Part shown: one piece after another, positions 1 through 64,000 of the stretch
Position numbering within the stretch: the first letter of the stretch is position 1
Layout: each line of letters starts with the position of its first letter
Source of the DNA: Spirochaetales bacterium
Lineage (GTDB): Bacteria > Spirochaetota > Spirochaetia > Sphaerochaetales > Sphaerochaetaceae
Direction: 5' to 3'
Assembly: GCA_018433865.1 (NCBI GenBank)
Contig: JAHDQJ010000002.1
Coordinates: 124,001-188,000 of the forward strand
Length of the DNA stretch: 64,000 nt
Made by a program: the position numbers and the translations under genes
The notes under the pieces: generated by a model
The model's database searches: none
The model's input: the letters and a program-made list of their open reading frames with translations, nothing else
Told to the model about the DNA's origin: nothing

Positions 1-665
1 TTGGAGTTGTCCACTCCGGAGTACCGCGATACCGTCGGGTTGGTTCCGAGCATGTACATGTTGAATCCCTGTTTTGTTCGATTGAGGAGCAGAGCAACTA
101 AAACCGCACCTATAACGAAAAGGATGAAGGGAATCGGGATGCCGAGCACGACGCCGTTTCCGATCGTCATGAATGCGTCGGGAAATCCTCCGATGCTGTA
201 CCCTTTCGTGATGACGGTCGCCAATCCGAGGAACAGGCCTTGCGTCCCCAAGGTTGCCAGGATTGGCGGAACGCCGACGAACGCTATCATCATGCCATTG
301 AACAGACCGCAGAGCACCGCGATTCCGAGCACTGCGATGATTGAGAGGAATATCGCGGTTCCCGCGGGCATCCCCGCGGTATTCGCCGAATTCAGGATGA
401 CCGCAGCAACAACTCCCGTGAAGTTCGCTGCCGCGACGACCGAGAGATCGATCCCGCCGGTGATCATCGCAAGCATCATCGCGAGTGCGAGGAACCCGAA
501 CTCGGGGAACTGCGACGCCATGGACTGTATGTTGCTCCCCCTGAGGAAACTTGTGGGCAACAGGATCGTCATGATGATGATCGAAAGCAACATGATGATG
601 AACAGGTATTTGTTTTTCGGTTCCTTGAACTTGTACTGTGTCAGTTTGGAAATATTCAGCTTCAT
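1..665 (-). CDS. Sugar ABC transporter permease (RbsC/LsrC/RhaP-type), partial
   Basis: Inner-membrane permease of a carbohydrate uptake ABC transporter. The reading frame starts with ATG at 665 and stays open to the window edge (about 221 residues), so the C-terminus is missing. The translation begins MKLNISKLTQYKFKEPKN and is followed by strongly hydrophobic segments and the ITGGIDLSV signature found near the third membrane segment of ribose-type permeases. A GAGG ribosome site lies just upstream. It is the last visible gene of the minus-strand operon, 11 nt after the other permease. Two unlike permeases served by one double ATPase is the arrangement of Lsr (AI-2) and rhamnose transporters. 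The substrate is not shown by the sequence. Confidence 0.88.
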   Translation of the reverse strand, partial: MKLNISKLTQYKFKEPKNKYLFIIMLLSIIIMTILLPTSFLRGSNIQSMASQFPEFGFLALAMMLAMITGGIDLSVVAAANFTGVVAAVILNSANTAGMPAGTAIFLSIIAVLGIAVLCGLFNGMMIAFVGVPPILATLGTQGLFLGLATVITKGYSIGGFPDAFMTIGNGVVLGIPIPFILFVIGAVLVALLLNRTKQGFNMYMLGTNPTVSRYSGVDNS

Positions 666-676
666 GGTTCTACCTC

Positions 677-1693
677 TTACTCCTCTTCCTTCACGATGAT
701 CCGACGACCGCTGTCCTGGAACTTGGCCTGCAGGTAGGTGATGGACACACCGATGAGGAGGACCAGTCCGACGAAGAATTGCTGCCAATAGGAGGAGAGT
801 CCGATCATGATCAGGTTCTTCTCGAGGATCGTGATGAGGATGACTCCGATCATCGTTCCGGTGATGGTTCCCGAGCCTCCGCTGATGCGAGCTCCTCCGA
901 GGACTACCGCTGCGATGACGCTCAATTCGGTTCCGACCAGATAGTTCGGGTTGCTGTAGCGGATCAGAGACAGGTGCATGACTCCCATGATGCCTGCGAG
1001 CAGTCCCGCATACATGTAAACGAAGAACTGAATGCGCCGGGTGTTGAATCCTGCCCGCTTCGCAGCTTCCAGGTTTCCCCCGATCGCGAAGATTCCACGA
1101 CCGATCATGGTGAACTTCAGGATGAACCATGTGACCAGGATGATCACCACCAGGATGACGAAGAACACCGACAGTCCGAAAGTTGATCCGTCGGGCCTGG
1201 ACACGTTCAGCACGTTGAATGCACCGAAGTCCTTGATGCTTTGCGGAAGCCCTCCGACGTTCACGGCTTTCGTACCTACGAACTCAAGCATCGCACCATG
1301 ATACAGACTGCTCGTACCGAGCGTCACGATAAGGGTGGGAAGCTTGAAGAGTGAGACGAATACCGCGTTTATCGCTCCGAGAGTGACTCCCAGGAGCATC
1401 GAGATGGCAAATGCGAACCATATGTTGTCGAATCCCGTCGCGATCAGCACGTTCACCGAAATATACTGCCCGACGATCGCGATCGTCGTACAAGAGACAT
1501 CGACTCCACCCGAGATCAAGACGAGAAAGATGCCGATCGCAAGGATGGCGGTTCCCGAACTGCTCCTGAGCAAGTCGAAGAGATTCTCCAGTGTCAGGAA
1601 CGCCGGGTTGATGGCTGTGACGAAGGCGGAGAAGAGAATGACGATGAACAATACATATGTTTCGCTATGTCTGAACAGCTGTTTGATCTTCAT
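677..1693 (-). CDS. Sugar ABC transporter permease (RbsC/LsrD/RhaQ-type)
   Basis: Second inner-membrane permease of the sugar importer, 338 residues, the normal size for the BPD_transp_2 family. Hydrophobic segments run through the whole protein and the ISGGVDVSC motif at about residues 61-69 matches the family signature. The ATG at 1693 overlaps the stop of the upstream ATPase gene (ATGA) and has an AGGAG site inside that gene, so the two are translationally coupled. It differs clearly in sequence from the next permease, which supports a heterodimeric channel. Confidence 0.9.
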   Translation of the reverse strand: MKIKQLFRHSETYVLFIVILFSAFVTAINPAFLTLENLFDLLRSSSGTAILAIGIFLVLISGGVDVSCTTIAIVGQYISVNVLIATGFDNIWFAFAISMLLGVTLGAINAVFVSLFKLPTLIVTLGTSSLYHGAMLEFVGTKAVNVGGLPQSIKDFGAFNVLNVSRPDGSTFGLSVFFVILVVIILVTWFILKFTMIGRGIFAIGGNLEAAKRAGFNTRRIQFFVYMYAGLLAGIMGVMHLSLIRYSNPNYLVGTELSVIAAVVLGGARISGGSGTITGTMIGVILITILEKNLIMIGLSSYWQQFFVGLVLLIGVSITYLQAKFQDSGRRIIVKEEE

Positions 1694-3210
1694 GCATCGG
1701 CTCCTGTTTCAACTCGCTTGGCGATGACATCAAGGAGTTCATCCCTGCTGATGGTCGTCGAATCCTTGATCTCCCGGATGATCCGACCGCCTGACATGAC
1801 CAAGATCCTGTTGCAGTTGTCCAGGATCTCCTGGGCCTCATCCGAGATCATGATGATTCCCATGCCCTGGCGGGCAAGATCCCTGATGATCTCATGGATG
1901 GTATGCTTGGACCCGATGTCGATCCCGATCGTGGGTCCATCGAGAATGAAGATCTTCGGATCTGTGGCAAGCCACTTCGCGAGAACCACCCTCTGCTGGT
2001 TCCCACCCGAAAGGCTGTTCGCAGGATTCGCCGGGGTGGGAGTCTTGATCGAAAGCTTCTCGACCCATTCGGACTCCGCCTGCTTCTTCTTCCTGACATC
2101 GAGCATCCGGCTCTTCTTCAGGAAACTTTTCAGGATGGTGATCACAATGTTGTTACCGATAGACTGGACGTCGAAAAGGCCCTGGGTGAGCCTATCCTCG
2201 GGCAAGAAGGCAATGCCGTGCCGCATTCCGTCTCGTGGGTTGCGGATATGCACTTCCTTCCCGGAGACCATGATGGAACCGCTGTCCGCGCCATCGATGC
2301 CGAAGATCGATTCGACCACTTCGGTCCTTCCCGATCCGATCAACCCGATGATTCCCAGGATCTCACCTTTCTGCAATTGGAAATTGATGTTCCGGTACTG
2401 TCCGGCTTTCGCGAGGTTTTTCACCTCAAGCAACGGGACGGGATCCTTCATCTGCTCGTCATAGCGGTACGGCTCGAACTTGAGCATCCTTCCGGTCATG
2501 ATATAGGCGAGCTTCTCTTCGTCGAGTTCCGATGAGGGATACACACCCAGCAACTTGCCATCACGGAGCACGGTGATGTTCTCGGCAATCTGGAACACCT
2601 CGCTGAGTTTGTGACTCACGAACAGTGTCGCGATTCCGCGTTGCTTCAATTTCAATATGATGGAGAAGAGGTGACTGACCTCCTCGCTCGTGATCGCGCT
2701 GGTAGCCTCATCCATGATGATCAGCTTCGCGTTCTGCGTCAACGCACGCGATATGGCTATGATTTGCTTCTTGGCGACCGAGAGGCTCTCCACCCGCTCG
2801 TCAAGAGGTATGTCCTCACCTATTTCCGCAAGGGCTTTCCGCGCGGTCTCCCTGACTTGTTTCCAGTTCACCTTCTGTTGGTTGCTTTCAAGCATCTGGT
2901 TGACGGAAATGTTTTCCGCGACGGTCAGGTTTGGAAACAGGGAGAGGTCCTGGTAGATGATCTGTATGCCGGCGCGGATGGATTCGATCGCCTGCATACC
3001 ACGCAATTCGGTACCTTCGATCCTGATGATTCCGCTGTCGGCTTTGTAGACACCACCGATGATCTTGATCAATGTGGACTTTCCCGACCCGTTTTCGCCG
3101 ATCAGACAGTGGATTTCTCCCTTGCCGATGGTCAGATCCACATTGTCGAGAGCCTTGACACCAACAAATGTCTTGCTGATGTTCCTTGCCTCCAAAAAAA
3201 CCTCTGCCAT
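1690..3210 (-). CDS. Sugar ABC transporter ATP-binding protein, double ABC domain (RbsA/LsrA-type)
   Basis: Cytoplasmic ATPase energising the adjacent permeases. At 506 residues it has two tandem ABC domains, as in RbsA/MglA/LsrA. Domain 1 has Walker A GENGSGKST near residues 38-46 and Walker B LIIMDEAT near 163. Domain 2 has a degenerate Walker A (GLIGSGRT), the signature LSGGNQQR and Walker B IFILDGPT, where the usual Glu is replaced by Gly, a common degeneration in this subfamily. ATG at 3210 follows an AGGAG site. A perfect hairpin separates it from the binding-protein gene, so it is probably expressed at a lower level from the same transcript. Confidence 0.92.
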   Translation of the reverse strand: MAEVFLEARNISKTFVGVKALDNVDLTIGKGEIHCLIGENGSGKSTLIKIIGGVYKADSGIIRIEGTELRGMQAIESIRAGIQIIYQDLSLFPNLTVAENISVNQMLESNQQKVNWKQVRETARKALAEIGEDIPLDERVESLSVAKKQIIAISRALTQNAKLIIMDEATSAITSEEVSHLFSIILKLKQRGIATLFVSHKLSEVFQIAENITVLRDGKLLGVYPSSELDEEKLAYIMTGRMLKFEPYRYDEQMKDPVPLLEVKNLAKAGQYRNINFQLQKGEILGIIGLIGSGRTEVVESIFGIDGADSGSIMVSGKEVHIRNPRDGMRHGIAFLPEDRLTQGLFDVQSIGNNIVITILKSFLKKSRMLDVRKKKQAESEWVEKLSIKTPTPANPANSLSGGNQQRVVLAKWLATDPKIFILDGPTIGIDIGSKHTIHEIIRDLARQGMGIIMISDEAQEILDNCNRILVMSGGRIIREIKDSTTISRDELLDVIAKRVETGADA

Positions 3211-3262
3211 GATGACTCCTGTAGTCGTTATTGTATGAATCTTACACTATGCAATCACAACG

Positions 3263-3289
3263 GGGAGATCCCTTGGACCGGGATCTCCC
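3263..3289 (-). promoter_or_regulatory. Intercistronic hairpin between binding protein and ATPase genes
   Basis: Perfect 10-bp inverted repeat: GGGAGATCCC at 3263-3272 and GGGATCTCCC at 3280-3289 with a 7-nt loop. No T-run follows on the minus strand, so it looks like an mRNA-stabilising or partially terminating stem-loop rather than a full terminator. Such hairpins often allow excess synthesis of the solute-binding protein over the membrane components. Confidence 0.7.
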
Positions 3290-3309
3290 ACGTAAAAGAC
3301 AATCAGAGC

Positions 3310-4353
3310 TTACAGCTTGTAGGAACCATCAGCATTGGTCCAATCCTTGAGGTTGTCCTTGTTGACATCGACCCAAGCCTGGCCATACACGACGGGAACT
3401 CCGTGCTCGTTGTTCTTGATGGTGATCTTGTTGTATCCGGGAACGCCCAAGTCGACTCCGTCCTTGATCGGCTGACCCTTCAGCATCATATACGCCAGCT
3501 TGGCTGTTGCATACGCTGCATCCGCGGGTACCCAGAAGTGGATCGACTTCGCTGCGCCGCTCTTCAGGTAGTCGCCTGCGACTGAGGGCAGACAGGTACC
3601 GAATGCTGCGACCTTACCGATCAGGCCCTTCTCCTCGATTGCTGCGGCAGCGCCGGGAACGGTGCTCATCGCACTGCCCATGACGGCCTTCAGATCTGGA
3701 TGGGACTTGAACAGCTCAAGGGTCCTCTCATATGCGAGCTGCTGGTTCTCACGATCCTCGACGCGCACGGCCTGTGCGGTGAAGAGCTTGGGATACTTCT
3801 CTGCAGCCTGTGCCATCTCACCGTCGACCCACTGGTTGTGTGTCGGGGAGGTGAGGTTGCCGACGAACGGCTGCCACTTGCCCTCGAATCCCATCCACTC
3901 AGCCATGATGTCCATCATGTGGCGTCCATACTCATCGTTGTCAAAGGCTTCGAGGTCGTAGCTGACCTGCCTCTGGTTGGAAGCCTCGTGCGTGAAGGTA
4001 AGGATACCTGCATCGTTGGCCTTCTTGAGAACGGGGACCAATGCTTCGGGATCGTTGGGAACCACGAGAATAGCATCGACGCCCTTCGCAATGAGGTCAT
4101 TGATGATGGCGATCTGGGACGCCGGGTCCGCAGTGTCCGCACCGACCTGGTACGCATTCACATCAGGATGTGCGGCAGCAAACTTTTCGATACCGACACG
4201 CGTGCTGTCGAACCAGGCAACTCCCTCCAGCTTGACGACGAGTACGATCTCCAGCTTGTCATCCTTCTTCGCCGCCGCTTCACCCTGACCGGCTGCGAAT
4301 GCCACACCACCGACCATAGCCAGGATCAGCAATACTGTTACTAGCTTTTTCAC
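3310..4353 (-). CDS. Sugar ABC transporter substrate-binding protein (LsrB/RhaS-like, periplasmic-binding type 1)
   Basis: Secreted solute-binding protein that delivers ligand to the downstream permease pair; about 347 residues. I chose the GTG at 4353 because it lies 6 nt after a perfect AGGAGG (4365-4360) and gives a clean signal peptide, MKKLVTVLLILAMVGGVAFA, with type I cleavage likely at AFA. The frame is open further upstream to 4443 but no ribosome site supports that. The mature part has the VVPNDPEALVPVLKKANDAGI segment typical of LsrB/RhaS proteins. It is the first gene of the operon, behind its own promoter, and faces the LacI regulator. The ligand could be AI-2, rhamnose or another sugar. 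Confidence 0.88.
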   Translation of the reverse strand: MKKLVTVLLILAMVGGVAFAAGQGEAAAKKDDKLEIVLVVKLEGVAWFDSTRVGIEKFAAAHPDVNAYQVGADTADPASQIAIINDLIAKGVDAILVVPNDPEALVPVLKKANDAGILTFTHEASNQRQVSYDLEAFDNDEYGRHMMDIMAEWMGFEGKWQPFVGNLTSPTHNQWVDGEMAQAAEKYPKLFTAQAVRVEDRENQQLAYERTLELFKSHPDLKAVMGSAMSTVPGAAAAIEEKGLIGKVAAFGTCLPSVAGDYLKSGAAKSIHFWVPADAAYATAKLAYMMLKGQPIKDGVDLGVPGYNKITIKNNEHGVPVVYGQAWVDVNKDNLKDWTNADGSYKL

Positions 4354-4459
4354 AATCACCCTCCTAAAAATTTTTCTTAGCTCTGACAGAGCCAATTGCA
4401 CCACAATAATGTACGGGGCAGTATCTTTCGTAGGATACGTCAACTAAACTTCATGTACC

Positions 4460-4487
4460 ATTCTACCCCACATAACCTATTTGTCAA
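4460..4487 (-). promoter_or_regulatory. Sigma-70-type promoter of the sugar ABC operon
   Basis: Minus-strand TTGACA (4487-4482) and TAGAAT (4465-4460) separated by 16 nt. It gives a leader of about 100 nt before the GTG start at 4353. Confidence 0.7.
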
Positions 4488-4631
4488 ATGCAAAATCAAG
4501 ACAGGCAAATCAGACAAAAGTAAAACTTTCATTCTTCCATTCGTAGTAAAAGTCATGACGAACGGCTCAGGTACTACCTTTCAACACCTAATTCTAAGAC
4601 CCAATAGTGGGGTTGTCAAGAAAATTCTGTA

Positions 4632-4662
4632 TAAATTTTAGTGCTCGGATTACTAAAATTTA
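4632..4662. promoter_or_regulatory. Candidate LacI-family operator between divergent genes
   Basis: In the 383-bp gap between the binding-protein gene and lacI there is an 11-bp inverted repeat: TAAATTTTAGT at 4632-4642 and ACTAAAATTTA at 4652-4662, with a 9-nt spacer. It lies just upstream of the regulator's -35 box and about 145 bp upstream of the ABC promoter -35. Apart from the two promoters and this repeat I see nothing else in 4354-4736; the region is distinctly AT-rich. Confidence 0.5.
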
Positions 4663-4675
4663 CTGTAATTTTTTG

Positions 4676-4704
4676 TTGAGTTTTGCTGAAATACAGATTA
4701 TCAT
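4676..4704 (+). promoter_or_regulatory. Promoter of the LacI-family regulator gene
   Basis: TTGAGT at 4676-4681 and TATCAT at 4699-4704, spaced 17 nt. The predicted start is about 25 nt before the ATG at 4737, with AGAGG as ribosome site. Confidence 0.55.
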
Positions 4705-4736
4705 ATTGACAGATTTCTAACAAAGAGGCGTTCCCG

Positions 4737-5777
4737 ATGAAGGTGACCATCAAAGATATCGCAGCAAAGGCAGGGGTCTCGGTCTCTGCAGTCTCATTCG
4801 CACTCAACGACAAGCCGGGGGTCAGCAAGGCAACCCAGGAGAGGGTCCGCAGGGTAGCTGCCGAGCTCGGGTACATCCAGCCGCCCTCGAGGCACACTTC
4901 GGTTCCCGAACAGGGGGGAGCCGTGGTGAAGGTGCTGAAGATCCTTCGGCATGGGCACACCATCAATGCGAGCCATAACTTCTTCATCGATGCCTACCTG
5001 GAAGGGATCAATGAGATAGCACACCAACAGGGAATCACCATCGAGATAGGAACCTTCGGATCGAATACCAAGATGTCCAGGATCGTGGAGATGATGCAAA
5101 GCTATTCGCCTACCCTCGGGTACCTGATCCTCGGGACCGAACTGAGCGAGGAGGATATGCACCAGATCCTCAGCACCCAGAACAATGTCGTATTCATGGA
5201 CACCTATGTCGACTATATCCCCGCCCATTTCGTGGACATGAACAACACCGACACGGTGTATCAGGCGATCAACCACCTGAGGCAGTACGGCCACAAGAAG
5301 ATCGGAATGATCAAAAGCAGCGTATCCACCAAGAACTTCTCTCTCCGGGAACGTGCGTTCCACCAAGTGATGCACGATTTCGGACTGGAGGTCGATCCAT
5401 CATTCATCGTGGATGTCGACTCGACCTTCGACGGAGCCTATCGCGACATGCTCAGGCACATGGAAGGCAACCCCGGACTGCCGACCGCATTCTTCGCCAC
5501 CAACGACATCATGGCTCTCGGATGCATGAAGGCATTCCATGAGAAAGGTCTCTCGATCCCCGACGACCTCTCCCTCGTGGGGTTCGACAATCTTCCCATG
5601 TCGGAGATGTCCAGCCCTCCGCTCACCACCATCGATGTGTTCAAGCACAAGATCGCACAGTATGCACTGAACATCCTGCTCACCGGACATGGCAACAAGC
5701 CGTGTACCACTTCTGTCAAGACACTGATAGACGGACGTCTGATCAGTCGCTCCAGCGTGAGACGCATCGGCTCCTGA
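4737..5777 (+). CDS. LacI-family transcriptional regulator
   Basis: DNA-binding regulator of 346 residues. The N-terminus MKVTIKDIAAKAGVSVSAVS is a standard LacI helix-turn-helix, followed by the hinge region and a periplasmic-binding-type sensor domain; LVGFDNLPMSEMSSPPLTTI near the C-terminus is the usual effector-domain signature. It is divergent from the sugar ABC operon and almost certainly controls it through the inverted repeat in the intergenic region, responding to the transported sugar or a derivative. The length is normal and nothing is missing. Confidence 0.92.
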   Translation: MKVTIKDIAAKAGVSVSAVSFALNDKPGVSKATQERVRRVAAELGYIQPPSRHTSVPEQGGAVVKVLKILRHGHTINASHNFFIDAYLEGINEIAHQQGITIEIGTFGSNTKMSRIVEMMQSYSPTLGYLILGTELSEEDMHQILSTQNNVVFMDTYVDYIPAHFVDMNNTDTVYQAINHLRQYGHKKIGMIKSSVSTKNFSLRERAFHQVMHDFGLEVDPSFIVDVDSTFDGAYRDMLRHMEGNPGLPTAFFATNDIMALGCMKAFHEKGLSIPDDLSLVGFDNLPMSEMSSPPLTTIDVFKHKIAQYALNILLTGHGNKPCTTSVKTLIDGRLISRSSVRRIGS

Positions 5778-5820
5778 GTCAATCACCACAGGATATTCTT
5801 CCCCCTGTGCTTCCGGCCAC

Positions 5821-5848
5821 GTTCCGGAAGAACGTGCACGTCCGGAAC
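5821..5848. promoter_or_regulatory. 28-bp GTTCC...GGAAC palindrome upstream of the dehydrogenase operon
   Basis: GTTCCGGA at 5821-5828 pairs with TCCGGAAC at 5841-5848 across 12 nt that contain their own small palindrome ACGTGCACGT. No T-run follows, so it is not a typical terminator for the lacI gene. It lies about 60 bp upstream of the dehydrogenase promoter. A 28-bp element with the same GTTCC/GGAAC ends and a central GTGCAC occurs at 18667-18694. Confidence 0.45.
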
Positions 5849-5903
5849 AATGGACTCGCATCATGCCCTGATGAACAAATGTGAAATTATAGGAATCTAT
5901 CTT

Positions 5904-5938
5904 TACATTTGACAATGTATGGCCATTGGTGTTACACT
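5904..5938 (+). promoter_or_regulatory. Promoter and candidate SorC operator of the dehydrogenase operon
   Basis: TTGACA at 5909-5914 and TACACT at 5933-5938 are spaced 18 nt. The -35 box is embedded in a palindrome, TACATT (5904-5909) TGAC AATGTA (5914-5919), which could be the binding site of the SorC-type regulator encoded at the end of the operon. Confidence 0.55.
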
Positions 5939-5997
5939 TCGCATGCATTGATACGATCATACGCAGACTAGGTTCTGTATTCGGAGGAGATATTGGT

Positions 5998-6957
5998 ATG
6001 AAGCTACCAAAAGCCGTACATAAGGAACTGTACTACAAGATGTTGTTGACGAGGGAGTTCGAGCAGACCGCTGCGAAGCTCTTCATTCAAGGCAAGGTAC
6101 ATGGAACCGCACACTTCTGCATCGGCGAGGAGGCGACCGGAGTCGGAGTCTGTTCCGCCCTCGAGAAAGAAGACCTGATCACCCAGACCCACCGCGGCCA
6201 CAACCAGGGAATAGGCAAGAACATGGACATCAACAGGATGATGGCTGAGTTCCTGGGCAAGGAGACCGGATATTGCAAGGGAAAGGGCGGATGCATGCAC
6301 ATCGCCGATTTCTCCGTCGGAAGTCTCGGAGCCAACGGTGTCGTAGCCGGCGGCATGCCCATCGCCACGGGAGCCGCGCTTGCCCAGAAATACCGGAAAA
6401 GCGAGCACATCACCGTATGCTTCTTCGGTGACGGAGCCGCGAATGAAGGGGCATTCCACGAGTCGCTGAACCTCGCTTCGGTGTGGAAACTGCCTGTCCT
6501 CTTCGTCTGTACGAACAACCAGTACGGAATGTCGACAAGCATCAAGAAGTCGATGAACATCGAGGACATCTCGATCAGGGCAACCAGTTATGGAATCAAG
6601 GGGATCGCCCTTGACGGCAATGACGTGGTGAACATCTATCAGGAGACGAAGAAGGCAAAGGAGCATGTCAAGGAACACGGTCCGATGCTCATGGTCCTGA
6701 ACACTTACCGATGGATGGGACACTCGAAGAGCGATGCACAGCTCTACCGGACGAAGGAAGAAGTCGAACAGTGGAAGGAGCAGTGCCCGATCAAGCGCCA
6801 CCGCGCTTATCTGCTCGAGAACGGCATCTTCACCGAAAAAGAGCTGGATGCGGTGCAGCAGGAGGCAGCTGATGCGGTAAGGGCGGCAGTCGAGTTCGCC
6901 GAGAACAGCCCAGAACCGAAGATCGAGAACATCTTCGATGACGTCTACGCCGACTAA
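5998..6957 (+). CDS. 2-oxo acid (pyruvate/acetoin) dehydrogenase E1 component, alpha subunit
   Basis: Thiamine-diphosphate-dependent E1 alpha subunit, 319 residues, which decarboxylates the 2-oxo acid together with E1 beta. The TPP-binding motif GDGAANEG...NN is present around residues 144-178. The ATG at 5998 was chosen because GGAGGA lies about 10 nt upstream and the protein then starts at the usual family position ([22 protein letters not shown]). It is the first gene of an E1a-E1b-E2-E3 operon. That gene order and subunit size fit both pyruvate and acetoin dehydrogenases, and the sequence alone does not decide between them. Confidence 0.9.
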
Positions 6958-6976
6958 TCGACAAAGGAGACAGCAC

Positions 6977-7960
6977 ATGCGTGACATAACATATGCCCAA
7001 GCCATCAACGAGGCGATGAGCGAGGAGATGCGAAAGGATGATTCGATCATCTTCCTCGGTGAGGATATCGGAGTATACGGAGGGGCCTTCGGTGTCTCCA
7101 GGGGAATGATCGAGGAGTTCGGGGAGGAACGTGTCCGGGATACTCCGATCTCAGAGCTGGCGATCACCGGAGCTGCCGCAGGAGCTGCTATGAACGGACT
7201 TCGTCCCATCGTGGAGATCATGTTCAGCGATTTCATGACATTGGCGATGGAACAGCTGGTCAACCAAGCGGCGAAGAATAGATTCCAGTTCGGTGGCCAG
7301 GGCTCTGTGCCGATGGTGCTCCGTGCACCGGGCGGTTCGGGAACCGGAGCCGCGGAACAACACAGCCAGAGCCTCGAAGCCTGGGTTGCCCATGTTCCCG
7401 GACTGAAGGTCGTCATCCCCTCCACACCCTACGACGCGAAGGGCCTGCTCAAAAGCGCGATCCGTGACAACAACCCCGTGGTGTTCCTTGAGCAGAAACT
7501 GCTCTACCGCGTAAAGGGCCCCGTTCCGGAGATCGAAGATGATTACAGCATCCCGCTCGGTGTCGCTGATGTGAAGCGTGAGGGAAAAGACCTGACCATC
7601 ATCACCTACGGAAGGATGGTACCGAGATGCCTGACTGTCGCAGAGCGATTTGCAGAGGCAAAGGAAGCAGACATCGAGGTGATCGACATCCGTACGCTCG
7701 TTCCGTTGGACAAGAAGGCCCTGATCGATTCTGCGAAGAAGACCGGCCGCGTATTGGTGGTGCATGAAGCCTGCCAGACAGGGGGATTCGGCGGAGAGAT
7801 CGTCAGCACCATCGTCGAAAGCGACGCGTTCTTCTATTTGGATGCTCCGGTGAAGCGGTTGGGAGGATTGGACGTTCCCATTCCCTATAACCCGCAGCTG
7901 GAGGCTCAGGTCGTTCCGACCGAAGAGAAGATTACTGCGGCTCTCAGAGAGTTGCTGTAG
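6977..7960 (+). CDS. 2-oxo acid dehydrogenase E1 component, beta subunit
   Basis: Beta subunit of the E1 heterotetramer, 327 residues, containing the transketolase pyrimidine-binding and C-terminal domains. The start ATG at 6977 has AAAGGAGA just upstream; an earlier in-frame ATG at 6938 lies within the alpha gene and would add a non-family tail. Motifs such as [12 protein letters not shown] and the [17 protein letters not shown] loop are typical of AcoB/PdhB. The gene is 19 nt after E1 alpha and 9 nt before E2. Confidence 0.92.
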
Positions 7961-7969
7961 GAGGATTGC

Positions 7970-9238
7970 ATGGCCGAAGCAGTAATCATGCCGAAGACCG
8001 GCATGGCGATGGAAGAAGGGGTCATCATCGAATGGCTCAAGCGCGAAGGTGATGAGATCGCAGTCGGTGATGTACTCGCACAGATCGAGACTGACAAGTC
8101 CACGATGGACCTGGAGTCGGATGCGAGCGGGACATTGCTCAAGCTCGTGTACGAGGCAGGAACCACCGTGCCCGTCACCCTACCGATCGCATGGATAGGC
8201 AAGAAGGGAGAGAAGATACCCGAAACGGTCTCCGAGGCCAATCCGGTACAGGAAGTGGCCAAGGTTGTCGAAGCAATCCCCGAACCGATACCCCAAGCCA
8301 TGGGCATTTCAACCGGGAAGATACTCGCGACCCCGGCGGCCAAGCGCGCGGCATCGGAAAGGAAGATCGATCTTGCGACGGTCACTCCCAGTGGCAAATG
8401 GGGTGAGGTCGTACAGAAGGATGTGCTCTCGGCGAGTCCGCGGGTGACACCGCTTGCTGCGAGGATCGCCCAGGACAAGCATCTCAACTTGCAGGATGTG
8501 ACCGGCTCGGGACACGGTGGCAAGATCTACGCGAAGGACATCAAGAGCGAGGATTCGGGTGAGTTCACCCGCCTTCCGCTGACGAACATCCAGAAGATCA
8601 CCGGAAAACGGATGCTCGAGAGCGTCCTGACCATCCCGATGGTCACCGAGAACATCAAGGTCGACATGACCCGATTGCTCGAGCTCAAGCAAGCCATCCT
8701 CGATGAGAGCAAAGTGAAGGCATCGGTGAACGATTTCGTGATCAAGGCGGTGGCAAAAGCGCTGAGGAAGCACCCACGGATGAACTCGATGTTCGACGGT
8801 GATGCGCTGATCCAGAAGCATGACATCAACATCGGCATGGCGGTGGCTACCGACCGGGGACTGTTGGTTCCCGTGATCAGGAGAGCCGATGCACTCACCC
8901 TCTCTTCGTTGGTCGAAAAGACCAAGACGACCATTGAGAGAGCCCGTGAAGGCAAGTTGACCATGGAGGAGCTGACCGGTTCGACATTCTCCATCTCCAA
9001 TGTGGGCATGTTCGGCATCACCGCTTTCACGCCGATCATCAATCCTCCCGAAGCAGGTATCCTGGGAGTTTGCACCATCGAAAAGGTCCCCAGGATCGTC
9101 GATGGGGCGCTCACCGAACGCAGCATCATGACCTTGAGCCTGACTTTCGACCACAGGATCGTCGATGGAGCCGAATCGGCCCAGTTCCTGCAGAGTGTCG
9201 TGAGCCTGCTCGAGCACCCATTGCAACTGATGGTATAG
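7970..9238 (+). CDS. Dihydrolipoamide acyltransferase E2, one lipoyl domain and two E3-binding modules
   Basis: Core acyltransferase of the complex, 422 residues. An N-terminal lipoyl domain (about 1-80) carries the lipoylated Lys in ETDKSTMDLES. Two consecutive peripheral-subunit-binding modules follow: one from ATPAAKRAASERK (about residue 112) and one from VTPLAARIAQDKH (about 160), each ending in a GxxGxVxxKD-like segment. The catalytic domain occupies the remainder and has the active-site DHRIVDG motif near the C-terminus. One such module is common; two in tandem is less usual and could bind extra E3 or E1. AGGAG precedes the ATG. Confidence 0.9.
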   Translation: MAEAVIMPKTGMAMEEGVIIEWLKREGDEIAVGDVLAQIETDKSTMDLESDASGTLLKLVYEAGTTVPVTLPIAWIGKKGEKIPETVSEANPVQEVAKVVEAIPEPIPQAMGISTGKILATPAAKRAASERKIDLATVTPSGKWGEVVQKDVLSASPRVTPLAARIAQDKHLNLQDVTGSGHGGKIYAKDIKSEDSGEFTRLPLTNIQKITGKRMLESVLTIPMVTENIKVDMTRLLELKQAILDESKVKASVNDFVIKAVAKALRKHPRMNSMFDGDALIQKHDINIGMAVATDRGLLVPVIRRADALTLSSLVEKTKTTIERAREGKLTMEELTGSTFSISNVGMFGITAFTPIINPPEAGILGVCTIEKVPRIVDGALTERSIMTLSLTFDHRIVDGAESAQFLQSVVSLLEHPLQLMV

Positions 9239-9248
9239 GAGTCCAAGA

Positions 9249-10649
9249 ATGACTACGCTGAAGAAAGACATCGTGGTGATCGGCGGAGGTCCGGCAGGAT
9301 ATATTGCCGCGATCAAGGCCGCACGCCTCGGAGCCGATGTGCTCCTCGCCGAGGAGAACCAGGTCGGGGGAACCTGCCTGAACCGTGGGTGCATCCCTAC
9401 CAAGTACTATGCGCAAAGTGCCCACACCATCCTCTCCTTGGCCGAAGCCTCCTCCCGTGGAATCAAGGTTGCCGATCCCACGGTCACGATCGACATGAAA
9501 CAGGCTCTCGCGGGTAAGAACAAGACGGTGAGGAAACTTACCTCAGGAGTGCAAGGTCTTCTGAAGCAAGCCGGTGTCACGGTAGTCAACCAACGGGCAA
9601 CCGTCACCAAGGACAAAGGTGTCAGGCTGCAGGACGGCACGATGATCGAATCGGGAGCAGTGATCGTCGCGACCGGTTCCCAATCGGTCAGGATTCCGGT
9701 CGAGGGCATCGACAGCCCGTTGGTGCTCGATAGCGACCGGTTCCTCGATCTCGACCATGTTCCCAAGCGATTGGCTGTCATCGGAGGCGGGGTGATCGGC
9801 GTTGAGTTCGCCGCGATCTACCAGTCCTTCGGATCGAAAGTCACGATCATCGAAGCACAACCGAACATACTTCCCATGTTCGACAAGCAGGCGGTGGAAA
9901 CGGTGGCTGCGGAACTTCGCAAGCGCGGGATCACGATTCATGTCAGCTCGGAGGTCCTGAGGATCGATACCAAGGGCAAAGAGGCCTCTGTCGTGCTCGC
10001 AAACGGTACGAGTGTCGATGCCGATCTCATGCTCCTCGCGGTAGGCAGGAAGTCGAATCTCTGTTGTATCGACGGTGACGCGTCGCTGAAGACGGATAGA
10101 GGGCGGATCGTGACCGATGAAACCGGGATGACCAGCCATTCGGGCATTTACGCCGCAGGGGACGTGACCGGCAGGAAACTCTTGGCACACGCAGCATACC
10201 AGATGGGAGAGACGGTGGCACACAATGCCTGTGTCGACACCCGCATCATCAACGCACCGAAGAAAAAGTTCTGCCTAGACATCGTGCCCTCGGTAGTCTA
10301 TTCTATTCCGGAGGTAGCTTCAGTAGGATTGACCGAGGAAGAGGCATCAGCGATCTACGATACTGTCGTCGGAAAATTCCCCTTGTCCGCGAACGGGAGG
10401 GCCCTCAGTGGAGGAGAACCCGATGGGTTCGTCAAGGTTGTCGCCGACAAGAAGTACGGGCAGATCCTCGGTGTCTGTTGTGTCGGCATGTTCGCATCCG
10501 AGATTATCAACGAGGCGGCCATGGCCATGCGACACGAGCTTACCGTACATGAGGTTGCAGAGACAGTCCACGGTCACCCGACAGTCTCCGAGGCGCTCAA
10601 GGAGGCTGCGGCAATGTGTATCGGTCAATGCTACCACTGGAGCAGCTGA
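9249..10649 (+). CDS. lpdA: Dihydrolipoamide dehydrogenase (E3)
   Basis: FAD-dependent disulfide oxidoreductase, 466 residues, that reoxidises the lipoyl group with NAD+. The N-terminal GGGPAGYIAAIKAA dinucleotide fold, the redox-active disulfide GGTCLNRGCIPTK (about 40-52), a second NAD-binding GGGVIGVEFA and the C-terminal HGHPTVSE catalytic His-Glu pair are all present. AGGAG precedes the ATG. It is the fourth gene of the dehydrogenase operon, so it is probably dedicated to this complex. Confidence 0.94.
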   Translation: MTTLKKDIVVIGGGPAGYIAAIKAARLGADVLLAEENQVGGTCLNRGCIPTKYYAQSAHTILSLAEASSRGIKVADPTVTIDMKQALAGKNKTVRKLTSGVQGLLKQAGVTVVNQRATVTKDKGVRLQDGTMIESGAVIVATGSQSVRIPVEGIDSPLVLDSDRFLDLDHVPKRLAVIGGGVIGVEFAAIYQSFGSKVTIIEAQPNILPMFDKQAVETVAAELRKRGITIHVSSEVLRIDTKGKEASVVLANGTSVDADLMLLAVGRKSNLCCIDGDASLKTDRGRIVTDETGMTSHSGIYAAGDVTGRKLLAHAAYQMGETVAHNACVDTRIINAPKKKFCLDIVPSVVYSIPEVASVGLTEEEASAIYDTVVGKFPLSANGRALSGGEPDGFVKVVADKKYGQILGVCCVGMFASEIINEAAMAMRHELTVHEVAETVHGHPTVSEALKEAAAMCIGQCYHWSS

Positions 10650-10702
10650 TCCGACGCATCATATGATCGGATTGTAATTCTTTAGGGATTCGGGGAGTTG
10701 GC

Positions 10703-11635
10703 GTGCAAAGGGACAGGGATTATTTGGTATCGATCGCGAGACGATACTACGTGGATGAGAGATCGCAGCAACAGATTGCACAGGAATTCGGACTTTCCAG
10801 GCCGACCGTTTCGAATCTGTTGCGCAAGTGTCGTGAACTGGGGATCGTCCAGATCAAGATCGAAGACGGCTACCCCTATGCCACCGCTGCAGGAGACGAG
10901 CTCAAGAAACGATACCGCCTCGATCACGCCATCATCGTCCCCTCGACAGATGATGACAATGTCATGACCGCGGTCGGTACGGTTGCCGCCGAATATACCA
11001 CGAGCCTCCTTGCCGAGCATATCAGGATCGGAATCGCATGGGGAACCTCACTCTACCACATGGTCCATCAGCTGCCTCACGAGCGGGTGAAGGACTCGAG
11101 CGTCGTGCAACTCATGGGTGGTTTCGGAGCATCTTCTCCACAGTACGATGGTGCCGACCTCGCGAGGGAGTTCTCAAAGCGTATCCACGCCCAGTATTAT
11201 CCGCTCCAGTGTCCCGTGCTCGTCAAGAACATCATGGTGAAGGAACTGCTGCTCAAGGAGCTTGGCATCAAGGAGACGATGCAGCGGACCAAAAGCCTCG
11301 ACCTGGCCTTCGTGGGAATCAGCTCGAACTTCCCGAACCAAAGCGCGATGGTACGGGCAGGATTCGTGACGGAGAAGGAGGCGAAGGAGATCCAGGATGC
11401 CGGAGCGGTAGGACACCTATGCGGGTACAGTTTCGATTCCGAGGGCAAGCTTCTCGACATTTCCTACAATCACCGGATCATCGGTATCGATTTCCATGAC
11501 TTCCTCGCGATCAGGACTCGCGTCGGTATCGCCTATGGTGTCCAGAAGGCACAAGCCATCAGGGCTTCGCTCATCGGAGGCCATATCACCACACTCATCA
11601 CCGATGAGGTGACGGCAAATCAGATCCTTTCCTGA
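10703..11635 (+). CDS. SorC/DeoR-type transcriptional regulator of the dehydrogenase operon
   Basis: Regulator of 310 residues with an N-terminal helix-turn-helix (QQQIAQEFGLSRPTVSNLLR, about 20-39) and a C-terminal sugar-binding-type effector domain, the SorC/CggR layout. The start is GTG at 10703, with a GGGGAG site just upstream. It follows lpdA by 53 nt on the same strand and is probably co-transcribed, suggesting feedback on the operon promoter, where a TACATT/AATGTA palindrome covers the -35 box. The effector would be a phosphorylated metabolite; its identity is not visible. The 3' end overlaps the convergent gene by 16 nt. Confidence 0.87.
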   Translation: MQRDRDYLVSIARRYYVDERSQQQIAQEFGLSRPTVSNLLRKCRELGIVQIKIEDGYPYATAAGDELKKRYRLDHAIIVPSTDDDNVMTAVGTVAAEYTTSLLAEHIRIGIAWGTSLYHMVHQLPHERVKDSSVVQLMGGFGASSPQYDGADLAREFSKRIHAQYYPLQCPVLVKNIMVKELLLKELGIKETMQRTKSLDLAFVGISSNFPNQSAMVRAGFVTEKEAKEIQDAGAVGHLCGYSFDSEGKLLDISYNHRIIGIDFHDFLAIRTRVGIAYGVQKAQAIRASLIGGHITTLITDEVTANQILS

Positions 11636-12162
11636 GAGAAGAGACCCTCTCGGCAAAAGAGCTCCGTCATGTCATCGATAAATCGGAGCGATGCCGATTC
11701 GATTCGACGCATGAGCGTCTTTCGGTCATTGAAATCGGGATTGTCCACCAAGGTGACTTCCACGATGGAGTCGACGCCCGGAATCGGTTCGGACACTGCA
11801 TAGGGAGCAGTATCGAATCCGGACAATCGCTTGATCCATGCGTCCCTCACCCCGCGGTTCGTTCCCCCCAACCAAATGGCGAAACGCATCGTATCATGAA
11901 GGAATACGATCGCCACCTTCAGTTTCAGGCTCTTCAGTCGCTCCGGTGTGAAGGAAAAGCAGGTCATGTCCATGTACCCGGGGTAGAGACTTCCCGAAGC
12001 ATATTCAGGATGCTGCGTTTCCAGATACCCTTTCAGGGCCGACATGAACGAAAGGATACCGCGATATGCATGCGGCAATTCACCTGATCGAACCAGCTGC
12101 ACATACCATTCGATGCTTCGTTGCAAGTTTTCAGGCTGTGGCCTCCCATCATCCATATCCAT
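11620..12162 (-). CDS. Hypothetical protein, DUF7000-like
   Basis: Cytoplasmic protein of 180 residues without signal peptide or membrane segments. The stretch AYRGILSFMSALKGYLE, then GSLYPGYMDMTCFSFTPE and LKVAIVFLHDTMRFAIWLGG, recalls the small DUF7000 family as I remember it; no catalytic role is known to me. It ends within the convergent SorC gene and is followed by the P1 peptidase gene on the same strand, upstream of it in transcription terms by only 24 nt. Assignment to the family is from memory and moderate. Confidence 0.6.
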   Translation of the reverse strand: MDMDDGRPQPENLQRSIEWYVQLVRSGELPHAYRGILSFMSALKGYLETQHPEYASGSLYPGYMDMTCFSFTPERLKSLKLKVAIVFLHDTMRFAIWLGGTNRGVRDAWIKRLSGFDTAPYAVSEPIPGVDSIVEVTLVDNPDFNDRKTLMRRIESASLRFIDDMTELFCREGLFSQERI

Positions 12163-12186
12163 CCTCCTCTCGCAAGACCGCGTTTC

Positions 12187-13185
12187 TCATGGCGACAACG
12201 CCCCGATCTTGTTCCCTCCCATGCCCGTCACCGTCGTCGCATGCAATAGCGAGCTGATCACACTCTCCTCAACACATTCGACCACTGCACGGAAAAACAC
12301 GTCAAGATACTCCTCATGAAGGCAATTGCAGGTGAGCAGCGGCTTGTCACTTTGGTGCGGAACACGATTCACGGTCGAGAACATCAGGACGATCTCCCCG
12401 CTTCCGCCACCGGTGATCGATCCGGTCCTGGCCAGTCCGTTCTGTGCGCGCCTCGCGCATCGTCCGAGCTGACGTGCATCGAGCGGGGCATTGGTGGCAA
12501 GGATGATGATGCAGGAACCCTGGTCGGGCTCGATCGCATGGGACTCTCCGACTGCCTTTCCTGATATCAGAAGATCTGGTTTCGAACCGAAGTTCGTCAA
12601 CAAGAGCGATCCGACCGTGTAGGTGACGCCTCCGATTTGCATCTGTCTGGATGATGAACCGATACCACCCTTGTACCCGTAGCAGCGCATGCCGCGTCCG
12701 GCACCGATCGAGCCCTCTTCGAAATCCGAGGAGGCTCCCTGCAATGCCTCAAGTGCATGTTCCTGGGTTATGGAGCGCCTCCGGATATCGTTGAGCCTGC
12801 CATCGTTGCATTCCATGACCACGGGATTGACCGTCCCTGTGGTTCTTCCGATCTCCTCATGTCCCCCGAGCATCCAGGACAGCAAGGCAGCGGAGCACTC
12901 AGGGACGGAAAAAGTATTCGTGAGGAGGATCGGCGTCTCCAAGGTACCGAGCTCGGCAACCTGCATGAGACCGCAACTCTTGCCGAATCCGTTGATCACA
13001 TGGACAGCTGCAGGGAACTTCTCCCTGAACGATGATCCCGGGCCTGGAATCATTGCGGTCACGCCGGTCTGCACATCACCGTCAGCAAGCGTGACGTGTC
13101 CGACACGTACTCCCTGCACATCCGTGATCAGATTCTTCGGACCTCTCGGAAGGACTCCGAACCGATAGCCTTGATCGACACCCAT
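12187..13185 (-). CDS. P1-family (S58, DmpA-like) aminopeptidase/amidase
   Basis: N-terminal-nucleophile hydrolase of about 332 residues that matures by self-cleavage before a Ser. The predicted cleavage pair is Gly223-Ser224 in DQGSCIIILATNAPL, matching the DmpA pattern; the upstream GYKGGIGSSSR loop is also conserved. I chose ATG 13185 because AGGAG lies 6 nt before it; the frame is open to an ATG at 13215 that overlaps the end of a decayed amidohydrolase gene. Such enzymes release N-terminal amino acids, often D- or beta-configured, from small peptides and amides, which fits the D-aminoacylase remnant next door. Confidence 0.88.
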   Translation of the reverse strand: MGVDQGYRFGVLPRGPKNLITDVQGVRVGHVTLADGDVQTGVTAMIPGPGSSFREKFPAAVHVINGFGKSCGLMQVAELGTLETPILLTNTFSVPECSAALLSWMLGGHEEIGRTTGTVNPVVMECNDGRLNDIRRRSITQEHALEALQGASSDFEEGSIGAGRGMRCYGYKGGIGSSSRQMQIGGVTYTVGSLLLTNFGSKPDLLISGKAVGESHAIEPDQGSCIIILATNAPLDARQLGRCARRAQNGLARTGSITGGGSGEIVLMFSTVNRVPHQSDKPLLTCNCLHEEYLDVFFRAVVECVEESVISSLLHATTVTGMGGNKIGALSP

Positions 13186-13204
13186 GAGCATCTCCTGCAC
13201 CTGA

Positions 13205-13390
13205 TCATACACCATGACGGATCACATGTCCTCCACGATTGCCGGTAGCAATCCCATTTTCCACGGCAAGAAGCCCGTTGACGAACACATACTTGATCCC
13301 TGTATTGGGCAATAACGGCTCGTCATAGGTTCCCTGAGCCCGATCGTGAGCAGATTCAACAACACGAAATCGGTATCATTCGCTAATCAT
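13205..13390 (-). pseudogene. C-terminal remnant of a D-aminoacylase-like amidohydrolase
   Basis: Reading the minus strand, the final about 45 codons give DRAQGTYDEPLLPNTGIKYV, then FVNGLLAVENGIATGNRGG and HVIRHGV, ending in TGA at 13207-13205. This is the typical C-terminus of N-acyl-D-amino-acid deacylases (DRATYxxPxxYPxGIxYVxVNG). Upstream, the matching strand NDTDFVLLN lies in a different frame, so there is at least one frameshift, and an in-frame TGA sits a few codons earlier. No N-terminal amidohydrolase sequence is present: the DUF2075 gene begins where it should be. The stop overlaps the upstream ATG of the DmpA-like gene, pointing to a former two-gene operon. Confidence 0.72.
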
Positions 13391-13470
13391 GTTGTTGCCT
13401 TTATGATATTGGGAGAGACATAACCGATCGGCACCCTCACAAAGGAATCAAACGAACGAAGGGGGGAAAT

Positions 13471-15546
13471 TCAGGGCAGTTCCTTCAATCCGATTTCCTT
13501 CAGATAATTGAACGTCGGCGTGTAAAACTTCTTGAGACGAGTCGGATCTTCATCAGTTCCTTCCGGGACGACGATGACCATCCCTTGTCGGGCTCGAGTC
13601 AAAAGAACCCGATAGGCATTCAGCTGATATCTTTTCCTTTGATCGGACTTGATGTTTTGCCACTTGGCACCGTTGAATGAGAAGTTTTGCCACCCCGATT
13701 CCCCGTATCGGAAATCACCGTCCCACACGAGGCAAGCCCAATCCAATTCAAGTCCTTGCACATCGAACTCGGTAGCAACATCCTCCATGAACACAGAGGA
13801 TCTGATGTCATCCTCATCATCGAGGAACCAGTGGACCGTATCGGGTTTGGCACGTACATCGATTGCCAGGGGACGCAACCGATATGCTTGGGAAGAGACA
13901 ACGATTCCGTACCGCTCCGATCCACGTGCTTGTTCTCTGAGCCATCGCTTCGCCGAATCCAGTGAGCGGGTCAGGAGGATCGGATATCGGTCATGCAATT
14001 GCTCATACAACTCTTGGGACACTCTTCTGTTGCATTCCAACAGATGATGCACGAAGAGTGAAAGCTTCTCTGTCCTGAAGGAACGCATCGAGACGGCAAG
14101 ATGCAACTTGTCTTCCCTGATCACATTCGGATTGTCCTGTATCAAGGAGTCCAGATTGCCCTCTGCATACTCCCTTTCCGTAAGATTCGACGAGATATAC
14201 ACTTTCCAATCCGAGAATGCATGATTGATGGCCTTGATCCATTCACTGATTCCAGCCTCTCCGGTGTTGATTTCCTGCCCGCCACCGACAAGACAGATGA
14301 TGACTGCCCAGTCCGGTCGCAAATTCATCGACCAGATCAAGAACTCGGGTTCGGAATGAGGGAAATTCTTGATTCCCTTTTTCCGAGAAAGCCAATTGGC
14401 AAGTTGTTCATGTGTCCATGCCCGCTGGGCTTCATCAAAGATTGCAACATGATCGACCTCCGAATACCCATCGTCTTTGTGATGCAGGACCTTTGCATGG
14501 TCGATTTCGACTTTCCCCCCCGAAATCTTGATCTTTGCCAATGAATTTGATCGATAATGGTATACATTCTGGATGAATGATCTTACTTGACGTCGTGCAT
14601 CGGTGATGAAGTGCCGTACGTTCGGCTCTCTCAGGTCATCATGGTTCTTCTTATCACGAGCAAGGGCTTCCGTAAGGACTTCGACAAGCGGACCATTACC
14701 CGAAAGGTATACAGCCAAATCCGACTTGTCGGCCTCATTCTTCTCAAATTGCCTGATAGCAACTTGCAACCCGACCAGAGTCTTGCCTGCTCCCGGAACA
14801 CCGGTCACAAGACAGATGGCTTTTTCTTTCTCGCTTTTTGTCCGTGCGATGATGCTCAGGATGGTATCGGTAGTCTCCTGCAATTGGTCACCGGTAGCAT
14901 CGCTTCGGGTTATGTTATCGACCGAATGGTTGTTGAACAGATAACTCGCAGCCTCAATAATCGTGGGGGTGGGAGAATAGCGGCTGCGCAACCATGTTGT
15001 CGCATCATATTGTTCATCTCTCTTGTGTTCCGAGAGGATCATCCGTATGAATTTTTCCAGGTGCTCACCGTTTGTACAGATCGGTTCATACACATCATCG
15101 TCGTAGCGACAGATAGTGGCCGCAGAAGAGATGTCATCATCAACCGATGCGGTAGCAATGAGCATGGGGACAATGATCTTGTCATGACTCTCTTCATGGA
15201 AATTCTTCAGATCCAACGCATAGTCCCAAACCTGATCGACGTCTTTTCTAGAAAACCGATCTTCTCCGATCTTGAATTCAAGCACGAATATGATGCCGTT
15301 CACTAGCAAGACGGTATCGATTCTTTTTCCCAGACGGGGAATCGAATACTCGAATATCATGAGACCATCGTCAAAGTCATGCAACGATTCCTTGAGGATG
15401 GATATTTCCTCTTTCCATGAATCCCTCATGGTCAACTTTAGGGAAGAAAAGGCATCCTGGCGCATCATGATACCGAGGATGGTATCAGGGTCACTCGCAA
15501 GAAAAGTGGATACGTCAGCTTGATAATAGAACCTAGCATTCCGCAT
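13471..15546 (-). CDS. PD-(D/E)XK nuclease fused to a DUF2075-type helicase/ATPase
   Basis: Large cytoplasmic protein of 691 residues. The N-terminal part has a restriction-nuclease-like active site: Asp77 in RIDTVLL and Glu90-Phe-Lys92 in VLEFKIGE. The central and C-terminal parts form a DUF2075 P-loop domain with Walker A GVPGAGKT (249-256), Walker B VAIFDEAQ (367-374) and a helicase-like C-terminal RVLLTRARQGMVIVVPEG motif VI region. The ATG at 15546 has no strong ribosome site. Codon use and base composition look more AT-rich than the neighbours. It stands alone between a decayed amidohydrolase and an rRNA methyltransferase. A defence role against foreign nucleic acid is my inference; DNA repair or RNA processing is equally possible. 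Confidence 0.8.
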   Translation of the reverse strand: MRNARFYYQADVSTFLASDPDTILGIMMRQDAFSSLKLTMRDSWKEEISILKESLHDFDDGLMIFEYSIPRLGKRIDTVLLVNGIIFVLEFKIGEDRFSRKDVDQVWDYALDLKNFHEESHDKIIVPMLIATASVDDDISSAATICRYDDDVYEPICTNGEHLEKFIRMILSEHKRDEQYDATTWLRSRYSPTPTIIEAASYLFNNHSVDNITRSDATGDQLQETTDTILSIIARTKSEKEKAICLVTGVPGAGKTLVGLQVAIRQFEKNEADKSDLAVYLSGNGPLVEVLTEALARDKKNHDDLREPNVRHFITDARRQVRSFIQNVYHYRSNSLAKIKISGGKVEIDHAKVLHHKDDGYSEVDHVAIFDEAQRAWTHEQLANWLSRKKGIKNFPHSEPEFLIWSMNLRPDWAVIICLVGGGQEINTGEAGISEWIKAINHAFSDWKVYISSNLTEREYAEGNLDSLIQDNPNVIREDKLHLAVSMRSFRTEKLSLFVHHLLECNRRVSQELYEQLHDRYPILLTRSLDSAKRWLREQARGSERYGIVVSSQAYRLRPLAIDVRAKPDTVHWFLDDEDDIRSSVFMEDVATEFDVQGLELDWACLVWDGDFRYGESGWQNFSFNGAKWQNIKSDQRKRYQLNAYRVLLTRARQGMVIVVPEGTDEDPTRLKKFYTPTFNYLKEIGLKELP

Positions 15547-15638
15547 GATTGCAACTTAGCAGATAAATTGGCGATAAGCCAGGAATTTCTTCCGTGTCCC
15601 TGGGAACCTGAAATATTGGATGCAAAATTTCACTGATG

Positions 15639-15646
15639 CCCCCCCC
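15639..15646. repeat. C8 homopolymer tract upstream of the nuclease-helicase gene
   Basis: A run of eight C on the plus strand (G8 on the coding strand of the nuclease-helicase gene), 93 nt before its start codon. Tracts of this length can vary by slippage and alter promoter spacing. The rest of the 148-bp gap shows no clear promoter. Confidence 0.5.
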
Positions 15647-15694
15647 TGCACTCATTACGAATGCCCATCGAGTGAAACGTGCCATGCATGAAAA

Positions 15695-16858
15695 TCAGAT
15701 CCGGACCAGTACTGCTATCGTCTCGGTATGGCTTGTCTGCGGGTACAGGTCGAAGAGCTGCAGCGTATCCAGATGATATCCATGGCTGGAGAACCGCTTG
15801 CAATCACGTGCGAAGGTTCCGCTGTCGCAGGAGACATAAACTACCTTCGTGGGATTCCAGGAGGCGATGGCGTCGACCACTTCCTTTCCCAGGCCTGTCC
15901 GTGGCGGATCGACGATGACCGTATCGACATCAACTGTCCTCCCCGATCGTGCCCAATGCTCAGCGCTTTGGGTGAAGAACTCAGTCGCCTCAAGATTCTT
16001 CCGTGCAAGCTCAAGGCATCGCTTGTCACGTTCCACCGCGATGACAGTCCGTCCCTCCCCTTCGACGAATGCGGAGAATGTCCCCACACCGGCGTAGAGA
16101 TCCATCACCTGCGTACCGGTGACATGAGAGAGGACTCTTTCTACCATCGAAGGCAACACGTATGCATTGGATTGGAAGAACACATTCGAATCAGCCCACA
16201 GAGTCTTGCCCAGCACCTCGACAGAGACCTCGCGGTTGCTCAGTGAAACTTGGCTGTCACCGGCGAATGCAGGAACTTCAACCCAACGTTTGCGGTGTTG
16301 CCACCCCTCTCTGGATCGACGCATGTGTGCAGCCTTGAGCAGCAGGGAACGCTTCTCATCCAACAACAGGTTCAAAGTGTCGCAGAGGATCGGACAGCGG
16401 GAGATATCGACAAGCTCATTGCTCCCGCGGGAAAGGAATCCTGCGTTACCGCCTTCAGGATCGACATGGAATCGGACCCTATTGCGATACCCCCACGGTG
16501 CACCAGTGACGGATGGAAGCACCGTCACCCTACCTTCGGAGACATCGATGCCCCCGATTCTTCTTAGGTTCTCCAGGACGATGGCCTCTTTCGCACTCAC
16601 CTGCGCCTCTGTCGAGGCATGTTGGAAATCACAGCCCCCGCACCTTCCGTAATAGGGACATACCGGAGTGATCCTCTCGGGTGATGGCGTGATGACCTCT
16701 GTCGTCTCGGCACGCAGGTAGTCGCCCTTCTCCTCGGTCACTACAGCACGAACACGCTCGGAAGCAAGTGCAGAGGAAACAAAGACAGCCTTCCCCTCGT
16801 GGTGGGCGAGCCCCTCTCCCTTGGCGACCAGCTTCTCGATATCCAGGATCAGTTCCAT
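15695..16858 (-). CDS. RlmD/RumA-like RNA (uracil-5-)-methyltransferase
   Basis: S-adenosylmethionine-dependent RNA m5U methyltransferase of 387 residues. An N-terminal TRAM domain (about 1-55) is followed by an iron-sulfur cluster motif, CPYYGRCGGC (Cys67, Cys73, Cys76; a fourth Cys in the RCPILCD region), and a C-terminal Rossmann methyltransferase domain with DLYAGVGTFS, the IVDPPRTGL motif and the catalytic Cys in YVSCD. I chose ATG 16858, 8 nt after GGGGGAG; a GTG at 16867 is possible. The gene starts within a few bases of the PepF stop, so the two are translationally coupled. Whether the target is 23S rRNA or tRNA cannot be told. Confidence 0.88.
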   Translation of the reverse strand: MELILDIEKLVAKGEGLAHHEGKAVFVSSALASERVRAVVTEEKGDYLRAETTEVITPSPERITPVCPYYGRCGGCDFQHASTEAQVSAKEAIVLENLRRIGGIDVSEGRVTVLPSVTGAPWGYRNRVRFHVDPEGGNAGFLSRGSNELVDISRCPILCDTLNLLLDEKRSLLLKAAHMRRSREGWQHRKRWVEVPAFAGDSQVSLSNREVSVEVLGKTLWADSNVFFQSNAYVLPSMVERVLSHVTGTQVMDLYAGVGTFSAFVEGEGRTVIAVERDKRCLELARKNLEATEFFTQSAEHWARSGRTVDVDTVIVDPPRTGLGKEVVDAIASWNPTKVVYVSCDSGTFARDCKRFSSHGYHLDTLQLFDLYPQTSHTETIAVLVRI

Positions 16859-16863
16859 CGGTT

Positions 16864-18639
16864 TCACTCCCCCACATAGCCGACGAGGCGGCAGAAACGC
16901 TCCGTGTATGCGGCGATCACATCGATGCTTTCCTGCCAGAATGACTCGCTTGTGATATCACATCCGATCGAAGCGGTTACCGCCGGAGCCATATCCTGAC
17001 CGGTGCGAAGCAGCAGTTCGTCGTACCTGCCACCGAATCCCTCTGGATTCCGTTCATATGCACGATAGACACCAAGTCCGAACAACTGTCCGAATGCGTA
17101 GGGGAAGTTGTAGAAAGGAACCTCGCTGCTATAATAGTGCCCCTTCACCGCCCACATGTAGGGATGGAGCGCATGCTCATCCAACGCATCCCCGTAGGAA
17201 GCCTTCTGTGCATCGAGCATCGCCGAGGAGAATTGCCCTGCCATGAGATCCCCCTGCACACGCTGGGCAAACACCTCTCGCTCGAACTTGAATCGGCTGA
17301 GGATGTCGACGCACGTCTGGGTGGCATCCTGGAGGAAGCTTTCGATGAGCGCAACCTGCATGGGAGTATCGGCATCTTGCAACGCACCTTGGAAAATGAT
17401 GAACTGACTGAAGATCGAGGCAGTCTCCGCGAGGGTCATCGGGTAGTGACGCAACAGTGCCGGCAAGCCGCTGGTCACCTTGTCATGATAGGCATGCCCA
17501 AGCTCATGCGCTATCGTGGAAACTCCATCGAAACTGTGATCGAAGTTCGCGAGGATCCTCGTCTCCTTGCGTAGCGGGAACGAGGTGCAGTAGGCGCCTC
17601 CGACTTTCCCCGCACGCGGCTCACTGTCGATCCACTGCTCATCGAAAGCCAGCGCAGCGAATTCACCGAGAGGCTGATGGAAACGTGTGAAGTTTTCGAT
17701 GATGAATGTGCGCGCCTCATCGTAGGAATATCTCTTGTCAATAGTTCCCATCGGTGCGAACAGATCATAGAACGCCAGTTTCTTCATGCCAAAGGCATGG
17801 GCTTTCGCCCGCAAATACTTGCGGAATACCACAAGGTTATTCTCGATGGTCCCGATCAAGGCCTCAAGGACCTGGTCGGTGATCCTGGCCTGCATCGTGG
17901 CCCGTTGCAACGGGTCTCGGTACCCGCGACGCCGGTCCAAGGTTATGGTGGTTCCCTTCACGCCATTCAGTGCGTAGGCGAATGCGATCTCATGCTGTTT
18001 CCATACGGAAAGTTCGGCTCGGAACGCTTTCTCCCGTACCGCCCGATCAGCTTCGAACGCAAGAGCACGGAGCTGGATGACCGTCTTCCGCTCACCGGTC
18101 GTGCTGTCCCACAGGCAATCGGCGTTGGAGGAGACCGCCTCCTGCAACCTGCCCCATGCGTCAGTACCGCTACGACTCAGGTCCGCGGCCAAGGCCTCCT
18201 CGGCCTCACTCATGGTGTGTTCCTGCTCCTTGAGCAGTTCTTCCAGGACAAACCGGAACTTGGTGAGATCCTGATCCTCTGCGAGAACCTTGCGGACCTC
18301 CTCCTTCCTGCCAGAGAGCACATTGAGCAGCTTGACGTGTATGCCCTTCAGCTCGAGGGAAGCCTCTTCGACCTTGTTCAAGGCTCGCATTGCCTTGCCG
18401 TCATTGGTATTGACGGTCAAGAGGGCGTTGGTATAGGCCATGAGGGTCTCATAGGTATCGAGAGCCTCTTGATAGGTCTCCAGCACACCGACAAGCCATC
18501 CGGGGACCTCGGTATCGGATATGAGCCGGGTTTCCAGCTGTGCTACCAAGAGGGGAAGGGCGGCAAGATCGTTGGCGAATTCACGGCTATCCAAGCCAGG
18601 ATAGATCGAATCGAGATTCCAATGCGGCAACTGGGACAT
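16864..18639 (-). CDS. pepF: Oligoendopeptidase F (M3 family metallopeptidase)
   Basis: Cytoplasmic zinc oligopeptidase of 591 residues, normal for PepF. The zinc-binding HELGH motif lies in STIAHELGHAYHD, with downstream family motifs such as AETASIFSQ (second zinc ligand Glu). The ATG at 18639 has AAGGAG 8 nt upstream and begins at the usual family position (MSQLPHWNLDSIYPG); the upstream open frame is promoter DNA. It is preceded by its own promoter covered by a long palindrome, so expression seems regulated independently of the two-component operon. It probably degrades peptides imported by the Opp system. Confidence 0.93.
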   Translation of the reverse strand: MSQLPHWNLDSIYPGLDSREFANDLAALPLLVAQLETRLISDTEVPGWLVGVLETYQEALDTYETLMAYTNALLTVNTNDGKAMRALNKVEEASLELKGIHVKLLNVLSGRKEEVRKVLAEDQDLTKFRFVLEELLKEQEHTMSEAEEALAADLSRSGTDAWGRLQEAVSSNADCLWDSTTGERKTVIQLRALAFEADRAVREKAFRAELSVWKQHEIAFAYALNGVKGTTITLDRRRGYRDPLQRATMQARITDQVLEALIGTIENNLVVFRKYLRAKAHAFGMKKLAFYDLFAPMGTIDKRYSYDEARTFIIENFTRFHQPLGEFAALAFDEQWIDSEPRAGKVGGAYCTSFPLRKETRILANFDHSFDGVSTIAHELGHAYHDKVTSGLPALLRHYPMTLAETASIFSQFIIFQGALQDADTPMQVALIESFLQDATQTCVDILSRFKFEREVFAQRVQGDLMAGQFSSAMLDAQKASYGDALDEHALHPYMWAVKGHYYSSEVPFYNFPYAFGQLFGLGVYRAYERNPEGFGGRYDELLLRTGQDMAPAVTASIGCDITSESFWQESIDVIAAYTERFCRLVGYVGE

Positions 18640-18666
18640 CGCGTACGCTCCTTGGGAAAAACTCAT

Positions 18667-18701
18667 GTTCCAGTGTATGTGCACATACTGGAACAGGTCA
18701 A
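18667..18701 (-). promoter_or_regulatory. pepF promoter with overlapping 28-bp palindromic operator
   Basis: Minus-strand TTGACC (18701-18696) and TACACT (18677-18672) are spaced 18 nt. The whole spacer and -10 box are covered by a near-perfect palindrome, 18667-18694: GTTCCAGTGTATGTG on the left, CACATACTGGAAC on the right, the arms differing by one 2-nt insertion. That is a classic repressor-over-promoter arrangement. No regulator gene is adjacent. Confidence 0.65.
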
Positions 18702-18762
18702 CTGCCACCTGGATTTTTCCGGACCCGGATGAAGGAGGTGGCATCTACGGAAAGGACTATAT

Positions 18763-20133
18763 CTAGAGATCCAGCTGGAACTCCGCGATCTTGTTGATCA
18801 ACGTCCGCCGGGAGATTCCCAACTCCTCCGCCGCCCTGGTCCTGTTTCCCTCCCAACGGTGCAACGCCCTGACGATCGCCTCGATCTCCATCGCCTTCAG
18901 GCTCCTGGGTTCTGCCGTGCCGTCGGAGGGAACCACGATGACCGTCGACCCTCCCGTCTCGTTTCCCGGACGCGAGATGCTCTGGCGCAGTTCAAGCACA
19001 TCGACACCGATGAGCGGCCCATCCGCGAAGATCACCGCCCGTTCCAGGATATTCTCCAGTTCCCGTACGTTCCCGTAGAACGGATGGGTCTTCAAGGCTT
19101 CGATCGCTTCAGAAGAGAGTCCCTCGACACGGTTTCCCATCTGACGGTTGAGCTTGTTCAGGATGACTCCTGCGAGAAGGGGAATATCTTCCTTGCGATC
19201 ACGCAAGGGGGGCAACTCGATCCGCACGACGTTCAATCGGTAGAAGAGATCCTCACGGAAAGATCCTTCCCGCACCATCTCCTCGAGGTTCTTGTTCGTA
19301 GCGGAGATGATCCGCGCGTTGATGGGAATCGGGGAGGTTCCTCCCAATCGGGTGATCTTCCTCTCCTGGAGGACCCGGAGCATCTTCACCTGCAACGTAA
19401 GAGGCATGTCACCTATCTCATCGAGGAAGAGCGTCCCTCCGCTCGCCAGTTCGAACATCCCGATCTTCCTGCCGACAGCACCGGTGAACGCCCCCTTCTC
19501 ATACCCGAACAGTTCGCTCTCCAGCAGATTCTCGGGCACTCCGCCGATGTTGATCGCGACGAAGGGACCTGATGCAAGCGCAGAGACCGAGTGTATCTGC
19601 CTCGCGACGACCTCTTTGCCCGTACCGCTCTCGCCGGTGATCAGCACAGTGGCGGGTGAATCGGCGATCCTGGAGATCACTTCCTTGATCCTCCTCATGG
19701 GAGGAGAGTCACCGACCAGCGAGTCGTCGATTCCCTCATTGGAACGGGATTTGGTCTCCACGAGGGCGCGCAGTTGCTGAGCCTCGATAAGTTTTCTCAA
19801 TCGGATCGTCAGTTCCTCGGGGTCGAAGGGCTTCACGATGTAGTCCTGAGCTCCCTCTTTCAGCGCAGTGACGGCATCGTGAATCTCTCCATGGGCACTG
19901 ATCATGATGATGGGCATGCGGAATCCCTCCTGACGGATCCAACGGATCAAGCTGATCCCATCCATCCCGGGCATTTTCAGATCGATCAGGCAGGCATCAT
20001 AGATGTGCTCGCGCAAGAGTCTCTGTGCGGAGAGTCCATTCTCCGCTCCGTCGCTTTCAAGTCCCTCGAGTCCAAGATACTTGCGCATCAATTCCCGGAT
20101 ATTATGCTCATCATCCACAATCAAGATTCTCAT
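18763..20133 (-). CDS. NtrC-type sigma-54-dependent response regulator
   Basis: Transcriptional activator of 456 residues: receiver domain with phospho-acceptor Asp51 and Lys101; AAA+ domain with Walker A GESGTGKE (167-174), the sigma-54 contact loop GAFTGA (214-219) and Walker B GGTLFLDEIGD; C-terminal Fis-type helix-turn-helix (RTRAAEELGISRRTLINKIAE). With the GAFTGA loop intact it should activate RpoN promoters. It is the last gene of the efflux operon, 9 nt after its cognate kinase, and a -24/-12 promoter lies in front of the first gene of that operon, so autoregulation of the whole unit is likely. Confidence 0.94.
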   Translation of the reverse strand: MRILIVDDEHNIRELMRKYLGLEGLESDGAENGLSAQRLLREHIYDACLIDLKMPGMDGISLIRWIRQEGFRMPIIMISAHGEIHDAVTALKEGAQDYIVKPFDPEELTIRLRKLIEAQQLRALVETKSRSNEGIDDSLVGDSPPMRRIKEVISRIADSPATVLITGESGTGKEVVARQIHSVSALASGPFVAINIGGVPENLLESELFGYEKGAFTGAVGRKIGMFELASGGTLFLDEIGDMPLTLQVKMLRVLQERKITRLGGTSPIPINARIISATNKNLEEMVREGSFREDLFYRLNVVRIELPPLRDRKEDIPLLAGVILNKLNRQMGNRVEGLSSEAIEALKTHPFYGNVRELENILERAVIFADGPLIGVDVLELRQSISRPGNETGGSTVIVVPSDGTAEPRSLKAMEIEAIVRALHRWEGNRTRAAEELGISRRTLINKIAEFQLDL

Positions 20134-20142
20134 GTCAGCCCC

Positions 20143-21447
20143 TTACGGATGTTCTGCGGGGAGGATGACCTCTGCGATCGTGCCTCCTCCATCCCGCGCA
20201 TACAACTTCAGATTCCCATTCTTTGCCCTGATGAACTGTCGGCAGATTGCCAACCCTATGCCTGATCCGTGGATCTTCGTGGTGAAGAACGGATCGAAGA
20301 TCTTTTCCATGTTCTCTTCGGGAATCCCATCACCCCTGTCCCGCACGTAAATGTGGAGCATATGCCTCCGATCCCTCGTCACCTCCACTTCGACCGCAGG
20401 ATCGTGAGAACTCGTGCTCTCAAGCGCATTCTTGATCAGATTCTCGAACACCGACCGTGCGCGATCCGGATCGAAGGAAACGATCGCCCGATGCAGGGAT
20501 CCGGGAACGATACGGACCTGGTCAAGGAATGTGTGCCGAAGAGAGTCGATCATGCCTACCAGGTCGATCTTCTCCGGAGTTCCGACCGGATTGCGCAGGA
20601 AATCGGAAACCTTGTTCGTCAGCTGCGTAAGACGCTGGACCTCCTGGTCGATCACCATCAGGTCCTCGCGTGAAGACGAGGGGAGGGTCTTTTTCAGCAA
20701 CGCCATCTGCAACGTGATGGCACTGAGCGGATTCTTGATCTCATGCGCCAGCGTTCTCGCGGCTTCTCCGAGATTCACCAGACTCTCCTGTTTGGCGAGT
20801 GTCTCCCGGTACTTCCGGTTGCTCCGGTAGATGTTGTAGACCATCAGGTGGAACGCCAGCAACCCGAGGACTGCCGCGACGCTGAAGATGCGGACCATCA
20901 TTACCTTCCGGTAGTACTGTTGTCCGTCGAAGAGGATATACAGGACATCGGGGAATGTCAGGGGAGAGGGCAAGTACCCATCCTCCTCCAACAGGAAGTC
21001 ACCCGTCTCGACCTGGATCGTCAGGCGGCTGAAACGGATGTATTCGATCATCCCGGTTCCTTTGTTGTAGGTGGCGACCCCCTGGTTCCATTGGGAAGCT
21101 CCCCGGCTGCGCCAGATATCGTTGAACCGCTCGAGCGGAAGGGTGTTGGGGACCGAACCCAATCCGAGCCGGAGTCTCCCATTGTTTGAGTAGACACCGA
21201 TTCCCCGCACATTCCCCTCCTCCATCGCTGCCAGGGCACGGGAGTGCTCCTCTTGCAAAAGCATCAAGGTCGAGGAAGCGAACCCTCTCTCCGCCTCGAA
21301 CTGCATGAGGGTGTTTTCCTTGTCGATGATCAATTGCGAAAGGAAAAGGACCAGCGTGACCAAGAGGGCGAAGAGGAACACCAATCCTCCGACCACGAAT
21401 ATCTGCTCCTTGCCTTCGACAAACGACCATTTTCTCCGGCTACTCAT
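20143..21447 (-). CDS. Membrane sensor histidine kinase (NtrB/HydH-like)
   Basis: Kinase of 434 residues that should phosphorylate the adjacent NtrC-type regulator. Membrane segments at about 17-40 and 184-206 flank an extracytoplasmic sensing domain of about 140 residues with no family I recognise. The H-box AHEIKNPLSAI (His235), N-box VFENLIKNALEST and glycine-rich boxes DRGDGIP, FFTTK, GSGIGLAI are intact. Its start overlaps the end of the MacB-like permease gene by 8 nt, with GAGG inside that gene. Linkage to an efflux pump suggests it senses an envelope-active compound or envelope stress. Confidence 0.93.
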   Translation of the reverse strand: MSSRRKWSFVEGKEQIFVVGGLVFLFALLVTLVLFLSQLIIDKENTLMQFEAERGFASSTLMLLQEEHSRALAAMEEGNVRGIGVYSNNGRLRLGLGSVPNTLPLERFNDIWRSRGASQWNQGVATYNKGTGMIEYIRFSRLTIQVETGDFLLEEDGYLPSPLTFPDVLYILFDGQQYYRKVMMVRIFSVAAVLGLLAFHLMVYNIYRSNRKYRETLAKQESLVNLGEAARTLAHEIKNPLSAITLQMALLKKTLPSSSREDLMVIDQEVQRLTQLTNKVSDFLRNPVGTPEKIDLVGMIDSLRHTFLDQVRIVPGSLHRAIVSFDPDRARSVFENLIKNALESTSSHDPAVEVEVTRDRRHMLHIYVRDRGDGIPEENMEKIFDPFFTTKIHGSGIGLAICRQFIRAKNGNLKLYARDGGGTIAEVILPAEHP

Positions 21448-22621
21448 AGTTCAACGCCTCGATCGGATCCAGCTTCGAAGCCTTCATCGCCGGATACCAT
21501 CCGAAGAATACCCCGACAAGGGTGGAGAATCCCGCTGCGAAGAGAAATGAAGTGTAGGAGATGTAGAGATTCCATCCGACCAGGTTGGCGACCAGATAAC
21601 TGAGCAATGTCCCCAGACCGATACCGATGATGCCTCCCGTGATGGTCAGTACGATCGCCTCAGTGATGAATTGTCCCATGATGGTCCAAGGAGAGGCTCC
21701 CATAGCCTTGCGTACACCGATTTCCCGTGTCCGCTCAGCCACCGAGACCAACATGATGTTCATGATCCCGATACCTCCGACCAACAGGGAGATCGCAGCG
21801 ATCGCAGCGAGGAAGGAACTGAAGGTTCCGGTGATCTGCTGGGCCATGTCCGCGAGGCTCGCCGGTGAGAAGAGCCGATAGGCATCCGAACCGATCGTGG
21901 AATCAAGATACTCGGTGATCGCGTCGGATACGGCGAGTGAATCGGCCCCGTCCGCGACACGCACCACATAGGAACCGACGATCGTCGGCTTCATGAAGCG
22001 TTGCGCATAGGTGTTGTAGGGAATGTAGACGCTTCCGTTGAACTGGAGGTTGAACGATGCATCCTTTTCCTTCATCACCGCGATCACCTCATAGCTCTTC
22101 GCCTGGTTCCGGAAGATGCTGAGGTACTGGCCGACCGCATCGCCATCGGGAAACAGCTCCGCGGCGATATCGGAACCGAGCACCACCACCTGTCTGCTGG
22201 CCATGTTGTCCGCGAGCGTGAAGAATCCGCCTTCCGCCACCTCGTAGTCCAGGATCTCCGCATAGGAGCTCTGGACGCCACTGATCGTGGCGGAGACCGA
22301 GTTTTGGCCGATACGCAGGGTAGCGCTGCTTGAGTTCACCGGAAGCACCGTCTTGATGTCCGCGACGTTGTCCATCAACCGATCGCCGAAGTCCTCGGTG
22401 AACTCATTGGAAGCTTTGTCGGAACGGATGGGGAATATCGTCACCATCTCCAAACCACCCTCCACGATCGTCTGGGTGATGCTCTTGGTCGCACTTTGGC
22501 CGAGCGTAAGGATCGCGATGACCGAGGCGACACCGATGACGATGCCGAGCAAGCTGAGCAAGGTCCTCATCTTGCTGGCCATCATGTCTTTCAATGCCAG
22601 TTTGATATTCTCCCAGATCAT
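21440..22621 (-). CDS. MacB-type ABC transporter permease (FtsX-like)
   Basis: Inner-membrane permease of 393 residues with the MacB topology: one N-terminal membrane helix (about 18-45), a large periplasmic MacB_PCD domain, then three C-terminal helices of the FtsX domain with the conserved RTREIGVRKAMGA segment. The ATPase is encoded separately immediately upstream, stop and start being adjacent (22622/22621), unlike E. coli MacB where both are fused. It should act mechanically on the MacA-TolC type exit duct made by its neighbours. Confidence 0.92.
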   Translation of the reverse strand: MIWENIKLALKDMMASKMRTLLSLLGIVIGVASVIAILTLGQSATKSITQTIVEGGLEMVTIFPIRSDKASNEFTEDFGDRLMDNVADIKTVLPVNSSSATLRIGQNSVSATISGVQSSYAEILDYEVAEGGFFTLADNMASRQVVVLGSDIAAELFPDGDAVGQYLSIFRNQAKSYEVIAVMKEKDASFNLQFNGSVYIPYNTYAQRFMKPTIVGSYVVRVADGADSLAVSDAITEYLDSTIGSDAYRLFSPASLADMAQQITGTFSSFLAAIAAISLLVGGIGIMNIMLVSVAERTREIGVRKAMGASPWTIMGQFITEAIVLTITGGIIGIGLGTLLSYLVANLVGWNLYISYTSFLFAAGFSTLVGVFFGWYPAMKASKLDPIEALNYE

Positions 22622-23296
22622 CTACTCCTCCAATCGTCCGTCACGCACGCGGACCTGCCTTCTCGCACGCATCGCGATATCGTGGTCATGCGTGACCAAC
22701 ACCACGGTACGTCCTTCGGCGTTCAACTCCTCGAACAGCTCCATGATTTGTCGCCCGGTATTGCTGTCCAGCGCACCGGTAGGCTCATCCGCGAGCAGGA
22801 TCGAGGGATTGTTCACCAACGCCCGGGCGATGGCGACACGCTGTTTCTGTCCCCCGGAAAGCTCATTCGGCCGGTGTTTCATCCGATCGGCCAAGCCTAC
22901 CCGCTCCAGTGCCGATCTGGCCCGTTCCTTCCTCTCCTTGACGCTCACACCCGCATAGAGGAGCGGTGTCATCACATTCTCCAATGCATTGATCTTCCCC
23001 AACAGATTGAACTGCTGGAAGACAAACCCGACTTTCTGGTTGCGGATGAAGGCAAGTTCCGCCTCGCTCATTCCCAAGGTCTCCTCGCCATCGATGCTGA
23101 TGATGCCGTCGGTAGGGGTATCAAGACACCCGATCAGGTTCATCAGGGTCGACTTGCCCGATCCTGAGGGACCGGTGATTGCGGTGAACTCACCTTCGTG
23201 TATCACCAGGGTCACCCCATCGAGAGCCTTGACGACGAACTCTCCCATGAGGAAATAGCGACGGACATCATACAGGCTGATCACTTCCCGTTCCAT
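22622..23296 (-). CDS. MacB/LolD-type ABC transporter ATP-binding protein
   Basis: ATPase of 224 residues powering the adjacent FtsX-like permease. Walker [10 protein letters not shown], signature LSGGQKQR and Walker [13 protein letters not shown] are intact, and the sequence is of the LolD/MacB class. The ATG at 23296 is used because AGGAGAG lies right before it; an upstream ATG at 23353 lies in the MacA-like gene and lacks support. It is the third gene of the efflux operon. Confidence 0.94.
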
Positions 23297-23306
23297 GCGC
23301 TCTCTC

Positions 23307-24452
23307 CTATTGTACGATGCGCATGCCACCGCCACCACCGGCAGGCATCGCACCAGGTATACCGAAGCTCAAGCTGTTGTTGGAAGTTCCTCCGACGAGG
23401 ACGATATCGCCGGCCTTGATGCTTCCCGAGAGGATTTCGCTCATCCCCTCGCCCAGGTACTTCGTAGTGATCTCGACCGAGATCGGATTGCCATCGGGAC
23501 CTTTCTTGCGAACCGTGTCGGATCCGCGGCGGTTGGAGATGACCGCGCTGGTCGGGATGACCAGCATATTCTTCACTTCATCGGCGCTTATCGTTCCCGC
23601 GAAGGTGAATCCTGGAGTGATTGCCGACGGTGGGTTGTCGATGACGATCTCGACGTCAAGGACACCGATCCCCTGGTTTGTGGTCCTTCCTAGCATCGGA
23701 ATATAATCGACGACAGCCTCGATGGTCTCTCCCGGGACCGAGTCGAACGTGAGCTGTGCCATCATGCCTGTGTGGACACTCTGTATGTCGATCTCATCGA
23801 TCTCCACCGTTGCCTTGAGCTTGCTGCGATCGATGATCACCATCGCAGCGGTACCCGCTTCGAAATAGTCTCCCACATCGACATTGACCGAAGCTACCAC
23901 TCCGTCGAAATTCGCATAGGCTTTCGTGTAGTCAAGGTTGTTCAAAGCCATCTTGTGCTGTCTTTCGAGCAACTCGACCTGCCGCACGGAACCTTGCAGC
24001 TTCGCCTCCTCGATCTGCGATTCGATGTTCGCCAAGGTGTAGGATTGGGAGGTATCGTCGATGGTTGCCAACAGATCACCCTTGGTGACCCGATCTCCCT
24101 CTTTCACGAATACTCCGGTGACTGCTCCGGTCGAACGGAAGACCACCCGTTGCGTCTGGAACGCCTCGACATTCCCGCTTATGTCGATCGTCTGGGAGAA
24201 TTCTACCTCACGTACCGCCACCTCCTGCAACGCAGAGGTGTTCGGAGCTGCCGCCGCGGACTCTGCTCCCACCAAGGGCAACCGACCGTTGGTCTTGTAG
24301 TAACGATAGGAATAGATGCCGATGAGTACGATCAGCAGGATGACGAGCCATGTGACCAATCGCTTGATCCTCTTCTTGCGAAGTTTCTTTTTCAGACTTG
24401 CACGGACCCTCTCTTCGGTATGATTGTTCTGTGTATTGGTTTTTTCACTCAT
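23307..24452 (-). CDS. MacA/HlyD-type membrane fusion protein
   Basis: Periplasmic adaptor of 381 residues linking the MacB-like transporter to the outer-membrane channel. A basic N-terminus (residues 1-31) precedes one membrane anchor (about 32-50). The central part has the split biotinyl-lipoyl halves ([19 protein letters not shown] and [21 protein letters not shown]) separated by a short helical hairpin, much shorter than in E. coli MacA, followed by beta-barrel and membrane-proximal domains. It ends in a Gly-rich tail ([13 protein letters not shown]). Confidence 0.9.
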
Positions 24453-24473
24453 GATGTTCGTGTTTCTCCTCGG

Positions 24474-25913
24474 TTACAGCTGCAGGGCCTTCGCCCGGTT
24501 TTCCAGTATCAACGCTTGCAATGCGTATCGTGTGATCTCATGGGAACTCAATTCTACATCCAAACGAGCCTGATCGACCTCCGATTGCGTGGTCAATCCC
24601 TTCTCCAATGCGCTCAGGGCAAGGTCGAGAACCTGTTGCCGGTATGATGAAACCTCTTCGAACCGCTGGACATCAAGCTTGTGCGACAAGATGTCCGCTT
24701 CCAGTTGGTTTGCCTTGATCTGATACGAGAGCATCGCTTCTTGATAGTCTATCCCTGCGATCGTTACTGCGTTCTCAAGGCTCCGGAGCGTGAGGACCTC
24801 ACTCTCCACCGTCGGGTTGTTCTTCCAGCTGCCACCCACGGTGAGTAGGGGTCGTACCGCACCGGTATCGGAGATGGAAAGGGAGACCGAGGCGGCAGTC
24901 GTGAAACTGCCGCTCGCGTAGCGGGCTCCCGCGTTCACATCGTAGGAAATTGTCTCGAGCGGATTCTTTGCATAACTCAAAGCCGTACCGCCTGAGACAG
25001 TCAGGTTGGGAACTGTGGAAGAGGTCCCGACCTTCACCGTCGATCGTTTCTTCAACGCAAGCTGTTCTTTCGCGATCTCCAGGTCCAGCGCCGAAAGGAT
25101 CACCGAGGTGTCGCCGGTGGGGAGATAGGTGAAGCTGAGATCGGCTTCACGGACGGTGTCAAGACCTTCCCAATCCAAGCCGGTGAGCTGAGCATACTGG
25201 GTTCGGGCCATCGCCAGCTTCTGCGTCGTGGAGGCCTTTGCATTCTCCAGCCGGGCAAGTTCCAGCTCCATGGAACGATACGTAGCGGAACCCACTGTCG
25301 TGGTTTTCAGTTTCACGGCATTATCGATCTTTGTTCTCTGTACCAGGATATCCTTCTCGTTGGTAAGGAGAGTCATCTCATGACCGACAATCTCATGGAT
25401 CTTCGCCAGGATGGATGATTCGAAATCGTACAGGCGCTGCCGGTAGGTCTGTTCGATCTCCAGCTTCTGTCTGGTCAGTTGCAGGTCCTTGAGGACATCG
25501 CCCGCATCACCGAAACGGAAGGTATGGGAGACGCTCACCGAAGGCTTTGCCCTCCAGGCATTGCTTCCGTCGAGAGCCCAATCCACATAATCCGTGCCGA
25601 TGGTGAATGAGGTGTTCCCGTCATTCGGCAAGCTGATGGTGACCGAGGGATTCACACTCATCGAATCGCGTGCCAAGGGCGATCTCGTACCATCCGCGTA
25701 GGACAGGTCGGCCGAAGCCTCCAGCCCCATCGTCTGGTCGACCTCACTCATCGCGATCGAGAGGTCGTTGCCTTGCTTGCCCAGCATGATCAGCTGGATC
25801 GTGCTGCTGTTCTGTTTCGCTTGTTCCAGGATCGTATCCATGTCGGCTGCCTGTATCGAGGCAAGTGCCAGCAAGGTGATCGTGACCAAGCTGATGAATC
25901 GATGCATTCTCAT
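24474..25913 (-). CDS. TolC-family outer membrane efflux protein
   Basis: Outer-membrane channel protein of 479 residues. The ATG at 25913 has AAAGGA 6 nt upstream and yields a signal peptide, MRMHRFISLVTITLLALASI, probably cleaved after AQA/QA before ADMDT. The rest alternates long amphipathic helices with beta segments as in the OEP family; the C-terminal half is helical (QANQLEADILSHKLDVQRFE). It is the first gene of the efflux/two-component operon, so promoter strength here sets the level of all six genes. Sequence conservation in this family is low, and the assignment rests partly on operon context. Confidence 0.85.
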   Translation of the reverse strand: MRMHRFISLVTITLLALASIQAADMDTILEQAKQNSSTIQLIMLGKQGNDLSIAMSEVDQTMGLEASADLSYADGTRSPLARDSMSVNPSVTISLPNDGNTSFTIGTDYVDWALDGSNAWRAKPSVSVSHTFRFGDAGDVLKDLQLTRQKLEIEQTYRQRLYDFESSILAKIHEIVGHEMTLLTNEKDILVQRTKIDNAVKLKTTTVGSATYRSMELELARLENAKASTTQKLAMARTQYAQLTGLDWEGLDTVREADLSFTYLPTGDTSVILSALDLEIAKEQLALKKRSTVKVGTSSTVPNLTVSGGTALSYAKNPLETISYDVNAGARYASGSFTTAASVSLSISDTGAVRPLLTVGGSWKNNPTVESEVLTLRSLENAVTIAGIDYQEAMLSYQIKANQLEADILSHKLDVQRFEEVSSYRQQVLDLALSALEKGLTTQSEVDQARLDVELSSHEITRYALQALILENRAKALQL

Positions 25914-25956
25914 ACGTGTTCCTTTGCCAATGGTTTCGCTCAACATTCGCATGGTA

Positions 25957-25972
25957 TGCAGGTAACATGCCA
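25957..25972 (-). promoter_or_regulatory. Sigma-54 (-24/-12) promoter of the efflux/two-component operon
   Basis: The minus strand reads TGGCATGTTACCTGCA, against the consensus TGGCACG-N4-TTGCA: the invariant GG and GC are present and exactly 10 nt apart. The start site would be about 33 nt before the ATG at 25913. The operon encodes a GAFTGA-containing activator, which makes a chance match unlikely. Confidence 0.75.
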
Positions 25973-26006
25973 ATTTCCAGTACTTGGTGAGGCGAGGTGG
26001 GAAAAA

Positions 26007-26080
26007 CACACAGGAAATCCACACTTGGCAGGCAAATCCCACGGACCGTACACCTGTGCAGAACTTTCACACGGAATCCC
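26007..26080 (-). promoter_or_regulatory. Candidate activator-binding repeats upstream of the sigma-54 promoter
   Basis: Two similar blocks on the minus strand, GGATTTCCTGTGTG (26020-26007) and GGGATTCCGTGTG (26080-26068), are 61 bp apart, close to six helical turns, and 35-110 bp upstream of the -24 box. That is the usual distance for NtrC-type enhancer sites. The surrounding stretch is rich in TGTG/CACA. Confidence 0.35.
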
Positions 26081-26142
26081 TGTGCTCCACGGTGTGCACC
26101 TTCTTCGCTTGTCATCCGAATGTGAATATTTTTCACACCTGC

Positions 26143-26892
26143 TTATTGAATGTATCGCAGGTGTTCCCCTCCGTCAACCACTATCGTCTGACCGGTGATC
26201 GAATCGTTTTCCAACAAGAAGATAATGGCATCGACCACATCATCGCTCCTCGCGAGTTTCCCCAAGGGGATTTGTGCCTCGAGACGCTTGAAATAGTGCT
26301 CGTCAGCCGATGAGGCGGGGAGGATCGCTCCGGGGGCGACCGCATTGACCCGCACCAACGGAGCCAGGCTCTTGCCCAGGATCCGTACCTGATCCTCCAG
26401 CGCAGATTTTGCACAGTAGTAGGATGGTCGGGATGCGGTAGGATTTCTCACCTGCGTGTCGGTAACATTCACCACGCATGCGGGCGTGGGGGAACCGAGT
26501 CCCTTCCGGTGCCGGTACAAGGATCGGCTGAGAAAGAAGGGAGCTTTCACATGCAGAGCCTGGTCGGCATCCCATCGCGATTCATCCACTTCCTCGATGT
26601 TCGCGCTCAGAAAGGTGGAGGCGGCGTTGACCAACGCATCCCACCTGCCGAACCGTTCCAAGGTGGCGGCAGCCAGCTTCTCGACACCGGCAAGGGTACG
26701 TAGATCGGCTTGGACCATGCATGCGTTGCCTCCGTTGCGCTCGATGAGCGAGACGGTTTCGGATGCATTGCCCACATCGGTGTGGCAGTGCACCACCACT
26801 GCGGATCCAAGGGAGGCTGCCTTCACTGCGATTGCCCTTCCGATCCGTTCAGAGGCACCGGTCACGACAATCACCGAATACTTCATCATCAT
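26143..26892 (-). CDS. Short-chain dehydrogenase, pteridine reductase (FolM/PTR1)-like
   Basis: NAD(P)H-dependent oxidoreductase of about 249 residues. The N-terminal TGASERIG replaces the common TGxxxGIG, as in FolM/PTR1 pteridine reductases; the catalytic YYCAK (Tyr-x3-Lys) follows a NVTDTQVRNPTASRPS segment, and RVNAVAPGAILP is also of that subgroup. It may reduce dihydrofolate or dihydrobiopterin, or another substrate; this is from motif style only. Three ATG codons in a row (26892, 26889, 26886) start the gene with no ribosome site, and the -10 box is 6 nt away, so the mRNA is probably leaderless. Confidence 0.8.
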   Translation of the reverse strand: MMMKYSVIVVTGASERIGRAIAVKAASLGSAVVVHCHTDVGNASETVSLIERNGGNACMVQADLRTLAGVEKLAAATLERFGRWDALVNAASTFLSANIEEVDESRWDADQALHVKAPFFLSRSLYRHRKGLGSPTPACVVNVTDTQVRNPTASRPSYYCAKSALEDQVRILGKSLAPLVRVNAVAPGAILPASSADEHYFKRLEAQIPLGKLARSDDVVDAIIFLLENDSITGQTIVVDGGEHLRYIQ

Positions 26893-26898
26893 GGGATG

Positions 26899-26927
26899 AC
26901 TATAGTGTACCAAGCGGCATTTGTCGA
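26899..26927 (-). promoter_or_regulatory. Leaderless-type promoter of the SDR gene
   Basis: Minus-strand TCGACA (26927-26922) and TATAGT (26904-26899), 17-nt spacer. Transcription would start at or next to the ATG at 26892. The -35 box overlaps that of the divergent ftsH promoter. Confidence 0.6.
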
Positions 26928-26949
26928 TTCCCGCCTCCCGCTGTATATT
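26921..26949 (+). promoter_or_regulatory. ftsH promoter
   Basis: TTGTCG at 26921-26926 and TATATT at 26944-26949, 17-nt spacer. It shares TTGTCGA with the opposing promoter, so the two polymerases should exclude each other. Confidence 0.5.
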
Positions 26950-26992
26950 GTAAGTGGACCGTCGCGCATCCATGACGGCCATTGAGGTAGAC

Positions 26993-28963
26993 ATGACAGA
27001 GAAAGATTCGGAATGCCAGGACAAACAGAAGCCAAACCAGATGGGCAAGAACAAGCCCTGTCCGGAAAAGGAGCCAGGCATCCACAAGGATGATGGCAAG
27101 TTCAGCATTTTCGGCAAGCGGTTCAAGTTCTCGTTCTGGTATTTCATCTTCATCCTGGTCGCGATGATGATGATCAACTCATTCCTTGTGCGGAACACGA
27201 ATGTCATCGCGGTGGATTACAACCAGTTCAAGGAGATGATCCGCTCGGGTGAGATCGTCAGGGTCGAGATCCAGGAAAAGAAGTATGTCGGGTACTCGAT
27301 CAGCCGCGAGCAGGTGGTCAGGACCGTGCAGGACACAGGGTTCCAAGGTTTGACCCAGCAATCGGCCGACGTGCAGTCCTACTCGACCTATGCACTGGAT
27401 GATCCCAGTTTCATACCGATGCTCGATGAGGTGGGCGTCGAGTACTATGCCACCGCTCCGGAGACACCGAGTCTCTTCTCCACACTTCTGAGCTATATCC
27501 TGCCGATGCTCATCTTCCTTGCCATCTGGCGTTTCGTGTTCGCACGGATGGGCCAGGGAGGAGGACAGGGGGTGCTCTCGTTCAACCAGAACAAGGCGAA
27601 GATCATCGCAGAAGGTGATACGGGGGTACGATTCAAGGATGTGGCAGGCGCTGATGAGAGCAAACTTGAGCTTGAGGAGGTCGTTGACTTTCTGAAGAAC
27701 CCCGGCAAGTACACGGAAATCGGAGGAAAGATACCGAAGGGTGTACTCCTAGTCGGTCCCCCGGGAACGGGAAAGACGCTGCTCGCCAAGGCCGTCGCAG
27801 GTGAAGCGGCAGTGCCGTTCTTCCGCATGAGCGGAGCCGATTTCGTCGAGATGTTCGTCGGTGTCGGTGCAGCGAGGGTACGCGACCTGTTCAGGCAGGC
27901 ACGCGAGAAATCCCCATGCATCATATTCATCGATGAGATCGATGCGATCGGACGTACCAGGAGCCAAGCCGGTCTGGGAGGCAATGATGAGCGCGAACAG
28001 ACGCTGAACCAGTTGCTTGTCGAGATGGACGGATTCGACTCCCGTACCGGTGTCATCATCATCGCGGCGACCAACAGGCCGGAGATACTCGACCAGGCAT
28101 TGCTCAGGCCCGGCCGTTTCGACCGCCAAGTGCTGGTGGACAAGCCCGACCTCGAAGGCCGGTTGGCCATCCTCAAGATCCACACCAGGGAAATCAAGCT
28201 CGACAATGATGTCGATCTGCGCAAGATTGCCCAATCGGCAGCGGGTCTCGCAGGAGCGGACCTGGCGAACATTGCCAACGAGGCGGCGCTGATGGCCGTC
28301 CGTGCAGGGAGGAAAGTGGTCACCCAGCCCGACTTCGAGGAGGCTATCGAGAAATCTGTGGCTGGCTTGCAACGCAAGAGCCGCATCCTCAGCGAGGAAG
28401 AGCGCAAGAAGGTCGCCTACCATGAGACCGGGCACGCGTTGACCGCCTTCATGACACAGGGCGCACCGCCGGTATCGAAGATATCCATCATTCCCAGAGG
28501 GTTGGGAGCTCTCGGGTATACCCTGCAGTATCCTACGGAGGACCGGTTCCTCATGAGTGAGAGCGAGCTGCTGGGAAATATCGACACCCTGCTCGGCGGC
28601 CGTGCCGCTGAGGAGCTGATCTTCGGAGAGATCTCGACCGGAGCGGGTAATGACATCAGCAGGGCGAGCGACATGGTGCGCCGCATGATCATGGAGTTCG
28701 GCATGAGCGAGCGGTACCGGAACATCACCCTTCCCTCTACCGCCGGCCAGGGACTCGGTGGTGCAAGGGAATATTCCGAGGCGGCCCAGGAGTACATCGA
28801 CAGTGAGACCGCCCGTATCGTCAACTCGCGTTACCAAGCCGTGCTCGAAAAGCTGACGAAAAACCGCGGAATCTTGGAAAGCATCACCGACATCCTGTTG
28901 GAGAAAGAAGTAATCGACGGAGAGCAGTTCAAGACGCTTGCACAAAACGGTGTTGTTGCGTAA
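26993..28963 (+). CDS. ftsH: ATP-dependent zinc metalloprotease FtsH
   Basis: Membrane-anchored AAA+ protease of about 656 residues that degrades misfolded membrane proteins and short-lived regulators. A charged, Lys-rich N-terminal tail of about 45 residues precedes the first membrane helix (about 47-65); a periplasmic domain and the second helix (about 163-182) follow. Walker A GPPGTGKT (255-262), Walker [12 protein letters not shown], the second region of homology ([20 protein letters not shown]) and zinc site HETGH (477-481) are intact. ATG 26993 was chosen for its GAGG site; ATGs at 26954 and 26972 are alternatives. The extended cytoplasmic N-terminus is longer than in E. coli FtsH. Confidence 0.95.
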
Positions 28964-28974
28964 TCTGTAGCACT

Positions 28975-29898
28975 ATGATTCGTAAACCGATAACAGATGA
29001 ATTCTTACATGCACATATGGCATCCCTTCCCGAAGACGGAAGGGATGTGTTCCTGCTCCACGACGGGTCGGTAAGGGCCGTCGTACTGCAGGGAACCTCG
29101 ACAATCAACCAGATGCGCGCCAACCACGAGCTTGGCATCCTGGAAACGCTGGTCCTTGGACACGGCTACCTCGCAGGAGGATTGCTCGCATCTACGGTGA
29201 AAGGGAACGACCGCGTCCAATTCACCATCGAGTGCGGCGGACCGATCAAGGGTGTCTATGTCGAGTCGTGGGCGATCGGAGCCGTCCGGGGGTATCTGAA
29301 GGAAGTCCCCATACAGGTCGACAAACCTTTGGAGAGTTTCGATCTCTCACCGTTCTTCGGTCCCGGTTTCATGACCGTGACCAAGTTGCTCGAGGGGAAG
29401 AAGACCCCGTTCACCGGTCAGGTCATGCTGCAGCACGGAAGGATCGCGAAGGATCTGGCAGAGTACTTCCTGATCAGCGAACAGACCCCTACGGTCGTCT
29501 CATTGAGCATCCAGTTCGACCGCGAAGGTCGTGTCGTGGGTGCCGGCGGCCTGTTCCTGCAGAAGATGCCCGGCTCCGATGATGCACACCTTGAGGAGTT
29601 GGAGATGATCTGTACCTCCATGCCTTCACTGGGGAAGCACTTGGCAGCCGGCAAGAGTGGCATCGAGTTTGTCGAGGAGGTGTTCGCCTCTGCAGACCCA
29701 CGACACTTGGAGCACCTCCCCTTCGGGTTCTCCTGTCCCTGCGACCGCAAGCGGTTCGCCAACTACCTGACAACCTTGCCCGCGGATGAGAAAACCGCGA
29801 TACTCACGGAAGGCCCGTTCCCCTTGGAGCTGCACTGTTTCAACTGTGGCACGACCTACCCGTTCGAGAAGGATGAGCTGGATATTCTATTGCGATAA
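28975..29898 (+). CDS. hslO: Redox-regulated chaperone Hsp33
   Basis: Cytoplasmic holdase of 307 residues activated by oxidation. The C-terminal zinc switch is complete: Cys254-x-Cys256 and Cys288-x2-Cys291. The N-terminal domain has the expected SFDLSPFFGPGFMTVTK strand region. The gene starts 11 nt after the ftsH stop and 9 nt before the rRNA methyltransferase gene, so it is in one operon with both. No clear ribosome site precedes the ATG, suggesting coupling to ftsH. Confidence 0.94.
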   Translation: MIRKPITDEFLHAHMASLPEDGRDVFLLHDGSVRAVVLQGTSTINQMRANHELGILETLVLGHGYLAGGLLASTVKGNDRVQFTIECGGPIKGVYVESWAIGAVRGYLKEVPIQVDKPLESFDLSPFFGPGFMTVTKLLEGKKTPFTGQVMLQHGRIAKDLAEYFLISEQTPTVVSLSIQFDREGRVVGAGGLFLQKMPGSDDAHLEELEMICTSMPSLGKHLAAGKSGIEFVEEVFASADPRHLEHLPFGFSCPCDRKRFANYLTTLPADEKTAILTEGPFPLELHCFNCGTTYPFEKDELDILLR

Positions 29899-29907
29899 GG
29901 AGTCCCT

Positions 29908-32151
29908 ATGATCTACTTTGCGGCTGCCGGGGCAAACCAGAACGACTTGGTCGCGCAAGAGGCACGTGATGCCGGCGCGAATGAAGTCCATCTGGCAAAC
30001 GGAGGCGTGGAGTTCGAGGGAGACCTCGCTACCGCCTATCGTTTCTGCCTCAACACCAGAATCTCCACCCGCCTCTTGCTGGGCATTGCCCAGGATGCGG
30101 GTCTCTATGGTCCCGATGAATTCTATGCATCCTCGATGCAGATCCCATGGGAGACCTGGCTCGATCCGAGCAAGACATTCACGGTCACGGTTACCAGCAT
30201 GCACTGTCCGTGGCTCAAGAAAACCACGTTCGGAGCGATCAGGCTGAAGGACGCGATCGTCGATCGGATGAAGGAACACTTCGAAGGGGAACGCCCCTCC
30301 GTCGAATTCGAAAATCCCGATGTCACGTTCCACGTTCACCTTGAACGTGACGAGGTCACGTGGTACCTGGACTTCTCGGGCAAATCCCTGCACAAGCGGG
30401 GCTACCGCGAGGGAGATACGGGAGCGGTCCTGAAGGAACACCTTGCAGCCGCGGTACTGATGAGAAGCGACTGGTACAAGTCGGTTCTCGATGGCAATCC
30501 CGGTCTTCTGCTGGATCCTTTCTGCGGCTCGGGGACCATTCCCATAGAGGCGGCCCTCATCGCAACCGATACGGCTCCCGGATTGCTGGATTACAATCGC
30601 TTTGCGTTCCTCAAGCTCGACATGCACGACCCGGATATCTGGGAAGAGGTGCTGGATGAGGCTTTCGAACGGCAGAAGAACGGCATGCAACGGGAGCTCA
30701 GGATCCTCGCATGGGACAACGATATCGAAGCGCTCAGACTCAGCAGGCAACACGCCAAGAACGCAAAGATCGAACGATTCATCAGCTTTGACACGAAGGA
30801 CTTCACCCGCATCACTGAAGCGGATGTGCCTGAGGGAGAGCACTACGCGGTTACCGATCCACCCTATGGGATCCGGATGGAGAGCGGGAATTCCATTGAA
30901 GCGCTTTATCTCTCTATCGGCAAGCAATTCAATACCCTCTTCCTTGGCTGGAAGGTTGCGATCCTCTGTGGCGACAAAGAGCTGCTCAGTTATGTGGACA
31001 TGAAACCGGATCGTACGAACGCTCTGTTCAATGGTCCGCTCGAGGCACAACTTGCCCATTATCTGGTATTCACTAAGGAAGAACGACAGGCATTGATCGA
31101 CCGTGCGATCCAGCGCAAGCAAGAGCGCCTCGCACGACCGCTCACGCCCGGTGCACAGATGGCATTCAACAGGTTGAAGAAAAACCTCGCACGCTTGCAA
31201 CCGCTGATGGAAAGGGAGGGCGTGACCTCCTACCGCATCTACGATGCAGACATGCCCGAGTACTCCGCAGCGATTGATCTCTATGAGGGAAAGTATCTGC
31301 ACTTGCAGGAGTATGCCCCACCCGCTTCGATCGATCCCGAGGATGCCGAACGGCGACTTGAGGAGTTGATCGATGCGACCGAGCGTGCCACGGAGATTGA
31401 GCGTGAGATGATCTTCGTGAAACAGCGCAAGGAGCAGAAAGGGACGGACCAGTACGAGAAACTCTCCAGTGCAGGAAAGTTCTACATCATGCGTGAACAT
31501 GGCCACATGTTCATGGTCAACTTCTCAGACTACCTCGACACCGGAATATTCTTGGATCACCGACCGGTTCGGAAGATGATCGAGAAGATGGCCGAAGGCA
31601 AGCGCTTCCTCAATCTTTTCTCCTACACGGGGACTGCGACAGTGCATGCAGCGGCAGGGGGTGCGCTCAGCACCGTCTCCGTGGATGCCTCATCCACCTA
31701 CCTCGATTGGGCGATCAAGAACATGGAGATGAACGGATTCGATGGGATGAACCACTTCTTCTACAAGGAAGATTGCATCGATTGGCTGAGAAGCACCCAC
31801 GACATGTATGACCTGATCTTCTGTGATCCTCCCACATTCAGCAACTCCAAGATGCGACGCACATTCGATGTCGATAGGGACCAGACAAGGTTGATCCATG
31901 CAGCCATGCGACACCTGGCCCAAGACGGCACCATGATCTTCTCCACCAACTTCCGCAAGTTCTCCCTGGATCCGGAGATCCCAGAAGAATATGAAGTCGA
32001 GGAGATCACACCGCAAACCATCGGCGAGGATTTCATCAGGGACCAAAAGATCCATTACTGTTGGATCATCAAGCACCGCAAGGCAATCGTACGGATGCAA
32101 CGCAGGGACTTGGACAAACCGATCAGAAAGGTTGTCCGCAAGAAAGCATAA
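29908..32151 (+). CDS. rlmL: Bifunctional 23S rRNA guanine methyltransferase RlmKL
   Basis: Two-domain rRNA methyltransferase of 747 residues, equivalent to E. coli RlmL-RlmK that makes m2G2445 and m7G2069. It has an N-terminal THUMP domain (about 40-155), a first Rossmann methyltransferase with LLDPFCGSGTIPIEAALIA and catalytic DPPYGIRME (Asp317), and a second with FLNLFSYTGTATVHAA and DPPTFSNSKMR (Asp640). AAGGAG precedes the ATG. It is last in the ftsH-hslO operon and is followed by a GAAA-loop hairpin shared with the convergent toxin-antitoxin gene. Confidence 0.93.
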   Translation: MIYFAAAGANQNDLVAQEARDAGANEVHLANGGVEFEGDLATAYRFCLNTRISTRLLLGIAQDAGLYGPDEFYASSMQIPWETWLDPSKTFTVTVTSMHCPWLKKTTFGAIRLKDAIVDRMKEHFEGERPSVEFENPDVTFHVHLERDEVTWYLDFSGKSLHKRGYREGDTGAVLKEHLAAAVLMRSDWYKSVLDGNPGLLLDPFCGSGTIPIEAALIATDTAPGLLDYNRFAFLKLDMHDPDIWEEVLDEAFERQKNGMQRELRILAWDNDIEALRLSRQHAKNAKIERFISFDTKDFTRITEADVPEGEHYAVTDPPYGIRMESGNSIEALYLSIGKQFNTLFLGWKVAILCGDKELLSYVDMKPDRTNALFNGPLEAQLAHYLVFTKEERQALIDRAIQRKQERLARPLTPGAQMAFNRLKKNLARLQPLMEREGVTSYRIYDADMPEYSAAIDLYEGKYLHLQEYAPPASIDPEDAERRLEELIDATERATEIEREMIFVKQRKEQKGTDQYEKLSSAGKFYIMREHGHMFMVNFSDYLDTGIFLDHRPVRKMIEKMAEGKRFLNLFSYTGTATVHAAAGGALSTVSVDASSTYLDWAIKNMEMNGFDGMNHFFYKEDCIDWLRSTHDMYDLIFCDPPTFSNSKMRRTFDVDRDQTRLIHAAMRHLAQDGTMIFSTNFRKFSLDPEIPEEYEVEEITPQTIGEDFIRDQKIHYCWIIKHRKAIVRMQRRDLDKPIRKVVRKKA

Positions 32152-32161
32152 GAGTTCATCA

Positions 32162-32183
32162 GTGGAGGCCGAAAGGCCTCCAC
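32162..32183. terminator. Hairpin between convergent rlmL and brnT-brnA genes
   Basis: Perfect 9-bp stem, GTGGAGGCC at 32162-32170 and GGCCTCCAC at 32175-32183, closing a GAAA tetraloop. There is no strong T-run on either side; position between convergent stops suggests bidirectional termination. Confidence 0.65.
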
Positions 32184-32185
32184 GC

Positions 32186-32680
32186 TTATGAGAAGGTATA
32201 AGAATACTTCTTGTTCGTACGTGCGCATTCGGCCAAATATTGGTTGATCAGATTCTGGTACGGAAGTCCCGTTTCCTCAGCCAATTGTCTGAACCAATCG
32301 ATAACCGCTTCATCTATACGAATCGTGATCTGCTTCTTCAGTTTCGGCAGGTAAGGATTCTCCCTCGCCGAACTGAAATCATACTCATCTCTCATGCCAT
32401 TACCCTCATGATACCAACGTGCTTCTTCTTTCGTCGCTTTTCTTGCCGAGATAATTCGGATGAGATCATCTTGTTCACGATAACAATGCACGACTACAAT
32501 CAGCCTTGGAGCTTGACTGAGACCAAGGATGACAAAGCGTTCTTCCTCTTGGGAGTGATCAGGATCATCAATGACACGTGCGTGCAGATCAAAAAAAACC
32601 GTCGATGCTTCGGAGAAGCTGACAGCACGTTTATTTTCGTTGACACGTGCTTTGATTTCGTCCCATGCAAATTTAAGCAT
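32186..32680 (-). CDS. brnT-brnA: BrnT toxin-BrnA antitoxin fused in one reading frame
   Basis: A single 164-residue frame contains a complete BrnT RNase-like toxin (1-95, LKFAWDEIK... RIISARKATKEEARWYHEG) followed directly by a complete BrnA antitoxin (96-164, MRDEYDFSSA ... KKQITIRIDEAVIDWFRQLA, a ribbon-helix-helix). In ordinary BrnTA pairs the toxin stops about here and the antitoxin has its own start. The junction reads CATGAGGGTAATGGCATG: one more G would give the usual end EG-stop, and GAGGG lies 7 nt before the BrnA ATG at 32395. The toxin's usual KHGVSF is KRAVSF, so the conserved His is Arg. Both whole fusion and free BrnA may be made. Confidence 0.85.
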   Translation of the reverse strand: MLKFAWDEIKARVNENKRAVSFSEASTVFFDLHARVIDDPDHSQEEERFVILGLSQAPRLIVVVHCYREQDDLIRIISARKATKEEARWYHEGNGMRDEYDFSSARENPYLPKLKKQITIRIDEAVIDWFRQLAEETGLPYQNLINQYLAECARTNKKYSYTFS

Positions 32681-32698
32681 AATTATATTACAATTATG
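32678..32698. promoter_or_regulatory. Candidate BrnA autoregulatory operator at the brnT start
   Basis: CATAATT at 32678-32684 and AATTATG at 32692-32698 form perfect 7-bp arms with a 7-nt spacer, overlapping the start codon and a TATAAT-like box. BrnA proteins repress their own promoter through palindromes, so this is the likely site. Confidence 0.5.
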
Positions 32699-32725
32699 TA
32701 TCCGGAAATTTCAAGCATGAAACGT

Positions 32726-32753
32726 AAAAAGGCCGCCCCGAAGGACGACCTTT
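32726..32753 (-). terminator. Rho-independent terminator of the outer-membrane protein gene
   Basis: On the minus strand AAAGGTCGTCC, loop TTCG, then GGGCGGCC followed by TTTTT. It lies 24 nt after the stop at 32777. Confidence 0.88.
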
Positions 32754-32776
32754 CATGAATGACTTGAGAAGTCAGA

Positions 32777-33979
32777 TTAGAACGCGATGTTGACAGCAGC
32801 AGTGATCTTGCCAGCATCAGTGAGGATGTCAGCAGTCTCATAGCCGAGAGAAAGGGTCGCGCCAGCAACAAGAACGTCGGACTCGACAGAAGCATTGACT
32901 TCAACAGTTCCTGCGCTTGCATAGGTGGCATCAGCAGAAGCAACATACTTCTCAGCAGTGTAGGTAGCACCAGCACCGGCATACCATGCGCCAGAAGAGA
33001 GGGTGTAGCCGCCGTTCACGTTGACGCTGATCTCTTCGGTAGCAGCGAAGTCAACAGAAGCACCAAGTGCCTGGGAATTGACCAGATCCTTGCCGGTTAC
33101 TTCGATATCGAACTTGTCGACAGCAAAAGCAGCCTTCACAGAAAGGATGTGAGTGGTCGCAGTATAAGCAGAAGTAGTAGCATCGTCTTCAGTAGCATAG
33201 TAGACATCCAAGGTGACAGGATCGATCACAGCATTCACTGCAACCTCAGCCTTAAGGGTGTTATCATAAGCCACGTCAGCAGCTACGCTGGCGGTGACTT
33301 CTTCCATGGTGTAGGTTCCCTTTGCGGAAGCAGAAACAGCCTTGTTATTGTCTTCCAACAGTCCAGCGGCACCGAATGCCAAGGTCAGACCATCGGCGAG
33401 CTCGAAATCAGGAGTCGTTACCGATCCGAAGAGGCTGAAAAGGCCATTCTTGAAATTGTTATCAGCACCACCATAGGGGACGCTCAGGCCGAACGTGTAG
33501 TCAGCATACATGACCTCGATACCAACTTCACCATTGGAAACGAAATCGGAAGGATCCAGATCAAGTGCATCTTCATCAGGGGTATTGTCCGTGTCGATTG
33601 CAGAAGAGGCGAAGTTGGGAGCAGCCATCGCACCGAGGATACCGACGTACCAGTTGTCGCCGATGATCTTGGCAGAGGTGATCTCAGCATTGCCAGCAAT
33701 GTCTGCAACGTGCGGATCAGTTCCACTTGCAAGATCTTCGAAATCGAAAGCCAGCGTGAGCTCAGCCTGGATCTCAGCGTAGATATCGCCCTCTCCGGCA
33801 TTGTCGACCAACTGCTCGAAGAACACGATGTCACTGGTCACCAGCGCATCATTCACAAATCCATAGTCACCACTTTGCAGATTGACGCCGAAAGATGTTT
33901 CAGCCTCACCCGTGAAGCCGGCGAAAGCCACGCTGCCCACGAGTACCAGAACCAAAAGTACTGCAGAAATCTTCTTCAT
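32777..33979 (-). CDS. Major outer-membrane beta-barrel protein (hypothetical porin-like)
   Basis: Secreted protein of 400 residues. ATG 33979 has TGGAGG 5-6 nt upstream and gives the signal peptide MKKISAVLLVLVLVGSVAFA, cleaved before GFTGEAETSFG. The mature protein is acidic, rich in Ala, Thr and Val, with alternating residues and no Cys, typical of a beta-barrel, and ends in an aromatic residue (AAVNIAF), as barrel proteins recognised by BamA do. A perfect-consensus promoter and strong terminator imply a very abundant protein. It resembles the abundant porin-like proteins of Sphaerochaeta/Treponema in style, but I cannot name a family. Confidence 0.72.
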   Translation of the reverse strand: MKKISAVLLVLVLVGSVAFAGFTGEAETSFGVNLQSGDYGFVNDALVTSDIVFFEQLVDNAGEGDIYAEIQAELTLAFDFEDLASGTDPHVADIAGNAEITSAKIIGDNWYVGILGAMAAPNFASSAIDTDNTPDEDALDLDPSDFVSNGEVGIEVMYADYTFGLSVPYGGADNNFKNGLFSLFGSVTTPDFELADGLTLAFGAAGLLEDNNKAVSASAKGTYTMEEVTASVAADVAYDNTLKAEVAVNAVIDPVTLDVYYATEDDATTSAYTATTHILSVKAAFAVDKFDIEVTGKDLVNSQALGASVDFAATEEISVNVNGGYTLSSGAWYAGAGATYTAEKYVASADATYASAGTVEVNASVESDVLVAGATLSLGYETADILTDAGKITAAVNIAF

Positions 33980-34048
33980 ACTTCCTCCAAAAAAATTCGG
34001 GACAGGCGCAAAGACCCGCTTCTTCCCTTTTCTCGTTATACAAGACGG

Positions 34049-34077
34049 ATTATAACAACGCCCCATATAGCTGTCAA
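34049..34077 (-). promoter_or_regulatory. Perfect-consensus sigma-70 promoter of the outer-membrane protein gene
   Basis: Minus-strand TTGACA (34077-34072), 17-nt spacer, TATAAT (34054-34049). The leader before ATG 33979 is about 63 nt. No other element is evident in the AT-rich gap 34078-34238. Confidence 0.88.
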
Positions 34078-34238
34078 GTTAAATTCATATTCGATTGAAT
34101 AGTTACATGCAAATCATATAAAACTCATGCAAACCCCAGAATAGTGATGAAATACCAAAATTCTCCCTGTTACTCCCACATTCCGGGAAGGTTTGGAGGG
34201 GAACCCTTGATGGTGTTTCCCTGTGCTTTCATGAATAT

Positions 34239-35210
34239 TTATGCAAAGGCGCTCTGGTCCAACTCCATGATCTCATCACACCAACGGGGGATCGAAACCG
34301 ATACGGTCTTGGTGAGCACCACAGGGTTGGCAAGCTCGAACATATGCTCCATCTTGATCGACTCGCCAGCCAACCTCACGATCAGTTCGCGGATACCCTG
34401 CAAGTTGAGAGAAGCACACAGTGAGTCAAAGAGAAAGTGGAATACCCCAAGACCTTGGAACTCCGCCTTCACCCCGTAACAACGGATGATCGCCATCCCC
34501 TCATCGGGATATATCCTGTAACGGATGAACGCCACGAACTGCCCGGAGAGCGACAGCGCCACCAAGTGCCGGTCATCGGCATGCTCCTTCCACGCTTCCC
34601 TGACCTGGATCGCCACATGGCGATCCGTGCGATGTCCTGACTGCTCCAACTGCACGGCCAGACGCTCGCCGATCTTTCTGATCTCATCCACGTGGGATGC
34701 CGCATCATCGGTGAGGGTGAAGTCCTCACGGATCAACTCATCGGGACGGTCATCAGGGGCTTCCTCACCGAGGCGTGCGAGACGGAACGCCTCGTCATGG
34801 CGCTCATACCAGTGGAAGATCCTTCGGCGGATCTCCTTATCCTTATAATAGTACCACAACCGCTCCAACGAAGGCTGTTCGTGCAACACATCCTTGAACT
34901 GCCTGAAAACCCCCTTGCCCGATTGCAATACGTGCCTGAGCCGCTCACGGTACAGCGGATTGCGCAAGGTGGAGACGAACTTTTCCATCGTCCTGAATCC
35001 GTCGGAAGGGTACCACGGAGGAAGCTCGAGAAACCGGTTCGGCTCGATCGCCTTGCGGTCCTCGACGAACACCGTCTCGGTGATCGTTCCCTCCTTCAGG
35101 TCCAGGCAATATGCATTCGCCTGGTCTTCCATGCAGAAGATCACCTGATACAAGAACTCATCGGAAAGAGGAGGAAGCATATACCCCTTGGACTCTTCAG
35201 TTACTTCCAT
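34239..35210 (-). CDS. UPF0158 domain fused to GNAT N-acetyltransferase
   Basis: Cytoplasmic protein of 323 residues. The N-terminal about 150 residues follow the UPF0158 pattern: YCLDLKEGTI, RFLELPPWYPSDGFRTMEKFV, GKGVFRQFKDVLHEQPSLERLWYY (given here in parts as family landmarks). The C-terminal part (about 185-300) is a GNAT fold with acetyl-CoA loop region AEFQGLGVFHFLFDSL. Substrate unknown. A TACACT box ends 6 nt before the ATG and there is no ribosome site, so translation may be leaderless. It is monocistronic, back to back with eno. Confidence 0.72.
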   Translation of the reverse strand: MEVTEESKGYMLPPLSDEFLYQVIFCMEDQANAYCLDLKEGTITETVFVEDRKAIEPNRFLELPPWYPSDGFRTMEKFVSTLRNPLYRERLRHVLQSGKGVFRQFKDVLHEQPSLERLWYYYKDKEIRRRIFHWYERHDEAFRLARLGEEAPDDRPDELIREDFTLTDDAASHVDEIRKIGERLAVQLEQSGHRTDRHVAIQVREAWKEHADDRHLVALSLSGQFVAFIRYRIYPDEGMAIIRCYGVKAEFQGLGVFHFLFDSLCASLNLQGIRELIVRLAGESIKMEHMFELANPVVLTKTVSVSIPRWCDEIMELDQSAFA

Positions 35211-35216
35211 ATGTAC

Positions 35217-35245
35217 AGTGTACCTGCCACAGGCGTATTTGAAAA
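35217..35245 (-). promoter_or_regulatory. Leaderless-type promoter of the UPF0158-GNAT gene
   Basis: Minus-strand TTTTCA (35245-35240) and TACACT (35222-35217), 17-nt spacer, the -10 box 6 nt from the ATG at 35210. The -35 box is weak. Confidence 0.4.
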
Positions 35246-35274
35246 GGGAAATGGGAGCGATACAGGTCCTGTCC

Positions 35275-35303
35275 TTGACAATCGATACGAAAACAACGAT
35301 ATT
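35275..35303 (+). promoter_or_regulatory. eno promoter
   Basis: TTGACA at 35275-35280 and GATATT at 35298-35303, 17-nt spacer; AGGAGAG lies upstream of the ATG at 35336. Confidence 0.6.
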
Positions 35304-35323
35304 TTGGACATACCCTTACATAG

Positions 35324-36634
<1,311 letters not shown>

Positions 36635-36660
36635 GTCTCTCGCTTCGATTGCATCAATCG

Positions 36661-36699
36661 GGCTTGTCGTGCAAATTTGCATGACAAGCCTTTCTTTTT
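36661..36699 (+). terminator. Rho-independent terminator of eno
   Basis: A 30-nt almost fully palindromic stem, GGCTTGTCGTGCAAA paired with TTTGCATGACAAGCC, followed by TTTCTTTTT. It begins 27 nt after the stop. Confidence 0.92.
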
Positions 36700-36709
36700 G
36701 CCCAATTTC

Positions 36710-36738
36710 TTGCATGCTGCTGGAAAGAGTGCTATAGT
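36710..36738 (+). promoter_or_regulatory. Promoter of the secreted barrel-like protein gene
   Basis: TTGCAT at 36710-36715 and TATAGT at 36733-36738, 17-nt spacer. The leader is long (about 128 nt) and contains the 12-nt direct repeat GTAGCACCACCA at 36805-36816 and 36838-36849. Confidence 0.62.
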
Positions 36739-36872
36739 GGGCGTACCATAAAACTTGAGCAGGTAGTGGAATCAAAGCCTCGTATCACCGAGTGTACGAA
36801 GCACGTAGCACCACCACGTTTTCCAGCTCTACATCAGGTAGCACCACCAAGGAAAAGGGGACCGTACAGATC

Positions 36873-37970
36873 ATGAAAACTGCAAAGAACCTTCGCTCTC
36901 GCATGCTTTGCATGCTTGTCCTCACGATTGTCGTGGCACACAACGCATTCGCCGATCCCCTGTTCGGCTTCCAACTCAGTCCCGGATCTCCGCTTCACCG
37001 CCCCTATCTTGCGGATCCGTTCAATACCGATTTCGCATTGAACTATGTGATGCTCGACTCCGCTGAGTCCCGTCCCGCATACCTTTACAAGGTGAAGGAG
37101 GTTGACGGAGCGGTCACCTATGAAGGGTATGACATCGACCAGTACTACACGAAAGGAACAACCATGCTCCAGATGCGGGCGGGTACGGCCATTCCCTTCG
37201 CCCGGATTTCCTTCAATGGAACACGAGTACTCCCATCGCTTGAAGTCGAGGCAGTGATGAGGGGAAGCTTCCGTTCCATGTTCTTTGCCTACAGCGGTAC
37301 CGACAACCTCGGTTTCGACGGGACCTACTCCTACGGGGCGAGTGCCAAGGTAGGCAGCTTCCTCACCCTTTTCTACGGGCGAAAGCACCACTCCGGACAC
37401 ATGGGTGACGAGATCCTGATGAAAGTGGAGGAACGGGTAGCACACACGGGACCTTCATTGTTCGAGAATACCCTGATCGACTATGTACGTCAGGATCCCA
37501 TCACTTATGCGGTGTCCTTGAGCCCGATGCAGAATATCAGGTTGTATGGGGAGCTCAGGATCGGAGATACGGGCCGGATCCTCAAGCCCCGATTCAGCAG
37601 CCCCGATGCGATCGAGGATGGCTATCGTGGGCGAGAGATCGAGGTGGGAACCGAACTCAGCTTTCCCATTCCCCTGCTCGGGGACTTCAGCCTTGCGTTC
37701 GACATGATCTTCCATGAGGTGGGGAAATTCGTTCCCGTGGGTAGCGGAGCGCTGAAGAACGGTGAGTACCAGAACTATAGCTTCGTCTATGACAAGGAGG
37801 CTCCCTGGGAGACTGAGATCCAGATCGTTGTCGCACAGGCGCTCTCACGGAGAACCGATGGGATGAAAGCGAGACTCATGGCAACGTATCACAAGGGAAG
37901 ATTCCCGCTGTTCGCATTCCACATGAGCAAAGGATCGTACCTGGCAGTCGGTGCATCATTCAGTTTCTAA
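36873..37970 (+). CDS. Secreted outer-membrane beta-barrel-like protein, unknown function
   Basis: Protein of 365 residues with the signal peptide MKTAKNLRSRMLCMLVLTIV...AFA, cleaved before DPLFGFQLSPGSP. The mature part lacks Cys and membrane helices, has alternating polar/aromatic strands, and ends GSYLAVGASFSF with a terminal Phe, the usual C-terminal signature of an outer-membrane barrel. I do not recognise the family (it resembles DUF1207-type spirochaete proteins only loosely). ATG 36873 was chosen for the signal peptide; the ribosome site is weak (AAGGGG 12 nt upstream) and the frame is open to a GTG at 36792. Confidence 0.7.
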   Translation: MKTAKNLRSRMLCMLVLTIVVAHNAFADPLFGFQLSPGSPLHRPYLADPFNTDFALNYVMLDSAESRPAYLYKVKEVDGAVTYEGYDIDQYYTKGTTMLQMRAGTAIPFARISFNGTRVLPSLEVEAVMRGSFRSMFFAYSGTDNLGFDGTYSYGASAKVGSFLTLFYGRKHHSGHMGDEILMKVEERVAHTGPSLFENTLIDYVRQDPITYAVSLSPMQNIRLYGELRIGDTGRILKPRFSSPDAIEDGYRGREIEVGTELSFPIPLLGDFSLAFDMIFHEVGKFVPVGSGALKNGEYQNYSFVYDKEAPWETEIQIVVAQALSRRTDGMKARLMATYHKGRFPLFAFHMSKGSYLAVGASFSF

Positions 37971-37987
37971 GTTGCTTCGTTCCCTGA

Positions 37988-38593
37988 TCAGTCGAACCTT
38001 TCCATGAATGAAGAGATATCCCTCGATGAGAATCCTTTCCTGAAGAGCAGCTGACGTATCTGTTCTTTTTGGTCCGCCCCTTTTCGCAACAGCTTCATGC
38101 AAGCTTTCTGCATGGCCTCATTGACCGCATCCTCATCGGAGAACCAACGGGAAAGCACCTCAGTGGCGACCGTGCGCTCGACCCCCTTCTGCTGCAATCG
38201 TCGGAGCAACAGGCTCGAGCCCTCAGGATTCTTGCGTTGCCGGGAAGCGACGAACTGTTCGGCGAATCGCTCGTCGCTGAGAGACTTCTCCGTTTCAAGC
38301 CGATCGAGTTCAGCAACGATCATGTCGGAAGGAAACTCCTTCATGCGAAGCTTCAGTTCCAACTCCTTTCTGGTATGCTCACGCATCGCAAGATAATCCA
38401 ACGCTTTCTGCCTGAGCCGTATGCCCACGATTTTCTGCCGCAGGGACTCGAACTGCTGGAGGGATAGCTCGTCTCCTTCATGTAACGAGAATTGGGAAAG
38501 TTGGGACTCTGGAATGAAAAAAGAGGAGCCTTCGACAGGAACGGCAAAGAAACCGTCCTGTGAAGCTCCCCTTCGAATGGTGGCGAACACCAT
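37988..38593 (-). CDS. recX: Regulatory protein RecX
   Basis: Modulator of RecA, 201 residues. The C-terminal two thirds follow the RecX helical-repeat pattern: ALDYLAMREHTRKELELKLRMK, LSDERFAEQFV and LLRRLQQKGVERTVATEVL. The N-terminal about 50 residues are less conserved. AAGGA precedes the ATG, 15 nt after the rpsI stop, so it is in the rplM-rpsI transcript. recA is not in the window. Placement after ribosomal protein genes is unusual and may keep RecX constitutive. Confidence 0.82.
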   Translation of the reverse strand: MVFATIRRGASQDGFFAVPVEGSSFFIPESQLSQFSLHEGDELSLQQFESLRQKIVGIRLRQKALDYLAMREHTRKELELKLRMKEFPSDMIVAELDRLETEKSLSDERFAEQFVASRQRKNPEGSSLLLRRLQQKGVERTVATEVLSRWFSDEDAVNEAMQKACMKLLRKGADQKEQIRQLLFRKGFSSRDISSFMERFD

Positions 38594-38608
38594 CGGAAAT
38601 CCTTGCGC

Positions 38609-39025
38609 TTAGCGCTTGGAGAACTGGAACTTGCGGCGTGCTCCGGGCTGACCGTACTTCTTGCGCTCGACCATGCGCGAATCACGGGTCATGAAACCGT
38701 TGGCGTGAAGCGCCGGCCTGTTGGCCTCGTCGTACTCGCACAGGGCACGGGCGATACCGTGACGGCATGCACCCGCCTGACCGGTGGGACCGCCGCCGGA
38801 AACGTTGATCACCAAGTCGAACTTGGCGAGGTTGTCAGTCACATCGAGCGGCTGCTTCACCATGTAGACGTACAGGGGATTGCCGAAGTACTCGTCGACG
38901 TTGCGGCCGTTGATGGTGATCTTGCCTTCGCCATCGCGCAAGTAGACACGAGCGACCGCAGTCTTGCGGCGACCGGTACCGAGCCCGAGATTCACATTCT
39001 GTTTTTCGCTTTTCTTCGTTGCCAC
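38609..39025 (-). CDS. rpsI: Ribosomal protein S9
   Basis: 30S subunit protein uS9, 138 residues. The core [19 protein letters not shown] and the C-terminal tail [15 protein letters not shown], whose final Lys-Arg reaches the P-site tRNA, are intact. The start is GTG at 39025 behind CAGGAG. It follows rplM by 15 nt, the near-universal L13-S9 pairing. Confidence 0.97.
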
Positions 39026-39040
39026 TTTCCTGCTCCTGCC

Positions 39041-39469
39041 TTAGATTTCCACCTGGATGGGCTGCTGTGCTGCATGCGGATGGGTATCTCCGGCATACAC
39101 TTTCATGTTGGTGAACAGCTTGTTCCCCAAAGGACCCTTGGGAAGCATGCCCTTGACAGCGTGCTCCATCGGGAAGGTCGGCTTGCGGACGACCATGTCA
39201 GCATACGACTCGGTGGTCAGGCCACCCGGATAATTGGAGTGACGATAATACATCTTGTCCTGATACTTGTTGCCAGTAAGCGCAGCCTTCGCAGCGTTGA
39301 TGATGATCACGAAGTCGCCCATGTCCTGGTGAGGAACATACTCAGGCTTGTTCTTGCCACGGAGAATCCGCGCGGCAGCAACTGCCACACGACCCAATTC
39401 CTTTCCTTCGGCGTCGATCACATACCACTTCTTCACGATCGTTGCCGGTTTTACAAATATAGTCTTCAT
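39041..39469 (-). CDS. rplM: Ribosomal protein L13
   Basis: 50S subunit protein uL13, 142 residues, with WYVIDAEGKELGRVA, GDFVIIINAAKAALTG, the YYRHSNYPGG loop and AVKGMLPKGPLG. The leader carries a small hairpin 1 nt before the ATG with the GGG of the ribosome site in its loop, where L13 feedback could act. Confidence 0.97.
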   Translation of the reverse strand: MKTIFVKPATIVKKWYVIDAEGKELGRVAVAAARILRGKNKPEYVPHQDMGDFVIIINAAKAALTGNKYQDKMYYRHSNYPGGLTTESYADMVVRKPTFPMEHAVKGMLPKGPLGNKLFTNMKVYAGDTHPHAAQQPIQVEI

Positions 39470-39470
39470 C

Positions 39471-39486
39471 TACATAACCCTATGTA
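39471..39486 (-). promoter_or_regulatory. Small hairpin abutting the rplM start codon
   Basis: TACATA (39486-39481 on the minus strand) pairs with TATGTA (39476-39471), loop GGGT. The only ribosome-site-like bases are in the loop. It is a candidate translational control site. Confidence 0.4.
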
Positions 39487-39535
39487 CAAGGAAGGACTGG
39501 CCTCCCTCGTGTAATATTCCGCAATCAGCGGTGTA

Positions 39536-39564
39536 TCGTTACACATTTTCCCAATGTATGTCAA
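39536..39564 (-). promoter_or_regulatory. rplM operon promoter
   Basis: Minus-strand TTGACA (39564-39559) and TAACGA (39541-39536), 17-nt spacer, leader about 60 nt. Confidence 0.62.
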
Positions 39565-39579
39565 TACATGGCGATAGTT

Positions 39580-40425
39580 TCACACCTTCACGAGATACTT
39601 TCCGGCTACCTGCGCGAACGCTGCGATCTCACCATCCGTCCAATACGGAGGCAGGATCATCGGTATCCCGCTGCCGGGGGGCAACACCACGTTCGCAGCC
39701 AAAGCCGCCGCATGGAATTCCCGGTATGCCGCCTCGTCAAGACCGCTCATGCAATACGGACCGCACGAACGGGCCATCATCGGATGCAACGCCGTCTCCC
39801 GGAAGAACCGCTTCTTCTGCTCACTGCCCATCGACAACAACGAACCCACGGTCTTGACCATGAGGTCGAGGACCAAAGGCGAGATGGCATCGGATGGTGG
39901 CAGCTCGTCGGCAAGGGCCGCATCCCTGACGCACACGATCTCGCAGACAAAATTCCCTGGGAAAGGAAGGATTGGGATGAGGACCTCGGCAGTGACCTCA
40001 ACATCTGCAAGAAATGGACGCCAAAAGGCTACGGACTGACCGGCTTCGATATCGGCGACAGCAGGATCGGCGATGACGAGTGGAGCATCACCTGAACCGA
40101 AAACCTGTTGCAACGCCTCTACCGCGTGGCGCCGATTGTCATAAAGACGCACGGCGCGATACGTGGGCAGCAGCCGTTCCACTATCTTTTCGAGCCTTCC
40201 CCGGTGGACTGTCGGATACTCGGCGAGCAGGCCACGCGAGGCGGTTCCCTTGATCGCACGAAGCATTCCGTCAGGCCTGTGCCCAAGGATTGCCCTACCA
40301 TGGTTCTGAAAAAAATCGAGGTATCGCACGCCATCACGGTCATACAGGTGGTACTCCCGGGCGCGGACGACAAGAGGCATACTATATGGAGGATGACTGT
40401 CTTGTCTACCCATAAGGGGCATCAT
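39580..40425 (-). CDS. Degenerate class III aminotransferase-fold protein, probably non-catalytic
   Basis: Protein of about 281 residues. The N-terminus EYHLYDRDGVRYLDFFQNHGRA (shortened family signature) is that of class III aminotransferases such as GSA aminomutase, and the tail PPGSGIPMILPPYWTDGEIA fits the small C-terminal domain. Between them the usual large PLP-binding domain is reduced: there is no DEVQ motif and no catalytic Lys region. The protein is about 150 residues shorter than active relatives. The ATG at 40425 lies 1 nt after the uvrD stop, suggesting coupling; ATG 40380 is an alternative. Function unknown. Confidence 0.62.
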   Translation of the reverse strand: MMPLMGRQDSHPPYSMPLVVRAREYHLYDRDGVRYLDFFQNHGRAILGHRPDGMLRAIKGTASRGLLAEYPTVHRGRLEKIVERLLPTYRAVRLYDNRRHAVEALQQVFGSGDAPLVIADPAVADIEAGQSVAFWRPFLADVEVTAEVLIPILPFPGNFVCEIVCVRDAALADELPPSDAISPLVLDLMVKTVGSLLSMGSEQKKRFFRETALHPMMARSCGPYCMSGLDEAAYREFHAAALAANVVLPPGSGIPMILPPYWTDGEIAAFAQVAGKYLVKV

Positions 40426-40426
40426 A

Positions 40427-42679
40427 TCAGTCACGGGCCAATTTCTCAAGCACGACATTCTCCGAGAAGAACGTCGTGACCTTCCCCGTGGAGAAACGCA
40501 CGTCGACCATTTCCTTGCCACGGACTGTCCGCACGCCTTGCACCTCGCCTTCGCCGAAGATGTCGTGGTAGACCCGGTCGCCGAGTTCGAAGGATCCTTT
40601 CGGTCCTTGGGAGGGCCTCTTCGATCCGTTCGATGAGAATTGCCTGACCGGATCGAGGATGATGTTCGCATTCCGTCCCATTCCCTTGCGAAGCGCACCG
40701 CCGTACGAATCCTGGCGCCTCCTGCGCTCCTCCAGCATGCTCTGCCCTCCGTACGGGGAGGTCGAGCCGACCGGCAGGCCCTCGATCTCGAGCAGATCCT
40801 TGGGAATCTCGGCAAGAAACCGGGAGGGAATCTGATAATTGCTTTTTCCCCACATGGTCCTCCGGTTGCACGAGAAGAGGAAGAGCTGTTTTCGCGCACG
40901 GGTGATCGCCACATAGAAGATACGGCGCTCCTCCTCGATATCTGCGTCGCTTTCGCTCGCCTTGCCAGGGAACAGTCCCTCCTCGAGCCCGGTGATGAAG
41001 ACCCGGTCGAACTCGAGTCCCTTGGTGTTGTGCATCGTGATCAGCGAGACACCCGGCTTGTCGGAGGGATCCTTGTGGCCGATCGTCGTGGGGTCGAGCA
41101 TGAGGGATTCGAGGAACATGCCCAGCCCCTCCCGACCCGCAGGGTATTCCGACACGGTCGTGACCAATGTGCCGAGGTTCTCGGTCTTGTCGGTCTTGTT
41201 CCGCTCGTCCTGGTCACGGTAGTAGGCGATCAAGCCCGATTCCTCGAGCAGGAACTGCAAGGCCTCCGCGTTGTCCACCTCAAGCCGTCGGGCGGCTTCA
41301 CCGAACAAGGCGGCGAACCGGGAAGCACCCGCAGCTGCCTTTCCCGTGAGCACTCCCTCCTGGACGGCAACCTCCAGCGCATCGACCAGACTGATGTTCC
41401 GCCGGAACGCAAGATCGGTCACGCGATCGACCGAGACATCCCCGACGCCCCGTGCAGGCTTGTTCACCATTCTCTTGAAATTCACCTCATCGTTGTGGTT
41501 CATGACGAGAGAGAGCAGCGCGAGCGCATCCTTGACCTCCTCTCGGTCGTAGAAACGCAAGGCTCCGATAACCTTGTACGGGATGCCGCTTTGGGTGAAG
41601 AGGGTCTCGAAGGCCACCGATTGCGCGTTGGTCCGGTAGAGAACCGCCGCGTCATCATAGGAACCGCTCTTTCGCAACTCCATCGCAACCCGCAACGCCT
41701 CGTTGCGCTCATCGGAGAGATAGACAAGCGTGCATGGCTGACCATCAGCCTTCTCGGTCCACAGTGTCTTGGGGTGTCTCCCCGTATTGTGGGAAATCAC
41801 GTTTGCCGCGACTGCAAGTATGCGTTTCGACGAACGATAGTTCTGTTCCAGCTTCACGATGCGCGTATTCGGATACACATCGGGAAAGGAGAGGATGTTT
41901 TCCACCTCTGCACCACGGAAACGATAGATGCTCTGGTCATCATCACCGACGACACAGATGAAGGTCCCGGGACCGACCAAGCTCTTCAGCAGCGTGAACT
42001 GGGAGATATTGGAGTCCTGGTACTCATCGACCAGGATCATCCTGAACCGCCTGCGTATCATCGTGGCGACACGCGTGTCCCGCTCGAGCAGCTCGATGGA
42101 CCTGCCGATGAGATCGGCGAAGTCGACATTCCCCACTTGGCGGAGCCTCTTCTCATACGCTTCGAACTGACGGGCGAAGCTTGCATCCTTCCTGAAATCG
42201 GCAAGATCGGGGCTTTCGGGTGACAGTCCCATGTCCTTGGCCAGGGAGATCGCCTTCGCGACCGGAGAGAGCTCGGTCTTCTTGCTGCCGGGGAAACAGG
42301 AGGCGAGCAGGGAGAGCGAGTCCTCGTCATCATAGATACTGAACGAACTGTCCAAACCTATCGAGGAGCCGTAGCGCCGCAAGAGCCATGCACCGAAGGA
42401 GTGGAAGGTCCGGATATGCATCTCCGACAGATCCATATCGCCGAGCATCCGTCCGACACGATCCTTCATCTCCTTCGCCGCCCGGTTGGTGAACGTGACG
42501 GCGAGGATCTCCCAGGGCTTCAAGCCGAGCACGTCGATCGCATAGGCGATTTTGGTGGTGATCACGCGGGTCTTGCCGGAACCGGCGCCCGCAAGGACCA
42601 ACAACGGCCGTCCGTTCTCAAGCACCGCCTCACGCTGCGGTCCGTTCAACTCCTCGAGATAGCGGTCGATCCGACTCAT
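40427..42679 (-). CDS. pcrA: UvrD/PcrA-family ATP-dependent DNA helicase
   Basis: 3'-5' superfamily 1A helicase of 750 residues, used in excision repair and in removing RecA or stalled polymerase. Walker A AGAGSGKT (30-37), Walker B LVDEYQDSN, motif III GDDDQSIYRFRGA, motif IV region EQNYRSSKRIL, motif V VSLITMHNTKGLEFDRVF and motif VI YVAITRARKQL are present. The Tudor-like C-terminal domain FELGDRVYHDIFGEGEVQGV binds RNA polymerase in PcrA. Start overlaps the rimO stop (ATGA). Confidence 0.94.
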   Translation of the reverse strand: MSRIDRYLEELNGPQREAVLENGRPLLVLAGAGSGKTRVITTKIAYAIDVLGLKPWEILAVTFTNRAAKEMKDRVGRMLGDMDLSEMHIRTFHSFGAWLLRRYGSSIGLDSSFSIYDDEDSLSLLASCFPGSKKTELSPVAKAISLAKDMGLSPESPDLADFRKDASFARQFEAYEKRLRQVGNVDFADLIGRSIELLERDTRVATMIRRRFRMILVDEYQDSNISQFTLLKSLVGPGTFICVVGDDDQSIYRFRGAEVENILSFPDVYPNTRIVKLEQNYRSSKRILAVAANVISHNTGRHPKTLWTEKADGQPCTLVYLSDERNEALRVAMELRKSGSYDDAAVLYRTNAQSVAFETLFTQSGIPYKVIGALRFYDREEVKDALALLSLVMNHNDEVNFKRMVNKPARGVGDVSVDRVTDLAFRRNISLVDALEVAVQEGVLTGKAAAGASRFAALFGEAARRLEVDNAEALQFLLEESGLIAYYRDQDERNKTDKTENLGTLVTTVSEYPAGREGLGMFLESLMLDPTTIGHKDPSDKPGVSLITMHNTKGLEFDRVFITGLEEGLFPGKASESDADIEEERRIFYVAITRARKQLFLFSCNRRTMWGKSNYQIPSRFLAEIPKDLLEIEGLPVGSTSPYGGQSMLEERRRRQDSYGGALRKGMGRNANIILDPVRQFSSNGSKRPSQGPKGSFELGDRVYHDIFGEGEVQGVRTVRGKEMVDVRFSTGKVTTFFSENVVLEKLARD

Positions 42680-44040
42680 CGCGACGCTCCGCCGGAGAGG
42701 GGAATGGCCTCAAGATCGATGCCGTTCACCCGAGAGATCCCGCACCGGACCATCGTTCCGGGAACCAGGTTGCGTCCCATGACCACGGTCAAGCCGTCGA
42801 CCTCGGGTGCTTGGTGGGCGGTCCGTCCGATCGCAAGGTCCTCGCCCTCGACCAATTCTTCGATCAGGACATCCTGCTCGGTCCCGACAAAACGCTGCAG
42901 ACGATCCATCGTGAGCTTCTGCTGGATCGACTCCAGTTCTTTCTGCCATCGTGCGGCTCTCTTCCCCATCGCCTTGTGTTCCGTCGCGGTCCTGTCACGG
43001 TATGCGGGGGTCCCCTCCTCCCTCGAGTAGACGAATGAGCCGACCCAATCCAGCCGGGCTTCCTCGACGAACCGTTTCAGCGTAGCGAAGGTCTGGTCCG
43101 TCTCCCCCGTGAATCCGATCATGAACGTGGAACGCACGGTCGCTTCGGGAAGGACGGTCCGGATCGATTCAACCAACTCCAGGTAGGTGCGGCTGTCACC
43201 AAGACGTCCCATGGGACGCAATACATCGGGGTGAGCGTGCTGGAACGGGATGTCGAAATAGGGAATGACTTTCGGATTCTCCGCTACGAAAGCCGGCAAT
43301 TCGCGGGGAAAGGCATCGGGGTGGATGTAGAGCATCCGGATGCGGAAGTCTCCCTCGATGGCAACCAAGGCCTCAAGCAACCTCAGGAATTGTGAGCGCT
43401 TCTGCTCACCGTCGGTTCCATAGGCGGCCAGGTCCTGTGCGATCAGGTTGATTTCCCGGATACCCGAACCGACCAGACGCTCAGCCTCCCCGATGATGGC
43501 GTCGAACGGACGGGAACGCAAGGAGCCGCGGATCAGCGGGATCGCGCAGTAACGGCAGCGGTGGTTGCACCCTTCCGATATCTTCAGATATGCGGAGCCG
43601 GGAAAGTTGAACAGCTTCCCCCGCCTGTCGCTCTCCTCGGTGATCAGCGGATAGGCTGGCAAGTCAACCACCCGTTCCCCGGCCAAGATGCGCCGTACGA
43701 GGCCAGTGATGTGGCGCAGGTCCCGGTTGCCGAAAATCCCATCTGCCTCGACCAGCTCCTTCTCGAGCTCTTTGCCATACCGTTGGCTGAGACAACCGGT
43801 CATGATGATCTTTGCCTGGGGATATTGCTCGCGCAATGCGAAGAAGGTGTTGACCGATTCTTCCCTGGCACTCTCGATGAAGCCGCAGGTATTGACGAGG
43901 ATCACATCGGCCTGGTCGGCATTGTCGACGGAGAGACAACCCGATCCGACCAATTCATCCACCATGACCTCCGCGTCGACTTGGTTCTTTGCACAGCCCA
44001 GGTTCTCCACATAGATGCGCTTGCCGCCGATACCTTCCAT
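42676..44040 (-). CDS. rimO: Ribosomal protein S12 methylthiotransferase RimO
   Basis: Radical SAM enzyme of 454 residues that adds a methylthio group to Asp88 of S12. The N-terminal UPF0004 cluster ligands Cys16, Cys52 and Cys83 and the radical SAM triad CNHRCRYC (Cys158, Cys162, Cys165) are intact; a TRAM domain forms the C-terminus. I chose ATG 44040 because GGAGG lies 5 nt upstream and the family start MEGIGGKRIYVENLGC follows. MiaB is the close alternative; NLGCAKNQVD and the loss of the MiaB-specific GCQMN favour RimO. Confidence 0.93.
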   Translation of the reverse strand: MEGIGGKRIYVENLGCAKNQVDAEVMVDELVGSGCLSVDNADQADVILVNTCGFIESAREESVNTFFALREQYPQAKIIMTGCLSQRYGKELEKELVEADGIFGNRDLRHITGLVRRILAGERVVDLPAYPLITEESDRRGKLFNFPGSAYLKISEGCNHRCRYCAIPLIRGSLRSRPFDAIIGEAERLVGSGIREINLIAQDLAAYGTDGEQKRSQFLRLLEALVAIEGDFRIRMLYIHPDAFPRELPAFVAENPKVIPYFDIPFQHAHPDVLRPMGRLGDSRTYLELVESIRTVLPEATVRSTFMIGFTGETDQTFATLKRFVEEARLDWVGSFVYSREEGTPAYRDRTATEHKAMGKRAARWQKELESIQQKLTMDRLQRFVGTEQDVLIEELVEGEDLAIGRTAHQAPEVDGLTVVMGRNLVPGTMVRCGISRVNGIDLEAIPLSGGASR

Positions 44041-44485
44041 CAAATCCTCCAACACACCCATGGGGTGCACCGGCAAGTCTGGTCCATCATCGACGAAAGT
44101 GTCAAGTGTACCGCAGCAAGCAGATCCATGAGATGCCACGATGACGATCCAGGTTCCTCTCCCGCTGTGGTGCCATGCAGTCCATCCGGAATGGCATGAG
44201 AGCAATATTCTCCGGAATTCGCACCATCTATATATTCATTCAATATTTGTAAATGATTCAATTACGTTATTGACAGTCCATCGCATCATTGTAGTCCATA
44301 CCATCCAAAAATTGGCTCCACAGTGGTTTAGAAGATGATAATCATGACTGTGACCACGATTCTTACGATTTTTATTGACGCCCATCTCTCAATGGTATAT
44401 CCGTTTACTTGCATAACTAAGCATCTTGGTATACTATCGGTCCGTATGCGCAAATTCTATTTTTCTCATTGTCGTGAGGTTTACA
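44041..44485. other. Intergenic region between divergent rimO and oppB
   Basis: 445 bp with no credible gene. 44225-44330 is AT-rich. An extended -10 box, TGGTATACT (44427-44435), serves oppB, about 50 nt before its ATG; no good -35 precedes it (TTGCAT with a 15-nt gap). On the minus strand TTTACA/TATAGA-like elements near 44230-44260 and TTGACA near 44100 are possible rimO promoters, none convincing. Confidence 0.5.
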
Positions 44486-45415
44486 ATGACTAAATACATC
44501 ATCAGACGACTGTTAGGAATCATTCCTACGCTCTTGGTGATCATCACCATCAGTTTCTTCATCGTCCGGGTCGCTCCCGGCGGACCGTTCGACGGGGAAA
44601 GGGCCTTGCCCGAGGTCGTCAAGCGGAACATCGAAGCCAAGTACCATATGAACGATCCCCTGATCGTCCAGTACGGACGCTACATGTTCGATGTGCTCAG
44701 GGGAGATCTCGGTCCCTCCTACCGGTACAAGGACCATGATGTGAACTTCTATATCTTCCAAAGCCTGCCGAACTCAATGATCCTCGGGGTGATCGCCATC
44801 TCGATCTCCATACTCTTCGGCATCACCAGCGGCATGCTCGCCGCAGTGAGGCAGAATACGTGGGTCGACTACCTGAGCATGGCCTTGGCCGTGATAGGCA
44901 TTTCGGTCCCGCTGTTCGTCATCGGTCCGGTGCTGCAATATATATTCGCGATGAAACTGCAGTGGCTTCCCACCAGCGGATGGTTCACCGCCGGAGGAGG
45001 AATCAAGACCATCATCCTTCCCGCACTCACCCTCGCGTTCGCCGACTTTGCGACGATCGCGCGGTTGACACGTTCCAGCATGCTCGAAACCTTGCGCAGT
45101 GACTATATCAGGACAGCGAAGGCGAAGGGCATGAAGAGTTCCGCAATCATCTTCAAGCATTCCATGAAGGGTGCGATGCTTCCCATCGTAAGCTATCTCG
45201 GACCTGCCTTCGCCGGTATCATCACCGGATCGGTCGTCGTCGAGCAGGTTTTCCGCATCCCCGGTCTCGGCAAGTTCTTCGTGCAGTCCTCGTTCAATCG
45301 GGATTACACGTTGATCGTCGGCGTAGTCATTGTCTATTCGGTCATCCTGGTGATCATGAACTTCATCGTTGACATCGTCTACTCGCTGCTTGACCCACGC
45401 ATCACCTACAAATAG
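44486..45415 (+). CDS. oppB: Oligopeptide ABC transporter permease OppB
   Basis: Inner-membrane permease of 309 residues with six predicted membrane segments. The N-terminus MTKYIIRRLLGIIPTLLVII is typical of OppB/DppB, as are TRSSMLETLRSDYIRTAKAKG (EAA loop) and VVVEQVFRIPGLGKFFVQS. ATG 44486 follows GAGG by a few bases. First of the oppBCDF genes; pairs with the unusual OppC. Confidence 0.95.
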   Translation: MTKYIIRRLLGIIPTLLVIITISFFIVRVAPGGPFDGERALPEVVKRNIEAKYHMNDPLIVQYGRYMFDVLRGDLGPSYRYKDHDVNFYIFQSLPNSMILGVIAISISILFGITSGMLAAVRQNTWVDYLSMALAVIGISVPLFVIGPVLQYIFAMKLQWLPTSGWFTAGGGIKTIILPALTLAFADFATIARLTRSSMLETLRSDYIRTAKAKGMKSSAIIFKHSMKGAMLPIVSYLGPAFAGIITGSVVVEQVFRIPGLGKFFVQSSFNRDYTLIVGVVIVYSVILVIMNFIVDIVYSLLDPRITYK

Positions 45416-45430
45416 GACCGGAGAACCGAC

Positions 45431-47038
45431 ATGAAGCCATTTTCAAAGAAGAAGTCCCTAGAGACCACCAACGAGTTCAACCAGGTCATCGTCGGCAACA
45501 GCCTGACAAAGGATGCCTGGAGACGACTGAAGAAGAACAAGATGGCAGTCCTGAGCGTCATCATCGTCAGTATCTATATCCTGCTGGCTGCTCTCGCCCC
45601 GATATTGCCCATCTACCCCTATGACGAGATCATCCTCGACCACCAGCATTTGAAGCCCTCGTTCACCAAGTCCTCCGGAGAGTTGCTGCTGGAGAAGCGG
45701 ATGGCAGACCTGTTCACCCAAGCATGGAGGCAGGGAAGGCTCGAACTCACCCCTGAAGAGGACGACATGCTCTGGGCGTGGATCGACAAGAGCGAGGCGA
45801 ACAAGGTCTGGGAGTATATGTTCCAACGGGGATCCGAGATGGTCGAGGCAGGAGCTTATACGTTCTCCTCTGCTGAGCAACGGAACCTTGACAACTTGGC
45901 GAAGAAGCTGAAGACCGACCTGCAGATCACCGTAAACCGGGTTTGGCATACGGTGGAGGAGACCGGTGAGAAGGAGAACGTGGAGAAACTCCCCGTCGAC
46001 CAGATCGTCGCCCTCTACGCGCACATGATCGGCTCGACCGTCGAGATCGAGCAGGAACAGTACATGCGGGAAATCGCCCAGCAACGGTTGAAGATCATCC
46101 AGACCCAGAATGCCGAGATGTCGGCGGAGGATCACCAGTTGTTGCTCGCCACCGAGATGGACACCATGTCGGAGCGTGAGAAGGATCGGCTGGTCAAGGA
46201 AAACGTGATGGCGAAGATCAAGACACGGGCGAAGGAGATCGCGAACACTGATCTCAAGGCCGCCGCGGGAGACGAAAGCGCCACGTTCCCCTTGAACAAA
46301 GAGATCGCGATCCAGGATACCCTCTCGGCGGACATCAAGGCGACGAAGATGCATGATCGCCGCTACTACCTCGGCACCGACCATCAGGGAAGGGACATGC
46401 TCAGCCGCATCATCTACGGCGGGCAGGTCTCCATCGCCATCGGATTCATCGGTACGATCACCAGCGTATTCATCGGTATCATCCTCGGATCCCTCGCAGG
46501 ATATCTCGGGGGGAAGGTCGACTACTTCATCATGCGTGTCGTTGACATCATGTACGGATTGCCGTACATGCTCCTGGTCATCATCGCGATGGCCATCTTC
46601 GGACGGAACATCCTGAATCTCTTCTTCGCACTTGCGATCATCAGCTGGCTCACCATCAGCCGGATGGTTCGCGGCCAGATCATGAGCTTGAAAAACCAGG
46701 AGTTCATCGAAGCGGCACGTTCCATGGGAGCACCGACCTGGAGGATCATCTTCAGGCACCTGGTGCCCAACTCACTGAGTGTCATCATCGTCTTCTCGAC
46801 ATTGCGCATACCCTCGTTCATCATGACCGAGTCCTTCCTCTCCTTCCTCGGACTCGGCGTCCAGGCTCCCTACGCCTCGTGGGGATCGCTTGTGGGTGAC
46901 GCGGTGGGAGGCATGACCCTCTACCCATGGAAACTGTTCTTCCCCGCGGCCACCATGACCATTTTCCTGTTCGCCATGAACTTCCTCGGAGACGGTCTGC
47001 GTGACGCATTCGACCCACAGAGCAAAAACCAGCTATAG
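45431..47038 (+). CDS. oppC: Oligopeptide ABC transporter permease OppC with a large extracytoplasmic insertion
   Basis: Inner-membrane permease of 535 residues, against about 300 for typical OppC. The first membrane helix is at about 38-60 and the conserved core starts at YYLGTDHQGRDMLSRIIYGG (312-331), with the usual EAA loop and five more helices. Between them, about residues 75-305 form an extra hydrophilic, mostly helical domain on the outer side of the membrane, of no family I know; it is Glu/Lys/Gln-rich and has no Cys. The frame is continuous and composition matches the rest of the gene, so it is a genuine insertion, not a frameshift. Confidence 0.93.
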   Translation: MKPFSKKKSLETTNEFNQVIVGNSLTKDAWRRLKKNKMAVLSVIIVSIYILLAALAPILPIYPYDEIILDHQHLKPSFTKSSGELLLEKRMADLFTQAWRQGRLELTPEEDDMLWAWIDKSEANKVWEYMFQRGSEMVEAGAYTFSSAEQRNLDNLAKKLKTDLQITVNRVWHTVEETGEKENVEKLPVDQIVALYAHMIGSTVEIEQEQYMREIAQQRLKIIQTQNAEMSAEDHQLLLATEMDTMSEREKDRLVKENVMAKIKTRAKEIANTDLKAAAGDESATFPLNKEIAIQDTLSADIKATKMHDRRYYLGTDHQGRDMLSRIIYGGQVSIAIGFIGTITSVFIGIILGSLAGYLGGKVDYFIMRVVDIMYGLPYMLLVIIAMAIFGRNILNLFFALAIISWLTISRMVRGQIMSLKNQEFIEAARSMGAPTWRIIFRHLVPNSLSVIIVFSTLRIPSFIMTESFLSFLGLGVQAPYASWGSLVGDAVGGMTLYPWKLFFPAATMTIFLFAMNFLGDGLRDAFDPQSKNQL

Positions 47039-47050
47039 GAGCTACGTATC

Positions 47051-48062
<1,012 letters not shown>

Positions 48063-48070
<8 letters not shown>

Positions 48071-49076
48071 TATACAGAAGCAAAAGCCGTTGCTCGAGGT
48101 CGTGGACCTCAAGCAGCACTTCCCCATAGAGTCGGGTTTCATCATCAAGCGCCAGGTCGGAGCGGTCAGGGCGGTCGACGGTATCTCCTTCACCGTGAAC
48201 GAGGGGGAGACCCTCGGCATCGTCGGTGAGTCGGGGTGCGGCAAGTCCACCACCGTACGTTCCATCGCACAGCTCTACAAACCCACCTCGGGCAGTGTCA
48301 TCTTCGATGGCATCGACCTGGTCAACGCTCCTAAGGAGCAGATGCTCGACGCACGCAAGAACATCCAGATGATCTTCCAGGATCCCTATGCTTCGCTAGA
48401 CCCGCGCATGACCGTGCGCTCGATCATCGGAGAACCGCTTGAGATCTACCGGAAGCGGGGAATGCTCGATCCTTCGATCGACAAGGAAGTGATCGAGAAG
48501 CGTGTCGAGGAGTTGATGGAGCGCGTGGGACTCAACCGGGCGTTCAAGAATCGTTATCCGCATGAGTTTAGCGGCGGACAGAGACAGCGCATCGGTATCG
48601 CACGTGCGCTCGCACTGAATCCGAAGATCATCCTTGCGGATGAGCCGGTCAGTGCGCTCGACGTATCGATCCAATCACAGATCCTGAACCTTCTGCATGA
48701 CCTGCAGAAGGAATTCGGCCTCACCTATGTGTTCATCGCGCACGACCTCGCGGTCATCGAATACATCAGTACCCGAGTGGCGGTCATGTACCTGGGAAAG
48801 ATCATGGAACTCTCACGTTCCGCGGATCTTTATAAGAATCCGTTGCATCCCTATACCAAGGCATTGCTCTCCGCAGCCCCGATTCCCGATCCGGAGATCG
48901 AGAGGAAGCGGAAGCGGATCATCCTCACCGGAGACGTCCCCTCCCCCAACAAGGAGCGGTTCGGTTGCTACTTCTATGATCGCTGTCCCCACCGGATGGA
49001 AAAGTGCAAGACCAACATCCCTCCGATGAAACGGATCGACGAGAACCACGAGGTGGCGTGCTGGCTCTACGAGTAG
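48063..49076 (+). CDS. oppF: Oligopeptide ABC transporter ATP-binding protein OppF
   Basis: Second ATPase of the importer, 337 residues. Walker A GESGCGKST, signature FSGGQRQR, Walker B IILADEPVSALD and the C-terminal CYFYDRCPHRMEKC region are present. ATG 48063 has AAGGAG upstream and overlaps the oppD stop by 8 nt. Followed by a GC-rich hairpin. Confidence 0.95.
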
Positions 49077-49084
49077 GATGCAGG

Positions 49085-49106
49085 TGCCGCGGCGAAAGTC
49101 GCGGCA
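49085..49106. terminator. Hairpin between convergent oppF and the next gene
   Basis: TGCCGCG (49085-49091) pairs with CGCGGCA (49100-49106) around an 8-nt loop. There is no T-run, so it is a weak or bidirectional terminator between convergent stops. Confidence 0.5.
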
Positions 49107-49113
49107 TCATCAT

Positions 49114-49674
49114 CTAGAGGTCCCGTACCGACACGGTCCTTGCCACATCCGGCTCACGGTCTGCATGGTACGGCAGGTCCATGAGCGCGGCGATCGCCTG
49201 TGCGGCAGTCTCGGTTCGCCCTGCACTGGTATGTTCCGCAAGGATTTCGATATCCCTGGTCGAATCATCCTGCATCCGTAATGAGCAAACCACCATAGCC
49301 TTGTTCCTGCCTCGGGGTCGTGCTTCGGTGTCGAGGGGGCTTCTTCCCCTGACAAAGTGGGTTATCTCGATACGCCTGACCGATTCCACCGGAAACGAGG
49401 CACGGCGGAACAGGAAGAAAATTCCGATGCCATACGATATGCGTCCCTGTTGGGGATCGAAGATCCAGCGCTCGCGATAGCCCAATCCGAGAAGACTGAT
49501 GAGGAAAAGAACCACGGGTATCAACGCTGCACCAGAGAACGTTCCGTCCCGCAGCACGGTGAAGAATCCGGTACCGATGAGCAGGCAAAAGAGACCATAG
49601 ACCCAACGGTACCACCCCGAAACTCCGTATCGGGCAGTCCCATCGGCAAATTTCCTGAATCGCATCCGCAACAT
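49114..49674 (-). CDS. Hypothetical membrane protein with two membrane helices
   Basis: Protein of 186 residues with GGAGG just upstream of the ATG. Two adjacent membrane helices (about 25-40 and 48-65) are followed by a soluble domain starting RERWIFDPQQGRISYGIG, reminiscent of small PH-like membrane proteins where a short helical hairpin precedes a beta domain. No family is recognised and no catalytic residues are apparent. It sits between oppF and oppA on the opposite strand, splitting the peptide transport genes into two units. Confidence 0.68.
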   Translation of the reverse strand: MLRMRFRKFADGTARYGVSGWYRWVYGLFCLLIGTGFFTVLRDGTFSGAALIPVVLFLISLLGLGYRERWIFDPQQGRISYGIGIFFLFRRASFPVESVRRIEITHFVRGRSPLDTEARPRGRNKAMVVCSLRMQDDSTRDIEILAEHTSAGRTETAAQAIAALMDLPYHADREPDVARTVSVRDL

Positions 49675-49808
49675 TCACTCCTCCGTTTTCAAACCACGCT
49701 GGAAATATACTTCCTTATGCAGATTAAGGAAAGCACTCGCCAAACAGAGGGTTCCGTATCAAAATGCTTTCCAATAGAGTCCTGGAAGCCCTATTGCGGT
49801 AATTTTCC

Positions 49809-49837
49809 TTGATTAATGGAACTCTTTACTGTACTCT
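49809..49837 (+). promoter_or_regulatory. Candidate oppA promoter
   Basis: TTGATT at 49809-49814 and TACTCT at 49832-49837, 17-nt spacer; leader about 30 nt with AGGAG before ATG 49874. Separate promotion allows excess binding protein. Confidence 0.38.
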
Positions 49838-49873
49838 ATGGTGAACGCATATTATTCATAAGGAGATATGTTT

Positions 49874-51592
49874 ATGAAAAAAGTACTTTCAATTGCTTTG
49901 ATCATTCTCCTTGTCGGTGCCCTATTTGTTTCCTGTGGAAAGAAAGAAGAGGCCGCCAAGGTAACGACACCTGCCGTAACGACTCCGGCACCGGCACCGG
50001 CTCCGGCGGCTCCTGCCCCGGCACCCGCTCCGGCTCCGGCAGCAGTGACCCCCGCTCCTGCACCGGCTCCCGCTCCTGCCCCGGCTCCGGCCCCGGCGAA
50101 AGCTCCTGTGGTGTTCAGATTGGTCAACGGCGCAGAGCCTGAGAGCCTTGATCCCCATCAGATCCAGGGTGTTCCCGAGCACCGCATCTATGAGGCGATC
50201 TTCGAGGGCCTGATCATCTACGATCCCGAAACCGCAGAAGGTATTCCCGGATTGGCGAAGAGCTGGACCGTCAGCGAAGACGGAACGCAGTACACCTTCA
50301 CCCTCCGCGATGCAACGTGGAGTGACGGTGTGAAGATCGATGCCCAGCAGGTCGTCGACTCTTGGCTCCGTGCTCTCGATCCCGCCACTGCCAGCCCCTA
50401 CGCTTGGTTCCCCGCCATGTTCCTCACCGGCGCAGCTGAGTTCAACGCTGGAGAAGCAGGTCCCGAGGCCGTGGGTATCCGCGCTCTTGATGACAAGACC
50501 TTCCAGATGGACCTGATCGGACCGTTGCCGTATGCAATCGGTGCCTTGGCCCACTATTCGTTCGCGGTTGTTCCCCTCCACGCCATCGAGAAGTTCGGTG
50601 ACCAGTGGATCCTCCCCGAGAACTTCGTCGGAAACGGCCCCTACGTGTTGAAGGAGTGGGTTCCCCAGTCCTACATCAAGGTCGTCCCGAACGAGAAGTA
50701 CTGGGACCGCGCGGCTGTGAAGCTTGACGAAGTCGTGTTCTACGCGATCGACGACAACAACACCGCTTACAACATGTACCTCAATGGCGAAGTCGATTGG
50801 ATGACCACCGTTCCTCTCGATCAGATCGAGGCTGCATCGCTACGCCGCGACTACCACCGCGCACCGCAGCTTTCCACCTACTACTACGTCTTCCAGACCG
50901 AGAAATCCCCGTTTGATGACGCCCGCGTCAGAAAGGCCCTCTCGATGTCCTTCGACCGCCAGGCGCTCGTCGACCAGGTCACCCGTGCCGGGCAGATCCC
51001 AGCATGGGGCATCGTGCCCGAGATGGCCGGTTACCCCGGACTTGGCGAGCCCATCTTTGATGTCGCAGCAGCTCGCAAGCTCCTCGCAGAGGCCGGTTAC
51101 CCGAACGGTGTCGGTTTCCCGAAAACCTCCATCCTCTACAACACCAGTGAAGGACACAAGGCTATCGCCGAGTTCCTGCAGCAGGAATGGAAGAACAACC
51201 TGAACATCACCATCGAGCTTGAGAACCAAGAGTGGGCAACCTACCTCTCCAGCAGGAATGCCGGAGACTTCCAGGTCGCACGCGCAGGCTGGGTCGGTGA
51301 CTATCAGGATCCGAACACCTTCCTCGACATGTTCATCACCGGTGCCGGCATGAACGGCGGAAAGTACTCCAATGAAGTCTATGACACCCTGATCAGGGAA
51401 GCCGCGACCATGAGCGGCGCAGACCGCCTCGACGTCCTCAGGACTGCAGAGGATATCATGATCAACGAGGACATGGCTGTCATGCCGATGTACTACTACA
51501 CCACCAACAACATGATCGACACCTCCAAGTGGGGCGGCTGGTATCCGAACACCATGGACTACCATCCGACCAAGGATGTCTACCGCAAGTAG
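49874..51592 (+). CDS. oppA: Oligopeptide-binding lipoprotein OppA with Ala-Pro linker
   Basis: Membrane-anchored periplasmic peptide-binding protein of 572 residues (SBP_bac_5). The signal MKKVLSIALIILLVGALFVS is followed by Cys in a FVSC lipobox of the relaxed spirochaete type. Residues of about 35-76 form an Ala-Pro-rich linker (runs of AP interrupted by TP/AAV), then the binding domain starts VVFRLVNGAEPESLDPHQIQG. ATG 49874 is 8 nt from AGGAG; the ATG at 49868 is too close. Highly expressed by codon use; a strong terminator follows. Confidence 0.93.
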   Translation: MKKVLSIALIILLVGALFVSCGKKEEAAKVTTPAVTTPAPAPAPAAPAPAPAPAPAAVTPAPAPAPAPAPAPAPAKAPVVFRLVNGAEPESLDPHQIQGVPEHRIYEAIFEGLIIYDPETAEGIPGLAKSWTVSEDGTQYTFTLRDATWSDGVKIDAQQVVDSWLRALDPATASPYAWFPAMFLTGAAEFNAGEAGPEAVGIRALDDKTFQMDLIGPLPYAIGALAHYSFAVVPLHAIEKFGDQWILPENFVGNGPYVLKEWVPQSYIKVVPNEKYWDRAAVKLDEVVFYAIDDNNTAYNMYLNGEVDWMTTVPLDQIEAASLRRDYHRAPQLSTYYYVFQTEKSPFDDARVRKALSMSFDRQALVDQVTRAGQIPAWGIVPEMAGYPGLGEPIFDVAAARKLLAEAGYPNGVGFPKTSILYNTSEGHKAIAEFLQQEWKNNLNITIELENQEWATYLSSRNAGDFQVARAGWVGDYQDPNTFLDMFITGAGMNGGKYSNEVYDTLIREAATMSGADRLDVLRTAEDIMINEDMAVMPMYYYTTNNMIDTSKWGGWYPNTMDYHPTKDVYRK

Positions 51593-51616
51593 CGCAACCG
51601 AACGATCGTTCACTTC

Positions 51617-51645
51617 AGCTCCTGGCTTCGGCCAGGAGCTTTTTC
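51617..51645 (+). terminator. Rho-independent terminator of oppA
   Basis: AGCTCCTGGC, loop TTCG, GCCAGGAGCT, then TTTTC. It starts 25 nt after the oppA stop. Confidence 0.92.
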
Positions 51646-51650
51646 TTGCG

Positions 51651-51679
51651 TTGCAACGCCCGATGAAAAAAGCTATAGT
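51651..51679 (+). promoter_or_regulatory. Leaderless-type promoter of the aroA operon
   Basis: TTGCAA at 51651-51656 and TATAGT at 51674-51679, exact 17-nt spacer, and only 6 nt to the ATG at 51686. The gene has no ribosome site. Confidence 0.65.
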
Positions 51680-51685
51680 CGCCAC

Positions 51686-52978
51686 ATGGACAAGATATTG
51701 GGCAGCGCTTCCGTTTCCGGGCGGATCACCATCCCCGCCTCCAAGTCCCAGACAGTCAGGGCACTGCTCATCGCGACCTTCGCGAACGGGACATCGATCA
51801 TCCGCAATGCGCTCGATTCCCAGGATACCCGATCCTGTATCGAAGTATGCCAGGCCTTCGGAGCAGTCATACGGGAAACTGCATCTCCCGGTGGGCTGAG
51901 AACCCTCCAAGTCGAGGCTCCCCTTCGGTTCCCCCCATCGCTCACCGTCGATTGCGGCAATTCGGGAACCACCCTCTACCTCGCCGCAGGCATGGCAGCC
52001 TCGACAGGGTCGAAAGTGACCTTCACCGGGGATGCACAGTTGCAAAACCGTCCTGTCGGCCAACTGCTTGAGGCGTTGGAAGATCTCGGTGCGAAGATCA
52101 CGTATCCGCAGGGCGGCAGGATCGGCTACCCACCTTTCACGATCACCGGTCCGCTGAGAGGGGGAAAGACCACGATCGCCTGCCATACGAGCCAGTACCT
52201 CTCTGCGCTCTTGCTCGGATGCCCCATGGCGACAGGAGCATCGACGATCGAGGTCTCGCTGTTGAATGAACGACCCTATGCACAGATGACCCGTGCGTGG
52301 CTCGATTCACAAGGCATCTCCCATGAAGCCCAAGATAACCTTAGTTCCGTTTCGATCCAAGGAAGACAGCGGTTCAAGCCATTCGAAGCAACCGTCACCG
52401 GAGATTACTCCTCGGCATCCTTCTTTTTCTGCGCGGCTGCGATCACGCACGGATGTGTCACGGTCGCCGGATTGGACCGGAACGATCCGCAAGGAGACAA
52501 GGAGATTCTCGACATCCTGGAACACATGGGGTGTACAGTGACCTGGACCGAAGACCAAGCGGTCACCATCTGCGGGCCGCCCGGAAGCCTTGAAACCGGA
52601 AGCTTCGATCTGAATGCGATTCCCGATGCGCTTCCCGTACTCGCAGCTACCGCTTGTTATGCCAAGGGGACCACCATCCTCGGCAACGTACCCCAGGCGA
52701 GAATCAAGGAGACGGACCGGATCGCGGTGATGAAGCAGAACCTCGCCTCATGCGGCGCGAACATCGAAGAACGCGAGGATGCATTGGTCATCCACGGGAC
52801 CGGAGTGCTTGAAGGTGGCTTGTGCTCTGGCCATGATGACCATCGTATCATCATGGCGATGGCCATCGCGTCGCTCGGCAGCCGCAATCCCATCACCATC
52901 CAGGGAATCGATGCCGTCGGTGTCACCTTCCCGACATTCTTTGCACTGCTCGACCAGATAAAGGAGAACACACGATGA
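51686..52978 (+). CDS. aroA: 3-phosphoshikimate 1-carboxyvinyltransferase (EPSP synthase)
   Basis: Shikimate-pathway enzyme of 430 residues joining shikimate 3-phosphate with phosphoenolpyruvate. The signatures are clear: SKSQTVRALLIA (substrate-binding Lys), DCGNSGTTLYLAAGMAA, and RIKETDRIAVMKQNL with the catalytic Glu, followed by DDHRIIMAMAIAS. No other shikimate genes are in the window. It begins an operon with threonine aldolase, overlapping it by 4 nt. Confidence 0.95.
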   Translation: MDKILGSASVSGRITIPASKSQTVRALLIATFANGTSIIRNALDSQDTRSCIEVCQAFGAVIRETASPGGLRTLQVEAPLRFPPSLTVDCGNSGTTLYLAAGMAASTGSKVTFTGDAQLQNRPVGQLLEALEDLGAKITYPQGGRIGYPPFTITGPLRGGKTTIACHTSQYLSALLLGCPMATGASTIEVSLLNERPYAQMTRAWLDSQGISHEAQDNLSSVSIQGRQRFKPFEATVTGDYSSASFFFCAAAITHGCVTVAGLDRNDPQGDKEILDILEHMGCTVTWTEDQAVTICGPPGSLETGSFDLNAIPDALPVLAATACYAKGTTILGNVPQARIKETDRIAVMKQNLASCGANIEEREDALVIHGTGVLEGGLCSGHDDHRIIMAMAIASLGSRNPITIQGIDAVGVTFPTFFALLDQIKENTR

Positions 52979-54003
52979 GAATGTATGACCTGATCAGCGA
53001 TACCGTAACGAAACCCACGCCCGCGATGCGCAAGGCCATGGCACAAGCAGAGGTGGGCGATGATGTCTATTTCGAGGACCCCACCGTCAATCGGTTGGAA
53101 GCGATGGCCGCGGAACTTCTTGGCAAGGAGAAGGCGCTGTTCGTCACCAGCGGTTCGATGGGAAACCTGATCCCCCTGTATTTGCAGGCAGGACGGGGAT
53201 CTGAGGTTCTCGCCCACTCTGACAGCCACATCATCCAGCATGAAGTCGGTGCCGTTGCAGCCATCGCCGGAACCACCCCCATCGGCATTCCGGCCCCGAG
53301 AGGCCTGCTCAGTGCCGAACTCATCGAACCTCACATAAAACCCCCTATCTACTATTTGGCAAAGTCCTCCCTGATCGAAGTCGAGAACACCATCGGAGGC
53401 ATCTGCTATCCCTTGGAAAACTTGAAGGGCATTCGGGAACTTGCCGACCGACATGGCATGAAAGTCCACATGGATGGTGCCAGGTTGTGGAATGCCGTCG
53501 TGGCGACCAAGGTCGATGCGGCTACATTGGCAGCCCAAGCCGATACGGTCACCTTCTGCCTTTCCAAGGGTCTCGGAGCTCCGGTCGGCAGCATGCTGTG
53601 CGGAACGAAGGACTTCATTGCCAACGCACGTGCCATACGCAAGATGCTCGGAGGCGGCATGCGCCAAGCGGGAATCCTCGCAGCAGCCGGCATCCATGCG
53701 TTGGAACACCATGTCACCCGCCTCGCGGACGATCATGCACACGCACGGCGCATCGCAGAGACACTTCATGCCACAGGGTGGGCGCATGTGGATGTCGAAG
53801 ACGTGGAGACGAACATCCTGTTCTTCTCCGTCGACTCCTGCAGTGCCCAAAAGATCGAAGAGGTCTTCGGAAGCCACGGAATCCGCTGTTCGGGTGAGGG
53901 GACACAGGTACGGATGGTCACGAACCTCGATCTGCATGAAGAAGATATCGAGCAGGTGTGTGCCATCATCCGTTCGATCGATCCGAAGGAATTCCACCGA
54001 TGA
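52975..54003 (+). CDS. ltaE: Low-specificity L-threonine aldolase
   Basis: PLP enzyme of 342 residues that cleaves threonine/allo-threonine to glycine and acetaldehyde. The N-terminal DLISDTVTKPTPAMRKAM and PLP-Lys198 in TFCLSKGLGAPVGS are typical; DGARLWNA carries the PLP-binding Asp. The ATG overlaps the aroA stop (ATGA), as does the next gene with this one, so translation is coupled. Related fold I aldolases exist, but this subfamily assignment is secure. Confidence 0.93.
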   Translation: MRMYDLISDTVTKPTPAMRKAMAQAEVGDDVYFEDPTVNRLEAMAAELLGKEKALFVTSGSMGNLIPLYLQAGRGSEVLAHSDSHIIQHEVGAVAAIAGTTPIGIPAPRGLLSAELIEPHIKPPIYYLAKSSLIEVENTIGGICYPLENLKGIRELADRHGMKVHMDGARLWNAVVATKVDAATLAAQADTVTFCLSKGLGAPVGSMLCGTKDFIANARAIRKMLGGGMRQAGILAAAGIHALEHHVTRLADDHAHARRIAETLHATGWAHVDVEDVETNILFFSVDSCSAQKIEEVFGSHGIRCSGEGTQVRMVTNLDLHEEDIEQVCAIIRSIDPKEFHR

Positions 54004-54797
54004 GATCGGTCATCTGCCACTTCAGCGGAGCGGGAAACTCGAAGACGGTCGCACACGACCTTTCGACCATCATCGGCTCCGATGCCGTGTTGCCGATCGG
54101 GGCCTTGCGTGCAGATCCTTCGCCGCTTGAAGGTGTCGAGACACTCGGGCTGGTGTTTCCCGTCTACTTCTTCGGCCCCCCTGGTGCGATCAAGCGGTTC
54201 ATCCTCGAGACTTTGCGCGAATCTCAGGCGAGGCCGAGCTACCTGTTCGTGGTGCTGACCCATGGCGGCATGCCGCTCTATGCACCGAGCATCACCGACA
54301 GGCTGCTTGCGGAATCTGGCTTTGCAGCCAGCTATGTGCAGACACTCTCCATGGTCGATACCTATATCCCGCTCTTTGCGATTCCGGGCGAGAATCAACT
54401 TGCAGCGAGGCATGAGCGCATATCCAAGCGTGTGCAAGAGATCGGTGAAGAGATCGCACGGCAAGAGATGAAGGTTGCCACGCGATTGCCGATGGCTCGT
54501 CTGATACACTCCCTCTGGGACGGATCACTTGATGCCAGAGCGTCGCGAGACCGGAAGTTTCGCGTGACCGCAGATTGTACCGGGTGCGGCATCTGCGCGA
54601 AGACCTGCCCTGTAGGAAACATCACGATGGAAAAGAACAGACCTCAGTATCATCAGGCGTGCGAACAGTGCCTGGGATGCTATCATCACTGTCCCGAGCA
54701 TGCCATACGGTTGCAGAAACGACCGTTGCGCGGTTACAGCTGGTATGTTCCGCCGAAATCATTCATCACCAAGGAGCGCGTCCATGAGTCTTCCTGA
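54000..54797 (+). CDS. EFR1-family flavodoxin-ferredoxin fusion protein
   Basis: Small redox protein of 265 residues. The N-terminal flavodoxin-like domain starts CHFSGAGNSKTVAHDL, with a phosphate-loop-type SGAGNS. The C-terminus has two 4Fe-4S motifs, CTGCGICAKTCP and CEQCLGCYHHCP. Members (EFRODO/EFR1) are found in anaerobes and shuttle electrons to unidentified partners. ATG 54000 overlaps the threonine aldolase stop; the frame is open earlier but the family starts here. Confidence 0.88.
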   Translation: MRSVICHFSGAGNSKTVAHDLSTIIGSDAVLPIGALRADPSPLEGVETLGLVFPVYFFGPPGAIKRFILETLRESQARPSYLFVVLTHGGMPLYAPSITDRLLAESGFAASYVQTLSMVDTYIPLFAIPGENQLAARHERISKRVQEIGEEIARQEMKVATRLPMARLIHSLWDGSLDARASRDRKFRVTADCTGCGICAKTCPVGNITMEKNRPQYHQACEQCLGCYHHCPEHAIRLQKRPLRGYSWYVPPKSFITKERVHESS

Positions 54798-56028
54798 CTT
54801 TTCCGTCGCAGCCGACCGCTCAGGGTCACTTTCGGTGAAGTGGAACCGTGATGCGATCAAGAGTATCTGCAACAATCCCGACGCAATCCCCTATTGGGTC
54901 GCGGACATGGACTTTCCAGCTCCGATCGCGGTTACCGAAGCATTGCGGGAGCAAGCCGCACACGGAGTCCTCGGATACCCATACGGGTCTTCCGTCGTGG
55001 AGACCTTCACCGATTGGGCATTGCGGCGGCATCGATGGAAGGTCGATCCGACCATGGTCGTGACCGCTCCGGGCATGCTCGCAGCAATCTCGATCCTCGT
55101 CGAGCTGTACAGCGAAGAGGGGGACGGAATCCTCTTGCCGATGCCTGCGTACCGCCCGTTCGTGCACATCATCCGGAGCCTGGGGAGGAAGGTCGTGCAG
55201 TGGCCCATGAGCTACGATGCGGAAAGGAACCGTTTCGGCTTGGATGTACAAAGTCTACAGGCGTTGCTCTCAGGGTCCCACATCCCGATCCTCCTCTTCT
55301 GTTCTCCGCACAATCCCTCCGGGAGGGTATTCTCAGATCAGGAATTGACCGAAGTCGCCTCCTTGTCGAGTCGGTTCGGTACGATGGTGATCAGTGATGA
55401 GATACATGCGGACCTTACCTATGAAGAAAATGGACACACGCCGTTCAACGAGATTGCGCGGAAGTTCGACTTGCAAAGCGCGACCTGCATGGCTCCATCG
55501 AAGACGTTCAACATCGCGGGAGAACATTGTTCGGTGGTGGTCTGCTCGGATGCAACCGTCCGCAATCGACTTGCCATGCGCATGAGGGCTCTCCATCTCG
55601 CTCCCGATCTTCTTGCGAGTGTCACCGCATCGGCCGCCTACCGCCACGGCGAAACCTGGCTCGGACAGCTACGCAACCACCTGTGCTCCCAAGCTCATGC
55701 AATCACGTCTCAGCTCGCCCAAAGCGGAACACCCTTGCGTTTCGTCACCCCACAGGCATCGTTCATCGGACTCATCGACTGTACGGCAATCATGGAGAAG
55801 GTCACGTCTGATGCCGAACGCAATGCAGCGCTCTATGATCCTTCGTCAAGCGGCGATGGCGGACTTCTCTCGCGCTTCTTCGGACAGCGGGGGAATATCG
55901 CAGTGAACGACGGATCGTGGTTCGGTGCCGACTATGGACACTTCGTCAGGTTCAACTTCGGGACAAGCGCTCGCGCGGTCCAAGAGGGAATCACCGCGAT
56001 GATCGATGCAGTCAGGAGCCTTCGGTGA
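54784..56028 (+). CDS. MalY/PatB-type PLP-dependent cystathionine beta-lyase
   Basis: Aminotransferase-fold lyase of 414 residues, probably cleaving cystathionine or cysteine S-conjugates to homocysteine/thiol, pyruvate and ammonia. Key residues: VADMDFPAP N-terminus, SPHNPSGRVF, SDEIHADL (Asp205) and PLP-Lys240 in MAPSKTFNIAG. AAGGAG precedes the ATG, which lies 14 nt before the previous stop. Last gene of the aroA operon; its 3' end overlaps addA convergently by 17 nt. Confidence 0.92.
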   Translation: MSLPDFSVAADRSGSLSVKWNRDAIKSICNNPDAIPYWVADMDFPAPIAVTEALREQAAHGVLGYPYGSSVVETFTDWALRRHRWKVDPTMVVTAPGMLAAISILVELYSEEGDGILLPMPAYRPFVHIIRSLGRKVVQWPMSYDAERNRFGLDVQSLQALLSGSHIPILLFCSPHNPSGRVFSDQELTEVASLSSRFGTMVISDEIHADLTYEENGHTPFNEIARKFDLQSATCMAPSKTFNIAGEHCSVVVCSDATVRNRLAMRMRALHLAPDLLASVTASAAYRHGETWLGQLRNHLCSQAHAITSQLAQSGTPLRFVTPQASFIGLIDCTAIMEKVTSDAERNAALYDPSSSGDGGLLSRFFGQRGNIAVNDGSWFGADYGHFVRFNFGTSARAVQEGITAMIDAVRSLR

Positions 56029-59000
56029 CCCAATTGACCGGATCGACCTGCCGCAGGTAGCACACCGCGCTGCTCACCGGAAGACCGGGATACAGGCGAA
56101 AGGCGGCTCTGCGGTAGAGAGCAAGCTGTCCCTCATGCTGACGTGCATATGCGTAGGCATCGCTCTTGAAGTCTATGATCCGAATCTGGGAATCATAGCG
56201 CAACAGCAGATCGATCGTGCCGGAAATGACCTGAAGAGGATCATCATCGGAGCGCATCGAGAAAGCGACCTCGCTCTCGATCGTCAGCAAGTCGTCGTTG
56301 ATGAGAAAGCGCAACAGATCCGAGGTGAGGAAATTCTCCACCAACGTCGCGACACAGGAGGCAATGAGTCGGAGACGCGACGCAGGGAGGTCGGCATGCA
56401 CCAGCTCCTGTGGCATCATCGGCAACACATCCTCCGCTGTGACCGTGCAGGCTGCAAGTGATTTTCCCGCACGCACTGTCAGGTCTTGCAATACCAGGTG
56501 GCACCATGTACCGAACACTCCGGACAGATCCCGCTCGAGCACGAACGCATCGCTCGCCAGCACCGGCAACGTCACCATGTCAGTCCGATCCGCCGACTCC
56601 CGTTCCCGGGCGATCTGGGTAACGGAAACCGAGGAGATCTTGGCGACCCTCGCGCCAAGAGGTTGTGCATAGGCCGGCGCCATCCGCTCGATGGTTTGCC
56701 TCAGCATCCCTTGCGATACCGATGCCGTGAGCACCGAGACGGGAGCACCTTCGATCCGGTCGACCGTGAAATCTTCTCCGAGCGCTGACGGATCATCCAA
56801 CACCCCGGTGGTATTGGCAAGAAGCGCAAGGAAATTCCTTTCTGTGGATTTCGGTCCCAGGTTCTGTCCGTTCTGGCATCCGGAAAGGACGAGATGGAAC
56901 TTCGCACGGGTGAGCGCTACGTAGAACAGGCGCTTCATCTCCGCGCTCTCCATCCCCTGCAACATCTCCTTGTCCCGTTCATACAGGATATTTCCCATCG
57001 TGCCGTACGGACGCATGTGCCTGACGACAGGGATCTGCCGATCACCGGATTGGATTTCATGCCATGGAGGAGTCACCATCGGACGGGAGGTCGTTCCCAT
57101 GTTCGCGACGATCACGATCGGAAACTCCAGCCCCTTGGACTTGTGTATCGTCATGATCCGTACCCCGCCCGTACGGTCCCCGAGCGGTTCGAGGTCCGTC
57201 AGGTTCTCATGGGTCCCCAGCCGTGGACGCAGGTAGTCAAGGAAATCTGGAAGCGCTTCGCCGCGCTCATCAAAATCCATCGCGAGTTCCAACAGGTATT
57301 CGAAGTGTTCGAGATAGACCTGGAAGAGCACATCGGCAAGCAGGTAGTGTCGATACCCGCCTTCATGCCAAAGATAGGAGACCAGGGTTGCCACGGAAGC
57401 CGATCGTGCCAAGGCACACAATTGTTGGTACAGGGTGGCACAACGGGTGTACTTCCCCAGGTCCTCGCTCTCTGCGAGGAGGTCGGTCGCAGGGGGAAAC
57501 ACAGTGCCTGTCTCCTCCATCCGATCGAGCAACGGCAGAAGCGAATCATCTGAGATCCTACAGAACGGTGAGCGGAGGATGCCCGCGAAAGCCAGGCGGT
57601 CATCGGGGTGGATGACCAGTTGCAACAGCAGGTACAGATCGTTGGCAGGGGACTCAAGGAACAACGACTGCAAAGCCGAGAGGGTATAGGGGATGCCGGC
57701 GATCCGAAGTGCTTTCTCGAAATGCATCTGATTCCCACTGGTCCGCAATAGTATCGCGATATCCTCATGCCGCGGCCTGCGCAATCCTCCGTTGCGCTCC
57801 GCGATCATGTACTCGTCGGTCCCTGTCATGCGGTGGATCAACCGTGCGATCGCATAGGCCTCGGACTGTACCGAATCGGCCTCCTCTTCCCCCAGTTCCT
57901 CTGAACCTGCATCATCATCCTTAGGTTTATGGAGCAAGGAAAGGCGTACGGTGATTCCCTCTGTCTCCTTCCGGCTCTCAAGGGGGGAAAATCGGGCTTC
58001 GTATTCCTTCGTCGCATCACCCATGACACGCTCGAAGATGGTATTGAAGAGCCGTATCAGAGCCGGCTCGCTCCTGTAGTTGGTCCGCAGGACGATCCGC
58101 CGTCCTCCAGATTCCGAAATCTCACGGTCCAGCTGCTTGAATACACTCACATCGGCTCCGCGGAAGCGATAGATCGATTGCTTCTCATCACCGACAAAGA
58201 AGAGCTTGTCAGGCTTCAGTTCATGCGCGAGCGGAACTGCATCGGTTTCGGCCGAAGGAGATTGGGCAAGCAGGTAGACCAGTTCCTTCTGCAACCGGTT
58301 CGTATCCTGGAACTCATCGATCATGATATAGCGGTATTTCTGTTGGTAATGGCGCCGTACCTGCCGATTGTGCAGCAGGATGTCACGTGCCATCTGTGCG
58401 ACATCGGAAAAGGAGAGAATGCCCCGTTCCCGCTTCATCTCCATATAGCTTTCGTGCAGGCGCCCCAACACCTCATGAACCGGATCGATCATGGTGCGGT
58501 CGAGCAGCGCAGCGCAAGACCCTCGTGCCAATTCCAACGCTCCGGTGGCCTTCTCCACCGCCTCGTTGCAGATCTCGACATGATCCTGCTTGCCACGGCA
58601 TTTCTTCAGCTTCACCCGCTCAAGCAATCCGAGGCAAAAGAGCGGATCCTCTGCCTGTTCAAGCACAGGACGTGCGCCGAGAAGCATCGCAGCCGCCTCT
58701 TGGTTTTCCATCAAGGTCTTTCCGCTTCCCTCGAGGTCTCCGATCAGCTGGCATGAATCGAGGACCGCTGCGAGCTGCTCGCCATACAGTAGTTCGATCT
58801 GTTCGGTCAGCAAGCCGGTCATCACCTGTGGGTCGAACGTCGAAGCGGGGTGGAACCACTTGATACAGAGACCGGCGAACAACGAGGAGACCAATTCCTC
58901 CGGATTGTAAAGGGAGGCGAGGAACATCAAGCCCGCATGGCCATCCATCCGGGTACAGAGGTTCGTGGCACACTCGGTGGCCATCCTTCGGTTCTCCTCC

Positions 59001-59389
59001 TCATCCAATCTGTAATCGGCACCGATGCCATAACGAAGGGGATCTGAGGCGACGATCCGGTTGCAGAAGGCGTCGATCGTCGTGATGGTCGCCTCTCCAA
59101 ACCGGTTCAGCTCCTCACGGATATCCGGATCGTCACGGTATTCGTGCAGCTTCGCGTGGATGCGTTCGAACATCTCGGCAGCTGCCAAGCGGCTGAAGGT
59201 GAGCGTGAGGATCTCATCAGCATGAGCCTTGCCTTCGGCAACCAATCGGAAGAAGCGGTGTGCAAGCACCGTCGTTTTCCCGGAACCGGCTCCCGCGGTC
59301 ACCACACAGTTCACATCGCAGGACACTGCGTCGAGTTGCTCATCGTTCAGGGAAGCGAGACTTTCGGAGAATGCCAGCCGATCCATCAT
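56012..59389 (-). CDS. addA: AddA-type helicase-nuclease subunit A
   Basis: UvrD-like helicase with C-terminal nuclease, 1125 residues, acting in recombinational repair of double-strand breaks with AddB. Walker A AGAGSGKT (32-39), Walker B YIMIDEFQDTN, motif GDEKQSIYRFRGADV, RTNYRSEPALI, IMTIHKSKGLEFPIVIVAN and FYVALTRAKFHLVL are present. The nuclease part has IIDFKSDAY and GQLALYRRA (Asp-x-Lys and Gln-x3-Tyr). ATG 59389 overlaps the addB stop (ATGA). Slightly shorter than B. subtilis AddA (1232). Confidence 0.92.
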   Translation of the reverse strand: MMDRLAFSESLASLNDEQLDAVSCDVNCVVTAGAGSGKTTVLAHRFFRLVAEGKAHADEILTLTFSRLAAAEMFERIHAKLHEYRDDPDIREELNRFGEATITTIDAFCNRIVASDPLRYGIGADYRLDEEENRRMATECATNLCTRMDGHAGLMFLASLYNPEELVSSLFAGLCIKWFHPASTFDPQVMTGLLTEQIELLYGEQLAAVLDSCQLIGDLEGSGKTLMENQEAAAMLLGARPVLEQAEDPLFCLGLLERVKLKKCRGKQDHVEICNEAVEKATGALELARGSCAALLDRTMIDPVHEVLGRLHESYMEMKRERGILSFSDVAQMARDILLHNRQVRRHYQQKYRYIMIDEFQDTNRLQKELVYLLAQSPSAETDAVPLAHELKPDKLFFVGDEKQSIYRFRGADVSVFKQLDREISESGGRRIVLRTNYRSEPALIRLFNTIFERVMGDATKEYEARFSPLESRKETEGITVRLSLLHKPKDDDAGSEELGEEEADSVQSEAYAIARLIHRMTGTDEYMIAERNGGLRRPRHEDIAILLRTSGNQMHFEKALRIAGIPYTLSALQSLFLESPANDLYLLLQLVIHPDDRLAFAGILRSPFCRISDDSLLPLLDRMEETGTVFPPATDLLAESEDLGKYTRCATLYQQLCALARSASVATLVSYLWHEGGYRHYLLADVLFQVYLEHFEYLLELAMDFDERGEALPDFLDYLRPRLGTHENLTDLEPLGDRTGGVRIMTIHKSKGLEFPIVIVANMGTTSRPMVTPPWHEIQSGDRQIPVVRHMRPYGTMGNILYERDKEMLQGMESAEMKRLFYVALTRAKFHLVLSGCQNGQNLGPKSTERNFLALLANTTGVLDDPSALGEDFTVDRIEGAPVSVLTASVSQGMLRQTIERMAPAYAQPLGARVAKISSVSVTQIARERESADRTDMVTLPVLASDAFVLERDLSGVFGTWCHLVLQDLTVRAGKSLAACTVTAEDVLPMMPQELVHADLPASRLRLIASCVATLVENFLTSDLLRFLINDDLLTIESEVAFSMRSDDDPLQVISGTIDLLLRYDSQIRIIDFKSDAYAYARQHEGQLALYRRAAFRLYPGLPVSSAVCYLRQVDPVNWVTEGS

Positions 59390-62097
59390 GACAATGCATA
59401 CCTCTTGCGGCAAATCTGCCGATAATCGCAGAAGGAACATCCTTCCTTGGAGACCCGGGCACCCAAGCGGCCTTCGCGCAGGGCGTCGACCATGATCTTC
59501 GCGTGTGCCTCTACAAGGGCGATGAGCGCGTCACGCCGTTGTTCCTCACCCTTCTCCCATATCCTGTGGTAGGCCCCTTTTCCGATATCATAGAAGGCGC
59601 CGATGCCGACTTGCCTGCCTTCGACGTCCCGCAGCAGCTTGGCGTAGAAAGGCAACTGATGGGAAGGTATCCGCTCGGATTGCCCATCGTACTGCCGTCT
59701 CGTCGCGACCGAGCTCTTCTTGTAGTCCACCACCGCCAGCTGCCCTTCCGGTTCGGATCGGCTGTGCACGAGAATCCGATCGATCCTCCCGTTCAGGCTG
59801 TATCCGGCATCCTCATAGGATTTCTCCATGGGAGTCTCGAAGCCAGTGCTCAAGAATCCGTCGAAGAGCTCCGATTCCTCATCGATCAGCTTCATCAGTT
59901 GTGCTGCGTAGCGCTGTCCGATGTGGTGCAACACGATGTTCGGGGGAGCGTCCGCTTGCCGGCCATACTCTGCAAAAACCGCTTCGATGATGGAGGAGAG
60001 CAGGACACGATAGGCTTCGGCACGGGTCGCATCATACGGACCTTCTGCCGCCACCGAGCGGAAGAACTGCTCAAGGATGCGATGCAGGCAGATGCCGATG
60101 GCGGCATGATCGGTTCCCCGCATGTCATACGGACCCTTCTCCAGATGCATGAGGGAATTCGCCGCCCACTTCATCGGACAGGAGAAGAACCGGTCCATGC
60201 CGGTTGAGGAGAGGGTGGGAAGCGCACCTCCTGCCGCAAGGCGGCCGATGATGGGAATCGTCCCGTGAGGTGCTGCGATATCGACTCTCGGAGGCTTGAA
60301 TGCTGTAAAAAGTGCATAGGAGAGCTGTCGTTCCTGCCGTTCGTTCGCCACGAAGGTGCCGGGGGCGGCACTCGCCCAGGACTCTTGCTCACGATGTTGC
60401 AGATGTTCGGCCGGAAGATGAACGTGCACCACAGCTTCTCGGTCGACGAACCATGATGGAGTGAGTGCACTGACGTTTCCAAAACCCCGTGTTGCGGCAG
60501 AGTAGTGGACCGTTTCGCCGGTCAGGGCGTAGTGGGACAGGAAGGTTTCACTCTTGTTCTCGGTCAGCACGCCGTCTGACGCATATTCGGGAACCAGCGG
60601 GAGCCTCGCCGATTCGACCCGCGTCGCATCGAGCGTACAGCCGAGGATCATGTGGTGCGCAGGACAAAGTCCGACGGAGACTCCGTACGGATAGACGGGG
60701 ATGCCGCGTGTCCTCGTTTCGGGAACATACTGTTGCTGGCCGAGAATCCTGACGAACCAAGAGTACAGACGCTCGGTTTCTCCCTGGGAAAGTCTCACGA
60801 GCGTCCGTCCGAGCTCTGACAATTGCTGGAGGCAGAAATCAAGTATCCGGGAGTCCCTCCCCTGCACCCCTTCGGCATCCCGCTCATTCCACCCCTCGTC
60901 GGCGAGGAGGAATCTTCTGAGCGCATAGAATGCCTGGGTGACTTTCCCCGGGTCCTTTGCCCGTGTGAGCGCGAGCGTATGTCCCTTCAGCGTTTTGTAC
61001 CAATCGAGCAGGCTCTTGTCCTGTCGTCCTGAGAAGCGTGAGAGTTTCGTGTTCCAATCATCCTGTCCCGGCAGATTGCTCCCATGGACCACCTGCAATT
61101 CGATGCCTCTCCGGATAAGGTTCCGATGGGTTTCCACCGAGCGCCAAGGAATGCGGGGATCGAGCAAGAACGATCGCAGATACTCGAGTGAGAATCGGTG
61201 TACCTGCAGGTCATGAAGTCCCTGCAAGAACCGTCCGGGAGGGAATGAGAGGATCGGTTGGGCCATGACGATCGAAAGCGGTACATCTTCAAGCGCGCCT
61301 TCGTGCTCGAGATAGGGCAGCCAACGGCTCAGGTCCGCGATGGTGATCATGATCTGTTGGGGATGTACACCTGCGTCTAGCAATCGGGCGGCATCGGTGA
61401 GGCATCGACGCAATTCCATCATCTCATTTTCATACACGTGCAGCAGAGGCACGGTCGCTTCCGGCTGTGCAGTGCAGGTTTCGATCCACGAGGGAAAATC
61501 CTTCATGCCTGCAAAGCGATCCCACCTGTCGCATACTTCGGGGAAGAACACCCGATAGCGTGATCGGGGAAGGTCGGTGACCTCTTGTGGTGAGGGAGAA
61601 AGGAAGTGCGGTTCGTAGAACTCGTGTGCTGCGAGGAAACTTCGGTAGCGATTTCCGAGGAATTCGACATCATGTCGATACGCCGCGGGAAGCCGCCCGT
61701 ATGCGGCACCGTCCTCATCCCGCACTCGTGACAACTCTTCCATTCTCACCAGCAACCGTTCGATCGGCGAGACAAGGCTCTCCGCCGATCCCAACCCCTC
61801 CGGATAGCAGAACCATCGCAAGGATCTGGCCTCCTCACCTTGCAGGAGGTTGAGCGCGAAAACTTGTCTTACCAGACGATTGGCCGGCGTCTGCGTCCGC
61901 TTGGGGAGAAAGCTTGACCTGAAGCGGTCCCAAGCCATCGCCCTATCATGCCTGATGATCCCCTGTGTGCTGGTGCGTGCATGATGTTCGATCCAGAAAC
62001 GGAGGGCCGTCTCGGTCGGAAAGACTGAGATGACCGAAGGATCTTCGAGGCTCTGACTGATGATGGTGTGCAACTCTGCGGCCGAATGTACGATCAT
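59386..62097 (-). CDS. addB: AddB-type nuclease subunit B
   Basis: Partner of AddA, 903 residues. There is no intact N-terminal Walker A: the protein starts MIVHSAAELHTIISQS, so the inactive helicase part is reduced compared with B. subtilis AddB. The C-terminal nuclease has VVDYKKSSV and QLPFYAKLL, and the iron-sulfur staple has one Cys in FFSCPMKW and three in GCSFCDYRQIC. The size (903 against about 1160) and missing P-loop make it closer to the AddB of proteobacteria or anaerobes. The -10 box ends 7 nt before the ATG; no ribosome site. Confidence 0.86.
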   Translation of the reverse strand: MIVHSAAELHTIISQSLEDPSVISVFPTETALRFWIEHHARTSTQGIIRHDRAMAWDRFRSSFLPKRTQTPANRLVRQVFALNLLQGEEARSLRWFCYPEGLGSAESLVSPIERLLVRMEELSRVRDEDGAAYGRLPAAYRHDVEFLGNRYRSFLAAHEFYEPHFLSPSPQEVTDLPRSRYRVFFPEVCDRWDRFAGMKDFPSWIETCTAQPEATVPLLHVYENEMMELRRCLTDAARLLDAGVHPQQIMITIADLSRWLPYLEHEGALEDVPLSIVMAQPILSFPPGRFLQGLHDLQVHRFSLEYLRSFLLDPRIPWRSVETHRNLIRRGIELQVVHGSNLPGQDDWNTKLSRFSGRQDKSLLDWYKTLKGHTLALTRAKDPGKVTQAFYALRRFLLADEGWNERDAEGVQGRDSRILDFCLQQLSELGRTLVRLSQGETERLYSWFVRILGQQQYVPETRTRGIPVYPYGVSVGLCPAHHMILGCTLDATRVESARLPLVPEYASDGVLTENKSETFLSHYALTGETVHYSAATRGFGNVSALTPSWFVDREAVVHVHLPAEHLQHREQESWASAAPGTFVANERQERQLSYALFTAFKPPRVDIAAPHGTIPIIGRLAAGGALPTLSSTGMDRFFSCPMKWAANSLMHLEKGPYDMRGTDHAAIGICLHRILEQFFRSVAAEGPYDATRAEAYRVLLSSIIEAVFAEYGRQADAPPNIVLHHIGQRYAAQLMKLIDEESELFDGFLSTGFETPMEKSYEDAGYSLNGRIDRILVHSRSEPEGQLAVVDYKKSSVATRRQYDGQSERIPSHQLPFYAKLLRDVEGRQVGIGAFYDIGKGAYHRIWEKGEEQRRDALIALVEAHAKIMVDALREGRLGARVSKEGCSFCDYRQICRKRYALS

Positions 62098-62104
62098 GTG
62101 ACCC

Positions 62105-62132
62105 AGTATACCATCAACAGTGCTATACTCAA
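62105..62132 (-). promoter_or_regulatory. Leaderless-type promoter of addBA
   Basis: Minus-strand TTGAGT (62132-62127) and TATACT (62110-62105), 16-nt spacer, 7 nt before the ATG at 62097. The -35 box overlaps the -10 box of the divergent protease gene. Confidence 0.55.
62121..62129 (+). promoter_or_regulatory. Extended -10 promoter of the CPBP gene
   Basis: TGCTATACT (TGn-TATACT), 7 nt before the ATG at 62137. No good -35 box; it interlocks with the addBA promoter. Confidence 0.45.
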
Positions 62133-62136
62133 AGGC

Positions 62137-63021
62137 ATGAGCGCACAGGTCCTTCATCATGACACCATGGGGCAAGACATCACACACAGGCTGAGCCTGT
62201 TCCAGTGGATCGTCGGTTTCTTCTTCATCGAACTCATCTGGACGTTCCTCGGTGGAGGAGCGACCTACCTCCTTCTCCGTTCATCCTCGGATCACGGGTG
62301 GAACACTGCCCCGTGGGGCGTCTACCTGATCCAACATGCCAATTTCCTCATCCTCTTCGGTGCGATCGCCCTCTTCGTAGCCATGGCGCTGCGTACCGGG
62401 ATGGTTCGCTATATCACCGATGCGACGCGATTCCGGTGGCCCCTCTTCCGGTTTGGCTTGTTCGTATGGCTTGGCGGCCTTGTGATCGCGACCACAGCCG
62501 GCGTGCTGTGGAATCCACGATCCTTTTCCGTGAATCCTCCCGGATTGCTACGCGACCGGATATTCCTGATGACGCTGGCGATCGTCCTTACGCCGTTGCA
62601 GTGCATCGCCGAGGAACTGCTCTTCAGGACCACACTGTGGCGGATGCTTGCCCGCCGCGTGAAACGGCCATGGATCATGAGCCTGGCATCGGCTATCGTC
62701 TTCACGATCGCACACCTGGCCAACACCGAAGTGCAAGAGAGCCCGGTAACGGTGCTCGTCCTTGCCTATTATGCGCTCTCGGGATTCCTGTTCATGGAGA
62801 TGACATGGCGTCTCGGAGGAACGGAGGCGGCATTCGGAGCGCACATCGCGAACAACATATTCCTCGTGCTCGTCGCCAACTACGTCGGATCATCGCTTCC
62901 CGGCGATCCGTGGTTCCTCCAGGAGGGGCCTGTCCTCTGGGTCGATTTCATCGTGCTACTGCTCTGTTCGGCGCTCATCTTGCGCCGTGGCAAAAGATAT
63001 CAGTATACTGCGTTGCCGTGA
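62137..63021 (+). CDS. CPBP-family intramembrane glutamic endopeptidase
   Basis: Polytopic membrane protein of 294 residues with about seven or eight membrane helices. The family motifs are all there: EELLFR (Glu159, Glu160, Arg164), FTIAHLAN (His of motif 2) and HIANN (motif 4). CPBP proteins act as CAAX-type proteases, bacteriocin-immunity proteins or YdiL-like factors. It is monocistronic, divergent from addBA. ATG 62137 and ATG 62167 are both possible; the first is placed best for the -10 box. Confidence 0.85.
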   Translation: MSAQVLHHDTMGQDITHRLSLFQWIVGFFFIELIWTFLGGGATYLLLRSSSDHGWNTAPWGVYLIQHANFLILFGAIALFVAMALRTGMVRYITDATRFRWPLFRFGLFVWLGGLVIATTAGVLWNPRSFSVNPPGLLRDRIFLMTLAIVLTPLQCIAEELLFRTTLWRMLARRVKRPWIMSLASAIVFTIAHLANTEVQESPVTVLVLAYYALSGFLFMEMTWRLGGTEAAFGAHIANNIFLVLVANYVGSSLPGDPWFLQEGPVLWVDFIVLLLCSALILRRGKRYQYTALP

Positions 63022-63332
63022 CTGTCCGTGAATCGCCCCATGACGATCATGACCAGATCGACGATCACCCAGATGCCCAATCCCCCCAACGTGAGGATCA
63101 TGAGGATCCCGGTCCCGATCTTCCCGACATAGAAGCGATGCAACCCGAGCGGTCCTGCGAAGATGCACAACAGCAGGACAATGAGCCAATCACGATTATC
63201 CACGGGACTCGATCGTACCGGCAACGGATCGAGACGCTGACCGCACAGGGGACAGGTCCTGGCATGCAACGGGATTGCCCTTCCGCATGATTGACAATAC
63301 TTCTCCTGATCGGTCCTTCCGTACCCTTCCAT
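63000..63332 (-). CDS. Zinc-ribbon and TM2-domain membrane protein
   Basis: Small protein of 110 residues. An N-terminal zinc ribbon, CQSCGRAIPLHARTCPLCG (two Cys-x2-Cys knuckles), precedes a TM2 domain with two membrane helices (about 53-72 and 80-100) and its conserved GPLGLHRFYVGKIGTGI and GGLGIWVIVDLVMI. The function of TM2 proteins is not established. ATG 63332 follows GGAGG at 10 nt. The 3' end overlaps the CPBP gene by 22 nt. A TATGAT box at 63360-63355 within CATGG/CCATG arms (63350-63365) may be its promoter. Confidence 0.84.
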   Translation of the reverse strand: MEGYGRTDQEKYCQSCGRAIPLHARTCPLCGQRLDPLPVRSSPVDNRDWLIVLLLCIFAGPLGLHRFYVGKIGTGILMILTLGGLGIWVIVDLVMIVMGRFTDSHGNAVY

Positions 63333-63370
63333 GGTATTGATTCCTCCTACATGGATCATACCATGTAACA

Positions 63371-63399
63371 TTGCTTCTTTCCCATGGTTTCCTTACTAT
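63371..63399 (+). promoter_or_regulatory. Promoter of the NUC1-type nuclease gene
   Basis: TTGCTT at 63371-63376 and TACTAT at 63394-63399, 17-nt spacer; leader about 20 nt with GGGGGAG before the ATG at 63427. Confidence 0.52.
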
Positions 63400-63426
63400 G
63401 GTGCAACACGAAACGAGGGGGAGCGC

Positions 63427-64000
63427 ATGGGAAAGGAAAAGCAAGATGAGAGGAAAGGAAGCAGGAAGCAGACACGACTCAAGAAGAAACTGAAACGCCT
63501 GCTGATCCTGGCGGCACTCTTGCTGATCGCCTACATCATCCTCTGGATAGCGACCCCGTCGGTCGATGAATACTATGGGGACGGGTCGCAAGACGGGGTG
63601 GTCGCAGGTCTCGAGATTCCGATGCTCGGTGAGGACGATGTCCTGGTCATACATACGGGATTCTCCCTCCTCTACGATGAAGCGCACGAGCAACCACGTT
63701 GGGTGGCATACCGGTTGACCCGGGATGAGGTCTATGGCGTACATGAGAGAAAGGACAACTTCCGCCCCGATCCGTCGATATCCACCGGTTCGGCGGACCT
63801 TGAGGACTATCGGGGATCGGGGTACGATCGGGGACATCTGATCCCCGCGGCAGATCTCTCCTGGTCTGAAGAAGCGATGAGCGACTCGTTCTACATGAGC
63901 AACATGAGTCCCCAGGAACCTGAGTTCAACCGGGGAGTCTGGGCGAGTCTCGAGGCGGTGGTACGCAACTATGCGGTTACCGAAGGAGCTGTCCATGTGG
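63427..64000 (+). CDS. Membrane-anchored DNA/RNA non-specific endonuclease (NUC1/NucA type), partial
   Basis: The frame runs from ATG 63427 to the window edge (about 191 residues). A Lys/Arg-rich N-terminus (1-24) and one membrane helix (about 25-42) point to an anchor with the enzyme outside the cytoplasm. The catalytic YDRGHLIPAADL (His137) and metal-binding SNMSPQEPEFNRGVW segment define the beta-beta-alpha metal nuclease family; the C-terminus lies beyond the window. It probably digests extracellular nucleic acid for uptake. Confidence 0.87.
   Translation, partial: MGKEKQDERKGSRKQTRLKKKLKRLLILAALLLIAYIILWIATPSVDEYYGDGSQDGVVAGLEIPMLGEDDVLVIHTGFSLLYDEAHEQPRWVAYRLTRDEVYGVHERKDNFRPDPSISTGSADLEDYRGSGYDRGHLIPAADLSWSEEAMSDSFYMSNMSPQEPEFNRGVWASLEAVVRNYAVTEGAVHV

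Follow-up and report, generated by a model that had tools for sequence, protein, structure and literature searches.

A predicted sigma-54-dependent exporter operon in Sphaerochaetaceae shares its enhancer-like sites with a putative small RNA antisense to secreted-gene starts

Small RNAs (sRNAs) that depend on sigma-54 are known from a few Proteobacteria, and some vibrios carry several copies of one of them, Qrr. RybB, MicA, and VrrA are envelope-linked repressor sRNAs that are controlled by sigma-E and act on the mRNAs of envelope proteins. VrrA has been described as under sigma-E control (PMC4108314). GlmY (with QseE/QseF, also called GlrK/GlrR) and Qrr (with LuxO) are each controlled by sigma-54 together with a response regulator, and GlmY has been tied to the cell envelope (PMC7073468; PMC10162802). 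The system described here resembles GlmY and Qrr in that the promoter of a predicted sRNA has a −24/−12 box and, upstream of it, predicted sites for an NtrC-family regulator. It differs from them in that the sRNA, from the family Sphaerochaetaceae, matched no Rfam covariance model (GlmY, Qrr, or any other) at E ≤ 1, in that the operon of the regulator also carries an exporter, and in that Hfq was not found with the Pfam model (PF17209). A further difference lies in the 5′ end of the RNA, here called the head, which is antisense not to specific mRNAs but to a Shine-Dalgarno sequence and signal-peptide start of generic form. With RybB, MicA, and VrrA it would share an envelope link and a 5′ end predicted to repress envelope-protein mRNAs, but the sigma factor and activator are different ones, and the target class would be set by shared signal-peptide codons. 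A literature search found no paper on a Sphaerochaeta sRNA or sigma-54 regulon in the collection searched, which is not the whole literature.

The window (the whole stretch of 64,000 nucleotides analyzed, from a Spirochaetales bacterium of this family) contains six minus-strand genes separated by short or negative gaps, with domains called using Pfam and NCBIfam (Table 1). Domains and tight spacing confirm what a sequence-only reading had proposed, an operon that ends in a histidine kinase and a GAFTGA-containing NtrC-type regulator. The exporter is like MacAB-TolC and other MacB-type systems in having a TolC-like duct, a MacA/HlyD-like adaptor, a permease with MacB_PCD and FtsX domains, and a MacB-like ATPase. 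It differs from the E. coli type in that MacB is split in two (246 and 253 bits vs. an equivalog cut-off of 966), the equivalog cut-offs for both MacA and MacB are not reached, and control is predicted to be by sigma-54. That such control is uncommon was checked only weakly, against a paper on the Desulfovibrio sigma-54 regulome in which the terms efflux, ABC transporter, and TolC do not appear.

The regulator combines a REC domain, an AAA+ domain with GAFTGA, and a Fis-type helix-turn-helix (HTH), the architecture of group I NtrC-family enhancer-binding proteins. In this architecture and in its place beside a kinase it is like AtoSC, ZraSR, and NtrBC, but it scores below the AtoC, NtrC, and ZraR equivalog cut-offs. 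All 25 orthologs of the regulator that were compared keep the phospho-acceptor Asp and GAFTGA, and all 21 kinase sequences keep the phospho-His. The sensing domain of the kinase had been described as unassigned, and this agrees with our search, in which no Pfam domain covered the first ~210 residues; a single-sequence AlphaFold model of the sensor region had a pLDDT of 36 and was too poor to use. The M3-peptidase (PepF)-like gene that follows the regulator often stays beside it in relatives and possibly belongs to the same operon.

Table 1. Features of the predicted operon, its promoter region, and the two putative sRNA genes. Positions without a prefix refer to the window; G000 marks contigs of the same genome. 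The start of the macB-type ATPase gene was picked by a Shine-Dalgarno rule.
Feature	Position	Strand	Remarks
Predicted sigma-54 −24/−12 promoter TGGCATGTTACCTGCA	25957..25972	−	Kept in six genera (three families)
Enhancer-like palindrome TGTGAAAAATATTCACA	26121..26137	−	165 nt upstream of box; top score in 1.218 Mb
Enhancer-like palindrome TGTGAAAGTTCTGCACA	26055..26071	−	99 nt upstream of box; second score in 1.218 Mb
tolC-like outer-membrane efflux protein, 479 aa	24474..25913	−	Pfam OEP, E = 5e-6
macA/HlyD-like periplasmic adaptor, 381 aa	23307..24452	−	HlyD_D23, RND_mfp
macB-type ABC ATPase, 224 aa from internal ATG	22622..23296	−	ABC_tran
macB-type permease, 393 aa	21440..22621	−	MacB_PCD + FtsX
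Membrane histidine kinase	20143..21447	−	HisKA + HATPase_c only
NtrC-type response regulator, REC-AAA+ (GAFTGA)-Fis HTH	18763..20133	−	Pfam/NCBIfam; proposed activator of operon promoter and sRNA genes
M3-peptidase (PepF)-like gene, 3′ of regulator	16864..18639	−	Named by similarity among loci
sRNA1 (predicted)	G000:C18:381585-381691		Paired palindromes and −24/−12 box upstream
sRNA2 (predicted)	G000:C48:22418-22522		Paired palindromes and −24/−12 box upstream

Read on the minus strand (25972-25957), the box upstream of tolC has GG (25971-25970) and GC (25959-25958) exactly 10 nt apart in a TGGCAYR-N4-YTGCW context, and it lies 43 nt from the tolC ATG (25913), so the spacing first proposed is exact and the distance close to the ~45 nt then given. 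The transcription start predicted 12 nt after the GC is ~25946, which falls within the interval named earlier (25940-25950). The box scores 17.4 of 19.8 bits, a value that is relative only because the sigma-54 matrix is an approximation of the published consensus. Motif frequency was dropped as evidence, since counts did not exceed chance either in the window (4 matches with at most one mismatch vs. 1.97 expected) or genome-wide (17 exact matches to a relaxed pattern vs. 20 for a reversed control). What makes a chance box unlikely is its position, as a box of at least 15 bits would occur 20–80 nt before a given start with P ~6e-4, and what makes it convincing is conservation together with the enhancer-like sites. 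The genome was also searched for rpoN, the absence of which had been named as telling against the proposal, and the gene is present (G000:C18:226598-227074, E = 1.4e-52).

Comparison with relatives bears out both the gene order and the conserved −24/−12 box that the sequence-only reading had suggested looking for in spirochaetes. Eleven further genomes of the family have the complete order tolC-macA-macB-macB-kinase-NtrC, and other families of the class share the part from macA to the regulator. Six genera, from three families, have a box ahead of the operon, whose first gene varies. It stands before tolC, 34–48 nt from the start, in this genome, two congeners, G007, G017, and G021 (genera g1, g6, g16, and g20); before macA, the first gene in G029 of another family (f6); and before the kinase, the first gene in G027 of a third (f4). 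The box before tolC is absent in six tolC-first relatives, and autoregulation is therefore not universal. Loss of rpoN was excluded as the cause of box loss in some genera, as all 41 relatives examined have the gene. These six relatives, the chance-level motif counts, and a weak sigma-70-like match at 26177-26149 would fit a box that is a chance match in an operon read from a sigma-70-type promoter. This is very unlikely, given that the region has no excess of sigma-70-like matches over shuffles (6 vs. 4.5) and that the box, with palindromes upstream of it, keeps its place before tolC in four genera and is found ahead of the first gene in two further families. Box, palindromes, and rpoN all support the sigma-54 claim, and the promoter at TGGCATGTTACCTGCA is very probably real.

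The two palindromes upstream of the box are 17 bp long and TGTGAAAnnTTKCACA-like, both are conserved in two congeners, and they lie where upstream enhancers of a sigma-54 promoter would be predicted. A version with a 16-nt period gave no matches because its spacing was wrong; the 17-nt form fits. The palindrome matrix was built from nine sites, all from tolC promoters, and the ranks of TGTGAAAAATATTCACA and TGTGAAAGTTCTGCACA in Table 1 are those of sites in the training set; palindrome and target scans covered 1.2 (1.218) of the 2.9 Mb of the genome. The third-best palindrome in this sequence is outside the training set and lies upstream of sRNA1 (C18:381585). Among 94 boxes of at least 12.5 bits in the 1.218 Mb, only three have two palindromes upstream: those of the operon, sRNA1, and sRNA2. 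Operon promoters that were not used for training also carry palindromes, at 130 and 158 nt in G029 and at 96 nt in G027. The fourth-best palindrome in the 1.2 Mb (TGTGAAGGTCATGCACA, G000:C29:119605-119621, 20.5 bits) had no box of at least 12.5 bits downstream in the range scanned.

The palindromes are probable enhancer sites. We infer that the regulator of this operon binds them because a kinase-regulator pair is what the palindrome-bearing operons share, and the assignment stays at that strength because the genome encodes five full sigma-54 enhancer-binding proteins. Positive autoregulation, also predicted earlier, is well supported by the occurrence of palindromes before kinase-regulator operons in three families.

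The two sRNA copies in this genome are unlinked, and each is predicted to be ~105 nt long with an intrinsic terminator at its end. In the first 28 sRNA cores, GG-N10-GC lay 12–17 nt upstream without exception (28/28), and all 82 distinct sRNA promoters, which had been collected without reference to the promoter, have a box of at least 12.5 bits. Palindromes of at least 8 bits occur in 94% of these 82, in contrast to 15.6% of control windows, and at 18 bits the figures are 61% and 6%; the true background is probably lower because some control windows include the promoter of a tandem neighbor. Compensatory changes affect 8 of the 12 pairs in the terminator stem, and the fold has a z of −5. The near-fixed distance from box to 5′ end, the enhancer-like sites, the conserved structure, and the terminator are together what a sigma-54-dependent sRNA would be predicted to have.

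These results change the picture of a “self-contained” sense-and-expel module, since the same palindromes and box stand before a gene found family-wide, and the widest predicted output of the regulator is the sRNA. Some relatives, moreover, keep the kinase-regulator pair and the sRNA but lack the box at the operon or exporter genes beside it. A self-contained module would mean that the regulator controls its own operon only and that the sRNA is driven by another enhancer-binding protein with a similar site; this we regard as improbable. Five full activators are available, and the sRNA was found without a detected regulator ortholog in G005, G016, G051, G058, and G075, including G016 at 94% completeness. 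The association between regulator and sRNA within the family was not significant (42/10/5/4, Fisher P = 0.19), in part a consequence of the draft state of many genomes and of the presence of both in most. Against this, a matrix made from operon promoters only finds the sRNA promoters here and in many genera, paired palindromes are confined, among the 94 boxes, to those of the operon and the two sRNAs, and four of the five genomes are either incomplete (G005 85%, G075 74%) or have regulator-bearing congeners (G051, G058).

The sRNA element was found in 48 of 61 genomes of the family by DNA search, with up to four tandem copies, and in 47 of 61 by a covariance model of the transcript alone. Beyond the family, a 148-genome class-wide sample yielded it in G027 only. 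The exact core pattern, searched in genomes of 84,980 species, gave 51 stretches, all labeled as spirochaetes and mostly as Sphaerochaetaceae, Spirochaetales, or Spirochaetia. Among the carriers is Sphaerochaeta halotolerans (L241), a relative that can be cultured. Some genomes (L116, L117, and L244) carry three differing tandem copies, with heads CAACATTTTTTTCATACTCCTCC, CAACAGTTTTTTTCAAACCTCC, and CAACCGTTTTTTCAACCTCC, and each copy has its own box and palindrome; such copies may have diverged in target choice.

In G027, as at sRNA1, the element precedes a gene that is rlmE-like, judged by its reading frame. An rlmE leader, or a short open reading frame on the opposite strand (SD-ATG-AAA-AAA-CTG-TTG...), could account for the element without any sRNA, and in this genome the reverse complement can indeed be read as a Shine-Dalgarno sequence with MKKLLLCTH and a stop behind it. 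Either is hardly credible: the T-run varies from 6 to 8 between copies, which shifts the frame; box, palindromes, and terminator are all in the sRNA orientation, with a fixed distance from box to 5′ end; the terminator precedes rlmE; and tandem copies each repeat promoter and terminator.

The conserved 5′ end of the putative sRNA, ACAGAGCAACAGUUUUUUCAUACCUCCUUUAG, is the reverse complement of CTAAAGGAGGT-ATG-AAA-AAA-CTG-TTG-CTC-TGT, and is antisense to AGGAGGU-AUG-AAA-AAA, a Shine-Dalgarno sequence plus the start of a signal peptide (MKKLLL). Because the gap between Shine-Dalgarno and AUG is only ~1 nt in this complement, real targets would need a bulge. Duplexes were scored against each start region of 1070 genes called in 1.2 Mb by a simple rule. 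With gene starts and exported-protein calls from simple ad hoc rules and mRNA structure ignored, exported-like proteins made up 10% of all 1070 genes, whereas their share of predicted targets was 45% in the top 20 and 30% in the top 50; when start regions were trimmed, these shares were 40% and 34%. This enrichment was equaled by none of 69 cores in which the head was shuffled and the anti-Shine-Dalgarno tail left intact, and by none of 69 that were shuffled throughout. In another genus (G023, 0.8 Mb, 693 genes), exported-like proteins rose from 8% overall to 60% of the top 20, which was reached by 0 of 198 shuffles. The operon’s own tolC ranks 537 of 1070 although its product is exported, which would let it escape the sRNA; as one gene, this is only suggestive.

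A real sigma-54 transcript need not act as a repressor of the whole class of secreted proteins. With its CCUCC it may instead mimic the 3′ end of 16S rRNA and act on ribosomes, or the RNA may have one or a few specific targets. The ACCUCCUUU stretch is similar to the anti-Shine-Dalgarno end of 16S rRNA, shuffled heads still give duplexes with start regions, and the most distant copies (G027) retain only UUUUUUCAUACCUCCU. We nevertheless consider this rather unlikely, since the exported-gene enrichment depends on the head (with the tail left intact, 0/69 and 0/198 head shuffles reach it) and the part kept in G027 is UUUUUUCAU, antisense to AUGAAAAAA. Class-wide action through SD-AUG-AAA-AAA-CUG-UUG, with export throttled globally by this sRNA family while the same regulator induces the pump, is the reading that we favor by a little.

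Several other boxes in this genome and one in a relative lie near regulatory genes. Box TGGCATGATTCTTGCA (G000:C34:38041-38056; L070 10042-10057) directly precedes a gene for a sigma-70-family factor (Pfam) and is near a second kinase-NtrC pair (C34:32196-34738). In G015 (L064), box TGGCACGCTTTTTGCA and a 22-bit palindrome precede a sigma-factor gene two genes upstream of the kinase-regulator pair of that genome. By analogy with RpoN-RpoS of Borrelia, a cascade from RpoN to another sigma factor is possible at these two boxes. Between box TGGCACGGTTTCTGCT (G000:C18:359491-359506; L072) and a short gene for a sigma-54 activator, which is on the opposite strand, the distance is 184 nt; with a frame that is PspA-like by position only, the arrangement is of the phage-shock type. 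Box TGGCACGTGAATTGCA (G000:C43:61322-61337; L071) is just 3′ of a PAS-type sigma-54 activator gene and is followed by P-loop/ferredoxin-like genes.

Our main reading, to which we give a probability of roughly three in four from sequence evidence, joins an autoregulated sigma-54 operon to an sRNA that is under the same regulator and represses exported-protein mRNAs. Sigma-54 RNA polymerase would transcribe tolC, macA, the two macB-type genes, kinase, and regulator from the box, and the phosphorylated regulator, bound at both palindromes, would open the promoter and so stimulate its own synthesis. The same regulator would turn on the two unlinked sRNA copies (C18 and C48), whose RNA, if made as predicted, would pair through its head with the translation start of exported-protein genes, from the Shine-Dalgarno sequence over the start codon into the first codons (AUG AAA AAA ...), and would probably block translation. 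Since its enhancer-like sites recur at an sRNA antisense to secreted-gene starts, the operon seems to belong to an envelope response; the whole would then be a response to envelope or export stress, with efflux raised and synthesis of secreted proteins lowered. The analysis yields a binding motif, a predicted transcription start, and a ranking of targets. If the reading is right, a spirochaete lineage without a recognizable Hfq would have its own envelope-linked circuit, and there would be a testable rule by which one RNA addresses a whole class of proteins through signal-peptide codons.

What the first reader, a model, noticed from the sequence alone, without database searches (positions are those of the whole stretch)
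32186..32680. BrnT toxin and BrnA antitoxin joined in one reading frame by an apparent one-base loss
The sequence shows a continuous 164-codon frame with a full BrnT followed by a full BrnA. At the junction (CATGAGGGTAATGG, minus strand) the GGG run at 32405-32403 is followed by TAA in another frame: with one more G the toxin would end ...HEG-stop, the usual BrnT end, and BrnA would start 7 nt after the stop. The antitoxin ATG keeps its GAGGG site. So this is either a natural fusion, a switch that varies with the G-run, or a sequencing slip. If real, a toxin covalently tied to its own inhibitor plus free inhibitor would behave unlike known BrnTA.
Basis: partly seen in the sequence, partly recalled or inferred. 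Interest (0 to 1): 0.85.

Follow-up and report, generated by a model that had tools for sequence, protein, structure and literature searches.

The report
Old natural BrnT–BrnA fusion, toxin worn
A bacterial toxin gene and its antidote gene have merged into one gene; the merger is real and shared by sister species, such mergers are already known, and the toxin half looks disarmed, so this is most likely a tamed toxin–antidote system and not a sequencing error or a new mechanism.

Summary
In detail: 32186–32680 (−) is one open 164-codon frame with a BrnT domain (6–86) followed by a BrnA domain (96–151). It is not a sequencing slip. Both other species of the genus held carry the locus at the same chromosomal place (eno–GNAT–OMP–[brnTA]–rlmKL) with the same in-frame junction, so the fusion predates their split. 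BrnA keeps its own Shine–Dalgarno and ATG inside the frame, and a palindromic operator/promoter shared with two-gene relatives overlaps the toxin start.

The window has Arg at position 18, where 84 of 85 relatives have the His whose mutation abolishes toxicity in a studied relative. The sister HGW-Spirochaetae-4 has a stop at invariant Trp6. HGW-Spirochaetae-2 has lost about 58 N-terminal codons and has a repeat inserted in brnA. The toxin half evolves faster than the antitoxin half but was constrained for a long time.

Best reading: an old, self-neutralised, autoregulated BrnTA fusion whose toxin is being disarmed or lost. BrnT–BrnA fusions are published (28 prokaryotic cases, PMC11980606), so it is a new member of a known kind. 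No expression or toxicity data exist.

The parts
32186..32680 (-). brnT-brnA fusion ORF, 164 aa
32396..32680 (-). BrnT (RelE/BECR-fold RNase toxin) half with C-terminal EGNG linker, residues 1-95; R18 replaces a near-invariant His (codon CGT, 32629-32627)
   Evidence: Pfam; conservation; AlphaFold/Foldseek match to 7vd7_A and 3u97
32186..32395 (-). BrnA (ribbon-helix-helix antitoxin) half, residues 96-164 plus stop; can also be started on its own
   Evidence: Pfam; alignment with 35 two-gene partners
32403..32407 (-). GAGGG Shine-Dalgarno-like site 7 nt before the internal brnA ATG, kept as AGAGG in both sister species
32678..32698 (.). Near-palindrome CATAATTGTAATATAATTATG, the probable BrnA operator, ending in the brnT ATG; one mismatch to a motif found in the same place in two-gene relatives of several phyla
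32685..32714 (-). Promoter-like TTGAAA-18-TAATAT; the second hexamer ends 4 nt before the brnT ATG, so a leaderless or almost leaderless transcript is predicted
   Evidence: consensus match, at the level of chance on its own; supported by conservation in relatives

Best explanation
This is a natural brnT-brnA gene fusion that arose once, before the three species held of this spirochaete genus split, by a small change (probably a one-base loss) that removed the toxin stop of an ordinary two-gene brnTA operon. The operon is read from a leaderless-type promoter that overlaps a palindromic operator bound by the BrnA RHH domain (inferred). Ribosomes starting at the toxin ATG make a 164-aa BrnT-BrnA chain, in which the antitoxin is always present one to one. 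Ribosomes starting at the retained internal GAGGG...ATG make free BrnA (inferred). The toxin is therefore held permanently neutralised. Its half has since come under weaker constraint: in the window species it carries an Arg in place of the His needed for toxicity in a studied relative, and in the two sister species it is truncated by a stop or deleted. The likely present role is an autorepressing antitoxin/regulator with a weak or dead toxin attached; a toxin that kills or arrests cells is less likely. Shown: the fusion, its ancestry, the lesions, the conserved sites. Inferred: the protein products, autorepression and loss of toxicity.
For: Fused frame with both Pfam domains. Same in-frame junction and same gene neighbourhood in HGW-Spirochaetae-4 and -2. 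Both halves of window and HGW-Spirochaetae-4 are sisters in trees (toxin 91/75, antitoxin 99/96). All 35 two-gene pairs extracted from relatives have a toxin stop near the brnA start, so two genes is the ancestral state. H18 is present in 84 of 85 relatives and is R here, while every other position at least 90% conserved is kept; H18A abolishes toxicity in Aave_1720 (PMC10714953). HGW-Spirochaetae-4 has TGA at W6 and K at E46. HGW-Spirochaetae-2 has lost its toxin N-terminus and has a dispersed repeat inside brnA. Toxin identity between window and sister is 56% against 74% for the antitoxin (difference -0.18; other pairs +0.02, sd 0.09), with terminal branches 0.78/0.82 against 0.26/0.14. Operator kept with 1 mismatch (window) and 0 to the palindrome read on either strand (sister).
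Against: Purifying selection acted on the toxin half for much of the divergence: codon-position differences are 34/23/61 of 91, pN 0.32 against pS 0.87, and an unconstrained frame would be expected to hold about 3.7 stops per lineage. So the toxin half mattered for a long time after fusion. H18A in the relative lowered RNase activity only partly, and Arg could serve in a RelE-type active site. HGW-Spirochaetae-4 keeps H18. The toxin/antitoxin rate difference is only about 2 sd, and the pairs are not independent. HGW-Spirochaetae-4 and -2 are metagenome bins, so the TGA at W6 could itself be an error. Expression of free BrnA is untested.
Confidence: 0.66

Rival explanations
1. A working one-gene toxin-antitoxin system: the fusion is inhibited in cis and the toxin is switched on by proteolysis of the BrnA part or by a phage signal, in the manner of EzeT or CapRel.
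For: Long-term purifying selection on the toxin half with no indel and no stop in the window; all near-invariant residues except H18 kept; operator kept; such one-chain systems exist (PMC4826407; PMC9712102 and PMC13423816 listed).
Against: The residue lost is one needed for toxicity in a relative; the toxin half is broken in both sister species; internal initiation would add free inhibitor.
Confidence: 0.22
2. Assembly or sequencing slip: the true sequence is an ordinary two-gene brnTA.
For: Draft assembly of 55 contigs; the junction is one base away from the two-gene layout; 4-nt spacing as in relatives.
Against: The same in-frame junction is found independently in two other species with different nucleotide sequence around it (CGTAGAGGTAACGGAATG and CGTAGAGGTAACGGTATG) at the orthologous place.
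Confidence: 0.02
3. Phase-variable or frameshift switch: slippage at the GGG run, in replication or on the ribosome, alternates between the fusion and a free toxin that ends at the relict TAA.
For: A -1 shift just before GGT AA would end the toxin at a TAA present in all three species, next to an SD-like sequence.
Against: Only three G and no repeat tract; the run is not kept in the sisters; no stimulatory RNA structure (z +0.6); GGT AAY gives a TAA for free when Gly-Asn is kept.
Confidence: 0.04

Closest known systems
BrnT-BrnA fusion proteins (PF_BrnT mono-gene modules; PMC11980606, Table 2 and Fig. 5)
   Same: N-terminal BrnT domain joined in frame to a C-terminal RHH BrnA domain in one gene; 28 prokaryotic and 4 eukaryotic cases listed there
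   Different: In the passages I read, that survey does not mention toxin-half lesions in sister species, an internal brnA start or an operator; whether this spirochaete is among its cases could not be checked (supplement not readable)
Canonical two-gene brnTA of Brucella abortus (Heaton et al. 2012)
   Same: Gene order toxin-antitoxin, BECR-fold toxin, RHH antitoxin that binds its own promoter
   Different: Here there is no toxin stop codon, and Arg replaces a His that affects RNase activity/toxicity
EzeT and CapRel fused toxin-antitoxins (PMC4826407; PMC9712102)
   Same: Toxin and inhibitor in one chain
   Different: Unrelated toxin folds; those are active systems, whereas activity here is untested and doubtful

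Membership tests
BrnT-BrnA fusion (mono-gene brnTA) | BrnT domain and BrnA/RHH domain in one uninterrupted frame | tested here: met
BrnT-BrnA fusion (mono-gene brnTA) | Fusion is genuine and inherited, not an artefact | tested here: met
   same junction and synteny in two sister species
BrnT toxin family (PF04365) | Sequence and fold of BrnT | tested here: met
   88 bits against cut-off 34.5; Foldseek 7vd7_A E 4e-8, 3u97 E 2e-5
Active BrnT ribonuclease toxin | Residues needed for activity (K17, H18, F29, E86 in Aave_1720 numbering, which coincides with the window's) | tested here: not met
   K17, F29 and E86 kept; H18 is Arg in the window (PMC10714953)
Active BrnT ribonuclease toxin | RNase activity and toxicity | not testable with these tools
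   needs an expression experiment
Type II toxin-antitoxin module (BrnTA) | Antitoxin separately made and binds the toxin | not testable with these tools
   internal SD and ATG kept, product not shown
Type II toxin-antitoxin module (BrnTA) | Autoregulatory operator at the toxin start | tested here: inconclusive
   21-bp near-palindrome shared with two-gene relatives; binding not shown

The most novel reading that the evidence does not exclude
The fused gene is a maintained single-gene control unit. The tethered toxin domain, disarmed at the near-invariant His but otherwise conserved, acts as a built-in co-repressor for the RHH domain, while internal initiation supplies free BrnA, so that a toxin-antitoxin operon has been turned into a plain transcriptional regulator.
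Probability: 0.15. Interest if true: 0.5.

Novelty: new member of a known kind. Interest (0 to 1): 0.3.

Why it matters
It gives a phylogenetically placed example of how a toxin–antitoxin operon can be tamed: fusion first, shared by the three species of a genus held here, then a different lesion of the toxin half in each. It also corrects the idea that this frame is a sequencing slip or an active self-poisoning device, and it suggests that published BrnT–BrnA fusions should be checked for the near-invariant His before being called toxins.

Tried and rejected
Sequencing slip: rejected by the sister genomes. G-run switch: no repeat tract, no RNA structure. Search for other fusions near this sequence: none among 393 phylum genomes; the 60 best plasmid records and both phage records give matches in two or more pieces, annotated (where annotated) as two genes. 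Five relatives have toxin and antitoxin in the same frame with one stop between them, so loss of a stop alone could also create fusions elsewhere. dS between window and sister is saturated, so no clean dN/dS ratio could be given. The Heaton 2012 paper was not held.

Full report
Observation. The minus strand 32680–32186 is a single open frame of 164 codons. Pfam finds BrnT_toxin at residues 6–86 (88 bits) and BrnA_antitoxin at 96–151 (37 bits). The junction is CAT GAG GGT AAT GGC ATG; the internal ATG (32395) has GAGGG 7 nt before it. Only the '7 nt after the stop' should read 4 nt.

Artefact test. All three species of the genus held in the genome collection have the locus. HGW-Spirochaetae-4 (G002) matches over residues 1–164 at 63% identity with no frame change, and HGW-Spirochaetae-2 (G001) keeps the part around the junction. 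The junction reads CGT AGA GGT AAC GGA ATG and CGT AGA GGT AAC GGT ATG, in frame in both. The flanks are the same: eno, an acetyltransferase-like gene, an outer-membrane-like protein gene, then the locus, then rlmKL (the gene names other than rlmKL rest on my reading of the translations). The window and G002 are sisters in both a toxin tree (91/75) and an antitoxin tree (99/96). The fusion is therefore old and inherited.

Ancestral state. Of 35 separate brnT–brnA pairs pulled from relatives, all have a toxin stop close to the brnA start; gaps of −4 and +4 nt are common, and GGAGG-like sites often precede brnA. Adding one base to the window junction gives the +4 layout, so a one-base loss is a plausible route. 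A gain of two bases would do as well.

State of the toxin half. In 85 relatives position 18 is His in 84 and Tyr in one; the window has Arg (CGT). All other positions conserved at 90% or more agree with the window. In the relative Aave_1720, H18A abolished toxicity and partly reduced RNase activity; K17, F29 and E86 also mattered (PMC10714953), and these three are kept here. In G002 the invariant W6 is TGA and the near-invariant E46 is Lys. In G001 about 58 N-terminal toxin codons are gone, a ~108-bp insert lies in brnA, and brnA is broken. So each species carries a different lesion of the toxin half. Yet the codon-position pattern between window and G002 (34/23/61 differences of 91) shows that the toxin half was constrained for a long time; an unconstrained frame would carry about 3.7 stops per lineage. 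The toxin half has diverged more than the antitoxin half (56% against 74% identity), about 2 sd from other pairs. I read this as a long period of function followed by relaxed constraint.

Control signals. Upstream of the toxin ATG lies CATAATTGTAATATAATTATG. The same 21-bp palindrome, with 0–4 mismatches and in the same register, lies over the brnT start of 13 of 23 two-gene relatives sampled, including Clostridia, and displaced upstream in several others. With the TTGACA-like box it predicts a transcript that starts at or near the ATG; brnT has no Shine–Dalgarno there, whereas brnA has one. This asymmetry would favour free BrnA (inference). In the window and G002 both signals are kept; G001 has lost the region upstream of the toxin remnant. 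A prediction by AlphaFold gives mean pLDDT 90 with a BrnT fold (matches 7vd7_A and 3u97) and a lower-confidence linker; the docking of the two halves was not measured.

Known or new. A 2025 survey lists 28 prokaryotic and 4 eukaryotic BrnT–BrnA fusions (PMC11980606), so the kind is known. I could not read its supplement to see whether this lineage is included. What this case adds is the shared origin within a genus, the retained internal start and operator, and the repeated damage to the toxin half.

Verdict. Natural, inherited fusion: about 0.95. Toxin half weak or dead in the window species: about 0.65. Working one-gene system: about 0.22. Expression, binding and toxicity are untested.

Noticed in passing
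window 32678-32698 and the same place in L006, L007, L012, L035, L036, L052, L056, L059, L066 and others: A 21-bp palindrome CATAATTATAATATAATTATG overlaps the brnT start codon in relatives from several phyla, with a -35-like box upstream; predicts a leaderless brnT transcript and a common BrnA operator.
   Followed up: partly
L002 1441-2073 (G000 contig C47:133163-133795): The window's genome has a second BrnT gene (intact K-H motif, own stop) followed by a separate antitoxin-like ORF, as an ordinary two-gene pair.
   Followed up: partly
L040 5128-5235 (HGW-Spirochaetae-2): A ~108-bp insert breaks brnA; it is a dispersed repeat with 44 matches in G001 and 51 in G002, but none in the window's genome.
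   Followed up: partly
L040 5543-7047 (HGW-Spirochaetae-2): A hipBA-like pair (HTH_3 and HipA domains) sits between the decayed brnTA and rlmKL, where the window has nothing: one toxin-antitoxin locus next to the remains of another.
   Followed up: partly
L045, L046, L047, L048, L069: Two-gene brnTA loci in which toxin and antitoxin share one frame with a single stop between them; loss of a stop or readthrough would fuse them.
   Followed up: no
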